From: Polystyrenella longa
GTDB taxonomy: Bacteria > Planctomycetota > Planctomycetia > Planctomycetales > Planctomycetaceae
Length of the DNA: 64,000 nt
Direction: 5' to 3'
Assembly (NCBI RefSeq): GCF_007750395.1
Contig: NZ_CP036281.1
Span: 1,182,501-1,246,500 of the forward strand
How positions within the stretch are numbered: position 1 is the stretch's first letter; each line of letters opens with the position of its first letter. The position numbers were made by a program, and so were the translations under genes. The notes beneath the pieces were generated by a model that saw only the letters and a list, made by a program, of their open reading frames with translations, was not told where the DNA came from and did not search any database. Below are positions 1-64,000 of this stretch, piece by piece.

Positions 1-104
1 GTGGGCGAGCACTGTGATGGGAATCACTCCGGTTGATAAGACGGGTGATACCTAGACTACCTGCTCTGTCTACTGCTAATTGTCAGGGTATTGCATCGTG
101 CTTA

Positions 105-291
105 TTTGAAACACGAAGACACCAAGGAGGCACAAATAATTGCTTCCTTGATGAAGAGTTCATATACGTTTTCTGCAGCAAATGATCCTGGAACTCAAAA
201 AGGACTTGGCTATCGTTAAGCCTCGGTGATCGGAGGCCTTTTTGTTAGTTGTCCAGCTCTTTGTGTCCTTCGTGACTTTGTGTTTCAAAAA
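105..291. repeat. Long inverted-repeat intergenic element, copy 1
   Basis: The two ends form imperfect inverted arms of about 30 bases. The left arm (105-136) reads TTTGAAACACGAAGACACC and onward, and the right arm (262-291) is its approximate reverse complement, ending in GTGTTTCAAA. A related element with the same arm sequence lies at 27346-27460. The interior differs between the copies. It could be a small non-autonomous element or a dispersed palindromic repeat; no transposase is associated with it here. Confidence 0.6.
220..246 (+). terminator. Rho-independent terminator-like hairpin
   Basis: A five-pair stem GCCTC/GAGGC (220-224 with 233-237) is followed by C and a run of seven T. It sits inside the inverted-repeat element. 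The gene it would terminate, if any, lies to the left, and no convincing coding frame was seen there. Confidence 0.45.
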
Positions 292-350
292 TGAATTTGT
301 ATGTCACCCAACATTTATCAATTGTTAAAGCACAACTTGACTTAGGTTAG

Positions 351-378
351 CCCGGACAATCACGAAGTGTTGTCCGGG
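351..378. repeat. Hairpin repeat, CCxGACAA family, copy A
   Basis: A perfect 9-bp stem CCCGGACAA/TTGTCCGGG encloses a small inner stem CAC-gaa-GTG. Two hairpins with the same architecture lie at 38862-38890 and 38991-39018. A half-site (CCCGGACAATT) follows at about 463. Confidence 0.55.
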
Positions 379-519
379 GGCCGATAGGCACAAGCGATTG
401 AGAAAGTCACGGTAAAATGAACTTTCGACCGTGAAGGGGGGGATAGCTTGTAGCCTCGCAACCCGGACAATTAGCGGATTAGATCAGGCACTGCTTGGCA
501 ATTAGGGATAGACCGAACA

Positions 520-1146
520 CTACGTGCTCGTGTCTGAACCGAAAAGATCGTCGAACATTTCGTTGAAATTGTCATATATCGGTTGTGCATAATGCGCGAT
601 CACGGCGTGGTTCTGCATTTCATGTGGCTTGAATCTGGCGAGATACTCGTGATCAAACCAGACGAGAGGGTGCTCTGGTTCGGACTTATTCTTCGCATCA
701 AAACAGATCGGTCCCCAGCCATCACCCCACTGCGCAACGGGGATGAAATCCGCCCTGATCAAATCATCCCAAGCCGCTATAAGGAATCGAAGTGAGCCAA
801 GCGGATTCGTGAGTGGCAATGGTTCCCAAAAGATCTGCTGGTCATATTTACGACTGGATACATCATCAAAAAGATGGCACATCGCCTGAAGATAATTTAT
901 GAAAGATTCTGGGAAAACAAACTGGAAATCTTCTTCTAGGGTGCGGATGTCTCTGATTCTGGCTGTCGAATCTGCAAGTTTCCACTCCACCCAGCCATCA
1001 CTATTTATGGGACCGGCTTGCATTTCCGGGGGGACTCCAAAGCGATTCGCTTCTTTACTGGCTACGCCAAAATTTAAACCCAATTGAGATCTATGGACGT
1101 AAAACCGCTGGAGTGTATTTCGGTATTCTGTAATTTGTCTACTCAT
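520..1146 (-). CDS. SUKH (SMI1/KNR4)-like protein, possible immunity protein
   Basis: A 208-residue cytoplasmic protein with no signal peptide. Residues about 65-185 show the pattern expected of the SUKH/SMI1-KNR4 superfamily: an acidic helix (IRTLEEDFQF), then FPESFINYL, a central WEPLPLTNP segment, and a late VAQWGDGWGPICFD stretch. Many bacterial SUKH proteins neutralise polymorphic toxins, but no toxin gene is adjacent here, so an immunity role is inference from family only. It sits alone on the minus strand between repeat-rich DNA and a short exported protein. Confidence 0.55.
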   Translation of the reverse strand: MSRQITEYRNTLQRFYVHRSQLGLNFGVASKEANRFGVPPEMQAGPINSDGWVEWKLADSTARIRDIRTLEEDFQFVFPESFINYLQAMCHLFDDVSSRKYDQQIFWEPLPLTNPLGSLRFLIAAWDDLIRADFIPVAQWGDGWGPICFDAKNKSEPEHPLVWFDHEYLARFKPHEMQNHAVIAHYAQPIYDNFNEMFDDLFGSDTST

Positions 1147-1247
1147 TCTTTTGTCCTCTTTCTGAGAGGATAAGGTTAGTCACGCTAAGTATACAGTGGA
1201 AAAAGCTCTGTCACAGAGTCTGTTAAACTTGTCGTTCAGGCACCGTC

Positions 1248-1700
1248 TTACAAGCTGATATTCCCGAAGTGCGTCGTGTTCTGAATCGTTCCATAAGAGT
1301 CCCCATTGGATACGTTCACCAGCTGGGCAATTCCCCTTCGGGTTTTATCTTGCGGTGTGAGTGAGAACAGGACAGCCGGATCCTGCGACAGTCCGAGATC
1401 AATCCATTGCAGATAGGCCCCCACCGTCGAAGGCTGCTGGAAAGAGTCATCGACATGCAGCAGGATCTGTTGGCCATGTTCGTCGAGAATCTGAACTCCG
1501 GCATCCGCGCGGTCGTCGTTATACCGGGTCCCTTGAACGCACAATCGAGACTTCCCGTCGACCCGTCCCACAACGGCATTCACTGGGCTGTGCAGATCAA
1601 GCCGTTTCTCCCAGAGTGGTTTCAAAACCGCTGGTTTCTCGGCCACTGCGGTCATCGTCATGCAGAGACAGGGGAAGATAAATAAGAGAAAGCGAGACAT
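1248..1700 (-). CDS. Short exported protein of unknown function, possibly truncated
   Basis: A 150-residue protein with a clear N-terminal signal peptide: basic MSRF, a hydrophobic core FLLFIFPCLCMTM, and a likely cleavage after TAVAEK. The mature part reads like the first blades of a beta-propeller or FG-GAP type protein, with short strands and phrases such as GVQILDEHGQQILL. At 150 residues it is much shorter than a complete propeller and ends abruptly in NTTHFGNISL. It may therefore be a truncated copy of a longer exported protein. Function is not recognised. Confidence 0.5.
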   Translation of the reverse strand: MSRFLLFIFPCLCMTMTAVAEKPAVLKPLWEKRLDLHSPVNAVVGRVDGKSRLCVQGTRYNDDRADAGVQILDEHGQQILLHVDDSFQQPSTVGAYLQWIDLGLSQDPAVLFSLTPQDKTRRGIAQLVNVSNGDSYGTIQNTTHFGNISL

Positions 1701-1928
1701 ACGACGGCCTTCATGTCACTGTCGAGGAAAGGAGTAAGTCATCAGCACCAGTCCACGATAGACCCTCGTCGTAATGAAATCCAGAGAAGAATAGAACGCG
1801 TTCGCGGTTGAGGCAGACGGTCTCTGGCTCGGGGATATGGTGTTTGACACCCTCTGGGGAGGGTCGTAGAATCGAGGTCGTCAATCAGGCTGCCCTTAGT
1901 TGCGGGTGTTCTATTTTATATAAAGCGA

Positions 1929-3545
1929 ATGCAAAGTAGGCGGATAGATCTTATGAAATGGGGTGGCCTGAATGCATGGTGCTTTATCATCGCGACGACC
2001 TTAACGTTCGGAGAGGCGATGGGGGGAGTCGAGGAACGACCGAATATCATCGTGGTGATGGTCGATGATATGGGTTGGTCGGATCTTGGGTGTTACGGAG
2101 GAGAGATTCCGACACCGCATATTGATTCGCTGGCCCGGGACGGGTTGCGGTTCACCCAGTTTTATAACAACGCCGTTTGCGGTCCGACGCGGGCTTCGTT
2201 ATTGACGGGATTATATAGTCAGTCGGTGGGGCATTCGGGACGCCTCTGGAATGAACCGAAGGATCACAGCAAGTGCGTGTTGATTCCTGAAGTGCTGCAG
2301 GCGAACGGATACCGCACGATGATGGTCGGCAAATGGCAGGGCCGGGACCTGGCAGTGCAGCGGGGGTTCGATCGGTTCTTTGGTCCGAACTGCCGCTCGA
2401 AGATCAGCTATTATCACGAAGTTCATGGAAACAGCTTTTCGCTAGATGGCGATCCCTGGTCGTTCCCGGAAGAAGGGTTTTTCATGACCGACGTTTTCAA
2501 TCAATATGCAAATGACTTTCTTTCGGAAGCCGTTGCAGGAGAGGATCCGTTCTTTCTTTATCTCGCCTACGTTGCTCCGCACTGGCCTCTGCACGCTCCC
2601 GAGCAATACGTCGCTCCTCACCGGGAACGGTATCGCGAGAAAGGATGGGATGACTGGCGGGAGGAACGTTTACAACGTCAAAAGGGATTGGGGCTGGTGG
2701 CGGACGATGTTGAACTGGCACCGATTAATTCGAAGATTATCCCGTGGCAGGATGATCCCTTCCAGCAGTGGCAGACGGATCGCATGGCGGTTTATGCGGC
2801 CCAGATCTCCCGTGTCGACCAGGGGGTTGGGACGTTGCTGCAGACCTTGGAAGAGAGTGGTAAAGCGGATAACACGCTCGTGCTGTTCCTGTCAGACAAT
2901 GGTGCCGCTCCGGATGGGGGCCTCGCTCCGAACCAGCAGACATTCGGTTTTCGAGCGGACGATTCCGGGGCACCCTTCCGCCGTGACGGTGGGAAGATTC
3001 GTCCCGGCAGCGGTCCAGAAAACATGCCGGGGCCTCCCGACACTTTCGCCGGTTACGGACTCGCCTGGGCGATGACGAGTAATACTCCTTTTCGGGATAC
3101 TAAGATGACCGCTTATGAAGGGGGGATCCGGACCCCCCTGATAGCCCGCTGGCCAACCGTCATTAAGCAGCAGGGGGAAATCAGTTCCCAGATCGGGCAT
3201 GTGATCGATCTCATGCCGACCTGCCTCGAAATTGCCGGTATCGAATATCCTAATGAGTTCCAGGGACGACATCCGATACCGATGGATGGCAGAAGCCTGT
3301 TACCGATTTTCCACCTGCAGGAACGGGATGATTACCCGGCTCTGTTTTTCGATGTGCCACGTAACCAGGCAGTCCGTATGAGAGACTGGAAGCTGGTGAA
3401 TTCCAGACGGGGCAGTCCGTGGGAGCTCTACGATTTATCGATCGATCCCACCGAGAGAAAAAACATCGCCGACCAACATCCCGAGCAGGTGAACAAGATG
3501 AATACGGCCTTCGCCGAATGGGAGAAGCGAGTCGGCGCGGAGTAA
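1929..3545 (+). CDS. Sulfatase, formylglycine-dependent arylsulfatase family
   Basis: A 538-residue exported sulfatase of the alkaline phosphatase superfamily. The N-terminus carries a signal peptide (hydrophobic residues 17-33). The phrase RPNIIVVMVDDMGWSDLG gives the metal-binding aspartates D46 and D47. The sulfatase signature C84-G-P-T-R88, followed by ASLLTG, places the cysteine that a formylglycine-generating enzyme would oxidise. Later conserved segments include PFFLYLAYVAPHWPLHAP, FLSDNGAAP and a GGIRTPLIARWP stretch. Sulfatases of this type remove sulfate esters from algal or animal polysaccharides and are abundant in planctomycetes. The exact substrate cannot be read. No anaerobic maturase or FGE gene is in the window. 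Confidence 0.92.
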   Translation: MQSRRIDLMKWGGLNAWCFIIATTLTFGEAMGGVEERPNIIVVMVDDMGWSDLGCYGGEIPTPHIDSLARDGLRFTQFYNNAVCGPTRASLLTGLYSQSVGHSGRLWNEPKDHSKCVLIPEVLQANGYRTMMVGKWQGRDLAVQRGFDRFFGPNCRSKISYYHEVHGNSFSLDGDPWSFPEEGFFMTDVFNQYANDFLSEAVAGEDPFFLYLAYVAPHWPLHAPEQYVAPHRERYREKGWDDWREERLQRQKGLGLVADDVELAPINSKIIPWQDDPFQQWQTDRMAVYAAQISRVDQGVGTLLQTLEESGKADNTLVLFLSDNGAAPDGGLAPNQQTFGFRADDSGAPFRRDGGKIRPGSGPENMPGPPDTFAGYGLAWAMTSNTPFRDTKMTAYEGGIRTPLIARWPTVIKQQGEISSQIGHVIDLMPTCLEIAGIEYPNEFQGRHPIPMDGRSLLPIFHLQERDDYPALFFDVPRNQAVRMRDWKLVNSRRGSPWELYDLSIDPTERKNIADQHPEQVNKMNTAFAEWEKRVGAE

Positions 3546-3695
3546 GGGATTAGGTGGCGAACGGAAAAACTCAGGCGACTACGGAACAGGTTATGGCCTG
3601 TGTTTCGCTTTTCGCTTCTGGTAGGCTGGGAGTTAATACATCTCTATTATCTATTAATTGAAACTCTCTCGATGACTGGTAAAGAGCAGCGCACT

Positions 3696-4496
3696 ATGAT
3701 TCCTTCTATATTGCTTCGCGTTTCGTTTTCCACATTATTCAGCCTGGCCTGCATGGTCACTTTTGCGGTGCCTGCTTCAGCGCAGATCAAAATTGATCTC
3801 GAACGTCCGCCGGAAGGTCAGTTCATTGTCGATAAGGCGAACCTGATCAACCCGCAGGATGCCGAAGCGATTCGCAAAATGTCCGAGGCAGTGCTCAAGG
3901 ATAAAGCGGCACCGATCATCGTTGTTACGATCGAGTCGATGTCTCAGTACGGCGGAGCAGGGTTACGGATCGAAACCTTTGCCCGACTCTTGTTCGACCA
4001 GTGGGGAATTGGCCCGGAGAAACTGGGAGAGAACCCGTGGAACTATGGAATCCTCTTGTTGGTATCCGAACAGGATCGCAAGGCGCGGATCGAGTTAGGG
4101 GCAGGCTGGAAACGGGAGAAAGATGCTCAGGCGCTACAGATCATGGAAGAGTTAATCATCCCCCGTTTCAAGGAGGGGGACTTTTCCGCCGGGATTAAAG
4201 CGGGAGTCGAAGGGCTCGATAAAATGGCCCGCGATCTGGAGCTGCCGCGCTCACCTCGGCCTACTTCGCATTACATCATTGGTGCGGTCTTTATCGGTCT
4301 GTTGATCTTCACGGTGGTCTCGCTGATTCGTCGCGGTTCCAGTGGTTGGGCCTGGCTTTTCTGGGGAGCGATCTTTGCGATTATCGGAGTGATCCTGTAC
4401 CAGATGGCGACCAATCGTGGCGGCGGAGGTGGATATTCGGGCGGTTCGTTTGGTGGTGGATTTTCTGGTGGTGGAGGAGCGACAGGTTCGTGGTAG
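3696..4496 (+). CDS. Exported TPM-domain membrane protein
   Basis: A TPM-domain protein (YgcG family). I chose the ATG at 3696 because it begins a good signal peptide (MIPSILLRVSFSTLFSLAC, cleavage near ASAQ). An upstream GTG at 3600 is in frame but adds 32 non-signal residues. The TPM core covers roughly residues 30-180, with FIVDKANLINPQDAEAIRKM at its start and ARIELGAGWK in the middle. Two membrane helices follow, and then a glycine-rich tail (GGGGGYSGGSFGGGFSGGGG) typical of this family. It is probably coupled to the second TPM gene 107 bp downstream. The molecular role is not settled; some TPM proteins act as phosphatases or in membrane-protein quality control. Confidence 0.8.
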   Translation: MIPSILLRVSFSTLFSLACMVTFAVPASAQIKIDLERPPEGQFIVDKANLINPQDAEAIRKMSEAVLKDKAAPIIVVTIESMSQYGGAGLRIETFARLLFDQWGIGPEKLGENPWNYGILLLVSEQDRKARIELGAGWKREKDAQALQIMEELIIPRFKEGDFSAGIKAGVEGLDKMARDLELPRSPRPTSHYIIGAVFIGLLIFTVVSLIRRGSSGWAWLFWGAIFAIIGVILYQMATNRGGGGGYSGGSFGGGFSGGGGATGSW

Positions 4497-4603
4497 CGAC
4501 TCTGTCTAAGTTGCCCCCATTCAGGGCTTATCGAATTTCTTGTCGCATCAATCAGTTACCCCAAATTACCCCATCGAAATAGAAGCAGAACAGGAATCAA
4601 ACC

Positions 4604-5281
4604 ATGGGTACGGCATCCAGAAATTTCAGTGATGATGATCGTGAACGAATCAATCAGGCGGTCAAGCAGGCGGAGACAATCACATCGGCGGAGATTGTTC
4701 CTGTCGTTGCGGGGAGTTCGGGCAGGTACGACCGGGCGGAAGACATCGTCGGTGTCTGGGTGGCGGGCCTGTTGATCGTGTTGACCTGGTTGTTCTATCC
4801 TCTTCCCGTTTCCGATGCAGGTGACTGGTCCGCCACACATCCCCTCTGGCAACTGATCGCGATCCTTATTGCAGGTGTCGTCGGTTTTCTATTGGGAGCG
4901 GTATTAGGCACCTGTTATCTTCCGCTCCGCCGGATGTTCACTCCCGTCAGTCAGATGCAGGAGGAAGTTTACACGCGGGCCCGTCAGGTCTTTTATGACA
5001 ACCGGGTGCATCATACTGCAGGAGCAAGTGGTGTCTTACTGTATGTCTCCCTTTATGAACATCAAGCGGCGGTGATTGCCGACCAGACTGTTCTCGACAA
5101 AATCGACCAGGCAGGACTGCACGCGATTTGCACCGAGTTTACGGACCGATTGCATACGGAATCGATGGCCAGCGCTCTCTGTGAAACGATCCAGCATCTG
5201 GGCGAACGACTCGCCACCGATCTACCGGCGACAGGAGAGAAGAAGAACGAACTTTCTGATGCCCTGGTAGAATTGGAATAA
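4604..5281 (+). CDS. TPM-domain membrane protein, second copy
   Basis: A 225-residue protein with no signal peptide. The N-terminal half starts a TPM-like fold (RINQAVKQAETITSAEIVPV), is interrupted by two hydrophobic helices (about residues 46-66 and 84-108), and then resumes with VYTRARQVFYDNRVHHTAGA and LLYVSLYEHQAAVIAD. This arrangement, membrane helices inside a TPM domain, is seen in the short partners that often follow a YgcG-like gene. The pair probably forms one membrane complex. A specific activity cannot be assigned. Confidence 0.7.
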   Translation: MGTASRNFSDDDRERINQAVKQAETITSAEIVPVVAGSSGRYDRAEDIVGVWVAGLLIVLTWLFYPLPVSDAGDWSATHPLWQLIAILIAGVVGFLLGAVLGTCYLPLRRMFTPVSQMQEEVYTRARQVFYDNRVHHTAGASGVLLYVSLYEHQAAVIADQTVLDKIDQAGLHAICTEFTDRLHTESMASALCETIQHLGERLATDLPATGEKKNELSDALVELE

Positions 5282-5535
5282 CGACAAAAGATCGCTCGAT
5301 TCGGTTTTCACATTCGTAGGGCGGAACGATTAATATTGCAGAACTCGATGCTCGGAATCTAGCGGAAACTAATAAAGTACTTCGGGAAATCTTGCATGAT
5401 AAATGATTTACCGAAATGAATAGATTTACAGAGGACGGTGCGGGGAAGTAGTCTGGATAACGAATTACGGTCGTTGCATCCATGTGAGCAGTGCGTTCCC
5501 AAATTTCAGGCCCAAATTTCAGTTGGAGATAAGAT

Positions 5536-6462
5536 ATGTTTCGTCCATCAGTACTGAGCTTCAATTTCGATTGCCTCCGTCTGGGCTTGATGGCAGCGAC
5601 GTTTCTTTTCATTGGAGTGCAGACCGGTCTGGCGAGCGAGATATTTACGCAGCACAAGAATGTCGTCTATGCCGAAAAACATGGAGTCGCATTAGTGATG
5701 GATATCTTCGAACCCAAGGGGGAGAAGAATGGTTATGGTCTGGTCGATGCTATCTCAGGCGCATTCTATTCCGATCGAGGTAAATTACGGGATCACGAAA
5801 AAGCAAAAATCTTTGACGTCATGTGCTCCCGCGGATACGTCGTCTTCGCCGTGCGTCCGGGTTCCGTCAGCAAATTCACTGCCGTGGAAATGCTGGAAAA
5901 TTTAAGAGCTGGGTTTGAATGGGTGAATGAGCACTCCGGGGATTACGAAGTCACTTCGCCAGATCTGGGAATGGTCGGGGCTTCGGCGGGAGGTTACCTG
6001 GCTTGTATGACGGCTGTCAAAAGTTCGGAGTACCCGGAAACGAAAAACTTGAAAGCGGTAGGTGTGTTCTTTCCTCCCACGGATTTCACCCAGTACGGAC
6101 CATTTCAAGTCGACGTCAAACGGGATGATCCCATCAGCAAAGCAGCCCGAAACCTGTTCTTCCCCCATAACTATCAAAGAGCGTCGGCAGAGGAAGTCGC
6201 ACAAACATTGACGGCGTACTCACCAGCTAAACAAGTGACTGAAGCCACACCTCCCTTTCTGCTGATTCACGGGGATGCTGATCTGGTCGTGCCATTGCAG
6301 CAATCTGCGCTGATGCGAACGGCTCTCGAAGAAAAGAAAATACCAGTGGAACTCGTCGTCAAAAGGGGAGGAGGCCACCCGTGGCCCACTATCAGCGAAG
6401 AGGTGATTTTGATCGCCGACTTTTTCGACAAGACATTACGTGGAGTCGAACTGAGCGAATAG
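5536..6462 (+). CDS. Exported alpha/beta hydrolase (esterase, BD-FAE-like)
   Basis: A 308-residue alpha/beta-hydrolase. The signal peptide covers about residues 1-33. The nucleophile elbow is G-A-S-A-G in LGMVGASAGGYLACM. The acid residue lies in LLIHGDADLVVPLQQS and the histidine in KRGGGHPWP, giving a complete Ser-Asp-His triad in the usual order. The N-terminal strand KHGVALVMDIFEPKG resembles carbohydrate esterase and BD-FAE-like proteins that are common in planctomycetes. A GGAG-type ribosome site lies about 10 bp before the ATG. The likely role is hydrolysis of an ester bond outside the cytoplasm, possibly on polysaccharide side chains. The substrate is unknown. Confidence 0.82.
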   Translation: MFRPSVLSFNFDCLRLGLMAATFLFIGVQTGLASEIFTQHKNVVYAEKHGVALVMDIFEPKGEKNGYGLVDAISGAFYSDRGKLRDHEKAKIFDVMCSRGYVVFAVRPGSVSKFTAVEMLENLRAGFEWVNEHSGDYEVTSPDLGMVGASAGGYLACMTAVKSSEYPETKNLKAVGVFFPPTDFTQYGPFQVDVKRDDPISKAARNLFFPHNYQRASAEEVAQTLTAYSPAKQVTEATPPFLLIHGDADLVVPLQQSALMRTALEEKKIPVELVVKRGGGHPWPTISEEVILIADFFDKTLRGVELSE

Positions 6463-6492
6463 TGATGTATTACCTTCAGAGGGAATACTTGA

Positions 6493-7356
6493 TCAGATAA
6501 TGCGAGCTTCGCGTTCCATGTGGAAGCCGACTTCGTTCACTTTCAGGCCGAAGTGTTCGCCGACTTTGACCACCTCGCCCCGGCAATAGGGCGTGTTGTT
6601 GACGTACATGTCGAGTAATTCCTCGCACGCTTTGTCAAACAGAATCAGCGATCCGGGAGCCATCGCAACGAGTTGGCTCAACTCGATCTTTTTTTCGGCG
6701 AGACGTACGGAGACATCGACTTTTAATTTCATAACGCGGGCCATCCGCGTACGACGTTCCTCTTCGGTCATCGCACCACTCGGATCGGAATACGCCATCC
6801 CTTCGAGGACAGCCTCTTTCTTTGCCTCCTGAGTCGCTTTCTGGGCAACCTCTTTAGGGTCCAGGCAAGGTTTAGAGACGGGACCTACCAGGTAAAGCGT
6901 AAACGGGGTGCCTCCTTCAGCCGTCGCCTGCAGCGGAATCCACTGAGCCTCCGGGTCCGGAGTCACGAGATCGATTGCCGAGTTCAGATTGTCGAAGGGA
7001 TGGGAGGAAAAATCCTCAGCCATCAGCTCTTCAGGAAGGAGGGCCATCGACCATTCCATTCCAATTGTCCCCAGACGTGCTTTCTGCGATTCATTCGGTT
7101 CCCGATACCATTCCGGCAAAGGGAAAGATTCCGGAATGACAACCACAATCCCCGTGTTGCCGACTCGCATACCAACCAGCAATCCGGGTTCATTCAGCGC
7201 ATCCCGCTCGGAAGCGGTGGGAAGTGACGCCAGATCACCTGCCTCGACCGTATATTTCTGTTCAAAACATTGCTTCAGACCATCGGCGACGGATCCTGCA
7301 TTCGCTTTGGCCTGATCAGCGACCTGCTGAAAATGTTGAATCGTGAAATCGGTCAT
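6493..7356 (-). CDS. FliN/FliM C-terminal (SpoA) domain protein
   Basis: A 287-residue protein ending in a SpoA domain (about residues 205-285). The signature is VDVSVRLAEKKIELSQL, then APGSLILFDK, YVNNTPYCRGEVVKVGEHFG and LKVNEV, as in FliN and the C-terminus of FliM. The N-terminal 190 residues are unlike FliN and may form a CheC/FliM-middle-like domain (GLLVGMRVGNTGIVVVIPES). In flagellated planctomycetes such proteins belong to the motor switch, but no other flagellar gene lies nearby. It stands alone, divergent from the rpmE2 region. Confidence 0.7.
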   Translation of the reverse strand: MTDFTIQHFQQVADQAKANAGSVADGLKQCFEQKYTVEAGDLASLPTASERDALNEPGLLVGMRVGNTGIVVVIPESFPLPEWYREPNESQKARLGTIGMEWSMALLPEELMAEDFSSHPFDNLNSAIDLVTPDPEAQWIPLQATAEGGTPFTLYLVGPVSKPCLDPKEVAQKATQEAKKEAVLEGMAYSDPSGAMTEEERRTRMARVMKLKVDVSVRLAEKKIELSQLVAMAPGSLILFDKACEELLDMYVNNTPYCRGEVVKVGEHFGLKVNEVGFHMEREARII

Positions 7357-7917
7357 AAGTCATTTTCTGACAATTGATTGCGGAGATTGATCGGGTGCCG
7401 GACTTTCTAAACAGGCTGCACCTGTCGAAAATCACACATCCTCAGTATCAAAATCGGCCTTTTTCTATGCAAAATCCACAAAATCGGTGTAATTGGACCC
7501 CATACCAACGTGCCTCTGGCCAAAATTTCGCTCCTGACTTTAGGAAAGAAAGGAGGGGCGGGTTGTAAGATAATGAATAGTAGTGCTTTAGAGAAAATGA
7601 TTGTCGAAGTTTTACTGCTGCCAAGTTGATGTGTGACTTGGATGTCTCCTTACGAATTGGAAGAACTTGCCTCTGTGGAGGAAATTGATCGTCCTGGGAG
7701 ACTCCATTCTTGTCTGGGAAGGGGATTTCGTCCGGTCTATATCTTGTCGATTGTCCGAAGGATGCGTAAACTGTCCCGATTCTGTCCTCTGAAAACAGGG
7801 TATCCGTCTGCGCGGGTGCCGCGACAATATGCAATAAATTACAGCGTCTCAATTTGCGAGACCGGTCCCACTGGCGGGTTTCCCACTCTGGAACCCGGAC
7901 AAAAGGTTAAGAGAATC
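7357..7917. other. Intergenic region, divergent promoters expected
   Basis: 561 bases separate the FliN-like gene from rpmE2. Short open frames here have no protein-like composition. The rpmE2 frame stays open upstream to 7633, but that extension does not match L31. A half-site of the CCxGACAA motif (CCCGGACAAAA) occurs at about 7894. Nothing else was recognised. Confidence 0.4.
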
Positions 7918-8175
7918 ATGAAACAGGACATTCATCCTAAGTATCAACCCGTTATTTTCCTTGATACCGCTTCCGGCGAAAAAGTAGTGATCAGCTCCAC
8001 CATGGACTCAGACGAGTCAATGGAATGGGAAGATGGCAACACCTATCCCCTGATCAAAGTCGATATCAGTTCTTACTCGCACCCATTCTTTACCGGCCAG
8101 ATGAAATACGTCGACTCCGCCGGTCGCGTCGAGAAGTTCCAGAAAAAATACGGTTGGGGTGGCAACAAGAAGTAG
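7918..8175 (+). CDS. rpmE2: 50S ribosomal protein L31, type B
   Basis: Eighty-five residues starting [16 protein letters not shown], with the L31 landmarks FTISS-like [11 protein letters not shown], a [19 protein letters not shown] segment and [10 protein letters not shown]. The zinc-binding cysteines of A-type L31 are absent, so this is the zinc-independent type B form. I chose the ATG at 7918 because it matches the family start; the longer frame upstream adds unrelated residues. It heads the block rpmE2-prfA-prmC-murA, a gene neighbourhood known in other bacteria, and is closed by a strong terminator. Confidence 0.95.
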
Positions 8176-8281
8176 CGACCGTTCGGCTTTACCCGGCTGC
8201 CGGCGACTGCATGTCGTTTGTTTGCGCCCGGTAACAGTTCGATCCGGCGTGAAACGAGCTGTTTCACCGAACTGCACAATT

Positions 8282-8320
8282 AACAGGGTTGCCGGAGATA
8301 TTCGGCAACCCTGTTTTTTA
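8282..8320 (+). terminator. Rho-independent terminator after rpmE2
   Basis: A 12-bp perfect stem AACAGGGTTGCC/GGCAACCCTGTT (8282-8293 with 8305-8316) runs into six T. It lies 107 bp past the rpmE2 stop, so prfA probably has its own promoter. Confidence 0.85.
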
Positions 8321-8468
8321 TTTCACCCTGTTGTCTTCTAAGTCTGTCGTTTTCTAAGTCTGTCGTCATCTACTTTGGTTATCTCTTCGCTCTGGGTCTG
8401 GCTGGCAAATCCAGTTTCAGAACAGTTAGCGAACTCAACCACTCTTATTTCTCGGATATCAAGTCGTC

Positions 8469-9542
8469 ATGTTCCCCAGTCTAGAATCAAAATTGAAACG
8501 ATACGAAGAGATTGACAAGCAGATGACCGATCCGGAAACGATGTCGGATCCGGCGAAGTTCATTCCACTGCAACGGGAGCAGGGTGGCCTGGCGAAGGTT
8601 GCGAAAGCGATGCAGGTCTGGCGGGAACTCACAGAGAACATCGCCACTGCCAAAGAAATGGTAGACGAAGAGACCGATGCCGAATCCCGCGAATACGCGC
8701 AAGCGGAACTCGACGAGCTGAACATCGAACTATCCAAAGTGGAAGAAGAGCTGGAAGAACTTGTTACGGCAGGGGATTCCATTACTCGTGGTGGTTTGAT
8801 TATGGAGATTCGCGCGGGTACCGGTGGAGACGAAGCGGGTCTCTTTGCAGGAAATCTGTTCGACATGTATACCCGCCTGATCGAACGCCGGGGTTGGAAA
8901 TACGAAATCATCGACGCCCAACCTACTGAGCTGGGTGGTTTTAAAGAGATGACGTTCTCTATCACGGGCGACGGGGCCTTCCATCAGTTGCAGTTCGAAA
9001 GCGGTGGTCACCGCGTTCAACGTGTCCCTGAGACAGAGACGCAGGGGCGAATTCACACCTCGGCAGCAACAGTCGCCGTTCTTCCGGAAGCGACCGAAGT
9101 CGAACTGGACATCAAACCGGATGACCTGCGCATCGACACCTTCCATGCCAGTGGACCGGGCGGCCAGAAGGTTAATAAGACTGAAAGTGCGATTCGTATC
9201 ACTCACTTACCGAGTGGTGTTGTCGTTCAATGTCAGGATGAAAAAAGTCAGCACAAAAACCGCGCCAAGGCGATGCGCGTGTTGCGAGGTCGTGTGCTCG
9301 AAGCGAAACAACGTGAAGAACAGGAAAAACGAGCCTCTTATCGCCGTACCTTGATCGGCTCAGGCGACCGGAGTCAGCGAATTCGAACTTATAACTTTCC
9401 TCAGGGCCGGGTGACCGATCATCGTATTAACCTGACCCTTTATAAACTCGATCGCGTCCTGTTGGGTGAGATGGATGAACTCATCGAAGGTTTGCTTGAG
9501 TTCGACCGGCAGGAACGATTGAATAATCCCGATCCTGCCTGA
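8469..9542 (+). CDS. prfA: Peptide chain release factor 1
   Basis: A 357-residue class I release factor that decodes UAA and UAG. The codon-recognition tripeptide is P187-E-T189, the P-x-T form of RF1 rather than the S-P-F of RF2. The catalytic G-G-Q (231-233) sits in [19 protein letters not shown]; PrmC methylates this glutamine, and prmC is the next gene. RF1 hallmarks [26 protein letters not shown] and [16 protein letters not shown] are all present. The length is normal. Confidence 0.97.
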
Positions 9543-9721
9543 TCTGGGGGACCCCGCGATTTCCATGATCGGGCGAATCCACGGCAATCGTGCGGATATC
9601 TGTTGATTTGTCCCCTTGGGGTGGCCTACCATCTGCAGTGCCCGGACGAACTGTCGGAACAGATTTCGTCCGTAGCGAGCTTTGCCGACCGGATCGAAAT
9701 TTTTCTCATGGACGACTGCTA

Positions 9722-10819
9722 GTGTCAAACACCGAAGTCTGGACCGTAAAACGCATACTGGAATGGACGACTGCCCATCTTCAGAAACACGGCAGCGAGA
9801 GCCCCCGCCTGGAAGCCGAAATCCTCCTGGCCCATGCCCGTGGTTGTGAACGGATTCAGCTTTACACCCGCTACGAAGAGCCGTTGACCGACCCTGAACG
9901 TGCCACCATGCGTGATCTCGTCTCCCGACGCGCCAAACGGGAACCGGTCGCTTATCTGGTCGGTTACCGCGAGTTCTACAGCCTGAAATTCAAAGTGACG
10001 GCCGACGTATTGATTCCCCGTCCAGACTCCGAGACCCTCGTGATGGAGGCCCTGGGCCTGTCGCGAGACTGGTCTCAACCCAAAGTGCTCGATCTGTGTA
10101 CCGGCTCGGGCTGCATTGCTGTTACTTTCGCCGCCAATCATCTTCAGGCCCAAGTAACAGCGACAGACATCAGCACAGCCGCCTTGCGAATTGCAGCACA
10201 AAATGCCACGAAGCACGGCGTTGCTGATCGGGTTCGGCTTTGCGAAGGGAACCTCTTTGGGGCATTGCAGAGTTCGGGCGATTCCAAATTCAATTTGATC
10301 CTCAGTAACCCACCTTATATTCGTACCTCGGAATTGAAAACACTCGAACCCGATGTTGCCCGTTACGAACCACACCTGGCACTGGACGGCGGCGAAGATG
10401 GCTTGGATCTGGTGCGAACCCTCATCCGAGATGCGTCCCGATTTCTAAGCCCTGACGGACATTTGCTGGTTGAAATGGATCCGGAACAGGTCGACGCTAC
10501 TTTGAAATTTGTCGCGACGGAAACCGATTTCAAAACAGCCCGCTTTTTAAATGACAGCACTGGCCGCCCGCGAGTGTTCCATGGTTCTTTCCTGGATCCA
10601 CCCGCCGCCGAGGTGAACTTACAGGAAGAATTTGACGAAATTCCGCCCGAGCCGCCGGAAGACTCAACCGAGGGTTCATCTGAGAACTCGGAAATTTCAG
10701 ATGAAGAAACGTCAGATGAAGAAACGGCGATTGATGCACCCTCGTTCGATTCTAGTTCGCATGATACACAGTCACTCGATAACAATTCGTTGAACTCAAA
10801 ATCGACGCGGGACTATTAA
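9722..10819 (+). CDS. prmC: Release factor glutamine methyltransferase, with acidic C-terminal tail
   Basis: An AdoMet-dependent N5-glutamine methyltransferase that modifies the GGQ motif of release factors. I start it at the GTG at 9722, since MSNTEVWTVKRILEW-type beginnings match the family; the frame is open back to 9590. Motifs: IPRPDSETLV (near residue 98), LDLCTGSGCIAV for AdoMet binding, and the catalytic N196-P-P-Y199. Residues after about 285 form an 80-residue tail rich in Glu, Asp and Ser, absent from usual PrmC and probably disordered. About 180 bp separate it from prfA. Confidence 0.92.
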   Translation: MSNTEVWTVKRILEWTTAHLQKHGSESPRLEAEILLAHARGCERIQLYTRYEEPLTDPERATMRDLVSRRAKREPVAYLVGYREFYSLKFKVTADVLIPRPDSETLVMEALGLSRDWSQPKVLDLCTGSGCIAVTFAANHLQAQVTATDISTAALRIAAQNATKHGVADRVRLCEGNLFGALQSSGDSKFNLILSNPPYIRTSELKTLEPDVARYEPHLALDGGEDGLDLVRTLIRDASRFLSPDGHLLVEMDPEQVDATLKFVATETDFKTARFLNDSTGRPRVFHGSFLDPPAAEVNLQEEFDEIPPEPPEDSTEGSSENSEISDEETSDEETAIDAPSFDSSSHDTQSLDNNSLNSKSTRDY

Positions 10820-10872
10820 GTCGATCAGTAAGAGCTCAGAAATGATGTTGCTCAGTTAAGGAGATTCCAGGG

Positions 10873-12306
10873 ATGGACATGTTCGTCGTCAAAGGAGGCC
10901 GACCACTCTCCGGTCGCGTGCGCGTGAGTGGTGCCAAGAATGCGGCTCTTCCAGTTATGGCCGCCATGCTGGCTGTCGATGGTCCTGTGCTGCTACACGA
11001 CGTTCCCCATCTCGTTGACGTGCGCACCTTGCTCGACTTGCTCAGTCGGCTTGGGTTGCAGCAGGAACGGCTTGAGGATCAATCTCTGAGACTGGAAGTC
11101 ACCGACACCGACCCTTGTCTCGCCGAATACGATCTCGTGCGGAAAATGCGTGCCAGTATATGTGTGCTCGGTCCGCTATTAGCGCGACGGGGCCGCGCGT
11201 GTGTTTCCCTGCCCGGTGGTTGCAACATCGGCGATCGTCCCATCGATCTGCATCTCAAAGGGCTGCGTGCCCTGGGAGCCGAAATTCAGATCGAACGAGG
11301 TTACATCTTCGCCGAAGCGGAACGGTTAAAGGGAGCCCATATCTATCTGGGAGGACCCTTCGGAAGTACTGTTACCGGTACCTGTAACTTAATGGTCGCC
11401 GCCGCCCTGGCCGAAGGAACGACGACAATTGAATCGGCTGCCTGTGAACCCGAAGTCGTCGATTTGGGCAACTTTCTGAACCAGTTGGGGGCCCGTATCA
11501 AAGGTTTGGGAACACCATTTCTCACGATTGAAGGTGTGGACCGATTACAGGCCGCTGGCCCCGAACAGCAACAGTACCGCATCATTCCCGACCGCATCGA
11601 AGCAGCCACATTGATGATGGCGGTGGCGATGACTTCAGGAAAGATTGAACTGGAAAATGTCGATCTGCGGGTCCTGACGGCAGTTGTTGAAAAGCTGAGA
11701 GAGCTGGGCGTTCAAATTGAAGAAGAGCAGGGCGTGATCACTGTCTGCCGGGTAGGGGCCTTGCGACCGACCGACTGCTGTACGCTTCCCTATCCTGGAA
11801 TTCCAACCGACGTACAGGCGCAGTTGATGGCATTATTAACGACTGCTGGCGGGATGAGTGTTATCACTGATAAAGTCTTCCCGGATCGATTCATGCACGC
11901 TCCGGAGCTCGTTCGTATGGGAGCTCATATTCGAAGAGAAGGACCCTCGGCGATTATCAGCGGTGTCTCTCAGTTGAGCGGTGCGAATGTGATGGCTTCA
12001 GACCTGCGGGCGAGTGCGGCGTTAGTGATCGCGGCATTGGCTGCACAAGGGGAATCGGCGATCCGCCGTATTTATCATCTCGACCGGGGATACGAGCAGT
12101 TGGAATGCAAACTGCAACAATTGGGGGCGGATATCAATCGCGTTCAAGAGACTAGGGAGAACATCCCGGCGAGTCTGCTGCCTGATTTATCGGAGCTGGA
12201 ACAGGCGGCCCACGACGAACGGTTGCGAAAATTCGTCGCCCCCAGACCGCATCTGTTTGGTGCTCAGGCCGTCGACAAACAAGTTGTCGACAAATCAGGT
12301 CGCTAA
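10873..12306 (+). CDS. murA: UDP-N-acetylglucosamine 1-carboxyvinyltransferase
   Basis: A 477-residue enolpyruvyl transferase that adds PEP to UDP-GlcNAc, the first committed step of peptidoglycan synthesis. The N-terminal GARNA-like loop is [12 protein letters not shown] with K22-N23. The catalytic cysteine is C117 in [29 protein letters not shown] and [13 protein letters not shown] are further family signatures. The C-terminal 40 residues extend past the usual end. An AAGGAG ribosome site lies 10 bp upstream. The gene supports peptidoglycan synthesis in this organism. Confidence 0.95.
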
Positions 12307-12326
12307 GGGCAGCCGAATCAGTTCGA

Positions 12327-14693
12327 CTACTGGTCTGAAGTTGTAACAGCCGCTTTCGGCGGTGCTTCCTGAGGATATACCAGGATTCGATCATGTGAGA
12401 GCAGGACGACGTCTGGAAGGCCATCACCCGTCACATCGACGACCAGACCTTCACGCGGGTCGCTACCACGACTGTCATCTCCTCGCTGGAACCCTTTTTC
12501 TTCGAAGACGTGGAAGTTCAACGTCGTTCGCAGTCCCTTGGGAGGATTGTAATCCAGGATTTCGATCCGCTGTGAGCGTGTGTCGATTCCAATTACATCG
12601 ACATGGCCATCATTGTTGACATCGCCGCATAATACATCGGAGAAATAGCTGCTCTTCAGATCCGATTCGAATGTGGCTAGCTCTTTGATGTCCGGGTAGC
12701 GAGCGTTGGCAAACAGAACAGCAAAGCTCGATTTACCAAGAAGGATCAAGTCGGGCAGGTTGTCTCCGTTGAGATCGGCAATCGTGTTTCGGATATAAGA
12801 AAACCCGCCCAGTTCCACTTCTTTCCAGAGACGATAATTCCCGTTCTCATTTTTCTGCATGATACGCAGCTTGTCGACGCCACCATCAATCAGCACAACT
12901 TCGGGGTCGTCATCCTGATCAAGGTCCAGTGATGCGACTCCTTCAATACGAGCATTAGCTTCGTTGGCATTGAACTGGTTTTCGACCTGCCATCGTCCAT
13001 TCTCTTCGAGAACCAGCGAGCGGGCGAACTTGGATTGGGCATCATACAGCGGATAACCTTTGTCGCTGGGGATGAACAACTTGCCGGGAGCAGAAGCGGT
13101 CAGGCCAATCCCCGGGTAGTCTGGGATTTCTTTGTACTTTCCTTCCGCAATACCGACGAGCAGTTTGGGGGGGCGGCCTCGTCCGTGAAAGATTAATAAG
13201 TCAGGAATACCATCTGCATTCGCATCGCAATGCGTCATTTTTTCAGGAGTCGCTTTTGCTAACTCAACTTCCTGAATCAAGCGTGATTCAATCATCTCGA
13301 ATCCGCTGTCCGTCCTTTTTAACTGAAAAGAATGGAGTTCCTGTTTGGGGGAAGTTCCGCTCAGATAAACCACGGTGGGGGCACTGCCGTCTGAACTTTC
13401 CAGAATATCAATCACATGGGGGGCTTCTTTGAGTGGAAGCGGAAGGGTCTGAGGGAAACTGAGTCGACCATCGATAAATTCACTTATACCGAGTGTTTTT
13501 TCTTCGTTGCTGAGCACAAGCACTTCATCGCTGCCATCCTGATTGATGTCAAACATTCTTAACTGGCTAATCGCCATCAGGCTGGGAAAGCTTTCACCGA
13601 GGCTTAATTGATGATTCTCATTCTGCTCGAATGCAAAGATGCGAGCGGCAGCCGGATCGGTTACCAGCACATCCTGCAGGCCGTCACCATTCAGATCGCC
13701 CACGGCCAGTTCACGGTCACTTCCACTGGCGAGGGCTCCGAAACCAAATTGAATCAACCGGTTGGCCAGATGCGTTCCTCCTTCGTCAGGTTCGACTGGT
13801 TCCGTTTCCAGTTTTAATACTTTGATTCGTCCCGACTGGCTGTCGATCGAGACAATCTCTTTGCCCGGTTCCCCATCGATATTGGATACGGTAATTGCAC
13901 GTGGACGCTGAAGGTCGAATTGCAATTCGGGGCCCAGCTTACCGGTACTGTCCTGAAGACGTGCTGCCAGAAATCGAGTTCGGTCGTTACCCGCAGAATA
14001 GCAGAGATCGTTCAGGCCATCCCCATTCACATCGGCAATCTGAGCGATACTCAGTTTCTCTGACGTGTTCATAATCTCCAGCGGGCTGACCAACCCTTTT
14101 TCCGGTTCCTGGTAATAAACGAAGGTCGCATTCTTTCCGAGGACGACCAAATCATCCATGTTGTCTTGATTCAAATCGCCCGCCGCCAGGGTCCACGGAA
14201 TTGATTCCAGATCGGGGAGGCGAAACTTCCGGGTTTCATTCCAGTCTGCTTTTTCGGACTGCAGGTGAATCATCAATGTGTCGGGGCTGGCGAGATAAGC
14301 GATGTCGGTTCGTTCGTCGTGATTGAAATCCCCTAATATTAACGAAAGCACTTCTTTCTCTACAGCCAGCTTTTCATGTTCAAATCGGGTCGAGTTCGCT
14401 ACCTCGTTGACGTCCAGTTCCTCAGAATCGTCGGTAGCATTACCGACGTCTTTCTGAATCAACAAATCAAGTCGACTGTGACTGTTATCAACTACGATCA
14501 AGTCACTGCGACCATCGGAGTTCAAATCACCCGACAAGAGATTTCTGGAACGTCGTTCCAGTTTAATCAATTCGACCGGTCCAAATCCGTAATACTGCGC
14601 CAGAGAGGGTTCCTCGGCTGCGAGTGAACGAAGTGGCGTTGTGCTCAAGCTGACCAGCAGCAGACTGACAATGACAACGGTTCGGAAAACCAT
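12327..14693 (-). CDS. Exported FG-GAP/VCBS repeat protein
   Basis: A 788-residue exported protein. The signal peptide (MVFRTVVIVSLLLVSLSTT) ends near SLAAEE. At least ten FG-GAP-type repeats follow, each with a calcium-loop pattern D-x-N/D-x-D-G: GDLNSDGRSDLIVVD, GDFNHDERTDIAYL, ADVNGDGLNDLCYS, GDLNGDGLQDVLVTD, ADLNGDNLPDLILLG, GDVNNDGHVDVIGID and VDVTGDGLPDVVLLS. This predicts a calcium-stabilised beta-propeller or solenoid outside the cytoplasm. Such proteins are frequent in planctomycetes and are thought to bind ligands or surfaces; no enzymatic motif was seen. It is convergent with murA, with 20 bp between their stops. Confidence 0.85.
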   Translation of the reverse strand: MVFRTVVIVSLLLVSLSTTPLRSLAAEEPSLAQYYGFGPVELIKLERRSRNLLSGDLNSDGRSDLIVVDNSHSRLDLLIQKDVGNATDDSEELDVNEVANSTRFEHEKLAVEKEVLSLILGDFNHDERTDIAYLASPDTLMIHLQSEKADWNETRKFRLPDLESIPWTLAAGDLNQDNMDDLVVLGKNATFVYYQEPEKGLVSPLEIMNTSEKLSIAQIADVNGDGLNDLCYSAGNDRTRFLAARLQDSTGKLGPELQFDLQRPRAITVSNIDGEPGKEIVSIDSQSGRIKVLKLETEPVEPDEGGTHLANRLIQFGFGALASGSDRELAVGDLNGDGLQDVLVTDPAAARIFAFEQNENHQLSLGESFPSLMAISQLRMFDINQDGSDEVLVLSNEEKTLGISEFIDGRLSFPQTLPLPLKEAPHVIDILESSDGSAPTVVYLSGTSPKQELHSFQLKRTDSGFEMIESRLIQEVELAKATPEKMTHCDANADGIPDLLIFHGRGRPPKLLVGIAEGKYKEIPDYPGIGLTASAPGKLFIPSDKGYPLYDAQSKFARSLVLEENGRWQVENQFNANEANARIEGVASLDLDQDDDPEVVLIDGGVDKLRIMQKNENGNYRLWKEVELGGFSYIRNTIADLNGDNLPDLILLGKSSFAVLFANARYPDIKELATFESDLKSSYFSDVLCGDVNNDGHVDVIGIDTRSQRIEILDYNPPKGLRTTLNFHVFEEKGFQRGDDSRGSDPREGLVVDVTGDGLPDVVLLSHDRILVYPQEAPPKAAVTTSDQ

Positions 14694-14848
14694 CCTGGAT
14701 TCTTTCTAAAACAAGTCACAGCTAAGAAAAGACACAGCTAAGATAAGATACAGTCGAAGGGCGGCAGAATAATTCTGTACGAATTAATGTAGCAGACGGA
14801 AATGGAAAGTGGGCGCGTACTGCCCATAAAAATGTGATACCAACGACA

Positions 14849-14880
14849 ACAGGACCGAGGGGGAAAAAGGTCGGTCCTGT
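14849..14880 (-). terminator. Hairpin downstream of sppA
   Basis: A 10-bp perfect stem ACAGGACCGA/TCGGTCCTGT (14849-14858 with 14871-14880) starts 8 bp past the sppA stop on the minus strand. There is no T-run after it, so it may be a transcript-end or stability hairpin rather than a classical terminator. Confidence 0.45.
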
Positions 14881-14888
14881 AATTCGTG

Positions 14889-16703
14889 TTACTTGATGTC
14901 GACTTGGAACGGCATCAAGGTCAGGCCCGGTTGGCGAGCCAGTTGGTTGATCGCCCAGGTCTCTTTTAGCAATGAATAGAGGCCAGGGGCTTCTTGTTCG
15001 AGCAGTTTAGTGATCGATTGCAGTTTGGTTTCTGGGTCCAGATCGCCGAAGAGTTGTTCGAAGGGAGAAGGGGGAGTGGGCAGTTCGAGTTGTTCGACGC
15101 GATCTTTCTCCGTCAAACCAGCCAGTTCGGTTGCTTTTGCAATCGCCTGTGACAACGTTCCCAGTTCGTCAACAAGATTAATCTCCAACGCCTGCTCTCC
15201 AGTGTAGACACGACCCCGGGCCAGTTTTTCCAATTGGTCGAGAGGCATTTCGCGTCCTTCTGCCGCTTTCGTCGTGAATTGCAGATAGATGTCGTCGAGC
15301 ATTTTCTGCATTGTCGCACGCTCGCTCTCGTTCATCGGTTTGAGAATACTGATCGCGCCGCTGTTTTTGCCTCGGCTCAGGACGGTCGTTGTAATGCCGA
15401 CCTTTTCCATCAGCCCTTCCACCGCCACTTTACCCATAACAACACCGATGGACCCCGTGATCGTTCCCGGTTCCGCGTAGATGTAGTCTGCGCCCATCGA
15501 GATGTAATACCCACCGCTGGCGGCTACGTCACCCATGCTGACGACGATCGGTTTATCAACCTGTTCCAGTGCATGCCACATCAAGTCGCTGGCGAGTGCC
15601 GAGCCGCCCGGGCTGTTCACACGCAGGACTACTGCTTTGACTGTGTCGTCTTTGGCCGCTTTTCGTACAGCTTCGACAATCGTTTCCGAGCCCATGACAT
15701 CGCCAAACAGGCCATTTTGGCTTTTGCCCGGCATAATAGGGCCACTGGCGTAGACGATGGCGATTTTAGGAGTCGTCGATGCGCGTTTGTTAGGTTCTAC
15801 ACCCATCATCAGGTTCATCATTTTGACGAGACCGCCAAAACCGGAGAAGTCGGTGTCGACTTTTTCTTTACCATACTTCTCATCGAACTCCGTACGGGAA
15901 TCTCCACTGCGAAGCCGGGCCAGCAGTTCGTCTTCGTATCCAATCACGTCGACCAAGCCTTGTTGTTTGGCTTCCGTCATTGTGCTGATACCAGTGTCGA
16001 TGATATTTCCGACTTGTTCTTCGGTTAGAGAACGAGATTCAGCGATTGTTTTGACAATCATGCCGAAGTAGCTGTCGAGGATCGCTTCCATCTCTTCGCG
16101 GAAAGCGGGGCTCATTTCGGAACGAGAAATGGATTCCGCTGCGGATTTGTATTCGCCGACTTTCAACGCGTCTGGTTGAATGTCGAGTTTATCCAGCATG
16201 TTTTTGTAAAACTTGATTTCCATTCGCAGGCCGAGCAGCATGACGACGCCCGATTCGGGCATGATAATTTCGTCACAGGCAGAGGCCAGGAGATAATCCT
16301 TCATCGTGGCTGAATCGAGGTAGGCGTAAATCTTTTTACCCGACTCGCGGTATTGCAGAATGGCCTGTCGCAATTCGTTCAAGGTTCCAAAGCCAACTTG
16401 TGGGCTTTCGATCTTCAGCACGATCCCGGTCAGATGCCGATCCCGCTCGGCTGTTTTGAATTGCTTCAACACTTTTGCCAACGTGGTCTGAGTGGCTCCA
16501 AACAACCCCGGTGCGGCGGCCGCTTCGGGGTAGGTTCCTTTTAAGGTAATGTAAGCGTATTTATCGGCGGGTGGTTTTTCTGCTTTGGCTGCTTTACCCG
16601 TCTTGGCAAAAGCCGCTTCCGGTGCGGCAATGAGTGACGTGAACAGGGCGAAGCAGGTGAGGGCGAGAAACGCCCGGCGGGCAGATAGGGGGGGACGCAG
16701 CAT
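14889..16703 (-). CDS. sppA: Signal peptide peptidase SppA, 67K type
   Basis: A 604-residue serine protease with two tandem ClpP-like domains, of the long E. coli type. The N-terminal hydrophobic segment (residues 9-30) serves as signal or anchor. The general-base lysine is K186 in KVGEYKSAAES, in the first domain. The nucleophile is S396 in GDVAASGGYYISMG, in the second. VLRVNSPGGSALASD and GTITGSIGVVMGKV are further family marks. It degrades cleaved signal peptides in the membrane. The catalytic dyad is complete and the length normal. Confidence 0.93.
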   Translation of the reverse strand: MLRPPLSARRAFLALTCFALFTSLIAAPEAAFAKTGKAAKAEKPPADKYAYITLKGTYPEAAAAPGLFGATQTTLAKVLKQFKTAERDRHLTGIVLKIESPQVGFGTLNELRQAILQYRESGKKIYAYLDSATMKDYLLASACDEIIMPESGVVMLLGLRMEIKFYKNMLDKLDIQPDALKVGEYKSAAESISRSEMSPAFREEMEAILDSYFGMIVKTIAESRSLTEEQVGNIIDTGISTMTEAKQQGLVDVIGYEDELLARLRSGDSRTEFDEKYGKEKVDTDFSGFGGLVKMMNLMMGVEPNKRASTTPKIAIVYASGPIMPGKSQNGLFGDVMGSETIVEAVRKAAKDDTVKAVVLRVNSPGGSALASDLMWHALEQVDKPIVVSMGDVAASGGYYISMGADYIYAEPGTITGSIGVVMGKVAVEGLMEKVGITTTVLSRGKNSGAISILKPMNESERATMQKMLDDIYLQFTTKAAEGREMPLDQLEKLARGRVYTGEQALEINLVDELGTLSQAIAKATELAGLTEKDRVEQLELPTPPSPFEQLFGDLDPETKLQSITKLLEQEAPGLYSLLKETWAINQLARQPGLTLMPFQVDIK

Positions 16704-17307
16704 AGCGGGTACAACCTCATCGTTTTTTTAGGAGTGATCACCGACCTGGATTGGGCCTGTAATTTCAGAACGTCAAACTGATCAATGTCTGGCTTCAGAC
16801 CATTTTATTCCGTGAATGAACTGAAGTTCGTCCGAGACAGGCCCTTTATGGGGACCGGTTTTTCCGGGCGATTGGGGGCCGACATCGACTGTCCCCATTG
16901 TAGGCGACAAGTGTGACATTGTCTGCAACTTGCCTAAACTGATCTTGAAGTCCTGACGGTCTATTCGTTAGTCTAGGTTGCCTGCGTGGGACGGTCAAGA
17001 TGCGCTGGGCTGGTGGATGTGGAAAGTATAGCTTATGATACCGATCACACGGCCTGTATCTGGGCTAGTATCCAACCAGGGAGAACGAGCCAACTTGGCC
17101 CGTTTTCGGCAAGACTTTGTCCCCCAACTGGTTTGGGCTTTGAGAATCGGTTCGTTTTTTCAGATCGATTTCTCAATCCAGCGGACTTCAGCCGGCTAAA
17201 AAATTACTGTGCCGGTTCAAAAATAGTATATTCGTCTCGCAGTATCAGTTAGCTGCATCAGTTAAGTGTTGAATGATTCATCATCCGTGGGTGGGAAGGA
17301 CTCTGCC
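16704..17307. other. Intergenic region between divergent genes
   Basis: About 600 bases lie between the start of sppA and the start of the YhaO-like gene. No RNA gene, repeat or convincing coding frame was seen. It presumably holds both promoters, but no clear -35/-10 pair stands out. Confidence 0.35.
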
Positions 17308-18642
17308 ATGCCACAATCGCCATTACGGTTTCTGCATGCAGATCAATTAAACCTCGACGTTCCCTTTGAGGGGATCGGTACGCTTTCTGCGGACACGTTG
17401 AGGGAATTTTCAACTGCGTCGCTGGCATTGCTTAATAATATGCTCGAATGGGCGACGGAAGAGTCGCTCCCTTTTGTGCTGCTGACCGGTCCCCTGTTCG
17501 GAGCCGATCCTCCCAGTCTTGCCGCTCAGTCCGCGCTGCGCAACTTTGCTGCAGAATTATACGAGCTGGGTGTAGAACTGGTTCTTTGCCCGCACGCTCT
17601 CGAACGCGATTTACTTCCTCGCGACTATTGGAATGACTTGGACGCCATTCTGCTGGAGAACGACAAACCCGCGACGATCGAACTTGAATCAACGAATGCC
17701 AAATCAGACGCCCGGATGAAAATCCACCTGCAGGTCGCGCAGGAAAACAATCTGGATCGCACGTTCACGTCGCCTCCCGCAGGTACCGATTTCTCCCTCT
17801 GCGTATTAGAGGCAGGAACTCCTTTCGCCAGTTTACAGACATTGCTGGAACAATCTTCCGGAAACGCTCCGATCCCGGTAGAGGATTGCGAAGCCCAACT
17901 TCAGGAAACAATTGAGTCGATCCGGCGAACCGTGACGGCCGACTACGTCGCCCTCTCAGGATATGGATATCGCGCCGACGCCGGTAACGATGTCTCCCAA
18001 ACAAACGCTGTTTATCATTCCCCTGGCGGGTTGATGCCTCGCACATTTGAAGAGGCCTCTGTGCCGACGAATGGACAGGCAACATTGGTTTCCATTCATC
18101 AGGATCATTCCCTGCAATTTGTGCCGAAACGTCTGGCACCGGTCCGGTTACTTCCGCTTGAAGTGGATGTCAATCACTACTCCGACGAGAACGAGTTACT
18201 CAGGCACATGCAACAGGCACTCGATCAATACGAATCGGTCGCTGCTGAAAAACGTCTTGTGGTCCAATGGCGACTGCGGGGAGATTCGTCTCTTCTGTTC
18301 GAATTGGCAGAGCCCGAACATCGTCAAGAGCTAGCCAACCGCATCAAAGGAAGCAAGCCGCTGCTGCAGATCTGGCGTGTACAGTTCAACCGGGAGCTGC
18401 TCTCAAGAAATCAGCCGGAAGAATCGCTAGCGATTCAATACCTGGAACAACTTGAACTTTTTGCTGAGACAAATCGCTCCGAACTGGTCGCGGATTTTCT
18501 GACCAGAACGAAAGAGCACCCACAACTACAACATCGTCTGCGTCAGTTGGGGGCGGAAGTTTCCAACGAATCGATTTTGACCGCCGCCACGTTACAGGGG
18601 GCGCCTTTCCTGCTTGATCTGGATCAGGAGGACCCCCGATGA
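17308..18642 (+). CDS. YhaO/SbcD-like metallophosphoesterase that has lost its metal ligands
   Basis: 444 residues; start chosen at the ATG at 17308, with GGGAAGGA about 10 bp upstream. Its layout follows the YhaO/SbcD/Mre11 nuclease family, but each catalytic motif is altered. The D-x-H motif is Q-L-N in HADQLNLDVPF (residues 10-20). GDLxD is GPLFG in LLTGPLFGADPPSLAAQ (58-74). GNHD is replaced in LVLCPHALE (91-99), and GHIH is replaced in YVALSGYGY. The framework residues remain, so this is divergence of a true homologue. Its stop overlaps the start of the SbcC/YhaN-like ATPase gene by 4 bp (ATGA), indicating coupled expression. I infer a non-nucleolytic partner of that ATPase. Confidence 0.75.
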   Translation: MPQSPLRFLHADQLNLDVPFEGIGTLSADTLREFSTASLALLNNMLEWATEESLPFVLLTGPLFGADPPSLAAQSALRNFAAELYELGVELVLCPHALERDLLPRDYWNDLDAILLENDKPATIELESTNAKSDARMKIHLQVAQENNLDRTFTSPPAGTDFSLCVLEAGTPFASLQTLLEQSSGNAPIPVEDCEAQLQETIESIRRTVTADYVALSGYGYRADAGNDVSQTNAVYHSPGGLMPRTFEEASVPTNGQATLVSIHQDHSLQFVPKRLAPVRLLPLEVDVNHYSDENELLRHMQQALDQYESVAAEKRLVVQWRLRGDSSLLFELAEPEHRQELANRIKGSKPLLQIWRVQFNRELLSRNQPEESLAIQYLEQLELFAETNRSELVADFLTRTKEHPQLQHRLRQLGAEVSNESILTAATLQGAPFLLDLDQEDPR

Positions 18643-21600
18643 AGATCCGGCAGATCGAGATTGAACAATACGGCCCGTGGCGCAACTTGCAGCTTCCTTT
18701 CGAGGGACATCCTTTCGAGATGATTTACGGCCCGAATGAGGCCGGCAAGTCGACACTGATGCGGTTTATCCGTGCGGTGTTATATGGTTATGAGACCGAG
18801 AATCTGGAAGGACCGCGCGGAGACTTCGGAGAAGATCGTCGACGCGGAAGTTTACTCGTCGAGCATCGCGGCGCCGAATATCGATTGCAGCGAAATGCGG
18901 AATGGAACGAGCGTGGCCAATTACAGATCGATCGCATCACAGAGGGGGGCGAGCATCGCGAAGGCAATCCGGAGTCGGTGCTGAAAACGCTTACGGGCGG
19001 CACTGACGAGCTTCTGTTTAACAATATCTTTGCTGTGGGTCTCGACGAAATTCAGCAATTGGCTTCCCTGCATGACGATGAAGTGGGACAGCACATCTAT
19101 GGATTAACACTGGGACCGGAGGGACGTCGTATTTTGACGGCCAACCGTCAGGCCGGTCGCAAGTTGCATCAGTTATTCCAGACCGAACCTAACCGCGGGG
19201 AATTGTTGGAACTGCTGGCCGACGAAGACCGCTTGCGCCAGGAGATAGAACAGTCGACGTCGAATTCCGGACTGTATCAACAGAAAAAACAGCAACTGGA
19301 CAACCTGCGGCGAGAAATCGAGGAACTTCGTAAACAGCAAACCAGCCTGCAGCGCGAGCAGCGGGGCTGCCGATTCATGGATTTGATTTTCAAGCCTTGG
19401 CGACAGGTTTACGATTACGAACAGGAACTCCAAAGGCTCCCCGCCCGTCGTAACCTGCCGAGTGGCGGGTTGGAAGAGCTCAAAGGGCTTGACCGGAAGA
19501 TCCGCGAGTCGCGCCGATCCTATAAAGATCAACGGGGCCAGTACCGCGAAGGTTTGAAACTGAGTACCAATCTGAAACCCGAAACTGGGGTGCGCCGCCA
19601 TGCTCAGTTAATGCGGACTTTGCTGGATCAGAAGACTTGGTATCGTGACGAACGAGAACGAATTGACCTCTTCTTTACCGACCAGAATGCGGCCCGGCAG
19701 GAATTGGATCGTGAACTTGGTAAACTTCGGAATCTATGGCCGGATATCACTCTGGAGCGATGCCGAAAGATCAATGCGACAGCAGGGGATAGCCGCGAGT
19801 TACTGGCGACTGCCCGCAAATATCAACGCGAACTGAGTCGGCGAAATCGTTTCCGCAAACGATACGACAAACGAGTCCGGAAAAATCAGGCCCGTATGGC
19901 GGAATTGACTCAGATTCAAAACGACTTGAATGGCCTATCGATCAGTGACGCACTCAATCGTGCCCGGCAGCAACTGAGCGCCGTTAAACGCCGTTTGGAA
20001 TTGCAACTGCAAATGAAAGCGTTCCAGGAACGGATGGAACGATCTCAGGCTCAACTTGCCCGGCAGGAAGAACGGATCGGTTTGCCGACGATTGCCTACC
20101 TCGGAATCACCATCTTCGTTCTGGGAGGTTTCTTTTTCGTCGCTCTTGGATTGTGGGAAGCGGTTAAAACAAGTTGGTTGATTGGAGGGATTTATTTCTT
20201 CCTTGGTCTGACGGCTGCGGGTATTGGCTGGTCGATTAAATCTCACTTCCGTACTGCCGTCAGCGAAACTGTCCGCGAAACTCAGGATGATCTGTTCGAA
20301 ACTCGTGCGAAATTGAATCAGCTTCAGAAAGAGGCCGACTCTTTATTCGATCCATCAGCGAATCGGTTGGGAGACTCTCCAGACGAAGAAAGCCTGATCG
20401 ATCGCGCATATCGTAAAGTCCGGGATCTCGAAGGGAACCTTGAGCTGGAACAGAGGGTTCATAACGAACGGGAACGGCTCAGTCGCTGGCGAAATCGTTC
20501 GCAGGAACTGCAACGGAAGGTGAGTGAGGTTCGTCAGCAATGGTGTCAGCAGTTACAACGGGTCGGGCTGCCCGAGTCTGTCAATATTGATGAAACATTC
20601 GACTTGTGGGAACAAGTGCAGGCAACATTAGCGGCGGACAAGCATCTGCGTCAGTTGGAAGACTCACTCAACCAGCGCCGGCACACGCTCGATCATTACG
20701 AAAGCCAGGTTCGTCAGGTTAATGAAGATCTTTCTCTCGAAGGAGAGGCCGTCGGTCGGGACAACAACCTGTTGAAGCTTTTCCCACAATGGGAAAACCT
20801 GATTGGCCAGTATGGGGAATGGCGTTCTGTACGACGGAAACATCGTGCGGAAAGTCGTGATTCCCGCCGACAGGTCCGACTTCTGCAAAAGGAGTACGAA
20901 GAACTCCGAACGCGACGTAGCGGTTTGCTCGAAAAGGCGGGAGTGCATTCTTTAAAAGAGTATGCGGACCTCGAAGAAAAGCTGCAACGTCGGACCGAAC
21001 TGGAAGACCTGTTGATGCTTGCTCGGGAAGATCTGGATCGTCTGGCCTCGACCGAGCCTGACTTGGCGATTGTGGAAGATGATCTGGAAAAATTCGATCC
21101 AATTTCCAACAAGAACCGTCTGGGCGATCTCTCACAACGGGAACAGGTCACCAACGATAAACTCAGTCGGCGATTAGAAGAGACGGGTGCGCTCAAACAG
21201 CAGTTGGGCGAATGGGAATCAGACCAATCTCTGATGAAATACCGACAGGAGTTGGCGGCGGTTCGGGCCCGCATGCACGAGGCAACCTCGCAATGGTTGG
21301 GCGTGCAAGTAGGCCAGGAAATCACGCGCCAACTACAGACACAATACGAACGCACGCAGCAGCCTGAAGTGTTGGCGAACGCTTCGCGGTACTTTACGGA
21401 ACTGACCGAAGGCCGCTATCAGAATGTCTGGACTCCGCTCGGAAAACGGCATCTCTGTCTGGAAGATGGTCACAAGCAGGTGTTCCGGGTGGAACAGGTA
21501 AGCCGCGGTACACGGGAATTACTGTTTCTCTCCTTGCGTATGGCGCTGGTTCAGCAGTTTGCCGGTCGTGATATCGAGTTGCCCTTTATTCTTGATGATG

Positions 21601-21797
21601 TCATGGTAAACTTCGACCAGGGACGCACGGAGACGGCATTGTCGACCCTCCTGAAATGGGCGGAGGGAGGTCAACAGATTTTGTGCTTCACATGCCATCT
21701 TCATTTGGCGAAAATGCTGGAAGAACGAGGTGTGAAAACATTTCACCTTCCCAAAAACCAAACCGCCGCAGAAGCAGGGAACAGATGGGCTGGTTAA
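18639..21797 (+). CDS. YhaN/SbcC-like SMC-type ATPase with internal membrane segment
   Basis: A 1052-residue Rad50/SbcC-class ATPase. Walker A is G31-P-N-E-A-G-K-S-T39. The C-terminal lobe carries the signature VSRGTRELLFLSLRMAL and Walker B LPFILDDVMVNFDQGR. Long charged coiled coils fill residues about 190-470 and 540-900. Between them, near residues 485-535, lie two hydrophobic helices (IAYLGITIFVLGGFFFVALG and WLIGGIYFFLGLTAAGIGW), which would place the coil apex at the membrane, as in YhaN. The ATPase motifs look intact, unlike those of its nuclease-like partner immediately upstream. It probably acts in DNA-end or membrane-linked maintenance; the exact role is unknown. Confidence 0.85.
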   Translation: MKIRQIEIEQYGPWRNLQLPFEGHPFEMIYGPNEAGKSTLMRFIRAVLYGYETENLEGPRGDFGEDRRRGSLLVEHRGAEYRLQRNAEWNERGQLQIDRITEGGEHREGNPESVLKTLTGGTDELLFNNIFAVGLDEIQQLASLHDDEVGQHIYGLTLGPEGRRILTANRQAGRKLHQLFQTEPNRGELLELLADEDRLRQEIEQSTSNSGLYQQKKQQLDNLRREIEELRKQQTSLQREQRGCRFMDLIFKPWRQVYDYEQELQRLPARRNLPSGGLEELKGLDRKIRESRRSYKDQRGQYREGLKLSTNLKPETGVRRHAQLMRTLLDQKTWYRDERERIDLFFTDQNAARQELDRELGKLRNLWPDITLERCRKINATAGDSRELLATARKYQRELSRRNRFRKRYDKRVRKNQARMAELTQIQNDLNGLSISDALNRARQQLSAVKRRLELQLQMKAFQERMERSQAQLARQEERIGLPTIAYLGITIFVLGGFFFVALGLWEAVKTSWLIGGIYFFLGLTAAGIGWSIKSHFRTAVSETVRETQDDLFETRAKLNQLQKEADSLFDPSANRLGDSPDEESLIDRAYRKVRDLEGNLELEQRVHNERERLSRWRNRSQELQRKVSEVRQQWCQQLQRVGLPESVNIDETFDLWEQVQATLAADKHLRQLEDSLNQRRHTLDHYESQVRQVNEDLSLEGEAVGRDNNLLKLFPQWENLIGQYGEWRSVRRKHRAESRDSRRQVRLLQKEYEELRTRRSGLLEKAGVHSLKEYADLEEKLQRRTELEDLLMLAREDLDRLASTEPDLAIVEDDLEKFDPISNKNRLGDLSQREQVTNDKLSRRLEETGALKQQLGEWESDQSLMKYRQELAAVRARMHEATSQWLGVQVGQEITRQLQTQYERTQQPEVLANASRYFTELTEGRYQNVWTPLGKRHLCLEDGHKQVFRVEQVSRGTRELLFLSLRMALVQQFAGRDIELPFILDDVMVNFDQGRTETALSTLLKWAEGGQQILCFTCHLHLAKMLEERGVKTFHLPKNQTAAEAGNRWAG

Positions 21798-23392
21798 GCC
21801 GCGACGTTTACCAAGTCACACACAACCAATTTTCATGCAAAAGCCAAATTGCACGCTACTACCGTCGGATGCTTTGTGTTTCGGCGCTGCTGCTCACGCT
21901 TTTGACGGGCTGCGATAATCCATCGAATTCGCAAGCCACGCCGTCTCCGGATACGGGCGTGCCGATGGGCGAACCGAATCCCGCTCGTCTCTCTCCCGGT
22001 CAGGATCTCCCCTCGCCAACAAAGCGAGATTCGGCCGCTCTGGATGCGCACATCACGCAGGAAATTCTGGCGGAGGAGCCAGTTCAGTTTGACAACCAGA
22101 CCGAGCCGGAACAGGTCTACCGCCCGGTCGACCGACGACAAGTTCCTGATCCGGGATTGCTCGATCAACTCGGTATCCACATGGTGGAGTCCAAACACAT
22201 CCGGCTTTACAGCGATTTGCCAGTCGAGCAGATCGAATCCTTGCCTCCGTTGGTCGACCAGTTGATTGCGGCACTGGAAAAATACTTTGGAGAGCTTCCT
22301 CCAGATCGAGATGGTAAAGCTTTTCAACTGTCAGGCTATATCATGCAAGATGTTCCTCTGTATGAAAAGTCGGGTCTGCTCCCTCCGAAGTTTGCACAAG
22401 TGCAACATGGTCGACATCAGGGAGCCGAATTCTGGATCGTCGTTCCCGCTTCCGAATACTACCTGCGACACCTCCTGTTTCACGAAGCGACCCATTGCTT
22501 CATGATGTATCTTCCCGGCACCTCTGCTCCCGTCTGGTATCTTGAGGGAATGGCTGAATTGTTCGGGACGCATTGGCTACGAGAGGATGGCTCGATTGAA
22601 TTCAACATCTTTCCTGAATCAACGACGGCCTACGAAGGCTTTGGCCGAATTGAACTGATCAAGCTGGATATCGACGAGACTGGTCCCAAAATGATCGAAC
22701 AGGTGACCAATCTGGAAAGTGGTGGGTACCACAGTAATGTCTCCTATGCCTGGGCATGGGCACTCTGTTCCTTTTTCGATCAGCACCCTGAATATCAACA
22801 ACGATTCCGGCATCTCTCTCGACAGTATTTGCGTGAAGAACCGTTCGTGGAGAACTTCGTGAAAGAGTTTGCACCTTTAGCGACTCGGCTTAACCAGGAG
22901 TGGATCGCGATGATTTCCGAACTCGAATACGGAATGGAGATCGACCGTCTGGCAATCGATTTCACACCCGGGAAACCAATCGAGGGAGCTGTAGAAATCG
23001 AAGTCGCTGCGAATGAAGGTTGGCAGAATAGCCGTTGGCTACTGGAGGCCGGCAAGACTTACCGCGTGCAGGCGACTGGTCAGTTTGAACTTGACGAAAC
23101 AACCCGGCCCTGGACCAGCACCGCGGAGGGAATCAGCATCGACTACTACCGCGGAGCGCCCTTTGGACGATTGCTGGGAGCAATTGCACCTGCAGAAGCT
23201 GAAAGCCCAGAACAGAATTACTGCTTCGCTCAGTTTGCCAATTTCGGTAAGGAACTGGTGTTCCGCGCTCCCTATACGGGAACGCTCCACTTACGTCTTA
23301 ATGACCGGCCCGATTTGATGTTTGATAACAAAGGCACGGTGCAAGTCCGTGTCGAAGAAGTCGAAATGCCAACCGACGAATCGGCTCGTTAA
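21785..23392 (+). CDS. Lipoprotein zinc metallopeptidase (gluzincin, peptidase MA-like) with lectin-like C-terminal domain
   Basis: 535 residues from the ATG at 21785, which overlaps the previous stop by 13 bp; another ATG at 21869 starts directly at the signal peptide. The signal segment ends in a lipobox LLTGC with C43. The peptidase motif H233-E-A-T-H237 (LLFHEATHCFMMYL) is followed by WYLEGMAELFG, whose glutamate is the third zinc ligand of gluzincins. The C-terminal 150 residues (WLLEAGKTYRVQATGQFEL, GISIDYYRGAPFGRLLGAI) resemble the PA-I lectin / galactose-binding fold. It is likely a surface protein whose target is unknown. Translation is probably coupled to the ATPase gene. Confidence 0.75.
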   Translation: MGWLSRDVYQVTHNQFSCKSQIARYYRRMLCVSALLLTLLTGCDNPSNSQATPSPDTGVPMGEPNPARLSPGQDLPSPTKRDSAALDAHITQEILAEEPVQFDNQTEPEQVYRPVDRRQVPDPGLLDQLGIHMVESKHIRLYSDLPVEQIESLPPLVDQLIAALEKYFGELPPDRDGKAFQLSGYIMQDVPLYEKSGLLPPKFAQVQHGRHQGAEFWIVVPASEYYLRHLLFHEATHCFMMYLPGTSAPVWYLEGMAELFGTHWLREDGSIEFNIFPESTTAYEGFGRIELIKLDIDETGPKMIEQVTNLESGGYHSNVSYAWAWALCSFFDQHPEYQQRFRHLSRQYLREEPFVENFVKEFAPLATRLNQEWIAMISELEYGMEIDRLAIDFTPGKPIEGAVEIEVAANEGWQNSRWLLEAGKTYRVQATGQFELDETTRPWTSTAEGISIDYYRGAPFGRLLGAIAPAEAESPEQNYCFAQFANFGKELVFRAPYTGTLHLRLNDRPDLMFDNKGTVQVRVEEVEMPTDESAR

Positions 23393-23711
23393 TCATTGGG
23401 CTATACGTTTCAGGGCCGTGGTCGTTTCTTTCCGGTCGCCGGACGTTTTTGACGAGTCGATGCACTTTTCCGTTGTGGATTCCGTATTCTGGAATCGTAC
23501 TGATTCTTCTCGGGATCGAATGAACAGGAGTTGGTCCTGCTTTCAGAGGAACCTACATGATGGTCCATATTGATGGACGGGGAACACCACTGAGTGCAGT
23601 TCGCTTGTCTGTTCACTATCCTTAAAAGGTTGTGAAACTGCCTCTATCTTTAACAGTCGCAGCAAGTATAGGTATTTCATTAGATTTTTATTGAATTGAG
23701 TAACCAACACT
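23393..23711. other. Intergenic region with remnant of a lysine-arginine-proline tail
   Basis: A minus-strand stretch at 23410-23450 encodes QKRPATGKKRPRP and a stop, nearly the same as the RKRPGTAKKRPR tail of the membrane protein that ends at 25566. The first 16 bases of the match (CCGTGGTCGTTTCTTT) are identical. No intact gene accompanies it. The rest of the interval shows nothing recognisable. Confidence 0.45.
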
Positions 23712-24362
23712 ATGACTGAACCAATATATAGTGTCGTTCCACTGACGATTGCCCAGAAACTTGTTACTGAGTTCGGTTCGGAGTTTCTCTCCGTAACTCG
23801 CAGAGCTAGCCGGCTGTCGAATGGCTCCATGATCATGCTCCTGGACGGCCCGGATGATGTATTTGAAGAGTTTTACGCTGCCAACAGGTTCGGGAATCGA
23901 TTCGACACGCCAACTTATCGTGCTCTCAGGCCTTTCACCAGAGAACTGTTCTCCGTAGTTTTGTGCTCGCGATACAACAATAAACTGGGGACGCTTCGCT
24001 TTTCGATTGGTCCGGCGATTGGCCAACCCTACGACAGTATCGAAGACGATTTGTCTTCAATACCAGTTGTCATTGGATTCCGTCGCAAGCTGAAAGCGGC
24101 AGACTCAGAAAAGATCTCCAACCTGATTATAGACAGCTTGAATCATGGTGACGATCGTTTCGGAAAGTTACGCATGGTCGATTCTCCCGTCCTCACTACG
24201 GAAAAGTATATCTGTTTCAGTCTTGATTTTTCTCAGGCGGAAATGGCCAGTACGGTTCCATTAGTCACGGATCTAGTCGACTATGCAATGGAGCATGAAA
24301 AACTCCGAATGTCCGACATCTTGTTTGGCTGCCGTATAGAGGGTGGAACTCCTACACACTAA
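23712..24362 (+). CDS. Hypothetical protein
   Basis: 216 residues, soluble, with no signal peptide or membrane segment. Not recognised. It begins MTEPIYSVVPLTIAQKLV and shows mixed alpha/beta composition with an acidic middle (YDSIEDDLSSIPVVIGF). The frame is clean and the composition protein-like. It lies at the left edge of a decayed accessory stretch that also holds a frameshifted gene and an IS3 remnant, so an accessory role such as toxin immunity is possible but unsupported by motif. Confidence 0.5.
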   Translation: MTEPIYSVVPLTIAQKLVTEFGSEFLSVTRRASRLSNGSMIMLLDGPDDVFEEFYAANRFGNRFDTPTYRALRPFTRELFSVVLCSRYNNKLGTLRFSIGPAIGQPYDSIEDDLSSIPVVIGFRRKLKAADSEKISNLIIDSLNHGDDRFGKLRMVDSPVLTTEKYICFSLDFSQAEMASTVPLVTDLVDYAMEHEKLRMSDILFGCRIEGGTPTH

Positions 24363-24456
24363 TCACGATGCTACCTCGGACATCGTCTCGCATCGCTCTT
24401 CCAGCAAATTTCCAAGTCGCGAAATACATTTCACAAAATCAGAGAGGGTCGATTGA

Positions 24457-25121
24457 ATGGGAAGTTTTTCCAGAAGCATGCATCTGAAGTCAATTGATTC
24501 CACAAGAATCAATGAGTTAATCGAGTCCTTTTTGAAAGACTCAAGTGATTCCGTCGAGGACGTACTTGATGAATACGAAGGCTTTCCCTTCGATGAGGAT
24601 CATGAGGCAGCACTGCTGGTTACGAAACCGTATCAGGGCTGGATCAGTCTGATCGGTAACATCGAGTTCGAATTCGAATTACTGGCGGAACATATCACCC
24701 GGCAATTGAATGACACGGCGTTGGTCGTCTCGCTGATTGATAGTGACTATTGGGGGTACGTGCTGTACGAACGGGGACGCGCCCTTGATGAATATCAGAG
24801 TTACTTCTTATTTGGCAATGACGAATACAGGCCAGTCTCATTTCAAACGGTAGATCCTACGATGTCGTCATCTGACGCGGCTGACTACGATTGCTCCCAA
24901 CACTTCGATAAGTTGTCCCCCTTGTTCGATGGTGTAACGAAAGAGTTGCTCACCCAGACAATGGTCACGAAGAGTACTTTCGCTGAAGAACCCTTAATCT
25001 CATTTCTCAAATGCTCCAAATCCCTGAACTCTATGCAAACCTGCTGTATCAGGAACTCGAAAGTATAGAGTGGGAGGACCAGGGTATCGCGTTTTCGCAT
25101 CACTGGGTAATACGCGATTAG
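24457..25121 (+). pseudogene. Hypothetical protein gene with C-terminal frameshift
   Basis: The first frame (24457-25068) encodes a soluble acidic protein of unknown family starting MGSFSRSMHLKSIDSTRIN. Its last 20 residues (CSKSLNSMQTCCIRNSKV) look out of frame. A one-base shift near 24988-24996 would instead continue as NLISQMLQIPELYANLLYQ and LESIEWEDQGIAF to a stop at 25121, which reads like a natural helical C-terminus. The gene is thus either recently broken or carries a base error in a C/T run. Function is unknown. Confidence 0.5.
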
Positions 25122-25143
25122 TGCCGGACCGTAACGCCGTTAG

Positions 25144-25305
25144 GAGACTCTGAATGGGACCGAGTATATCAGCCTGCTCACTGGCAATCCGTACAATCCC
25201 CGTATCGCAAACATATTCAGCCGACTTCGAAATCGAGTGATTCCAGGCGGTTATGTTTTTGACGAGCGGGGAATATCGGGCGCGGATCTAATTCGGCCGA
25301 AGCAG
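25144..25305 (+). pseudogene. Possible gene fragment of unknown family
   Basis: One plus-strand frame reads like natural protein for about 50 residues: YISLLTGNPYNPRIANIF, then RLRNRVIPGGYVFDERG and ISGADLIRP. It has no start codon with a ribosome site and runs into the minus-strand IS3 remnant, after which the frame becomes nonsense. It may be the stump of a gene cut by that insertion. Low confidence. Confidence 0.25.
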
Positions 25306-25493
25306 AGTTCATGCCGCCCTACTGGTTCCTGCAGCGGTCGAAGCTCGATTCTCACTTCCAGAGCCTGCAGCACGGACGCCCTTTTCTGACCGGCGTTGAG
25401 CATGGGGACCGCATCTCTGAGTTTTTTGACAAACTGCTCAGGAGTATGTCGTTTAAGTTTCTTTGTTGTCGTTGAAGTTCTTTTTGAAGCCAT
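25251..25493 (-). pseudogene. IS3-family transposase OrfA remnant
   Basis: The frame starts like an IS3-group OrfA helix-turn-helix protein: KKLKRHTPEQFVKKLRDA and MLNAGQKRASVLQALEV. After LEV it leaves the expected frame. Reading one base over gives SSFDRCRNQ-stop-GGMNSASAEL, matching the usual SESTFHRWRNQYGGMKSEEA pattern with a stop where tyrosine belongs. Thus it has at least one frameshift and one nonsense codon and no OrfB. This is a dead transposon fragment. Confidence 0.7.
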
Positions 25494-25565
25494 TAGGGAC
25501 TCCGGTTTCCTTCACAACAGATGGTTCAGTTTTATAAATGCAGGCCAGTCTCGTTAATCATCGAC

Positions 25566-26114
25566 TCAAACGTCTTCGGACCGTGGTCGTTTCTTTGCTG
25601 TACCCGGTCGTTTTCGGCCTGTCGCTGTATTCCCTCGTTCTTCGCCAGTTGATCGAACACTCTTCTGTCGGGAAGGGGAGGAACTGTTGTCTCTCGGTTT
25701 CTTTTTTACCGTTTTCTTTTCTTCCTGTTGTCGATCACTCCCACCAAAATCAAAACCAAACTTTCCCGTGATGGCCATGTAGAGGCAACCCAACTGCACA
25801 ATCATCAAGGGTATCGCGGTTCGGGGGATGCTCTGACCGGGGGCGTTCTCGTTTTCCGGTCCGAAGAGGATCATCATTTCAAAGTACAGCAGTCCCAGGA
25901 AAATAATTACTCCAGACAAGCGGGTGGTGATCGCTTTCTCAAAAGGGAGCAATCCTGCCACGCCACCCAGGATGCAGGTGAAACCGATTCCGTACAGCAG
26001 ATAGTCCCCACCCGGAGCAAGTCCCTCTTTGGTAAGCATAGAAGGAGCGAACAGAAAGCCGATTCCAAATAGGAGTCCGGCCAGACTCAGGATAATGACG
26101 GCGGTGCGACTCAT
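25566..26114 (-). CDS. Small integral membrane protein with basic C-terminal tail
   Basis: 182 residues. Four hydrophobic helices are visible (about 5-25, 38-58, 66-86 and 100-121). A 60-residue hydrophilic tail follows, rich in Lys, Arg, Ser and Pro and ending in a KRPGTAKKRPRSEDV phrase. No family was recognised. The tail may bind nucleic acid or acidic phospholipid head groups. A remnant of a similar tail lies at 23410-23450. The gene is divergent from the quinone oxidoreductase. Confidence 0.65.
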   Translation of the reverse strand: MSRTAVIILSLAGLLFGIGFLFAPSMLTKEGLAPGGDYLLYGIGFTCILGGVAGLLPFEKAITTRLSGVIIFLGLLYFEMMILFGPENENAPGQSIPRTAIPLMIVQLGCLYMAITGKFGFDFGGSDRQQEEKKTVKKKPRDNSSSPSRQKSVRSTGEERGNTATGRKRPGTAKKRPRSEDV

Positions 26115-26302
26115 GGAGGGCCCCTGATATTGAATTGCCTGAATAGGAAGAGAATGCTCGAATGATTGTGAGTCTTTATATCACGGACGGAAGACGCGCT
26201 ACAATCCGTTTCCAGCCCTTGTGACGATCAATCCTCTCTCAGTACGATAAAACGAGTGTATCCAAAACCACTCATTACCTCCCCTTCAAGGACCAAATTA
26301 TC

Positions 26303-27304
26303 ATGAAAGCGGCCGTCATCCATCAAACTGGTGCTGCTGAGGACGTATTGAAAGTCGAAGAACTGTCGACTCCTGAACCCGCGAAAAACGAATTGTTGAT
26401 TGCCGTCAAAGCGGCGGCCGTAAACCCGATAGACACCTACATTCGCAGTGGCGTCATCGCACTTCCACTCGAATTTCCTTATATCGTCGGTTGCGACTTT
26501 GCGGGTGAAGTCGTCTCGGTCGGAGCCGACGTTAAAAACTTCAAACAGGGTGACCGAGTCTGGGGGAGTAACCAGAGCTTGGCGGGTCGACAGGGGACCT
26601 TTGCTGAAGAGATCGTCGTGGCCGAAGAATGGGCCTATCCTGTTCCGAACGGTCAATCATTCGAATCAGCCGCTGCGGGGGCGCTCGTTGGGATCACGGC
26701 TCATCTGGGACTCTTCCTGCATTCCAACTTGCAACCGGGAGAAACCGTTTTTGTGAATGGTGGGACAGGAGGAGTTGGTTCCGCGGTTGTGCAATTTGCC
26801 AAAGCGACCGGAGCGAAAGTGATCGCGACAGTCGGTTCAGGCGAGAAGAAAGCGCACTGCGAAAAGTTGGGGGCCGACCTCGCCATCAATTATAAAACGG
26901 AAGATGTTGACGCAAAAATTAAAGAGTTCGTCGGCGAAGAAGGGGGGATTGATGTCTGGTTTGAGACACTTCGTGAACAGGATCCCGCGCGGACGATCGG
27001 TCTGCTGAATAAACGGGGACGATATATTGTGATGGCCGGTCGCGATTCCAAACCTCCTTTTCCGATCGGCCCGTTTTACGTCAAAGACCTTCGCCTGATC
27101 GGTTTTGCGATGTTCAATGCTTCGCCTGAAGAACAACGCGACTCGGCTAAAGAACTCAACGACTGGTTCACCGCGGGTAAATGGGCCCCTCAGGTCGGTG
27201 AAACATTCCCGCTGGAAAAAGCTGCGCAGGCACATCAGTTACAGGAGCAGAACACCTTACAGGGTAAAGGCTCCCTCAGCGGCAAAATCATCGTCACGAT
27301 ATAG
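26303..27304 (+). CDS. NADPH:quinone oxidoreductase, zinc-independent MDR family
   Basis: A 333-residue medium-chain dehydrogenase/reductase. The N-terminal catalytic domain begins MKAAVIHQTGAAEDVLKVEE and contains AAAVNPIDTYIRSG. The Rossmann domain has the NADPH loop VNGGTGGVGSAVVQFAKATG. There is no structural or catalytic zinc cysteine cluster, so it belongs to the quinone oxidoreductase (QOR/zeta-crystallin) branch. It probably reduces quinones or activated alkenes with NADPH. The length is normal. It stands alone, followed by a repeat element. Confidence 0.85.
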   Translation: MKAAVIHQTGAAEDVLKVEELSTPEPAKNELLIAVKAAAVNPIDTYIRSGVIALPLEFPYIVGCDFAGEVVSVGADVKNFKQGDRVWGSNQSLAGRQGTFAEEIVVAEEWAYPVPNGQSFESAAAGALVGITAHLGLFLHSNLQPGETVFVNGGTGGVGSAVVQFAKATGAKVIATVGSGEKKAHCEKLGADLAINYKTEDVDAKIKEFVGEEGGIDVWFETLREQDPARTIGLLNKRGRYIVMAGRDSKPPFPIGPFYVKDLRLIGFAMFNASPEEQRDSAKELNDWFTAGKWAPQVGETFPLEKAAQAHQLQEQNTLQGKGSLSGKIIVTI

Positions 27305-27345
27305 ACAAGGTGATGGGTTATGTGTCGGGTGGTCCGGTATTTTAT

Positions 27346-27460
27346 TTTGAACCACTTAGACACGAAGTCACAAAAGATCGAAATGCTTTGAAGCTGTGAA
27401 GATACCTTCATTGATCAACTTGTAAATTCTTTGTGTTCTTAGTGGCTTTGTGGTTCAAAA
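27346..27460. repeat. Long inverted-repeat intergenic element, copy 2
   Basis: The left arm TTTGAACCACTTAGACACG (27346 onward) pairs with the right arm ending GGCTTTGTGGTTCAAAA (27430-27460). It shares its arms, but not its centre, with the element at 105-291. It lies in the gap between two convergent genes and could fold into a long hairpin. Confidence 0.55.
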
Positions 27461-27488
27461 CTTGAGCAAAATTTTCATTTTACTGGGT

Positions 27489-28742
27489 TCAAATACGCAC
27501 AAAGAACCGGTTGCGATACATCCAGAAACAGATGAGCCACAGCAGTATCAACTCGGTTGAGCTTTTGACAATCGCTTCGTACGGATCCCCGAAGACGGTG
27601 AAGAGCGAATTTCCGAAATGTTTGACGAAGGTCGTCATTAACCACCCGGAGATGAGGGCATTCATAACGTAAATGGCTATCGAGTTCATGCCGACCACCA
27701 GGAAGGGCCAGCCGAGAAACTTTAGCGGTAGCAGGTCCATCAGAAAGTAAAAGACGCTTAGAATCACGAGCGCCCAGCCCGCACTGTAGACTGCCCAGGA
27801 AGGAGTCCAGATCCGTTTGACAATCGGACAGATCTCGTAATAGTGCGCGGCGTAACCGATTCCCAGACAAGCGGCACCTGCGACAACGAGTAGAATCCAT
27901 TTGAAAAATCGGCTTCGTTCCCGCTTGAGCATTTGACCAATCAACAGACCGATGATCATCGTGATCAGCGAAGGAATAAAGTTCAGCGTGTTATACCCGC
28001 CACTGTTGAAGGTGAATGCTTCCTCGCGCGGGAACTGATTGAGCAACCAGATGTCCGCGTCATGAGCCGGGTTGGCATTTTTGTTCCAGTGGGCTTGGAA
28101 TCCTTCGTACTGCGGTACCACAGTCGGGTCGGCATTGACGGTGATGGGGTCGAAGTTTTCGCCCGGTAATGGATAGAAAGCAAACAGGGACCAGTACCCG
28201 ACAATGATGACGATCAATATCGTCCACTGAAAAATCCTGGGCCGGTTCCACAATAAAAACAGGAACGGGTAACCCAGACCGATCTGCTGGATCACATCTT
28301 CCAATGTCCAATAGGTATAGTCACGAGAATTGGATCGCAAGACCCACCCCAGCACTATCAACAGTGCCGATCGCCACAGGACATGTAGAAACATGGAGAT
28401 CCAGGACTGGCCCAGCATTTTTCGTTTGTCGTAAGAATAAACGAGGGCAACGCCGACCATGAACATGAAGGAGGGTTGAATCAGGTCCCAGAACGAGACC
28501 CCGGCCCAGGCAACATGTTCAGTGTGAAAAGCGAGTTGTTCGTAGACTTCTTTCCCCGGAAACTTCTCCGCCAAGGTTCCCAGGGCCAAACCACCCGAGA
28601 CCATTGCCAGCATGACAAAACCTCGAAACGCATCGAGCGACGCCAACCGAGGGGCGTTTTGTGTCATTGCGGGAATACGACTGGTGGTCGAACGCTTGGA
28701 GGAAGAACGTCTGGTCACTGCCCGATTCGCGGTGGGAGGCAT
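27489..28742 (-). CDS. Polytopic membrane acyltransferase-like protein (HGSNAT/DUF5009-like)
   Basis: 417 residues with about ten hydrophobic helices. The motif RLASLDAFRGFVML at the first membrane segment, followed by WDLIQPSFMFMVGVALVYS, is the hallmark of heparan-alpha-glucosaminide N-acetyltransferase-like and DUF5009 proteins, which are numerous in planctomycetes. The family is thought to move acyl groups across the membrane onto sugars. The start at 28742 adds a basic Ser/Thr-rich leader; a methionine at 28667 (MTQNAPRLASLD) is an equally good start. The acyl donor and acceptor are unknown. Confidence 0.8.
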   Translation of the reverse strand: MPPTANRAVTRRSSSKRSTTSRIPAMTQNAPRLASLDAFRGFVMLAMVSGGLALGTLAEKFPGKEVYEQLAFHTEHVAWAGVSFWDLIQPSFMFMVGVALVYSYDKRKMLGQSWISMFLHVLWRSALLIVLGWVLRSNSRDYTYWTLEDVIQQIGLGYPFLFLLWNRPRIFQWTILIVIIVGYWSLFAFYPLPGENFDPITVNADPTVVPQYEGFQAHWNKNANPAHDADIWLLNQFPREEAFTFNSGGYNTLNFIPSLITMIIGLLIGQMLKRERSRFFKWILLVVAGAACLGIGYAAHYYEICPIVKRIWTPSWAVYSAGWALVILSVFYFLMDLLPLKFLGWPFLVVGMNSIAIYVMNALISGWLMTTFVKHFGNSLFTVFGDPYEAIVKSSTELILLWLICFWMYRNRFFVRI

Positions 28743-28798
28743 GAGCGGAACCTGTCGTAGTAAGAGGGGAAGAAGGAGGCTGAAAATCTGTAATTCAT

Positions 28799-29122
28799 TT
28801 ATCCCACTGGTTGAACCAGCACTTGGATATCGTCGCCTTCAATACGGAGGGGATAACAGTCGACTTTGACTTTTCCGCCAGGGTTGTCCATCCAGTCGCC
28901 CGTATTCAGACAGAATTGCCAGGCATGCCAGGGACAGCAGACAACATCGTCTTCGACGTAACCGGGTGCTAACGAGGCACCTGCATGAGGGCAGGCATCG
29001 TTAATCGCCTTGTATTCACCATTCACATAGAAGACCGCGACGGTCGTTCCATTCACGGGGTAACTGCGACCTTCGCCTTCGGGAATATCGCCGACCTTGG
29101 CGATGGAAATATAATCAGCCAT
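28799..29122 (-). CDS. Rieske [2Fe-2S] ferredoxin-like protein, NirD type
   Basis: 107 residues forming a single Rieske domain. The cluster ligands are C44-P-H46 ([11 protein letters not shown]) and C63-P-W-H66 ([11 protein letters not shown]), the C-x-H and C-x2-H pattern. There is no transmembrane segment, so it is a soluble electron carrier or regulatory subunit of the NirD/ferredoxin type. It is small and complete. It lies 56 bp downstream of nothing obvious and just upstream of the acyltransferase-like gene on the same strand, possibly co-transcribed. Its redox partner cannot be named. Confidence 0.85.
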
Positions 29123-29256
29123 CTTTCAATTCATCCGGGGAATGTGTAGGGTTGTGTGTGAGGAACGATTCCGATTTTGTGATTGGAATCGTGGCCATTA
29201 TCATACCGGAATTGCAGTCCAAGTTCATTGATCTCAGACGAAATACTCATCGAACC

Positions 29257-30054
29257 ATGAAACAGAATCCTGTAAAACGTGCTCTGGCCCAGGGAGAGCC
29301 CCAAGTCGGTTCCTGGCTCGCTTTTGGAAACATACATACAAGCCGACTGATGGCGCGAGTCGGCTTTCCCTGGCTAACCGTCGACATGGAACATTCCCCG
29401 ATTGACTGGAGCACCGCCGCCGAAATGTTCGGTGCCATTGCGGATGCTGGCTGCATTCCCCTGGCTCGCGTTCCCAAGGGAGACCACACGCACATTAAAC
29501 GCGTGCTGGACGCTGGCGCCATGGGGATTGTGGTGCCGATGGTGAACACCGTTGAAGAGGCGAAAATCGCCATCGCCGCCGCCAAGTATCCCCCCGAAGG
29601 TAACCGTTCGGTAGGGGGAGGCCTGCATGTGCTTAATTTCGATGCCTCGCCCAGTGATTATTATCAGAACGCAAACGATGAAATTCTAGTCGTCCTGCAA
29701 ACGGAATCTCCGGAAGGAGTCGAGAACGCCGAAGAAATTTATTCGCTCCCCGGAGTCGACGCAATCTTCATCGGTCCCAACGATCTCCGTTTCCAGATGC
29801 GCACTCCCGACGGCACCTTTCCCACTGCCGAAGAACATGAAGCGATGATGCAGCGGGTCCTCGAAATGGGCAACAAAACCGGCACGCCCGTCGGTCTCCA
29901 TGTGATGTCAGTGGACGATATCAAGAAACGGCTCGATGAAGGTTGGAAGTTCCTCGCCCTTGGCAGCGAAATGAAGGCGATGGTCGAATGTGCCGAAAAC
30001 TGGGTTCAGGAACTGGACCTGAAATCTTCAGACGAAGCGATGATCAATTATTGA
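29257..30054 (+). CDS. HpcH/HpaI aldolase family protein
   Basis: 265 residues from the ATG at 29257; the open frame upstream adds residues unlike the family. It is a class II aldolase with a TIM barrel, as in 2-dehydro-3-deoxyglucarate and 4-hydroxy-2-oxoheptanedioate aldolases. Diagnostic segments are [42 protein letters not shown] and [11 protein letters not shown], which hold the metal-binding acids and the substrate-binding arginine. It cleaves or makes 2-keto-3-deoxy-type acids to pyruvate plus an aldehyde. It is followed after 18 bp by a DUF1877 gene, perhaps in one transcript. Confidence 0.83.
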
Positions 30055-30072
30055 TTGACGTTGGAAATCCTG

Positions 30073-30684
30073 ATGAACACCCACTGCACTCTGTATGAAA
30101 TCTTGCCGGAGGAAGCGACGCGACTCGTGGCCAACGATCCGGAGCAGTTCTATCGACTGCGGCGGGAATTGCACGGGGATGTGCCGAATGAGGATGATGC
30201 GTACGTCGGGTTGTTTTCCTTGATTCGAGTTCAGTTTCTCAATCTCGATCTGGACTCAATGTTTGGTTCAGAAGCAAGCGATTCGGAGGAGATGTCGGCT
30301 GTCGAACCGTCACCGCGAGAGATTTTTGATCTGGGCGAAGCGTGGCATGGGCTTCATTATATTTTAACAGGGGACGACCTGTCGGCTGACCCGCCAACGT
30401 TGCTCGATTTCCTGGTGGATGGGGGCGACCATTGGGATTGGGGAGAGTACGGGTATCGGTTCTATACTCCGGTCGAAGTTGCCGAGTTGTCGTCACAACT
30501 TGAAGCGGTGCCCGCCATTCTTTTCAAAGAGCAGTTTCAACCCGAACAAATGAAGAATGTCCATCCCAAAAGCTGGGGTGAAGAGGACGCCCTCGAATGG
30601 TTGATCGAATCTTTCGTCCGCCTTCGGGCCTTCCTCCGTACCTGTGCTGAGAAGGAAAGCGGCATCGCCATTACGATGACGTAG
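30073..30684 (+). CDS. DUF1877 (YfbM-like) family protein
   Basis: 203 residues from the ATG at 30073, which matches the usual family beginning better than the TTG at 30055. The characteristic phrases are DLGEAWHGLHYILTG, in place of the family's KSWHGLHYLLTG, and YGYRFYTPVEVAELS. Members occur singly and in clusters with toxin-immunity genes, but no function is established. It is cytoplasmic. The RAYT element begins 39 bp after its stop. Confidence 0.7.
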   Translation: MNTHCTLYEILPEEATRLVANDPEQFYRLRRELHGDVPNEDDAYVGLFSLIRVQFLNLDLDSMFGSEASDSEEMSAVEPSPREIFDLGEAWHGLHYILTGDDLSADPPTLLDFLVDGGDHWDWGEYGYRFYTPVEVAELSSQLEAVPAILFKEQFQPEQMKNVHPKSWGEEDALEWLIESFVRLRAFLRTCAEKESGIAITMT

Positions 30685-30722
30685 CAAGAGACTTGACGTT
30701 CTCCCTGTGACTCAATGTAGGT

Positions 30723-30750
30723 GTGCCACTGCTGGCTCGTCCAGCAGTGC
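30723..30750 (+). repeat. REP hairpin, left end of RAYT element
   Basis: 28 bases that fold into a 9-bp stem CACTGCTGG/CCAGCAGTG with loop CTCGT. The same 28 bases occur as an exact inverted copy at 31371-31398, so the RAYT gene is enclosed by perfect inverted REPs. Confidence 0.85.
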
Positions 30751-30772
30751 CGGGACTGGTATACTTTACTCT

Positions 30773-31366
30773 ATGACTGACGCTCATCGTAAGACGATTA
30801 AGCACTTCGACAAATGCTCTGACGTGCACGAACTCACCTTCTCGTGTCACAACCGGATGCCGTTATTGTCGAATGATCATTGGACGAAAATGCTGGCCCA
30901 AAGCATTACAAATGCTACGAAACGGCATTGCTTCCAACTAATTGCATTCGTGTTTATGCCGGAACATGTTCATCTTCTGGTTCACCCGGATGGAATAGAG
31001 GCATCGATTCCCAATCTCTTAAAAGCGATTAAGCGTCCTTTTTCGTACAGGATTAAACAGATACTCATTAAAAATCAAAGCCCTCTACTCGAAAAGTTAA
31101 CGGTGCTGCAAAGACCGGGAGTAAAGAGTTTTCGGTTCTGGTTGGAAGGGCCTGGTTACGACCGTAATATTACGGAAAAGGATACGTTAGAGAAGGTCAT
31201 CGACTATATCCACAAGAACCCTGTGAAGCGTGATTTATGTTCCAGAGCTGTGGACTGGAAGTGGTCGAGTGCGAGATATTATCTTGATCCGACTGCTCCT
31301 GCAGATTTGGACCTTCCAGAGCTAAGTCGGTTGCCCGCAGGCTGGAGCACTCAGCGGGGAACCTGA
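30773..31366 (+). CDS. REP-associated tyrosine transposase (RAYT, Y1/IS200-like)
   Basis: 197 residues from the ATG at 30773. The HUH motif is H-V-H in FVFMPEHVHLLVHP, and the catalytic tyrosine lies in VIDYIHKNPVKRDLC, as in TnpA-REP proteins. It would cut and rejoin single-stranded REP DNA. The gene is flanked by 28-bp perfect inverted REP hairpins 22 bp before its start and 4 bp after its stop. This is the standard organisation of a single-copy RAYT with its own REPs. The frame is intact, so it may be active. Confidence 0.88.
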   Translation: MTDAHRKTIKHFDKCSDVHELTFSCHNRMPLLSNDHWTKMLAQSITNATKRHCFQLIAFVFMPEHVHLLVHPDGIEASIPNLLKAIKRPFSYRIKQILIKNQSPLLEKLTVLQRPGVKSFRFWLEGPGYDRNITEKDTLEKVIDYIHKNPVKRDLCSRAVDWKWSSARYYLDPTAPADLDLPELSRLPAGWSTQRGT

Positions 31367-31370
31367 ACTC

Positions 31371-31398
31371 GCACTGCTGGACGAGCCAGCAGTGGCAC
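31371..31398 (-). repeat. REP hairpin, right end of RAYT element
   Basis: Exact reverse complement of the 28 bases at 30723-30750, with loop ACGAG. Bases just outside also match loosely (GGGTGCCAC here against GGTGTGCCAC at the left). Confidence 0.85.
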
Positions 31399-31472
31399 CC
31401 ATGCATAACCCTCTGGGAACTTCTTTTAGATTTATCGAATAACGACATTGGAATTAATTTAGAAATCACATC

Positions 31473-32858
31473 ATGACCAAACCACTCGTCGTTTTGAATA
31501 TCGTGGGTTTAACCTACGACATGATTGGGGATCGGACTCCGAATCTGAAGGGATTGGCCGAAGATGGATTTGCACGTCCGATGGGGACCATTCTGCCGGC
31601 GGTTACTTGTTCGGCTCAATCGACCATGTTAACTGGGCTTATGCCCCGAGAGCACGGAATCGTGGGGAATGGTTGGTACTTTCGTGATACGTCGGAAATT
31701 CGTTTCTGGTTGCAGTCGAATCATCTCGTTAAAGGGGAGCGTGTTTACGAAGCAGCGAAACAACGGGACCCGAATTACACCACGGCCAAAATGTTCTGGT
31801 GGTATAACATGTATGCCCCCGTGGAGCATTCGGTCACTCCGCGGCCCAGCTATCCGGCCGATGGTCGCAAGGTGTTCGACTCCTACAGTCAGCCTGCTGA
31901 TTTGAAGGATAAACTTCAGGAGAAGCTGGGCGTTTTTCCTCTGTTTAAGTTCTGGGGACCGACCGCGAATATCGAAAGTTCGCGTTGGATCGCCGATGCC
32001 TCGATTGAAGTCATGCAGGAACAGAACCCTTCATTGACTCTCGTGTATCTGCCCCACCTCGATTACAACCTGCAGCGTTTGGGAGTCTCCGATTCCCGAA
32101 CAGATCAGGACATTCGTGACATCGATGTCGAAGCGGGTAAGGTGATTGATGCTGCACGTAAGCGAAGTGCCGAGATCATGGTAGTGTCGGAGTATGCCAT
32201 CACGGATGTGTCGCAACCCGTCCATATTAATCGGGTGTTACGCGAAGCAGGGTACCTGCAAGTACGTCAGGAAATGCTGGGGTGGGAGACACTCGATGCG
32301 GGGGCCTCTCGCGCCTTCGCTGTGGCAGATCATCAACTGGCTCATGTGTATGTTCAGCGAGCAGAAGATCTGAAAGAGGTCGCTCAGTTACTCGAAAAGA
32401 CAGCAGGGGTAGAGCGCGTGTTGGATCGACAGGCACAGGCAGAATTTGGAATCGATCATCCGCATGCAGGTGATCTCGTTGTTCTTGCGGCTCCGCAAGC
32501 GTGGTTTACATATTACTTCTGGTTAGATGACAACGTCGCTCCCGACTATGCTCGCACGGTTGACATTCATCGCAAGCCGGGCTACGACCCGGTGGAATTA
32601 TTCGTCGATCCGGAAATCAGGCTGCCCATGCTTAAGATGGCGCGGCGACTGGCACGTAAGAAGTTGGGCTTCCGCTATTACATGGACATGATCGGTCTGG
32701 ATGCTGGCCTCGTTAAAGGAAGCCACGGACGATTGCCATCAGCAGGGAAAGAGGAGTCCGAAGGACCCGTATTGATCTCTTCCTCGCGTAAGATCGAGCG
32801 AGACCAAATACCCATGACTGCCGTTAAAGAGATGATGCTGCAATTGCAGTTCGATTAA
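31473..32858 (+). CDS. Alkaline phosphatase superfamily phosphodiesterase/pyrophosphatase-like
   Basis: 461 residues related to nucleotide pyrophosphatase/phosphodiesterases. The likely nucleophile is T45 in LPAVTCSAQSTMLTG, followed by REHGIVGNGWY. PHLDYNLQRLG and DHPHAGDLVVLA supply other metal-binding candidates. The first metal aspartate expected near the N-terminus is N in LNIVGLTYDMIG, and the usual SDHG is SEYA, so part of the canonical site is changed. There is no signal peptide, so it is cytoplasmic. It may act on a phosphodiester or be a specialised offshoot. Confidence 0.7.
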   Translation: MTKPLVVLNIVGLTYDMIGDRTPNLKGLAEDGFARPMGTILPAVTCSAQSTMLTGLMPREHGIVGNGWYFRDTSEIRFWLQSNHLVKGERVYEAAKQRDPNYTTAKMFWWYNMYAPVEHSVTPRPSYPADGRKVFDSYSQPADLKDKLQEKLGVFPLFKFWGPTANIESSRWIADASIEVMQEQNPSLTLVYLPHLDYNLQRLGVSDSRTDQDIRDIDVEAGKVIDAARKRSAEIMVVSEYAITDVSQPVHINRVLREAGYLQVRQEMLGWETLDAGASRAFAVADHQLAHVYVQRAEDLKEVAQLLEKTAGVERVLDRQAQAEFGIDHPHAGDLVVLAAPQAWFTYYFWLDDNVAPDYARTVDIHRKPGYDPVELFVDPEIRLPMLKMARRLARKKLGFRYYMDMIGLDAGLVKGSHGRLPSAGKEESEGPVLISSSRKIERDQIPMTAVKEMMLQLQFD

Positions 32859-32873
32859 GGAAGACAATGCGTC

Positions 32874-33305
32874 TTAAAGCATCGGGCCGTCGAGCGGGCT
32901 TAGTTTTTTCTCGAGTTCTTCAGTCCGAATGGAGTTGCCTTCAAGCAAACTGCTGAGTGCTTCGTGGGCGGCGGATCCAATGTCGTCCGGATCGATCCAC
33001 AGAAGTTCATAGCTACAGGAATTCAGCAGCAGAAGCTCTTCCGGTGAGAGATGCGAGGAACTCAGTTTGAGGAAACACTTGCGACTCAAACACTGAAAGA
33101 AATGGATGCGGTGATCTTCGGACAGGTTGGTCCGTAAATGCTGGAGTAGAGACATCGCCGCAGACCAGTCGCCACTATAATCAGGAATCGCGACCCATTC
33201 TTCCTCCTGGAGGTATTCTTTCTCACCACGAGTTCGCTCTCGCAGGACCACTTCGCAAATCCACGTATTCTTTTTCTCTTTTGTCCATGAGTTCCAGTTG
33301 GCCAT
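32874..33305 (-). CDS. Hypothetical protein
   Basis: 143 residues, soluble and acidic, with no signal peptide. It begins MANWNSWTKEKKNTWICEVV and has a Ser/Leu/Glu-rich C-terminal half (LSPEELLLLNSCSYELLWID). The beginning looks like a beta-rich recognition domain followed by helices. No family recognised. It is convergent with the phosphodiesterase-like gene, with 15 bp between stops. Confidence 0.5.
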   Translation of the reverse strand: MANWNSWTKEKKNTWICEVVLRERTRGEKEYLQEEEWVAIPDYSGDWSAAMSLLQHLRTNLSEDHRIHFFQCLSRKCFLKLSSSHLSPEELLLLNSCSYELLWIDPDDIGSAAHEALSSLLEGNSIRTEELEKKLSPLDGPML

Positions 33306-33463
33306 AATAACGCCGATCCTTTAACAGAATGGAAAGAGAAAAAGTCTCGAGAAGTGTCATTCGATCTGCTTTGAAGATCGCATCTGGCAGCATTGGTTTA
33401 CATGAATTGTATATTCAAGCTCACCAAAGCGCCCAATCAGTCTTCTCTAAATCGACGATCCTG

Positions 33464-34726
33464 CTAAAGAGACTTAAGGAGATCATTCAGTACATCATGG
33501 TCCGCAGGATCTATTGTGTCCAAGAATTTCCCCAGGGGAAGTGGAATTTCATCCATTCTGTAAGCCGTCCCACGGTAATGCACTCCATAGATGCCAGTCG
33601 TAAACTGAACGGTGGGAGTGAATTGGGGGCTTTGACCGGGATAATCCAAGACAATAGTTGATATGTCGGTTAAATGGGCTCTCGCTCTTGCTGACAATTT
33701 CGGGATTGATTCACTCCCGATTAAAAGACAGGCATCCACCTCCTTATTTTCTAACAATGACTGCGCAGAATACTCCTGAGGTTCATACCTCGGATAACCC
33801 CGGGTCAGATCAACGGCGAAGGGGAAACCAGTTTGCCAGCAGAGGACGGAATCGGCACCAGTGACATCCCCCGGTAATCGCATCCGTCTCGCATAGAAGC
33901 GAGTGAATTCATTCAAATCAGTCACCAGATCGAGCAACGCTTCGACCACGCGATGTCCCAGACGGGCTTGCGAGACTCCCAGGCCAAAGAAGATGATCCC
34001 CGACTGGCAGTTCTTCATCTGGTCGGCCAATTGTCGAAGTTCATCCAGCGAAACGGATTCGTCATCAGACCAGTGCAGGGGTTTACCCCGTACCAATTGT
34101 CGTAACGCCCAGATCACACGGAAGTTATCTTCAGAATCGATCTGAAGAAGCTGGTTGGCAACCTTTGCCGTCTCTCCCTCTTGTTCATCAAGCACGATGA
34201 TCGTACGATCTTCTCGTCCGTTTGGGATGAATTCCCCGCTGGGGTCAATAGAGTATCGCTCGCCATGCCGCGGGTGAGTTACCAACGGATCGACTCCCCA
34301 GAAGAGAACCAGATCCGAGCGGTTCTTTACTTCACCCAGCGAACACGTTTGTTCTCCAACCTGTTGAATCGCCATGATGGAGGGGGCGTGACAGAGCGAG
34401 GCAGTCGTGTCGACATACGCGCCCAGACGATCGGCCAGTTCGACGGCGGCTCGCTGGCCAGGGGTGCTGCTACGAGATAGTCCAAAAACTAATGGAGCTT
34501 TTGCATTTCGTAAAAGCTCGGTCGCTTTGATGATGGCCTGATCATAATCGGCAGGAGTGCCATTAATAGTGACTGGTTGCGGAGACGCTTCCAGTTGTTC
34601 CTTGAACCAGGCATCCGCCAGGAAACAGCTCCGCTGCATTTCGACAATCTGATTGTTCTCCGTTCGAACTTTAAGATCGTCACAGAGACAACCGCAGACC
34701 GTGCAGGTTACGTTTTCATGCAGCAT
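33464..34726 (-). CDS. fhcB: Formylmethanofuran dehydrogenase subunit B-like (FhcB/FwdB)
   Basis: 420 residues from the ATG at 34726 (a TTG at 34741 is also possible). It is homologous to subunit B of formylmethanofuran dehydrogenase and of the bacterial formyltransferase/hydrolase complex. The N-terminal cysteine cluster is CTVCGCLCDDL. The molybdopterin-oxidoreductase-like body contains LCHAPSIMAIQQVG and FWGVDPLVTHPRHGERYS. In methylotrophs and planctomycetes this subunit belongs to the tetrahydromethanopterin-linked C1 pathway, oxidising or hydrolysing formyl carriers. No other fhc gene is adjacent here. Confidence 0.82.
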   Translation of the reverse strand: MLHENVTCTVCGCLCDDLKVRTENNQIVEMQRSCFLADAWFKEQLEASPQPVTINGTPADYDQAIIKATELLRNAKAPLVFGLSRSSTPGQRAAVELADRLGAYVDTTASLCHAPSIMAIQQVGEQTCSLGEVKNRSDLVLFWGVDPLVTHPRHGERYSIDPSGEFIPNGREDRTIIVLDEQEGETAKVANQLLQIDSEDNFRVIWALRQLVRGKPLHWSDDESVSLDELRQLADQMKNCQSGIIFFGLGVSQARLGHRVVEALLDLVTDLNEFTRFYARRMRLPGDVTGADSVLCWQTGFPFAVDLTRGYPRYEPQEYSAQSLLENKEVDACLLIGSESIPKLSARARAHLTDISTIVLDYPGQSPQFTPTVQFTTGIYGVHYRGTAYRMDEIPLPLGKFLDTIDPADHDVLNDLLKSL

Positions 34727-34943
34727 GAAGGAGAACACCAATACGAGAATGTCGGGAGCGACCCGACGTCAGGAAGAACGATCTTCTCCAGCATAATCGG
34801 CGGAAGACGGTGAGACCAGTGTCGACTGCTTGCTTTCAGTCGACGGAACCGGCTAGACTGAAAAAATGCCCCCGTTCGCCGTTTTAGGCGTCTCTCAATG
34901 TTCCCGCCCAAATTGACTTTTTCGATATAGAACCCGCCGTATT

Positions 34944-35732
34944 ATGCTCAGTAAACGCATCATTCCCTGTCTCGATGTCCATGCCGGTCGCGTGGTGAAG
35001 GGGGTCAATTTTGTCAATCTGCGGGATGCGGGCGACCCCGTCGATATCGCTCAGCGCTACGAGCAGGAAGGGGCGGATGAACTCGTCTTCCTCGATATCA
35101 CGGCCAGCCACGAAGAACGGGATATCATTCTCGACATCGTCAGCCGTACGGCCGACGTCATCTTCATGCCCTTAACAGTAGGCGGGGGCATTCGTACGCT
35201 GGACGATATTCGAAGTCTCCTGAACGCAGGCTGTGATAAAGTTTCCATCAATTCCGCTGCCGTGACCAATCCCGAATTTGTCCGCGAGGCGGCCCTGCGG
35301 TTCGGCAGTCAGTGTATTGTGGTCAATATCGATCCCAAACGGGTCGATAAGGAAGGAAAGGAGTTCTGGGATGTCCATATCAACGGTGGGCGAGTTCCCA
35401 CGGGGCTCCAGGCAGTCGAGTGGGCGCAAGAAGTAGAAAAATTAGGGGCTGGTGAAATCGTGCTGACCTCCATGGACGCCGACGGCACCCAGGACGGCTA
35501 CGATATTGAGATCACCCGGGCGGTCTCCGAGGCGGTCACTATTCCGGTTGTCGCCAGCGGTGGGGCCGGAACGAAAGAACATTTGTACGAAGCGGTTACC
35601 GAAGGAAAAGCAGACGCCGTACTGGCAGCAAGTATTTTTCACTATGGCAAATACACGATCGATGAAACCAAACATTATCTACAGAGTCGGAATGTTCCTG
35701 TCCGCTTCAATAAATTGGTTACCAACGAATAA
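34944..35732 (+). CDS. hisF: Imidazole glycerol phosphate synthase subunit HisF
   Basis: 262 residues of a TIM-barrel cyclase that, with HisH, makes imidazole glycerol phosphate and AICAR in histidine synthesis. The start [20 protein letters not shown] includes catalytic D11. The second acid lies in [10 protein letters not shown]. Phosphate loops are [11 protein letters not shown] and [12 protein letters not shown], and [14 protein letters not shown] is diagnostic. The length is normal. hisH and other his genes are not in the window. Confidence 0.96.
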
Positions 35733-35888
35733 GCCAATCGGGTACAATGAAACTATCTGATCGAAGACTTTCGCTCTCGATAGTCGTTCCGTCTTCCGTC
35801 TTCCGACTTCGATCATCCTGAAGTTGCAGATCACTCCCCATTCTGATCACTGTAAAAGCAAATAGATACGTTCAAAGGAAGCTCTTTT

Positions 35889-37040
<1,152 letters not shown>

Positions 37041-37141
37041 ACCGTTCGATTGCAATCTGTTGGGGCAGAGATATGTTGGGGCAGCAAGATTGATAGGGGT
37101 GGGGAAAAGTGTTTCGATTTCCTTCTCCTCACTGTCCAGCT

Positions 37142-37720
37142 TCAGGCGGAAGCGGTTTTGCGCCCTAATGATTCAGTGAACAGATCGGGAACGTGAATTC
37201 GTAAACCGGGCCACTCTGCTTCCGGAGTAAAGTCCGCGTCGAATCGAGCGAGTTCGACAGTCTCTCCCTGTCGGTAGACCTCCAGTACCCGTGACTGACT
37301 GTCGATCAGCCAGACATTTTGTGTCCCACTACTCAAGTACTCCCGGGCCAGTTCGCTATTCTTAAGCGGCCCATGGGAATGATCAATGACTACCATCGGC
37401 AGTTGGTCGGTTGTTAATTCATCGAGATGCTCAAACCGGTTGCCGTCGCGATAGACCGAAATCGCGGGGAACCGAACCGAATCGGGTTCGCGTGCGAGTA
37501 TCAGCCCCAGTTCAAAGCAGGCGTAGGCGGACTGCTCGGCTGCGGTGGCCATAAAGTAGTTTCCCAGTAGCCGCGTCATATTCAGAATAGCGACTCCCAG
37601 TGCATCGGAAGGCTGTTCCCGCGCGACCAGTTTTCCCGCAACGAGGTCGTGCCAACGGCCCTCGTCGGTCAGGTCGTATCGATGTTCCAGATAGTCCTCC
37701 AGAGTCAAATTGTTTTCCAT
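37142..37720 (-). CDS. Uma2 family (DUF820) restriction-endonuclease-fold protein
   Basis: 192 residues from the ATG at 37720, which has AGGA about 12 bp upstream; the frame remains open to 37849. It starts LTLEDYLEHRYDLTDEGRWH and ends with the family block LAREYLSSGTQNVWLIDSQS and LEVYRQGE. The PD-(D/E)xK acids are partly conserved (REPDSVRFPAISVY), but the usual E-x-L-S-P motif is VVIDHSHGP, so nuclease activity is uncertain. Uma2 proteins are highly expanded in planctomycetes and cyanobacteria, with unclear roles. Confidence 0.72.
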   Translation of the reverse strand: MENNLTLEDYLEHRYDLTDEGRWHDLVAGKLVAREQPSDALGVAILNMTRLLGNYFMATAAEQSAYACFELGLILAREPDSVRFPAISVYRDGNRFEHLDELTTDQLPMVVIDHSHGPLKNSELAREYLSSGTQNVWLIDSQSRVLEVYRQGETVELARFDADFTPEAEWPGLRIHVPDLFTESLGRKTASA

Positions 37721-37930
37721 CGTTCTGGATCCTGTTGAAGTCGTCGAATAACCCGCACGAAGCGGGTGCAATCTGGTTGTACTCATTTTATCATGCAGGT
37801 TTTGATGAGAACAGTTCCGCTGCGGTTTCGTTTTTAACTCACTCTCCAACCGAGAAGTAGGACGCAGGAACTTGACCGCACAGGTTGATCAGCAGCGGCT
37901 GATTAATATACAGAGAAAAAGGAATCACCG

Positions 37931-38806
37931 ATGCGAATTCTAATTCTGGGAGCCAATGGGCAACTGGGAACCGCCTGCAGTCAGGTTTTCAAAGAACATA
38001 CACTCACCCAGTGGACCCGCGAAGATCTCGATCTGGTGAAGCTGCCCGATATTGAAACCAAACTGGCAGAAGCAGAACCGGAACTGATCATCAACTGCGC
38101 CGCTCATAACCAGGTCGACAAAGCAGAGCACGAACCCGGCTTGGCGTACGTCGTCAACGCGCTGGGACCCCGCCGGGTCGCGTTCTATTGTCAGACACAC
38201 CACATCCCTCTGGTGCATGTCAGTACCGACTATGTTTTCGGCATGGACGGAGACCACTCGACCCCTTTCACGGAAGAGGACAAACCAGGTCCGCTCTCCG
38301 CCTATGCCACCAGTAAATTGGCGGGCGAATATTTCGTGCGGAATGAATGTGACCAGCACTTTGTGATTCGCACCTGCGGCCTGTTCGGGCCCACCCGCTT
38401 GGAAGGGAAAGGGAACTTCGTCGAAACGATGCTCGAACTGGCGGCAGATCAAAAGGCACTCACCGTCGTCAACGACCAGCACTGCACCCCAACCTACGCC
38501 TTCGATCTCGCCGTGGCCATCAGCAAGTTAATCGAGACCGAAGCCTACGGCCTTTATCACGCAACGAACCATGGCGCCACCACCTGGTACGATTTCGCGC
38601 TGGAGATTTTCAAATGTGCGAACATCGACATCGAAGTGAAACCGATCACCTCCGCACAATTCTCACGCCCAGCCAAGCGTCCCGGTTACAGTCTGCTCGA
38701 TTGTTCCAAGCTGAAATCAGTCATCGGCACAAATTTACCCGACTGGCAACAAGGCCTGCTGGACTACCTCGATCTTCGCGCACAACACGCTCCCAGCGAA
38801 CCCTGA
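37931..38806 (+). CDS. rfbD: dTDP-4-dehydrorhamnose reductase
   Basis: 291 residues of a short-chain dehydrogenase that reduces dTDP-4-dehydrorhamnose to dTDP-L-rhamnose. The NAD(P) loop is LILGANGQLGTACS. INCAAHNQVDKAEHEP is the family signature, VHVSTDYVFGMDG holds the catalytic threonine/serine, and Y-A-T-S-K the catalytic tyrosine-lysine. It is complete. The other rfb genes are absent from the window, so it may be encoded apart from them or act on a related sugar. Confidence 0.88.
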   Translation: MRILILGANGQLGTACSQVFKEHTLTQWTREDLDLVKLPDIETKLAEAEPELIINCAAHNQVDKAEHEPGLAYVVNALGPRRVAFYCQTHHIPLVHVSTDYVFGMDGDHSTPFTEEDKPGPLSAYATSKLAGEYFVRNECDQHFVIRTCGLFGPTRLEGKGNFVETMLELAADQKALTVVNDQHCTPTYAFDLAVAISKLIETEAYGLYHATNHGATTWYDFALEIFKCANIDIEVKPITSAQFSRPAKRPGYSLLDCSKLKSVIGTNLPDWQQGLLDYLDLRAQHAPSEP

Positions 38807-38861
38807 AATAGAGTGGTCCAGACAAAACATAAACGGCAGGTCCAGATAAAAAAACAGGTGG

Positions 38862-38890
38862 TCCAGACAATCGCGCCAGCGTTGTCTGGA
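38862..38890. repeat. Hairpin repeat, CCxGACAA family, copy B
   Basis: Stem TCCAGACAA/TTGTCTGGA with inner stem CGC-gcca-GCG. It lies 55 bp past rfbD. Two half-sites (GGTCCAGACAAAA at 38816 and GGTCCAGATAAAA at 38839) precede it. Confidence 0.55.
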
Positions 38891-38990
38891 TCGCACGGCG
38901 ACACTAAGCGTGGCAGATCCATTCAATACAAAACGCTCTCCTGCCCAATTCCCATGGGGGCACCATCATCACTTAAGTGTGCCTTCGGCA

Positions 38991-39018
38991 CCCAGACAAC
39001 TCTTCGAGATTGTCTGGG
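38991..39018. repeat. Hairpin repeat, CCxGACAA family, copy C
   Basis: Stem CCCAGACAA/TTGTCTGGG with inner stem CTC-ttc-GAG, the same design as the hairpins at 351-378 and 38862-38890. It ends 35 bp before the next gene. Confidence 0.55.
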
Positions 39019-39053
39019 TCACCCTTGATCTCTTTTAAATCGATACCTCGCTC

Positions 39054-39632
39054 ATGTCTTCTACCATCTCCTGTCTCGAAGACCTGATTGATCTGCTTCA
39101 AGCGGAGAACACTCCGGTGCGAATTCTCATCGTGGGAGCAACAGGGAGTGGTAAATCGACGCTGGGAGAACTCCTGTCGGAAAATCTAGAGGTGTTGTAT
39201 CGCTCGCTGGACGAACTTCATTGGAACCCCAATTGGGATCCCAAACCGGAAGCGGAATTCATCGCCAATCTACAGGAAGTCATCGATCAGGATGAATGGA
39301 TTGTCGATGGCAATTACAATCAGGTGCAGCATCTCATCATCCCGAAGACAACCTGTATTATCTGGCTGAACTATTCATTCTGGACGACGTTCCGGCAGTT
39401 GCTGAAACGGACCTGTCACCGCAGTTGGACGAAGGGATTATTATACGGTGGAAACCAGGAATCGTTTTCCAAAGCCTTCTTTACGCGCGACTCAATCCTC
39501 CTCTGGCTTTGCACGTCCTATCCCAAGATCCAACGCCGTTACCGGCCTCTCTTTGCCGACCCAGAATTACAATCGCCAAAGCTGATGTTCGAATTAAACC
39601 ATCCCGCCCAGGCACGAAGTCGGAAGTCATGA
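39054..39632 (+). CDS. P-loop kinase-like protein (FlaR/adenylate-kinase-like)
   Basis: 192 residues. Walker A is IVGATGSGKST near residues 26-36. It is followed by LYRSLDELHWNPNW and DEWIVDGNYNQVQHL, the pattern of small adenylate-kinase-like proteins annotated as topology modulation proteins (FlaR). The C-terminal part (WLCTSYPKIQRRYRPLF) carries basic lid-like residues. It probably phosphorylates a small molecule; the substrate is unknown. It lies just left of the toxin-immunity array, separated by 645 bp of non-coding DNA. Confidence 0.7.
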   Translation: MSSTISCLEDLIDLLQAENTPVRILIVGATGSGKSTLGELLSENLEVLYRSLDELHWNPNWDPKPEAEFIANLQEVIDQDEWIVDGNYNQVQHLIIPKTTCIIWLNYSFWTTFRQLLKRTCHRSWTKGLLYGGNQESFSKAFFTRDSILLWLCTSYPKIQRRYRPLFADPELQSPKLMFELNHPAQARSRKS

Positions 39633-40277
39633 CGATTCACACCATTGAGGCTATGGGTTAAGAACATTTTGCAACGGTAGACAAGGTGACCAGTTGCTAT
39701 TGGTGGTAGAGTTTGGGCGGCGTTCACTGATGATGAAGAAATATTAAGAGCAGATGATATTTCCAGCGGGCTTCGGGAGGGCGCAAGCTCTTCAGCCCAC
39801 TGATACTCCGTCCGACTTTCCATCGATTCTTACGTGAAAACTGGTCCTGTTCGCTCAACTTCGTTGTCTTTCCATTCCGTCGTTTACGAAACAGGGAGAT
39901 CAATCGCACGCCGTGATGTCGCAGGCATTGCCTCAAGCACATCGAATCGACCACTTTATATAGTGGGAACTTTGGAGTTCGTCTCCATGTCTGTTGACTC
40001 GATTAAGCTTCCTTGGCAGATGCGTTAGCTTTAATCGTTTTTGTAAGTGCTCCGATGTTTAGAGGACTTTAATAATGTCTCGATACATTGTGTTGAGGTA
40101 AGCTTTTGAAATCAGGATCAAGAACAGTTGCGACTACGTGTAATCTTAGGACTTTTGAAATGTGAGTTCGGTTCGAGGTATTTCCTGGAAATCGGAGTCG
40201 AAAGAGACGTGATTTCGAGAAGGGTATTCTTGTTCTTAGACTTGCTCACAACAACGACATTTAGCGCAAAACTACCT
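39633..40277. other. Non-coding gap at the left edge of the toxin-immunity array
   Basis: No frame here has convincing protein character on either strand, and no RNA gene was recognised. It becomes AT-rich towards the right, like the array that follows. It may contain degraded coding DNA, but nothing could be identified. Confidence 0.35.
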
Positions 40278-40904
40278 CTAATCACCACAGATATCACTCA
40301 CGATATATCTTATTTCTTCATTTTTGGAGTCAGCAAATAGTACAACTGCGTTTGAGACTTCTTTGTTATCACATTGCAGAATAGCAATACACTTTAAGCA
40401 ATCTATTGTATAGTTATCCAAATCATCCAGGTCACTGTTGGAGATATGTTCAAGTAGGTTCTTCATCACTATGCAGCAACTGTTACAATCTGGGATAACT
40501 CCTCCGCTTAGAATATACGAAAGATACCCAGAACAAATACGTTCGTAATCTGAATGATATGCCCAAGCAAGACCACATCTTTCTATAGCTTCGTTCCACA
40601 AAGTTAAGGCAGAGATATCCTCTTTAGAAATTAGATTATTACGTTGCAACATGCCTTTGGGAGCGAGTGCGATGAGTCGTACTCTTTTCGAAATATCCCA
40701 TATTGCAGTAATCAGATCACGCACTAGTACACCTTCAAGACCAGCAACGGGAGGAAGTGACAATATTGCTTCAACATACTTCTGAAATAAATTATGTTTT
40801 ACGACACCATCAAAAGGCCTCAGGGATGATAGAATCGTTTCTTCATCGAAGTGAGGATCAATATCCCTCAGGATATACTCTATAGCCTCTTCATGACTCA
40901 GCAT
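40278..40904 (-). CDS. Putative immunity protein of orphan toxin cassette 1
   Basis: 208 residues, soluble and acidic, not recognised as a named family. It begins MLSHEEAIEYILRDIDPHFD, and its second half has several cysteines and repeated short helices (NYTIDCLKCIAILQCDNKEV). It starts 14 bp after the reconstructed stop of toxin 1 and reads the same way, as immunity genes do. It is clearly AT-rich compared with the housekeeping genes. The reading frame is intact although its toxin is broken. The immunity role is inferred from position, not from sequence. Confidence 0.6.
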   Translation of the reverse strand: MLSHEEAIEYILRDIDPHFDEETILSSLRPFDGVVKHNLFQKYVEAILSLPPVAGLEGVLVRDLITAIWDISKRVRLIALAPKGMLQRNNLISKEDISALTLWNEAIERCGLAWAYHSDYERICSGYLSYILSGGVIPDCNSCCIVMKNLLEHISNSDLDDLDNYTIDCLKCIAILQCDNKEVSNAVVLFADSKNEEIRYIVSDICGD

Positions 40905-40918
40905 TATTAGTATTCTTA

Positions 40919-41563
40919 TTATGGGATAATATTAATGATGGCTTCAGGGGTAATTCCGTTTGCAATAAGGACTTCCCTTGCACGCGTCGCATTCAACACA
41001 TCTTGTGACCTTCCGTGTCTTGTTACATTTTGAATGATCTTTTTAAATCTACAAGCGTACTTTTAGTAGATTTAAGTTTTCGACATCAATTACTGCAATA
41101 CCAGCGCTTCCGTGAAAACGCTCTATAGATTTCAGATCTGTCGAAGCGGACATGAACTTTGTATCTGATCTCTGAACATGATTAATGATGGTTCCCCTGT
41201 CTCCTTTGGGGGAGAGATGTTTGCCAGATCGGATTGAATCTAAGTCATCGTGACTAAGTGCTCGATCAAGCTTGTCATTGCAAGCATTGTGCACCAGTGC
41301 TCCGCCAATATCCCCTTAATTAATATCTTCTCCATTTATTCTATGTTGTAAACAATATGCCGACCGGGGCGTAGGCGGATTTGTTCAACTATCGAAACGC
41401 CAGTTAACGTCCGCACCTTCTCGTTGACGTTCAGTTCATCTGCCCGAACGAACTGCTGTCGGTCTTCGGACCAGAAGGGGTGATTCGGGGTGGAACCGAG
41501 AGCGACTGGTTCGGAAGCAATTTTCACATTCTTCAGCAACGATGTGCCTTGGAATTACTCTTT
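40919..41563 (-). pseudogene. Orphan polymorphic toxin cassette 1: HINT remnant plus toxin tip, multiply broken
   Basis: From right to left, the HINT part (to about 41336) includes TPNHPFWSEDRQQFVRADEL and PGRHIVYNIE, then a stop. The expected GEHVYHVG-like link is read only in another frame (GEDIN-stop-GDIGGALVHNA), with a TAA at 41316-41318. The tip continues CNDKLDRALSHDDLDS and TKFMSASTDLKSIERF to LNLLK. After a T4/A4 run at 41061-41064 the frame must shift by one base to give QDVLNATRAREVLIANG and ITPEAIINIIP, with a stop at 40919. The STxS-like and REVLI segments suggest an ADP-ribosyltransferase-like fold, but this is tentative. No functional protein can be made. Confidence 0.75.
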
Positions 41564-41643
41564 TCAACGTCGGCTGAGTTTTTTTACGGTATGTCGTTTT
41601 GACTTCTCAGTAGATTTCAGAATCACTCCTTTTCGTGATGAAG

Positions 41644-42018
41644 TCACATTCTCATGATCAAGTTGCCAAAGTCATTCTGTGGTGTGCTTTGGGTGTAATT
41701 AGCAAGACACGATTCGTAGATACTCAGATTGTTTTCGTAAATATTACACCAAGTCGCAATTACGAAATAATCTCTACCCGCTGATGTAATTTTAAACACA
41801 CGTCCCGTATTCGAAAAAATATAGTTTTCATATCCTGATGTATCTTCCGTTTGAACTGTCATACCTCTAATAATTGTTGGAATGTGGATGAATTCGACAG
41901 CTTTAAAGTAGATATCGATATTCGTATCAATCCCAGGTCCCTGAGGGCTTCTGATCAGCATTCGCGAATGGCTGACGTCTGATTCCCACAGACGGAACGT
42001 TCGATCTGAAGTAAACAT
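41644..42018 (-). CDS. Putative immunity protein of orphan toxin cassette 2
   Basis: 124 residues, soluble, starting MFTSDRTFRLWESDVSHSRM. It is predicted mostly beta, and the family is not recognised. It begins 12 bp after the toxin 2 stop, with a GGAG ribosome site inside that gap. The base composition is AT-rich. The frame is open. The role is inferred from its fixed place behind a toxin tip, the same spacing as in cassette 3. Confidence 0.6.
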   Translation of the reverse strand: MFTSDRTFRLWESDVSHSRMLIRSPQGPGIDTNIDIYFKAVEFIHIPTIIRGMTVQTEDTSGYENYIFSNTGRVFKITSAGRDYFVIATWCNIYENNLSIYESCLANYTQSTPQNDFGNLIMRM

Positions 42019-42030
42019 GAAAATAATCTC

Positions 42031-42872
42031 CTAATCAAACGGATTACCTACTTCAATACCGTTGAGGATCCCCCTCACTTGATTCCACAGATCTCGATTC
42101 TGGTAGATCTGCAATAATTCCCAATCAGTTGCTCTTCCACGACCACTGGTAGCTCTTGATAATCCATCCCATACATCGACGCCATCTAGGTTGAATAATA
42201 CTTCTGTTTCAGGGTCGTGCAACGCACGCATTACAGCATCTTTCCAGTCATCATCTCGTACATTCTCTGCAATATGTTTGTAAGTCAGTGAATTATTTCG
42301 AGTTGCAAAATCATCTAGACGTTCGCCGATTCCAAGCCTGACACGTCTGGTTATACCTTCGCCTAATGGCCCTCCAAGACACGGTTTCGCATATGCACTA
42401 AGACCCCGCCGGTGCCCACATGATAAACATGTTCTCCCTTAACTTCTATGTTGTAAACAATATGTCGACCGGGGCGAAGGCGGATTTGTTCGACTATCGA
42501 AAAGCCGGTTAACGTCCGCACCTTCTCGTTGACGTTCAGTTCATCCGCCCGAACGAACTGCTGTCGGTCCTCGGACCAGAAGGGGTGGTTGGGAGTTGCA
42601 CCGATTGATGCTGCTTCGGAAGCGATTTTGACGTCCAGCACTTCTTTGCCGGAGTGTCGGAACGTCGCGGTGACCACGCGACCGGGACTTGACGGGATCT
42701 TCGGACAAGCTTCAATGTTTAAGACTTCGGCGTCTGCGTCAATTCCCAGTTCCGGGATGAAGAGCGGGATCGTTTTACCAGTCTCGGCTTCCTGATGAGC
42801 AAGCCATTGAGTCGGTCTTAGCAGTCTACGAGTTATCCTCCTGGATTGACTTTGGCGACAGCAGACAACCTT
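42031..42872 (-). pseudogene. Orphan polymorphic toxin cassette 2: HINT fragment plus toxin tip, one frameshift
   Basis: An open HINT frame runs from 42872 with WLAHQEAETGKTIPLFIPE, IGATPNHPFWSEDRQQFV and VGTGGVLVH. The N-terminal catalytic cysteine region of a HINT domain is missing. At the VHNA boundary one A is absent: CATATGCG here against CATAATGCG in cassette 3 (plus-strand position about 42391). The frame therefore ends early at 42363. Restoring the base gives VHNAKPCLGGPLGEG and a 118-residue tip containing EVLFNLDGVDVWDG and SGRGRATDWELLQIYQN, with a stop at 42031. The tip resembles Rhs-type toxin ends, but the activity is not known. Confidence 0.78.
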
Positions 42873-42879
42873 TTAACAC

Positions 42880-43305
42880 TCATTCTTCATTACTGTTACT
42901 TACAATCGCCCCACACATCGACAGAACCAACAAGCTAACCCTCATTGATGCTTCCCACTCATTTTGAGTAAGCTGGGGATAAACTTGCTGAATACCATCA
43001 GGGATATTCATGTTTTCAAGTTCGTACAGAATATCTACCAATGCAATCCCAGAGTTCTTCAATTTTATATCATACCAAGTACATCCAGAAGACTCAGAGT
43101 CAGGATGGTCCTTATTTAAATAAGGACCATACTCGATCTGAAGGGATGCATTAATGTTATCTTCCGTATGTGACCCAATGAGCAGCAACGCTTCCCGGAT
43201 TTTATTACTATGGATTTCGGATACAGATCTAGTATTAGCAGCGTTGACAGCATTCAGAAAAGCCTCTACTAGTCGCTGACAATTATCGAAGTCTACTTCA
43301 CTCAT
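42880..43305 (-). CDS. Putative immunity protein of orphan toxin cassette 3
   Basis: 141 residues, soluble and acidic, starting MSEVDFDNCQRLVEAFLNAV. Helical N-terminal half, then SGCTWYDIKLKNSGIALVDI. It starts 12 bp after the toxin 3 stop. Family not recognised, AT-rich, intact. An immunity role fits its position but is not shown by any motif. Confidence 0.6.
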   Translation of the reverse strand: MSEVDFDNCQRLVEAFLNAVNAANTRSVSEIHSNKIREALLLIGSHTEDNINASLQIEYGPYLNKDHPDSESSGCTWYDIKLKNSGIALVDILYELENMNIPDGIQQVYPQLTQNEWEASMRVSLLVLSMCGAIVSNSNEE

Positions 43306-43317
43306 TTTATTTACTCA

Positions 43318-43807
43318 TCAAGGTGAAACATTAATATGAATAGTTCGATCATTAAACTGACCAATAATATCTTCGGGGATCGCATATACTCCGCCATTAT
43401 TATGGCTTGGTATCGCGTCTCTATCTGAAATCTTTTTCAACCAGTCTTCCGTACCTGATTCTACTTTTATCTCAAATTTGTGACTGTATTGCTTTCGTTT
43501 GTCAAGCTTGCCTGATCTTATCATCCACTCCAAGCCTTTTGGGTCCCCTATGCCCTGGCCTTTGTTGTAATGTTCCTGTTGATCGTATCTGGTCAGCCTC
43601 TGCTTTGCTTCCATAACGCACCAATGTCTCTGAACACTTCTGCGCATTATGCACCAACACCCCGCCCGCACCCACATGATAAGCATGTTCTCCCTTAACT
43701 TCTATGTTGTAAACAATATGCCGACCGGGTCTTAGGCGGATTTGTTCGACAATGGACACGCCGGTTAATGTCCGCACCCGTTCATTGAGATTCAACTCAT
43801 CCAACAT
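43318..43807 (-). pseudogene. Orphan polymorphic toxin cassette 3: HINT C-terminal piece plus toxin tip, one frameshift
   Basis: The frame opens near 43807 inside the HINT domain with DELNLNERVRTLTGVSIV and runs through GEHAYHVGAGGVLVHNA into the tip CSETLVRYGSKAEADQIRST and GTLQQRPGHRGPK. At an A4 run (T4 on the plus strand, 43537-43540) one extra base shifts the frame to a stop at 43502. Skipping it gives LEWMIRSGKLDKRKQYSHKF, GTEDWLKKISDRDAIPS and GGVYAIPEDIIGQFNDR, with a stop at 43318. The reconstructed tip is 107 residues. Its N-terminal pattern resembles some Rhs-associated toxins of the ADP-ribosyltransferase type; this is only suggestive. Confidence 0.75.
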
Positions 43808-43981
43808 TGCAGGAAAACGGGATGTTGAGCGAAGTCACCGGCCCGTAACAGGTTGACTTCTCAGGGGAGTAAGGGGGTGCGTAAAATGACTGCGAACTTA
43901 TGTTCGTCGTCTGAGTCCTCATTCAGGACGTCCTTCCCCATTCGAGTCTGTACCGACTCCGCCAGATAAAGCCCCCGGAAT

Positions 43982-45361
43982 ATGAGTGCCCCCGTTGTGA
44001 TCGAAGAGGAGAAGTTGGTAACCGCTCCCTTGCGGTCGACATTATTCTACCTCTCGTTGCCTGTTCTGTTTGAGCAACTGCTCAACTTCGGCGTTGGCTT
44101 TGTGGATACCTGGCTTTCCGGACAGCTTAGTGCTGCGGCGACTTCCGCCATTGGGTTCGGTTCCTATGTCGGTTGGCTCGCCTGGATGCTGTTCAGCATT
44201 GTGTCCGTGGGAACGACCGCCCTTGTCTCGCGTGCGTGGGGAGCCCGGAAGCAGGAAGAGGCACGAGAGATTACGAACAGTGCACTCGCCCTGTCGCTTG
44301 TCTCCGGTGTGATCATCGGAGTGGTCATCATCTTGATCGCCCGACCTATCAGTATGGCTCTCAATCATTCACCCGAAGCGCTGGAAGCAACCGTCAACTA
44401 CATCCGGGGGATCGCGCTCTGTTTCCCGGCGTTCTGTTTTATCACGGTGAGCAGTGCTGCGCTCCGCGGTGCGGGGTTCATGCAGACGCCCATGTGGGTC
44501 ATGGTGATCGTAAATATCTTGAATGTCATTTTCTCTCCCAGTCTCGTATTTGGCTGGGGCCCGTTTCCTGCCTTGGGAATCAACGGCATCATTATCGGGA
44601 CTGTCCTTGCGGAATATTTCGGGGCGCTGTTCATGTTCCTTATATTCTGGAAGGGAAGGGGAACACTGCAACTTCGGTTTTCTGAATGGCAGGTGATGGG
44701 TGACATCCCGCGACGGATCGTCCGCATTGGTCTCCCTGCTGTCTGGGATGGTATTTTCACCTGGGTTGGGCAGTATATTTTCCTGTTTATCATCTCCCAA
44801 CTGGCGATGGGCGATATTGGCACGGCCATTTTTGCCGCGCATATCATTGGAGTGAAGCTGGAAGGCATCAGCTACCTGACGGCAACTGCCTGGGGACAGG
44901 CAGCCGCCACGATGGTGGGGCAATCGCTGGGTGCGGACAAAATTGAAAGAGCGCGTCAGGCAGGTCATGAGGCCGCATTGCAATGCTGTTTGCCTGTACT
45001 CATGACGTCGTTCCTGTTTTACCTCGGTTCGGAAGAAATCTACCAATGGATGCATGAGGATCCTCTCGTCGTGCAGGCAGGGGCGGGAGCGTTTAAGGTC
45101 CTCGCCTGGTTCCAGATTCCGCTGGTGACCTCGATCATCTATGTCTGTGCGCTCCGCGGGGCGGGGGAGACCCGTCGCCCCTTCTGGATCAATATGCTGG
45201 GCATCTTCGGTGTGCGCATTCCGCTCGCCTGGCTACTGGGTATTTACTACGACGGCGGGTTGATTGGCGCCTGGATCGGAATGTGCGTCGATACCGCCTT
45301 CCGTGCCCTGTTGATCTGGGCCTACTACGTCTGGGGACCGTGGGACCGAACAGAGGTCTGA
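43982..45361 (+). CDS. MATE family efflux transporter
   Basis: 459 residues with twelve predicted membrane helices, in two similar halves as expected for MATE exporters. The first half starts LYLSLPVLFEQLLNFGVGFV, and the second half includes GDIGTAIFAAHIIGVKLEGI and TAWGQAAATMVGQSLGA. MATE proteins export cationic drugs or metabolites using a proton or sodium gradient. The ligand cannot be read. The gene lies right after the toxin-immunity array but is GC-typical and probably native. Confidence 0.88.
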   Translation: MSAPVVIEEEKLVTAPLRSTLFYLSLPVLFEQLLNFGVGFVDTWLSGQLSAAATSAIGFGSYVGWLAWMLFSIVSVGTTALVSRAWGARKQEEAREITNSALALSLVSGVIIGVVIILIARPISMALNHSPEALEATVNYIRGIALCFPAFCFITVSSAALRGAGFMQTPMWVMVIVNILNVIFSPSLVFGWGPFPALGINGIIIGTVLAEYFGALFMFLIFWKGRGTLQLRFSEWQVMGDIPRRIVRIGLPAVWDGIFTWVGQYIFLFIISQLAMGDIGTAIFAAHIIGVKLEGISYLTATAWGQAAATMVGQSLGADKIERARQAGHEAALQCCLPVLMTSFLFYLGSEEIYQWMHEDPLVVQAGAGAFKVLAWFQIPLVTSIIYVCALRGAGETRRPFWINMLGIFGVRIPLAWLLGIYYDGGLIGAWIGMCVDTAFRALLIWAYYVWGPWDRTEV

Positions 45362-45514
45362 GACGGCATTTGCAGCGATTTGCTCTTTGCTAAATCGTTA
45401 AGATCGACCGAATTAAGATCTTCTTAAGGAGAGGAGGGAAGGGACCCTTGATTCTGGTTGAGCGAACGCCATAATGAGAGTCCGAAAGCCGATCCTCGGC
45501 GACGTGCGGGGAAC

Positions 45515-45617
45515 GGAACGCTATTCCCAATGGCGGTGGGCCGGTGTGAACCGGGTCAGGACGTAATTGTAGCAGCCCTAAGCATTTGAGTTCAGGTGCT
45601 TGCGGGAATAGCGTTCC
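45515..45617 (+). ncRNA. ffs: Signal recognition particle RNA, small bacterial (4.5S) type
   Basis: The core GGTGTGAACCGGGTCAGGA ... TGTAGCAGCCCTAAGCA matches the conserved SRP helix 8 (TGTGAACC, GTCAGG and AGCAGC). The ends form a 14-bp perfect helix, GGAACGCTATTCCC (45515-45528) with GGGAATAGCGTTCC (45604-45617), followed by a T-rich stretch. The total is about 103 nt. The apical loop, normally GGAA closed by C-G pairs, reads ACG-TAAT-TGT, so the tetraloop would be UAAU closed by a G-U pair. It guides Ffh to signal sequences. Confidence 0.85.
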
Positions 45618-45868
45618 CTTCCCCTTTTCTATGCGCGGTGTCAGCTGGCGGATCTATCGATCTTCAGAAGTGAAGACGCTTCCGGGCGGAAGACTAATTC
45701 CCGCCTGTCGAAATCATATCCGCTTGTGGAAACAAATTCCCCGGTTCGATATGATGGGCCTGCGGCGGCGTGCCAGCACCCGACCAACCAGCTCCCGATA
45801 AACTGGCTCTCAGTATACGAGAGAGGGCGGGAGCACTGTCCCTTTCATCTCTTCCTGCAAGCCAGCTG

Positions 45869-46882
45869 ATGTCTTCTTCGGAAACTCCCACACCACCATC
45901 TTCTTCAATGAGTGAATCGGATCTCCTCTCGGAGGAAATCGTGGTCTCGCCAGACATGGTGAGACAGGTCCTGGAAGACTGGCAACGGGCGGGCATTCAC
46001 AAGCTGCCCCTCTTTCTGCATCCACCGCAAAAGACAACTGCGCCCCAGCGAACGGCCTCGCCTCGGCAGGGAGTTTCTCCACAGAGTGTGCCTTCTCAAG
46101 GTGTACCTCCACAGAAGTCGATACAGGCTGCCCCTCCTTCTCAAGCGAGCACTCGACCGGTTACACCAATGGATTCCGGACAATTGGAACTCTTACGCGA
46201 ACAGGCCCAGCGGAATGTACCTGCTTCGGCGACCGCTTCTCCATCCTCTGCACCTCCCACCCCGGTGAGAACTTTGCCCATGATTGACGGAAAAAAATTA
46301 AGTCGAAAAAAACGCGAAGAACATTTGGAAAAGCTCTCTTGCGTTGTGGGAGGTTGTACCCGGTGCCCGGAACTGGCGGAGACGCGTACCCAGACTGTGT
46401 TTGGTGTGGGCAACCCCGAAGCCAGAATTATGTTCGTGGGAGAAGCTCCCGGAGCGGACGAAGATAAACAGGGCGAACCCTTCGTCGGTCGAGCAGGGCA
46501 GTTACTCAACAAAATTCTGGAAGCCAGCCAGCTGAAACGCGAAGAGATTTATATCTGTAACATTCTTCGCTGTCGTCCACCGGGTAACCGAAATCCTACG
46601 GCAACCGAAGCGGCGAATTGCCGTGAGTATCTGGATGGTCAGATCGCACTGGTTGACCCGGAATATATTATCTGTTTGGGAACCGTCGCTGCCCAGAACC
46701 TGCTTTCCAACAAAATTCCTATCGGTCGCATGCGGAAGAAGTTCCACGAATTCGAGGGACGCAAAGTGATGTGTACGTATCACCCGTCCTATCTCTTGAG
46801 AAACCCGTCTGCCAAGAAAGATGTCTGGGAAGACATGCAGATGTTTATGGCCGATCTCGGAATAGATCTTCCGGAGCATTAA
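45869..46882 (+). CDS. Uracil-DNA glycosylase, family 4-type with iron-sulfur cluster
   Basis: 337 residues if it starts at the ATG at 45869; a GTG at 45770 is also in frame. The N-terminal 130 residues are Pro/Ser/Gln-rich and probably disordered. The catalytic domain then shows C-x2-C (CTRCPEL), [19 protein letters not shown] and [18 protein letters not shown]. Two more cluster cysteines lie in [17 protein letters not shown], and [18 protein letters not shown] is motif 3. It removes uracil from DNA in base excision repair. Its stop overlaps the convergent CBS gene by 38 bp. Confidence 0.9.
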
Positions 46883-47465
46883 GCGACGAGATCATTCCCT
46901 GAGGCCGACTTTGGAGATGCGGCGCGGGAATGACTTTTTCGAGGGTGGGCCGTGGCTGTTCGCCAGCCATCGGCATGGAGAGCGTTTGCTCGCTCTTGAA
47001 TTGATCTTGTTTCATATCAGACTCGCATTGTTTTTCCAGATTCGATTCGTCTTCCAGCTCCTGGAGCGACGTCAATGTGCATGAGGGATCCAGGGCCAGC
47101 ATTATCTGCAGAACGGCATTTCGTTTGAGTTCGCCTACCAGAAAACCTTCGTGCAGGACCGGGACAACATTACCGTGACCTTCCCGAAAAAGGGGAATCA
47201 CGGTTGAAATGTCGGCCGTCGCCGCGATCGTCGTAACCGATCGCGAAATCAATCGGGCGATTTGTTCGTCCCAGCCGAGTCCCGAAAGTCTGGCTTTGAT
47301 CAAGGCGTAGTCTGTCAGAAGGCCCAGGAATTCCTGTTCTTCGGAGATAATGTATATCTGCGAAAGTTCCTCACTCAAAAACAGACGGGCAGCGTCCATC
47401 AGGCATTGGTTTTCCTGAAGCCGCTCGACATCCGAATTCATCAGGTCGCCTGCGGTTATTCGCAC
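46845..47465 (-). CDS. CBS-domain pair protein
   Basis: 206 residues. Two CBS motifs fill residues 1-125: [20 protein letters not shown] with [19 protein letters not shown], and [19 protein letters not shown] with [20 protein letters not shown] pairs bind adenine nucleotides and report energy state to a partner. The C-terminal 80 residues are hydrophilic and look disordered. There is no attached enzyme or transporter domain. The 3' end overlaps the uracil-DNA glycosylase gene. Confidence 0.8.
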
Positions 47466-47964
47466 GGCATACCTCCAGCGTGTAAAAAATCTGGTAATCC
47501 AAAACTGGGTGATTGATGAAACATACGTGGCCCGTCATCAATAAAGACGAAAGATCTCTAATATAGAAATCGTCCAGTCAAGGAATCATTTCGCATAAGG
47601 AGTTTCCTCATTGTGTATTTCCTGCGTGGGCCTCGTCTGTTCTTCCGGTTATCCCACTGATGCCTGTCCTGTCTACTTTCAGTATTAGTACCAATGTGCA
47701 TTTACTGGCTTTTATGGCGAGGGAAAAGTACCGCAGGAATTTACTGATTACAGCAACCTTTACCGATGGGCTAAGCGCTCTCTGGAGTGATCAGAAAGGT
47801 GCTGGCTGAAATTGCAGCGAGTGTGTGGAGGGGCAGGGGACACATCCATCTTCCGGCCCAACCCGTTCCCGTTGTATAATCGCTATACTTCCTCTACCCT
47901 GAGCATCCCTGAAACGTTTTTAACCTCTTCTAACCGTCGCAATCCTTATCAGGCGAACTCCCTT
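47466..47964. other. Intergenic region between divergent genes
   Basis: About 500 bases between the CBS gene and the acyltransferase gene, which point away from each other. The acyltransferase frame is open back to 47812, but the added residues lack a family match. No RNA gene or repeat was seen. Confidence 0.35.
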
Positions 47965-48762
47965 ATGTTCCAGGCCGGCTTCTTCGACCAAATCAGAGCC
48001 ACTATAGAGTCTCAACCTTACTTCGGACTCTATCTACTGCTGGCTTATCTTGTGCTGATCTTCGGCTGGCTGGCCACCAAGGTATTAAAGTCCGACCACA
48101 CGATATCCGGGTGGGCCCTATTCTTAATGGTACACCTGTATGTCCCGATGGTCTGGCGGGTGCGCATTAACAAACGGTGTCCTTATCCGGCTGATGGTCC
48201 CGGATTGATCATCGCCAATCACCGAAGCCCAGTGGATCCGTTTCTCGTCTGCGTCTGGAACCATCTCGGAGTTTATCCCCGGACTTTTCGACTCGTCAGC
48301 TTTTTAATGGCACAGGAGTATTACACTATTCCTGTTGTCTCCTGGGTCAGTCGGACCATGGAATGCGTCCCCATCGCGCGGTCAGGTCGCGACATGCAGG
48401 GAGTGAAAGACTGTCTGTCACTGCTCAAGAAGGGGCACCTGGTGGGAGTCTTCCCTGAAGGGCGATTGAATACGGGCGATGGAGTGATGCCATTCGGAAC
48501 CGGAATTGCCTGGCTGGCGTTAAGAGCAAAAGTGCCGATTTATCCGGTCTACATTCACGATACCCCCGTGAGTAGTAGTTCGATGGTGGAACCTTTTATT
48601 AAGCGAACCCGCTCTCGGTTAGTCTACGGCGACCCGATCGATTTGAGTCCGTTCTATGCGGACAGCAAGAAGAAGGAGACGATCGAGGAAGTCACGGAGT
48701 TGTTGCACACTCGCCTGGCCGAATTGGAATATCCCCGGCCAGAACCTTCGTTGCCATTCTAA
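47965..48762 (+). CDS. Lysophospholipid acyltransferase (PlsC-like)
   Basis: 265 residues from the ATG at 47965. One N-terminal membrane helix (FGLYLLLAYLVLIFGWLATK). The acyltransferase motif H-x4-D is in IIANHRSPVDPFLV, and the second motif FPEGRLNTGDG includes the substrate-binding glycine-arginine. It likely makes phosphatidic acid from lysophosphatidic acid at the inner membrane. The upstream open frame is ignored because the membrane anchor begins here. Confidence 0.85.
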   Translation: MFQAGFFDQIRATIESQPYFGLYLLLAYLVLIFGWLATKVLKSDHTISGWALFLMVHLYVPMVWRVRINKRCPYPADGPGLIIANHRSPVDPFLVCVWNHLGVYPRTFRLVSFLMAQEYYTIPVVSWVSRTMECVPIARSGRDMQGVKDCLSLLKKGHLVGVFPEGRLNTGDGVMPFGTGIAWLALRAKVPIYPVYIHDTPVSSSSMVEPFIKRTRSRLVYGDPIDLSPFYADSKKKETIEEVTELLHTRLAELEYPRPEPSLPF

Positions 48763-48809
48763 TCAACCTGGAGCTCGCGAAGTATTTGAGGCTGGAGATC
48801 GCGACGATG

Positions 48810-49826
48810 TTACGCGTCTTTGATGGGGTTGCCGGTGATTTCACTCACTGCCTGTGAGTTTCCAAACACGAACAGGCAATCTCCGATCCTGATTTCGGCA
48901 TCGCCCGGAGGCGGCATTAACCGTTCACCATCAGCGCGACGAATCCCGACGACCATCGCTCCCTTTTCACGCAAGTCGGCCTGATTCAATTGTAATCCGA
49001 CATAGGGACTTTCCTCTTCGATATGGACATCGGCCAGTTCGAATTCCATTCCCCCCGTGTCCGCGATTTCCAGGAAGTCTTCCACGCGCGGATTCAGCAT
49101 GAAGCGAGCCATCTTCTGGGCTCCGGAACTGAAGGGACTCACCACACGTGTGGCGCCCGCTCTTTCCAGTTTCAATACCGCTTTGTCATTGCTCGCCCGG
49201 GCTGTGATCTGCAGATCGGACATGAGCATCCGTGCGGACAGAACGACGTAGACATTGTCGGCATCCGTCGGCAAGACCGAGGCTAGCCCTCGTGCCCGCT
49301 GAATGCCGGCCTTGAGAAGTATCTCGTCGTCAGTCGCATCGCCAGCCAGGAAGGCCCAGTTATGGGTATGACATATGTCGTCCAGTAGTTCCTGATTAGA
49401 GTCGAGAATGACAAACTGCTGATCTCGCAATTCCATCTGTTTGGCAATCGTCGTACCCATACGTCCACAACCACAGATGATGAAATGGTTGTGCATCTCT
49501 GCGATTCGCTTTTCCATCCGTCTCTGCTCCCGATAGGCCCGGAACTGGGCGCTTACCACCCATTGACCAAGTTGAAAGGCGCTGAAGGAGAAAACTCCCA
49601 GGCCGCCAATGAGGTAGAAGATGACAAACAGCTTACCCGTGTTGCTGAAGTTGTCAGGTTGCTGATATCCAAGAGTGGTGACCGTGATCACCGCGTAATA
49701 AACGCTGTCGAACCAGCCGACATCAGTCGTCAAATGAAATCCAAGCGCCCCAAGAAAAGTTAAACCAACCAGCAATACCAGGATCGTCACAATCTGCCGC
49801 AGCATTTGTGAAGAGTCATTTGCCAT
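48810..49826 (-). CDS. Two-helix potassium channel with RCK (TrkA-N/TrkA-C) domains
   Basis: 338 residues. Two membrane helices (about 12-32 and 66-90) flank a pore loop. The selectivity filter reads T51-L-G-Y-Q55 where most channels have T-V-G-Y-G. The cytoplasmic RCK domain starts IICGCGRMGTTIAKQMELRD, a Rossmann GxGxxG nucleotide site, with VILDSNQELLDDI and FLAGDATDDEIL. A TrkA-C-like domain completes it (VGIRRADGERLMPPPGDAEI). It is MthK-like and predicted to be gated by ligand. The changed filter may alter ion selectivity. Confidence 0.85.
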   Translation of the reverse strand: MANDSSQMLRQIVTILVLLVGLTFLGALGFHLTTDVGWFDSVYYAVITVTTLGYQQPDNFSNTGKLFVIFYLIGGLGVFSFSAFQLGQWVVSAQFRAYREQRRMEKRIAEMHNHFIICGCGRMGTTIAKQMELRDQQFVILDSNQELLDDICHTHNWAFLAGDATDDEILLKAGIQRARGLASVLPTDADNVYVVLSARMLMSDLQITARASNDKAVLKLERAGATRVVSPFSSGAQKMARFMLNPRVEDFLEIADTGGMEFELADVHIEEESPYVGLQLNQADLREKGAMVVGIRRADGERLMPPPGDAEIRIGDCLFVFGNSQAVSEITGNPIKDA

Positions 49827-49904
49827 GTCTCTCTCCTGGATGGAATGGGCCTGGATGGAATCGGGATGTGGAGTGGAACTGCTTGGGCTTCAAAGAGGTG
49901 GTGT

Positions 49905-51374
49905 TCAACCGCGTATTAAGCCTAAGTGGTTGATGAAGCCGGACCTGGGTAGATCAGGTTGCAGGATTCTGGCAGGTATGCCCCAGACTTGCAATAGCTT
50001 CTCTGCCGCCAGATAGCCACTTCTGACAGCACCTTCCATCGTGGCAGGCCAGCCCGTTTCGGTCCAGTCACCCGCGAGCAACAAATTCTCATACTCCGTC
50101 ACTTGATCAGGCCGGTCCGACTCCGCATCTGGCGGTATCGAGAACACAGCATGATGTTCCCGGACGACTCGCGAATGAACTAACTGCGCCTGCATCATGG
50201 ATTCGGGCCAGACGGAGGCGATTTCCTTTAAGACGTGCTGGACGATTTCATCTTGAGACCACGAAGAGAGCTCCCGGCTTTGACTGATCACTATCTGGTA
50301 ATAATGTCGTTCCGGGTTTTCAATGTTTTGAATCGCCGATCGGTTGAAAATCCACTGCGAAACACGTCCCAGCAGCACAGCGTGGGTCTCGTCACTCAGC
50401 GAGCGATTAAACCAGAGATGCACCGAGGAAATCGGTGCCGATTCCAATTGCTCTGCCTGTTGAATAAAGCGGGGCGGCGGTTCAACTGTAGGGAAGAGTT
50501 TCGGGATGGCTGTCCACGGAGTGGCTAAAACATAAGCGTCTGCCGAAACCTGCTCTTCATTAGCCATGACGACATTCTTAATGCTGTTTCCTTGGGTGGT
50601 CAGCTCTTTAATTCGAGACTGCAGGTGCAATGTGACGCCCTGTTCCTGCAAGTGGGTCTGCAATGTCTCTCCATAAAGTTCATGAAGCGGAACGGTCGGG
50701 AGACTGACTTTCCAGGCGTCGCGATGAGAGAGAAACCCTTGGACAAAAACCTGACGCGCGGCAGAATACGGAATTCGATCGAGTGATTCGCTGAGGGCAC
50801 TTACCAGAATCACATGCCAGAAGTCACGCAGGACCCGGTCCGATTGTTGCTGCTGATTCAACCAGTCCTCAAAACAGAGATCGCTGGTCGGAGTGGACAT
50901 TAACTGCCGCATCGCCAGAGCAATCTGGCCCCGTTCGCGCCAGCGGAAATGACGCATCCGCAGGAAGCTACCCGTTAAATGAAACGGAGCGGGCCAGGGA
51001 CCGTTCTTCAGTTCGCTTCGGCGTCCCTGTTGGTCAACGAAGTGCAAGGTCTCCAACCTGCGAAAGTGAGATCCGATGCCAGCCTGTTTGCAGAAGTGGA
51101 AGAAGTTCGTGCAGCATCCCATGGCGACGTGCTGACAATTATCAATCTGTTCGCCCGTGGTTTGATCGATGAAGGAACTCGCTCGGCCACCAAGACGGGG
51201 ACGGGCTTCGTAAAGATCGACTTGCATTCCTTTGGCAGAAAGCGACTGAGCCGCAGCCAGCCCCGCCAGCCCGCCACCGAATATGGCAACCTTACGGGGA
51301 AGTGAGGTGTCGCTAGTAGGGACCGGAGGGTGAGCCTCTTGCTGGTTCATCGTCCTGTCCTTTGTGTCAGGCAT
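49905..51374 (-). CDS. hpnE: Hydroxysqualene dehydroxylase-type FAD amine-oxidase family protein
   Basis: 489 residues. The FAD-binding loop is IFGGGLAGLAAAQSLSAKG, followed by VDLYEARPRLGGRASSF, as in phytoene desaturase-like enzymes. The C-terminal FAD motif is LLAGDWTETGWPATMEGAVR. The HpnE hallmark, DNCQHVAMGCCTNFFHF, is present. The enzyme acts with HpnC and HpnD to make squalene for hopanoids. hpnC and hpnD are not visible here. Confidence 0.85.
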   Translation of the reverse strand: MPDTKDRTMNQQEAHPPVPTSDTSLPRKVAIFGGGLAGLAAAQSLSAKGMQVDLYEARPRLGGRASSFIDQTTGEQIDNCQHVAMGCCTNFFHFCKQAGIGSHFRRLETLHFVDQQGRRSELKNGPWPAPFHLTGSFLRMRHFRWRERGQIALAMRQLMSTPTSDLCFEDWLNQQQQSDRVLRDFWHVILVSALSESLDRIPYSAARQVFVQGFLSHRDAWKVSLPTVPLHELYGETLQTHLQEQGVTLHLQSRIKELTTQGNSIKNVVMANEEQVSADAYVLATPWTAIPKLFPTVEPPPRFIQQAEQLESAPISSVHLWFNRSLSDETHAVLLGRVSQWIFNRSAIQNIENPERHYYQIVISQSRELSSWSQDEIVQHVLKEIASVWPESMMQAQLVHSRVVREHHAVFSIPPDAESDRPDQVTEYENLLLAGDWTETGWPATMEGAVRSGYLAAEKLLQVWGIPARILQPDLPRSGFINHLGLIRG

Positions 51375-51413
51375 TTGTTATGCGCCATTCTTGATTGTGG
51401 CGCCAACCGCCCG

Positions 51414-51629
51414 TTACTCCTCGAGTAGGTCCTCAAGTTCTTCCGGCGATAAGTGTTCTATCAGCTTGTCCTGCGTCAGCGGTTCCACGATAGCATATTC
51501 CCCGTTGCACCAACGCATGAAATCGACGTTCTGACACCGTTTGGAGCAGAACGGAAAATGAGTAGTCTCACCAGACTCAGGCGGCTGAACAGCAACTTTG
51601 CAGATAGGGCAGGGGGCCGATTTAACCAT
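51414..51629 (-). CDS. yacG: DNA gyrase inhibitor YacG family zinc protein
   Basis: 71 residues from the ATG at 51629, which is preceded by a strong AAGGAG site. Zinc ligands are C-P-I-C near the start (SAPCPICKVAVQP) and C-S-K-R-C in FPFCSKRCQNVDFMRWCNG. YacG in E. coli binds GyrB and inhibits gyrase. The ending is the usual acidic tail (LSPEELEDLLEE). It is complete. Confidence 0.88.
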   Translation of the reverse strand: MVKSAPCPICKVAVQPPESGETTHFPFCSKRCQNVDFMRWCNGEYAIVEPLTQDKLIEHLSPEELEDLLEE

Positions 51630-51830
51630 GATTATTCTCCTTCTCTCTTGGTACAACAAGCATGGCAGGTTTCCACGGTGAGGCTTGCTCGGGAAGGGGC
51701 TTTAGGAGAGTTTAGCTTCCACAGGATTTATTTTGCCACAGATTTCATTTTACTACTGTGGTTGTGCGGAACCACAGGCCCCTAGCTCATATCCAAATGC
51801 CAACCTGAAAGTGGGGCGTAAACGAAGGAA

Positions 51831-52118
51831 TCAATCGGACGACGATCCAGAATTGCTCTTACTTTCTTTGCTTTTGCTTTCAGAACTCGAGGAACTCGAA
51901 CTACTGTCGGCGGCGGCAGCCTTTTTGTAGGAAGAACTTCGGTAGTCGGTTTGATAAAAACCACTTCCTTTAAAGATGATCCCGGCGCCGGGGCCGATCT
52001 GTCGCACGGCTTTCAGCTTACCGCATTCCGGACATTTCCGGATCGGTTTAGCTTTGATCGAATGAAAGGCTTCCCACTCGTGCTCACAGGCACCACACTT
52101 GTAGTCATAAGTCGGCAT
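51831..52118 (-). CDS. FmdB-family zinc ribbon protein
   Basis: 95 residues. The zinc ribbon occupies residues 1-45, with MPTYDYKCGACEHEWEAF and KCPECGKLKAVRQI, the four-cysteine FmdB/CxxC regulatory pattern. The last 35 residues are a serine/lysine low-complexity tail. FmdB proteins are small and of uncertain function. It lies between yacG and grpE on the same strand. Confidence 0.88.
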   Translation of the reverse strand: MPTYDYKCGACEHEWEAFHSIKAKPIRKCPECGKLKAVRQIGPGAGIIFKGSGFYQTDYRSSSYKKAAAADSSSSSSSSESKSKESKSNSGSSSD

Positions 52119-52190
52119 TCAAGTACAACTCACCAAAAAGAACAGGAACAGGGTAAACAGACTCTATTTCAGAACCCGAGGTCTCGCCGC

Positions 52191-52760
52191 CTATTCAGCG
52201 CTGGCGGGACCACTGGAGACCAGCACTTTGCTGGGACGCACGACCCGGTCATTTAAGACATAACCGGTTTCGGCTTCAGCGATCACATGCATGGCCGGAA
52301 TGTCTTCACTGGGCATATTTTGAATGGCCTCGTGAAAGTTTGGATCGAAAGGTTTCCCCACCGCTTCAATTTTCTTGAGACCATGTTGAGTAAACGTGTT
52401 TTCGAACTGATTCAGGACCATTTCCAGTCCCTGCAAAAGATCGGTGACATTACCCGAGCTTTCACCCGCAGTGATGGCGCGCTGCAAGTTGTCCAGGCCG
52501 GGCAGCAAGTCTCGTGCGAGCGATAGCGACTGATATTTCCGCTGATCGTCCAGCTCGGTTCGAGTACGCCGTCGGACATTGTCCAGCTCTGCACGCGTGC
52601 GCATCAGTTGATCGAAATTCTGATCGCGTTCTTCTGTGACTTGCGCCAGCTGCTCTTCGATAGAACCGGCAGCGTCGTCAGAAGAAGCGGCGTTTGCATC
52701 AGCAGATGTTTCGTCGGCAGCCATTTCGTCTTCCGGAAAAGGAACGGTGTTTTCGGTCAT
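52191..52760 (-). CDS. grpE: Nucleotide exchange factor GrpE
   Basis: 189 residues. An acidic disordered N-terminus is followed by a long coiled coil (RDQNFDQLMRTRAELDNVRR, RTRTELDDQRKYQSLSLARD). Then comes LLPGLDNLQRAI, and a beta domain with KPFDPNFHEAIQNMPSED and GYVLNDRVVRPSKVLVSSG. GrpE releases ADP from DnaK. The gene lies 126 bp past dnaJ; dnaK is not in the window. No CIRCE element was seen upstream. Confidence 0.95.
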   Translation of the reverse strand: MTENTVPFPEDEMAADETSADANAASSDDAAGSIEEQLAQVTEERDQNFDQLMRTRAELDNVRRRTRTELDDQRKYQSLSLARDLLPGLDNLQRAITAGESSGNVTDLLQGLEMVLNQFENTFTQHGLKKIEAVGKPFDPNFHEAIQNMPSEDIPAMHVIAEAETGYVLNDRVVRPSKVLVSSGPASAE

Positions 52761-52886
52761 CGTTAGGAACTCAATACTCTAAATAAACGCTGGATAGGTC
52801 TGATCCCGGTTATCTGACACTAGTCTGACTCAGAGCGTGTTCAAACACTGGGTTGAGGTAATTATTTGATTGGTCGCGAGACTTAA

Positions 52887-54047
52887 TTATTCGTCTGAGG
52901 TGGTGAAAGAGGCAAAGTAATCTTTCACCGATGCAAAAAATGTCTTGCGGTGAGGCGAGACGTGCTTGTTTTCCAGTTCCGCCAGTTCGCGTAACAGCTC
53001 TTCCTGACGTTCAGTCAGCTTCTGTGGGACTTCCACCTGTACCTCCACCACAATGTCGCCTGAGCGACGTCCGTGGACATCGGGCATTCCCATCCCTTTC
53101 AGGCGGAATTGCTCGTTCGGTTGAGTAGCAGCCGGAATTGTAAGCGTATGAGCACCGGATAAAGTCGGAACTTCCAAATCACTGCCCAAGGTTGCCTGGG
53201 TGTAGGTGATTGGGATTCGGCAGAACAAGTCTTTGTCGTGTCGTTCGAATATACGATGCGGTTTGAGGTGAATATCGACGTACAAGTCGCCGGCAGGTCC
53301 CCCGTTTTTACCCGCTTCTCCCTCGCCCCGCAAGCAGAGCTGCATCCCGTCATCAATTCCGGCGGGAACATTAAGTTCCAACTTATCTGTTTGGGATGTG
53401 TGACCGCTTCCGTGACAGGTATTACACTTGTCCCGGATGGTCTGGCCTACACCGCGACAGGCAGGACAGGTCGTCTGCACACGAAAGAAACCTTGAGACT
53501 GGACAACCTTCCCGTGGCCACCGCAGTAGTCACATGTCTCCGGTGAGCTGCCTGGTTCGGCACCTGAACCGTGACAGGTTTTACATTCGACATTGCGATC
53601 GACATCCAAAGTCCGTGTACAGCCGGCGGCTGCTTCATGCAGATCGATTTTGATAGAAGTCCGCAGACTGGAACCTTTCCGGGGGCGAGCGCCTCCACCT
53701 CCGCGACGACCTCCACCTGCACCAGCAAAGCCAAATCCATCGAACAGGTCTCCGAAGGCGTCGAAGATGTCACTGACATCCTGGAAACCAGCGCCTGCAC
53801 CACCTCCGCCGCCGAGCCCAGAGAGCCCGGCGTGACCATAACGGTCGTACCGACTTCGTTTGTTTTCGTCGCTAAGGACTTCGTACGCTTCGGATGCCGT
53901 TTTAAATCGCTCAATCGCTTCTTCGTCTCCCGGGTTGCGGTCGGGATGATTGGCGATGGCCATCTTTTTGTACGCCTTCTTTATTTGCTCAGGCGTGGCA
54001 TCACGAGAGACACTTAAGAATTCGTAAAATTCAATTTTTGTAGACAT
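52887..54047 (-). CDS. dnaJ: Chaperone protein DnaJ
   Basis: 386 residues from the ATG at 54047; the frame extends to 54140 but the J domain starts here. The J domain has H34-P-D36 in IANHPDRNPGDEE. A glycine/phenylalanine linker follows (FDAFGDLFDGFGFAGAGG). The zinc-finger region holds four CxxCxGxG repeats: CKTCHGSG, CDYCGGHG, CPACRGVG and CNTCHGSG. The C-terminal client-binding domain follows. DnaJ delivers substrates to DnaK. It is complete. It stands downstream of groEL1, separated by a terminator. Confidence 0.96.
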   Translation of the reverse strand: MSTKIEFYEFLSVSRDATPEQIKKAYKKMAIANHPDRNPGDEEAIERFKTASEAYEVLSDENKRSRYDRYGHAGLSGLGGGGGAGAGFQDVSDIFDAFGDLFDGFGFAGAGGGRRGGGGARPRKGSSLRTSIKIDLHEAAAGCTRTLDVDRNVECKTCHGSGAEPGSSPETCDYCGGHGKVVQSQGFFRVQTTCPACRGVGQTIRDKCNTCHGSGHTSQTDKLELNVPAGIDDGMQLCLRGEGEAGKNGGPAGDLYVDIHLKPHRIFERHDKDLFCRIPITYTQATLGSDLEVPTLSGAHTLTIPAATQPNEQFRLKGMGMPDVHGRRSGDIVVEVQVEVPQKLTERQEELLRELAELENKHVSPHRKTFFASVKDYFASFTTSDE

Positions 54048-54221
54048 GAGCTGGTTACAGTTTCGTAGAGTTTCGGCGAAGGGTTTCGAGCAGGCTCGAC
54101 TTCGAGAAGAAACAGTGGCGAGCTGAACGAGTTCCTTCAATTAAACCTGATATCGCGAATCGTCGAGGATCAAGGACATCAACAGGAAGAAATCAATCAG
54201 ATGATTTTAAAACCAATGTCG

Positions 54222-54252
54222 AAAAAAAGGCCACCGATTTACGGTGGCCTTA
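54222..54252 (-). terminator. Rho-independent terminator after groEL1
   Basis: On the minus strand a stem AAGGCCACCG/CGGTGGCCTT (plus 54229-54249) runs into seven T (plus A-run 54222-54228). It ends the groEL1 transcript before dnaJ. Confidence 0.85.
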
Positions 54253-54357
54253 GTTGTCCCCTGGGAAGGAGTTCGTCAAAAACTCTCTTTCCTTCCCGCT
54301 ATTTCTCGATGCTCTTCCAGTCTCTTGTCGATTCTGGAAGAGCGATGTATCCGCTGT

Positions 54358-55968
<1,611 letters not shown>

Positions 55969-56078
55969 GCTAACGTTCTCCTTGGAGATTATATCGGGTT
56001 ACAGCGGAACGGTTGGAATAGAGTTCTGCTGTGAAATGTTTCGCTGTATCAAGTTTCGCAATCGGAATGAAAACCGAG

Positions 56079-56366
56079 TTACACAATTTTAGCCAGGATA
56101 TCGGATTCGCGAAGAATCTTGACTTCTTCGCCATCGACTTCGATGTCCGATCCACCGTATTTGCCGAAGAGAACCTGGTCGCCTACTTCCAGTCCGATGG
56201 GGCAGCGTTCGCCGCTGTCCAACAGACGTCCGGGACCAAGAGCAACCACTTCGCCACGCTGAGATTTCTCTTTAGCGGCGTCTGGCAGGACGATTCCGCC
56301 CGCGGTTGTTTCTTCTGCTTCAATTTGTTTTACAACGATACGATCATCCAAAGGTTTCAACTGCAT
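56079..56366 (-). CDS. groES: Co-chaperonin GroES
   Basis: 95 residues. [20 protein letters not shown] starts the barrel. The mobile loop [17 protein letters not shown] contains the I-V-L anchor that contacts Gro[22 protein letters not shown] is the roof-proximal part. It closes the GroEL cage. It is placed between two groEL genes, all on the minus strand. Confidence 0.97.
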
Positions 56367-56524
56367 CTCTGGGACTCCAGTTTGATAATACAGCCCGCGT
56401 GGTCCATTTGAGGCTCAGCACAGGGGGCCATGATATATGGAAATTGTAAGTTAATTTAATTGTTTAACGATGTCTCTGTTTAGGAGACAGGAATTTCAGG
56501 CAGGACCTGAGGAAATAGCTCGGC

Positions 56525-58553
<2,029 letters not shown>

Positions 58554-59501
58554 TTAATCAAACAGGTAACTGACCGATTCATTGCTATGAATCCGTCGGA
58601 TCGCTTCGCCCAGCAAAGGGGCGACCGAGATTGTCCGCAGGTTCTTCAACAGGTGATCTTCCTTGAGCGGGAGGCTATTCGTGACAATGATTTCAGTCAC
58701 ATCGGCCTCACGAAGTCGGTTGTAGGCTTCACCGCAGAAAACGGCATGAGAAGCGCCTAGATAGACGCGAGTCGCACCGTGATCGCGGGCGATTTTCGCC
58801 GCCCCGACGATGGAACCTGCCGTGGAGATCAAATCGTCGAAAATTAGGGCCGTTTTTCCCTCCAGCGAGTCTCCAATCAGGTTGGCTTGTTTGGTTTCCA
58901 GAGCGTTCGTGCGTCGTTTATCGACAATCGCTAATGTTCCGCCCAGGTTGTCGAGGTGCATCAGAGAGCTTTTAATGCTCCCTTCATCCGGACTGACAAT
59001 CACCAGTTCGTCCTCGGGGATCCGCAAGGACTTCACATATCCATCAAGGATGGGGGCTGCGTACAGGTGGTCCACCGGGACATCGAAGAAACCTTGAATC
59101 TGTGCCGCATGCAGGTCCATTGTCAGGACACGGTCGGCCCCCGCTTTGGTAATCAGGTTGGAGACCAGTTTTGCAGTAATAGGCACTCGGCCAGAGTCTT
59201 TTCGATCCTGACGTGCATAGCCGAAGTAGGGGATGACGGCTGTGATCCGGGCGGCGCTTGCTCGTTTGCAGGCGTCAATCATGATCAGCAGTTCCATCAG
59301 GTTATCGTTAACACCCGGGCCGGTGGGCTGCAGGAGGAACACATCGCAGCCCCGGATGTTCTGCATTAATTGCAGGCTGATCTCGCCATCTGGAAAGTTG
59401 GAGATTTCCAGGGAAGCTGGGACAATTCCCAGATACTCCGCAATCTCTGTCGTCAGTTGGGGATGGGCACGACCGCTCATCAGGGTCAGATTATCATACA
59501 T
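58554..59501 (-). CDS. prs: Ribose-phosphate pyrophosphokinase
   Basis: 315 residues from the ATG at 59501 (a TTG at 59513 is also in frame). It makes PRPP from ribose 5-phosphate and ATP for nucleotide, histidine and NAD synthesis. DACKRASAARITAVIPYFGY and ARQDRKDSGRVPITAKLVSN are the ATP-binding flexible-loop regions. VLTMDLHAAQIQGFF is the metal-binding segment. The PRPP loop is LIFDDLISTAGSI, slightly different from the common DDMIDTGGT. The length is normal. Confidence 0.94.
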   Translation of the reverse strand: MYDNLTLMSGRAHPQLTTEIAEYLGIVPASLEISNFPDGEISLQLMQNIRGCDVFLLQPTGPGVNDNLMELLIMIDACKRASAARITAVIPYFGYARQDRKDSGRVPITAKLVSNLITKAGADRVLTMDLHAAQIQGFFDVPVDHLYAAPILDGYVKSLRIPEDELVIVSPDEGSIKSSLMHLDNLGGTLAIVDKRRTNALETKQANLIGDSLEGKTALIFDDLISTAGSIVGAAKIARDHGATRVYLGASHAVFCGEAYNRLREADVTEIIVTNSLPLKEDHLLKNLRTISVAPLLGEAIRRIHSNESVSYLFD

Positions 59502-59940
59502 GATCGAATTCAATATTCAGCAGGGGCGGAGCGGGGTGGCTGACAGGCATCGTGAGACCTGTCGGCGGAAGAAAACAGAGAACAGCCCGGAGATCAACTG
59601 GAGATTTAGTAACACGATTCGGAGCACCATATTTCGAGCATAGGCTCTCTGGCTTGGGGCGTCTGCGGTTCATCTTAGCCAGTTCCCCCCGCCCACAGCA
59701 ATGAACGACGATTGCCGGGAAGAGCGGTTTTTTCCAATCCTCAACCGGGTGCAGCACTTTCTCGGCAAAATTCGCCGATAGCAGGCCGACTTTCATGCTG
59801 AATACCGGCTTCCAGTTGAGCCTCCCTGATCCGGCGGGTATCCTGATAGATGAGCGATTCTGAAAACCTTCGCCACTAAGTCCACTATAAGATGTATCTC
59901 CATCCGCTGCCTGTATTTGCTTTGAGGAGTTTGAATCACC
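59502..59940. other. Intergenic region between divergent prs and ceramidase-like gene
   Basis: About 440 bases. A minus-strand frame at 59494-59796 is open but its product has no domain-like features, so it was not called. The region presumably holds both promoters. Confidence 0.35.
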
Positions 59941-61338
59941 ATGTTTTCACGCCGCGAATTTCTGGAATTGTCCGCCGGTCTCGGAATGGCTCCCTTACTG
60001 AACGTATTCGAATTAGGCTCTGCCGCAGCGGAAGAGATTTCGGATACCAGTAATCTGGCGATCTCCACCTTTCGGTTTGAAGTCTCACCTCCGGAAGGAC
60101 ATTCCCTCTGTGGTGGTTGGATCAAGCCAGTCGTCGGTTACGACGATGAACTCGAAGCGATTGGTGTCGTCATCACCGGTGCGGGTAAACCGATTGTCCT
60201 CTGTGCTGTCGACTGGACTGGATTACTCAACTCGGCCCACATCACCTGGCGGAACGCGCTCGCCGAAGCAGCAGGCACGACGCCCGAGCGGGTCGCGGTG
60301 CAATGTGTCCATCAACACAACGCGCCCTTTGCCTGTCTCGATGCGGAAGAGATCATTTTAGAGCAGGGCGACCTGCCGCATATTATTGAAAAAGGATATT
60401 ACAACGACTGCCTCGAACGAGGACAAAAAGCGATTGGTGAAGCACTGAAACAGTCAGTGCCACTGACGCACATCGCGAGTGGGCAGGGGATGGTCGAAAA
60501 GGTCGCTTCTAATCGTCGCTTCCTCGGTGCGGATGGCAAAATCGAACATTGGCGAGGCAGTGCTGCTGCCGGTTCCGACGTGTTACGCGAATTGCCCGAA
60601 GGTCTGGTTGACCCCTGGCTCAAAACGGTGGCCTTTTATTCGAACGAGAAGAAAGTCGCCGCATTCCATTATTACGCCACGCACCCGATGAGTTACTACG
60701 GAGATGGCCGTGTTACCAGCGACTTCGCCGGTCTCGCCCGTAAACGACGCCAGACGGATGAACCGGGTTGCACGCACATCTACTTCACGGGATGTTCGGG
60801 GAATGTTGCTGCGGGTAAATATAATGATGGGTCCGCCAAGGCCCGCGCCGATTTAACCAACAGGCTGTATGCCGGCATTGTCGCTTCGGAAGCGGAATTG
60901 AAACCACAACCGATCAGCTCTGTTGGTTGGAAAACGCAGGATATTCTCCCTGTTCCCCGCGCTTCGTTTAATGAGGCGGCTATTATGGAAGGGATCAACA
61001 ACAAAGAGAATCCGGTGGTGCATCGCAACCGACCTTCGTACATGGTGAGCTGGTTACGCCGCTGTGCGAATCGAATTCCGATTGTCCTCAGTTCACTGGC
61101 CGTCAACGACATCGCGCTGCTGCACTTACCCGCCGAATCGTTCCTGGAATACCAACTCCGCGCCCAGCAACTTGCTCCCGGCAAATTCGTGGCGACAGCC
61201 GCTTACGGCGACGGCGGACCCTGGTACATCCCCACCGCAGAGGCATACCCCCAAGGAGGCTACGAAGTCAGCGTCGCCTTCTGCGAACCCACAATGGATC
61301 CAATGCTGATGGATGGGATCGGGAAGTTGCTGGGGTAA
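59941..61338 (+). CDS. Tat-exported neutral/alkaline ceramidase-like protein
   Basis: 465 residues. It starts with a twin-arginine signal (FSRREFLELSAGLGMAPLL), so it is exported folded. The mature protein begins AISTFRFEVSPPEGHSLCGG, then VQCVHQHNAPFACLD, FHYYATHPMSYYG and IYFTGCSGNVAAGKYNDG, which match the neutral/alkaline non-lysosomal ceramidase family common in planctomycetes. His residues in the HQHN and THPMS segments likely bind zinc. True ceramidase activity is unproven; the natural substrate may be another amide. Confidence 0.8.
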   Translation: MFSRREFLELSAGLGMAPLLNVFELGSAAAEEISDTSNLAISTFRFEVSPPEGHSLCGGWIKPVVGYDDELEAIGVVITGAGKPIVLCAVDWTGLLNSAHITWRNALAEAAGTTPERVAVQCVHQHNAPFACLDAEEIILEQGDLPHIIEKGYYNDCLERGQKAIGEALKQSVPLTHIASGQGMVEKVASNRRFLGADGKIEHWRGSAAAGSDVLRELPEGLVDPWLKTVAFYSNEKKVAAFHYYATHPMSYYGDGRVTSDFAGLARKRRQTDEPGCTHIYFTGCSGNVAAGKYNDGSAKARADLTNRLYAGIVASEAELKPQPISSVGWKTQDILPVPRASFNEAAIMEGINNKENPVVHRNRPSYMVSWLRRCANRIPIVLSSLAVNDIALLHLPAESFLEYQLRAQQLAPGKFVATAAYGDGGPWYIPTAEAYPQGGYEVSVAFCEPTMDPMLMDGIGKLLG

Positions 61339-61371
61339 GCACCTCTTCATCGTTTATGATCGGAGCAGACC

Positions 61372-62499
61372 ATGTATGTATTCCTTCGCGAACGTAATCC
61401 CGCTCGGCATCCCGATGGGGAGATGCCCGATTATTTGCATGTGTGTGCGAGTTATACCTTCATGGGAGAGCGGTTGCAGGAATTTCAAGTTCTGTTTCAC
61501 AATGATTATTTCTGCCAGGGACCGGTTCACCCGGATCCGGAAACGTTGGCGAAAATCCGAGCCGAGTATTATTTTGACAAATGGGGGCCGATGTCTTCAG
61601 AGGAAGAACAAATTCTTCGCGCTGATAAAAATGAGTGGGCTGCCAGATGGGCGAAGCAGTTTCGTGAACTCTATAAAACGAAGAAAATTCAGGCTCCCAT
61701 GCTGCTCTGGGTCACTCGTAACTGGAAGGATCAGCTTTTTCTGTGGTGGTTACTGACGACGCTCGATTCCTGGGAGGACATCGACTGGGAAAATGTCTGG
61801 CTCGTTGATTCGGTGAGTGGCCACTTTGAAGATGAACAGAGGCCGATGGGCGATCAAGATTATTGGCTTCCCTGTCATCCGGACAAATCGCTCGAAAGGT
61901 CATTTGCGGAGAACTGGTATCCGATTGATGAGCAATTTGTAGAGTCTGCAAAACGAATGTGGGACGCGTTCGCCCGCGGCGCGTTAGATGAACTGGACCA
62001 GTTGCGGCATAAGGAAGAAATCGTGCGCCCGGTGTCTTCAATGGTCGACTATGGATTGAAGTTCAGGTTACCAGGACAGGTAGAGTCCGGTCTGTTTCGG
62101 CTCAGTCCGATGGATCAATTCTTCCTCGAAGATTTCTCAGTAGAGAGATGGCTCCGTCCGATCGACCCTTACAAAAACTGGCTGAAAAAAGACGAAGTCG
62201 CCGAATTGCATTTAATGAATTGTCTCGCAGATTCCCTATTTGTAGAACGTCTTCGCGAATGGGACACGCATTCTTCAACAACGCCATTGATTGAATCAAG
62301 TTCTATCCCCGAAGGTCCAAGCAGATACAACAATATTGAGTATCGGTTAACAAAACTCGGCGAAGACATCGTCCGGAACGGCTTCGAAGATGCAAGCCTG
62401 ATTCCCACTTACCCCTTCGGCGGCACGACGATTTATGATCCCGCGAATAGGTGGTGCACGGTGGCCGAAGGAAATGGGTATCGGGTGGTGAAAGTTTAA
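61372..62499 (+). CDS. Hypothetical protein, possibly DUF1835-like
   Basis: 375 residues, soluble. It begins MYVFLRERNPARHPDGEMPD, and YLHVCASYTFMGERLQEF starts a beta-alpha domain. MLLWVTRNWKDQLFLWWLL and WENVWLVDSVSGHF are reminiscent of the DUF1835 fold, and the C-terminal half (YRLTKLGEDIVRNG) of DUF3658. The match is from memory and weak. It starts 33 bp after the ceramidase-like stop. Its first 23 codons are partly duplicated at 62535-62603. Confidence 0.4.
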   Translation: MYVFLRERNPARHPDGEMPDYLHVCASYTFMGERLQEFQVLFHNDYFCQGPVHPDPETLAKIRAEYYFDKWGPMSSEEEQILRADKNEWAARWAKQFRELYKTKKIQAPMLLWVTRNWKDQLFLWWLLTTLDSWEDIDWENVWLVDSVSGHFEDEQRPMGDQDYWLPCHPDKSLERSFAENWYPIDEQFVESAKRMWDAFARGALDELDQLRHKEEIVRPVSSMVDYGLKFRLPGQVESGLFRLSPMDQFFLEDFSVERWLRPIDPYKNWLKKDEVAELHLMNCLADSLFVERLREWDTHSSTTPLIESSSIPEGPSRYNNIEYRLTKLGEDIVRNGFEDASLIPTYPFGGTTIYDPANRWCTVAEGNGYRVVKV

Positions 62500-62534
62500 A
62501 GTTTTACTTTCACAAGGTTTGCTTTCGAACATTG

Positions 62535-62603
62535 TACCAATTCCTCCGCGCAAGGAACTCTACCCGGCCCCCCGATGGGGAGATGCCCGACTGTCTGCAT
62601 GTG
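62535..62603 (+). pseudogene. Duplicated 5'-end fragment of the preceding gene
   Basis: The frame reads YQFLRARNSTRPPDGEMPD then CLHV, compared with YVFLRERNPARHPDGEMPD then YLHV at the start of the gene at 61372. The shared CCCGATGGGGAGATGCCCGA is identical in both. The similarity ends after about 70 bases, and the downstream frame is unrelated. It is a non-functional remnant of a duplication or recombination event. Confidence 0.65.
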
Positions 62604-62753
62604 TCATTTCTATTTTCGGCAAAATGGCATCAAAGTCCTGTTAACAAAAACCAAGGTCGACACGCACCACGAGAAGATTCTGGACGTCAGTTACGAACTC
62701 CGCAACTGGGCTGATCTGGGAACATGCACCTTTCGACCATAGGAACGAATAGA

Positions 62754-63545
62754 ATGATTTGGACAACGTCGCGAACACAGGAAATCGGTTTATCGGCTAT
62801 TAGTTGTGATCCCTTTGAGCAAGTCGTCGGCTTCAACAAGCTTCCTGAATATGAACAAAATCGTGATCCGAGAGATATGGGGCACATGAAGTCGCGTTAT
62901 CTCTACCGATCGCGCTTAGCCGCAGGCTACTTTTTAGTCCAGGGCGACCACACGAACGCCAGGAAATGGGCCACCATTAGCGTCGACGCAGCGGAGACTT
63001 ACTTCTTTGGGGAATGGAGAGATATCGAACCCTCCGGCAATGGTTCCGATCAGCCTCCCAGCCGGGATTATCAGGACAAACATCGGTTGTGGGTAGAATC
63101 ATACGACTGGTCGATGTGTTTCATCGCGGCTTTGCAGCAGTGGGACACATTTGATCGATTCGCTCACATTCTCCGAGACGATGTGCGGCTTAATATTGAT
63201 CAAACGGAAGCCCATCGCGCCTGGTGGCTTTATTTTTGTGGACGAGTTCGAAAACGCCCGCAACAGGAAATAGCAGGATTCCGCCAAACAGTTATGGAGT
63301 CAAAACGCGCCAAGACAGATCAACTCTTGCTCACCTGGGTGGATGCCTTGTTTGAGGGATCAGATGACGAGCTCCAGGACGCCATCAAAAAGTACATGCA
63401 GCACCACCGCCGGGTGGAATCAAAAAAACCGGGGTTAGGTTTAGCAATTCGTGGCTCGATCCTACTACACTATGGCGAACATCTGGGCCGCCAGTTCTCC
63501 CGCCCCGAAAAGAGTGATTTATATGTTGTAGAATTCGCTGATTAG
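62754..63545 (+). CDS. Hypothetical protein, possibly Imm49-like
   Basis: 263 residues from the ATG at 62754, which has AGGA just upstream; an earlier ATG at 62724 is possible. It is helical, with a repeated pattern such as YRSRLAAGYFLVQGDHTNAR and WATISVDAAETYFFGEW, and ends HYGEHLGRQFSRPEKSDLY. This layout recalls Imm49-type immunity proteins, but the call is weak. No toxin is adjacent. It follows a truncated duplicate of the previous gene, so the neighbourhood has been rearranged. Confidence 0.4.
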   Translation: MIWTTSRTQEIGLSAISCDPFEQVVGFNKLPEYEQNRDPRDMGHMKSRYLYRSRLAAGYFLVQGDHTNARKWATISVDAAETYFFGEWRDIEPSGNGSDQPPSRDYQDKHRLWVESYDWSMCFIAALQQWDTFDRFAHILRDDVRLNIDQTEAHRAWWLYFCGRVRKRPQQEIAGFRQTVMESKRAKTDQLLLTWVDALFEGSDDELQDAIKKYMQHHRRVESKKPGLGLAIRGSILLHYGEHLGRQFSRPEKSDLYVVEFAD

Positions 63546-63566
63546 TTCTGAAAAGGTTCATGGCTC

Positions 63567-63992
63567 ATGAGTGGTTCCTTACATGCTATGCGTTGTGACA
63601 AATGCAAATTCGGTGAAGATGTGGTTGCGCCCCTATCGCGTGCGGTGAAAAGGCCCCACGACGAGGTCGCAGAGCTAATGTCATCTGGAAGCTACAGCAC
63701 AATAGATCTTGCCAGCACTGGTGTTCCTGCAATCAGAACCCGTTTATTGAACGGAAACAAGAGCATATGCATGAATCCTGTTGGAGAACCGGGATGGAGC
63801 ATGATGTTGGCCTTTTGCTGCGAGTACGCGACAGGCAATTCTTCTCCATTGCTCTTTTTTGACCAAGCGGGAACCTTCTGCGTCAGAGTAGACGAAGGAA
63901 GCACCCCTGATGGTCTTGAGAAGTTGGTAAAAGAGTCACCTTTCTGTGGAATGGATAGTCAGGAAGGCCGTGACTTTGTCACCGGCTATTAA
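63567..63992 (+). CDS. Hypothetical protein
   Basis: 141 residues with an N-terminal C-x2-C (MRCDKCKFGED) that could form half of a zinc site. Predicted mixed alpha/beta; FFDQAGTFCVRVDEGS is the most conserved-looking segment. Not recognised. It follows the possible Imm49-like gene by 21 bp and may share its transcript. Confidence 0.45.
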   Translation: MSGSLHAMRCDKCKFGEDVVAPLSRAVKRPHDEVAELMSSGSYSTIDLASTGVPAIRTRLLNGNKSICMNPVGEPGWSMMLAFCCEYATGNSSPLLFFDQAGTFCVRVDEGSTPDGLEKLVKESPFCGMDSQEGRDFVTGY

Positions 63993-64000
63993 ATTCGCTG

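Follow-up and report, generated by a model that had tools for sequence, protein, structure and literature searches.

The window, a stretch of 64,000 nucleotides at positions 1182501-1246500 of the single 6.1 Mb contig of the Polystyrenella longa genome, carries two adjacent genes on its forward (+) strand, on which all of the features described here lie. The first open reading frame (17308-18642) encodes P0001, which comprises 444 aa when translated from the ATG at 17308, with a longer product possible from the GTG at 17266; the second (18639-21797) encodes P0002, which comprises 1052 aa. A preliminary description of this DNA had placed both frames at these positions, with an overlap of 4 bp, and the listing of open reading frames agrees. 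Judged by its frame, ligand alignment, fold and profile matches, P0001 is a YhaO-like pseudo-nuclease with an Mre11/SbcD fold and 0/8 of the expected ligands. Its partner, characterised by its frame, Pfam match, predicted structure and profile matches, is a YhaN/SbcE-like ATPase of the Rad50/SMC type. Promoter and terminator scans returned counts at the level of those in shuffles.

Loss of the active site in P0001

Nucleases of the Mre11/SbcD family share the motifs D-x-H, GD, GNHD, a lone H and GHxH, whereas P0001 lacks every one of them. Aligned to an intact paralogue in the same genome (L075), it retains 0/8 metal-ligand or catalytic residues, with Q, N, P, A, L, E, G and G occupying the positions at which this reference has D, H, D, N, H, H, H and H. 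The replacement of all the metal ligands, as originally proposed, is therefore evident across the alignment. In the former motif I (HADQLNLD, 17335-17358), D-x-H has become Q13-x-N15; in the former motif II (TGPLFG, 17485-17502), GDxxD has been replaced, leaving P62 and G65; in the former motif III (PHALE, 17590-17604), A97 and L98 stand where GNHD was; the histidine position of the former motif IV (17809-17811) is now E168; and in the former motif V (SGYGY, 17956-17970), GHxH has given way to G218 and G220. P0001 had neither a Metallophos domain at E values up to 1, nor any other Pfam match of note, and no NCBIfam SbcD model exceeded its cut-off. The intact paralogue has a Metallophos domain (Pfam, E = 5.2e-14), and is the sole match to the SbcD model in this genome, itself below the cut-off (64 vs 77.65 bits). 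This paralogue occupies positions 5395554-5396840 of the contig, on the minus strand, and the gene downstream of it encodes a YhaN of 1174 aa that lacks a membrane segment.

Predicted fold of P0001

Searches of the PDB with single sequences found no match for either protein, and a 17-row profile of P0001 relatives matched Mre11 structures (E = 9.5e-6). The AlphaFold2 model of P0001, built from a 54-row alignment (pLDDT 85.3, pTM 0.83), had as its best Foldseek matches the Mre11 chains of Mre11:Rad50 complexes (E = 7.9e-12), with query TM-scores of 0.39-0.51 among the 50 matches listed. These profile and fold matches rule out both a chance likeness and a misread frame. VIA-align superposed the model on human Mre11 (9q9j; Z 21.8, rmsd 4.3, 307 aligned residues) and on SbcD in the head of the E. 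coli SbcCD complex (7yzp; Z 19.1, rmsd 6.2, 325 aligned residues, extending to residue 417). In the predicted structure, residues 2-363, which make up the phosphoesterase and cap domains, thus adopt a well-supported Mre11/SbcD fold. The C-terminal helices are less well supported, because most structure alignments stop near residue 363, and a few, to Mre11/SbcD in solved complexes, reach residues 406-417.

Two elements of the model would be relevant to complex formation. A helix at residues 28-51 (17389-17460), identified from the predicted structure and conservation, lies in what we take to be the position of Mre11's dimer helix. The C-terminal helices, predicted at residues 362-441 (18391-18630) and aligning up to approximately residue 417 with SbcD/Mre11 in a few complexes, presumably bind the Rad50-like partner, by analogy with SbcD/Mre11. 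Residues beyond 363 were barely tested by the structure comparison, and these helices are no better conserved than the rest of P0001 (2.94 bits), hence this ATPase-binding surface is assumed.

A Rad50-like ATPase with a hydrophobic hairpin

P0002 matches Pfam AAA_27 (E = 3e-18), presumably the family of YhaN. The preliminary description had reported intact ATPase motifs, and all three are present: Walker A (GPNEAGKS, 18729-18752), a signature-like motif (VSRGTRE, 21498-21518) and Walker B (FILDDVMVN, 21585-21611), the last having the same DD ending as most relatives, intact ones included. The AlphaFold2 model, built from 38 rows (pLDDT 80.2, pTM 0.43), consists of a split head (residues 1-180 and 906-1040), two long arms and a helical hairpin, with the placement of head relative to arms left unfixed by the low pTM. 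The arms are predicted coiled coils, one N-terminal (residues 188-478, 19200-20072) and one C-terminal (residues 541-906, 20259-21356), and the hairpin at their apex is formed by helices 484-510 and 513-540 (20088-20258). Hydrophobicity and the predicted structure both point to these as the two membrane helices proposed previously, the first segment being strong and the second weaker (Kyte-Doolittle 19-mer scores of 2.36 and 1.53). The basic residues R475, R479, K534 and R538 flank the hairpin on the side of the arms, as expected if the arms and heads were cytosolic.

Profile searches and predicted-structure comparisons both matched P0002 to Rad50/SMC structures, and it combines the split ABC head, Walker A, signature, Walker B and antiparallel coiled coil of a Rad50/SbcC protein. 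There is no zinc hook, as the sole CxxC, at residue 1016, sits in the C-terminal head. Hence the model shows a Rad50/SMC-like ATPase with a predicted hydrophobic hairpin replacing the zinc hook at its apex. Its profile also matched structures of the pore-forming toxins MakA and NheL1 (E ~3e-6), in alignments that cover the coil and the hydrophobic hairpin; this likeness is probably compositional.

Ligand counts and membrane hairpins in related pairs

The comparative sample comprised 144 distinct YhaO/YhaN pairs, including that of the window, after four duplicates were set aside, as were 12 of 159 loci that lacked a pair. Seven of these 12 were ATPase loci at a contig end; one (L147) had no YhaO match in the 4 kb upstream of its ATPase; and four (L087, L091, L093 and L205) had a YhaO match, but no ATPase within the distance rule or the fetched piece. 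Eight of the 144 pairs were left out of the ligand counts as fragments, having more than two ligand positions unaligned. An ATPase was classified as membrane-type if its Kyte-Doolittle 19-mer maximum over residues 200-800 exceeded 1.55, a cut chosen after seeing the values, which were at least 1.58 in this class and at most 1.24 in the others. This distinguished 131 membrane-type pairs from 13 of the soluble type, the latter including one (L090) with just 126 ATPase residues, too few for its class to be judged.

Ligand counts were sharply divided. In the soluble-type pairs, 12 retained 8/8 ligands, and one 7/8. The membrane-type pairs consisted of nine with 8/8, 114 with 0-5/8, and the eight fragments; hence six or seven ligands were found in 0/123 once fragments were excluded. 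All nine of the intact membrane-type pairs carry the hairpin, two of them from outside the phylum (in records labelled Fluviicola and Aminicenantes), and the simplest account is therefore that the hairpin predates the disappearance of the nuclease residues. The membrane tether had been suggested to be the unusual trait of this locus, and as relatives with intact nucleases also have it, the hairpin is ruled out as the novelty.

Prevalence across the class

The survey covered 248 genomes of the class, for which a completeness of 90 or more was requested. Prevalence was assessed by profile score, with hydrophobicity computed just where the whole ATPase was fetched, and family counts refer to the genomes listed, the 31 genomes with no match being unnamed. 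In the window's family, 72 of the 73 listed genomes matched the membrane-type ATPase profile at E ≤5e-138, with the remaining genome (G009) at 1.7e-10; in a second family (f2), all 28 listed genomes matched at 4.3e-129 or better. No listed genome of families f93 and f94 scored better than 1e-65, and hence the pair does not occur throughout the class.

In all 72 of these genomes from the window's family, the protein upstream of the ATPase was YhaO-like and retained at most 2/8 ligands, with three or more positions unalignable in five of them (G007, G027, G050, G059 and G061). These 72 upstream genes consist of 28 from the pair set, one represented by an identical copy, and 44 additional sequences. 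The corresponding proteins retained 1-5/8 ligands in 16 further f2 genomes, and 0-5/8 in 14 genomes of other families, one of which (L296) was a 23-residue scrap. In the six genomes of family f104, the upstream protein was barely recognisable as YhaO (41-67 bits). Ligand loss is therefore shared by relatives, and not peculiar to the window.

The association of the two genes was similarly consistent. A YhaO-like gene was found upstream in 72/80 loci fetched by their ATPase alone, and seven of the eight exceptions start less than 700 bases from the end of the piece. Beyond the pair itself, no neighbour was conserved: no more than five of the 86 eligible dead-pair loci, many of which are cut at contig ends, share any neighbouring gene family, and no neighbour indicates a pathway.

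A single origin and apparently stepwise loss

The YhaO phylogeny was constructed by a quick method from 87 rows, obtained by thinning 130 usable rows at 60% identity. One branch (SH-aLRT 100) separates the 17 intact rows from the 70 dead rows, and a single change from intact to dead suffices on both the YhaO and ATPase trees. The dead rows form a 39-row clade containing the window (support 100) and a 31-row sister clade (support 91), drawn mostly from Pirellulales and other families of the class. The details are unsure owing to the long branches of L156, L202, L200, L175 and L160, and a warning from the tree tool indicates that the joining of the window to L160 may be an artefact.

The two clades differ in which positions have been lost. 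In the sister clade, D1, H2, D3 and H7 are kept in 96/124 cells, and N4, H4, H5 and H6 in 15/124, 14 of these 15 being H5, with H4 and H6 kept in 0/62. The corresponding figures in the window's clade are 16/156 and 3/156. In Pyrococcus furiosus Mre11, D8, H10, D49 and H208 hold one metal; D49, N84, H173 and H206 hold the other; and H85 is catalytic. The residues kept in the sister clade are those that we take to be metal site 1 of Mre11. Hence, provided the P. furiosus sites hold here, the loss looks stepwise, with the catalytic histidine and most of site 2 disappearing first, and site 1 later in the window's clade.

Close homologues with restored catalytic residues, which would have suggested that this copy was simply decaying, were sought, and none was present among the pairs read. 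Within the window's family, a single membrane-type pair was intact (L089, in genome G031), and it falls among the intact outgroup in the tree, so that it is rejected as a reversion; that genome carries a dead pair too, scoring 400 and 1137 bits against the YhaO and membrane-type ATPase profiles, with 1/8 ligands. GHxH strings in L235, L243 and L244 fall at or beside a conserved AHxPG region, rather than at the aligned ligand site. The L282 protein aligned poorly, and its GHxH string is located near residue 105.

Purifying selection on the pair

The dN/dS ratio of the dead YhaO proteins was estimated by the Nei-Gojobori method for 83 pairs. Frames other than that of the window were read from stop to stop, and so take in some sequence upstream of the start codon, an inclusion that tends to inflate dN. 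The ratio was 0.07-0.35 in the nine pairs of the window-clade type with dS below 1, which indicates purifying selection, and reached 0.44 in f100 pairs; dS was saturated in many of the other pairs. Between the window and its nearest relative (L056, on the same contig as L096, from Planctomyces sp. NAT128), it was 0.19, at a dS of 1.75 that is near saturation. The two genes are transmitted as a pair, under continued purifying selection. YhaO and ATPase distances were no more than moderately correlated in the window's clade (r 0.66, compared with 0.92 in the sister clade). The window's lineage is among the more divergent, and may thus be unrepresentative of how its clade behaves.

The pattern of conservation has shifted within the protein. 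All the regions examined were somewhat more variable in the larger, 39-row clade than in the 17 intact rows. The entropy of the motif V loop increased from 0.61 bits in the intact rows to 2.53 in the window's clade; that of helix 28-51 changed little, from a mean of 1.66 to 2.08 bits, as did that of helix 71-86, from 1.87 to 1.94 bits. Since ligand loss is shared by relatives and purifying selection continues, the sequences support P0001 being a retained pseudo-nuclease, rather than a decaying copy.

Relationship to known systems

The order of the two genes, the AAA_27 ATPase and the nuclease-fold partner liken this pair to SbcEF of Bacillus, as known from published descriptions, from which it differs in having lost the active-site ligands of YhaO. 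Judged from these sequence features, it belongs to a lineage of SbcEF-like (YhaN/YhaO) pairs in which the nuclease is dead. We take SbcF to be YhaO, which is our reading, rather than one stated in the papers. SbcE is described as YhaN, with YhaO as its partner, in a cluster annotated as putative double-strand break repair (PMC3896406, PMC4205851, PMC6452273); one of these implicates SbcEF in break repair, while calling its role poorly characterised (PMC6452273). Work on Bacillus pumilus places yhaO and yhaN under the LexA/SOS regulon (table values of 8.76 and 8.73), and reports that the cluster rises after peroxide exposure (PMC3896406).

The pair also resembles Mre11-Rad50/SbcCD in the predicted folds and profile matches of both subunits, but is distinguished by the absence of metal ligands, and by an apex bearing the hydrophobic hairpin where those complexes have a CxxC zinc hook. 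Subunits that keep the fold after losing the metal centre have parallels in VPS29 and the B subunits of eukaryotic replicative DNA polymerases, which are catalytically dead members of the phosphoesterase fold, albeit in different complexes. In the open-licence literature, no paper on a nuclease-dead Mre11 or YhaO in planctomycetes was among the matches listed. The preliminary reading of the pair stands as regards the shared loss and purifying selection, though not as regards the membrane tether being its unusual trait.

Candidate functions of the pair

A putative structural or sensing role for the pseudo-nuclease is plausible. The reading we favour, to which we give nearly even chances, is that the pair forms a nuclease-dead SbcEF (YhaO/YhaN) complex acting as a non-cutting, membrane-anchored and ATP-driven DNA clamp. 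That the two proteins form a complex, bind DNA and sit at the membrane would follow from the fold and the family. Two pseudo-nucleases may dimerise via their N-terminal helices, with their C-terminal helices clipping the bases of two YhaN coiled coils, such that the two ABC heads would be held together by the dimer. ATP binding would close the heads on DNA, be it an end, fork or duplex, while the YhaN arms would run to the cytoplasmic membrane. The pseudo-nuclease would thereby serve as a DNA-binding and dimerising platform, in a complex that might hold or sense DNA at the membrane, leaving cutting to others, such as the soluble YhaO/YhaN pair with intact ligands that this genome also encodes. 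In favour of this reading are the predicted folds of both subunits, the pairing of the genes, the retention under selection of a YhaO without its ligands, the little-changed conservation of helices 28-51 and 71-86, and the presence of that soluble pair. It gains support by analogy from the nuclease-deficient H84Q mutant of SbcCD, for which a decrease in ATPase activity of only ~15% is reported (PMC6265447). Against it count the weakness of the second predicted membrane helix, the unfixed placement of the ATPase head relative to the arms, the unremarkable conservation of the assumed ATPase-binding helices, the no more than moderate correlation of YhaO and ATPase distances in the window's clade, and the lack of a neighbour that indicates a pathway. 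A broader evolutionary scenario is more tentative, and perhaps a one-in-three prospect: an ancestral membrane-anchored nuclease may have lost site 2 and the catalytic histidine, then, in the window's lineage, site 1 too, to become a near-universal clamp in at least two large planctomycete families, holding DNA ends, forks or the nucleoid at the cytoplasmic membrane.

The main rival to the clamp is a scaffold or chaperone, in which the pseudo-nuclease, like VPS29 and the polymerase B subunits, just dimerises, stabilises or regulates an ATPase that acts on a target other than DNA, such as the envelope or a membrane protein. The far weaker conservation of the former active-site loops in the window's clade, exemplified by motif V, is in keeping with this, as are the six f104 genomes, in which a strong membrane-type ATPase accompanies the barely recognisable YhaO, as if the latter could erode further. 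However, the phosphoesterase and cap architecture of Mre11 has been kept, and intact relatives carry the same membrane-type ATPase, making such a role unlikely, if still a serious competitor.

A sensor for defence against phage or plasmids, of the SMC/ABC-ATPase type, is improbable. The P0002 model does resemble SMC-like proteins, including Wadjet JetABC chains, and 22 PADLOC models reach an E value of 1 for P0002 (best 1.3e-7), one of which (mad3, 2.6e-6) spans residues 14-1024. Yet most of these matches are limited to the P-loop region, P0001 has none, and no full-length PADLOC defence model was matched together with its partner genes. Furthermore, the strong ATPase matches in 72 of 73 sampled genomes of the window's family and in all 28 listed for f2 are unlike the patchy distribution of defence systems, and the pair has no conserved neighbour or effector gene.

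Similarly doubtful is the idea that these proteins are still enzymes, whether through a remodelled pocket with other chemistry, or through one-metal activity in the sister clade. The site 1 residues kept in the sister clade might be expected of the latter, and the recurrence of N, R and N at the first three positions in the window's clade (18, 24 and 22 of 39 rows) of the former, but neither pattern is seen in the window protein (Q, N, P), and within its clade columns N4, H4, H5, H6 and H7 vary more than the median column does. Finally, a decaying pseudogene is very improbable, as the long stem that the window shares with its nearest relative (1.56 changes per column), and the faster evolution of YhaO than of the ATPase (58% vs 76% identity to that relative), are set against low dN/dS ratios both to this relative and in the nine closer dead pairs, full-length open frames in the window and its nearest relative, and near-universality in the family.

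If the clamp reading were correct, this lineage would represent a natural separation-of-function version of Mre11-Rad50. The non-cutting functions of that complex, namely tethering, sensing and clamping, are hard to study because they share one complex with cutting. This lineage seems to separate these functions, the nuclease residues having been lost in steps while the fold, the partner and the pair remained under selection. The series of proteins with 8/8, then 1-5, then 0-2 ligands may therefore offer a handle on the role of the complex without cutting, and on a possible link between DNA and the membrane. In the window's own genome, the dead pair coexists with an intact soluble paralogue.

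Intact and degenerate pairs among relatives

One genome of the window's own family, G031, carries an intact membrane-type YhaO/YhaN pair (L089), which clusters with the outgroup, the intact rows of the YhaO tree. The second pair in this genome (L297) is dead, with only one of the eight ligands. At loci L277-L282 of another family, f104, the membrane-type ATPase was matched strongly by its profile (E about 1e-150 to 1e-176), and the protein encoded upstream of it reaches merely 41-67 bits as YhaO. This is possibly a later stage of erosion, or of replacement. In a record titled Candidatus Kuenenia stuttgartiensis (L112), the pair resembles pairs from Planctomycetaceae, for example that of record L109, and L112 is probably a mislabelled or mixed bin.

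Variation in the ATPase

The ATPases of genus g38 (L065, L070 and L071) are about 1250-1420 aa long, compared with about 1050 aa in most of the family. Walker B ends in DD in most planctomycete relatives, and in DE at loci L150 and L163; these two records are titled Chloroflexi and Aminicenantes. In profile searches, the window ATPase (18639-21797) matches structures of the pore-forming toxins MakA and NheL1 with E about 3e-6. This match, which covers residues 328-553 (profile positions), corresponding to the coil and hydrophobic hairpin, is probably compositional.

Genes flanking the pair

Downstream of the pair, an ORF at 21656-23392 contains a lipoprotein-like stretch, LLTLLTGCDN, that sits further inside the reading frame; searches of Pfam and NCBIfam returned no match to this ORF. 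A homologue also lies 3' of the pair in the window's two nearest relatives, L056 and L057, beyond which its cluster has no member among the fetched loci. Upstream, on the opposite strand (-), lies a gene for the signal peptide peptidase SppA (14889-16703; TIGR00705 over cut-off).
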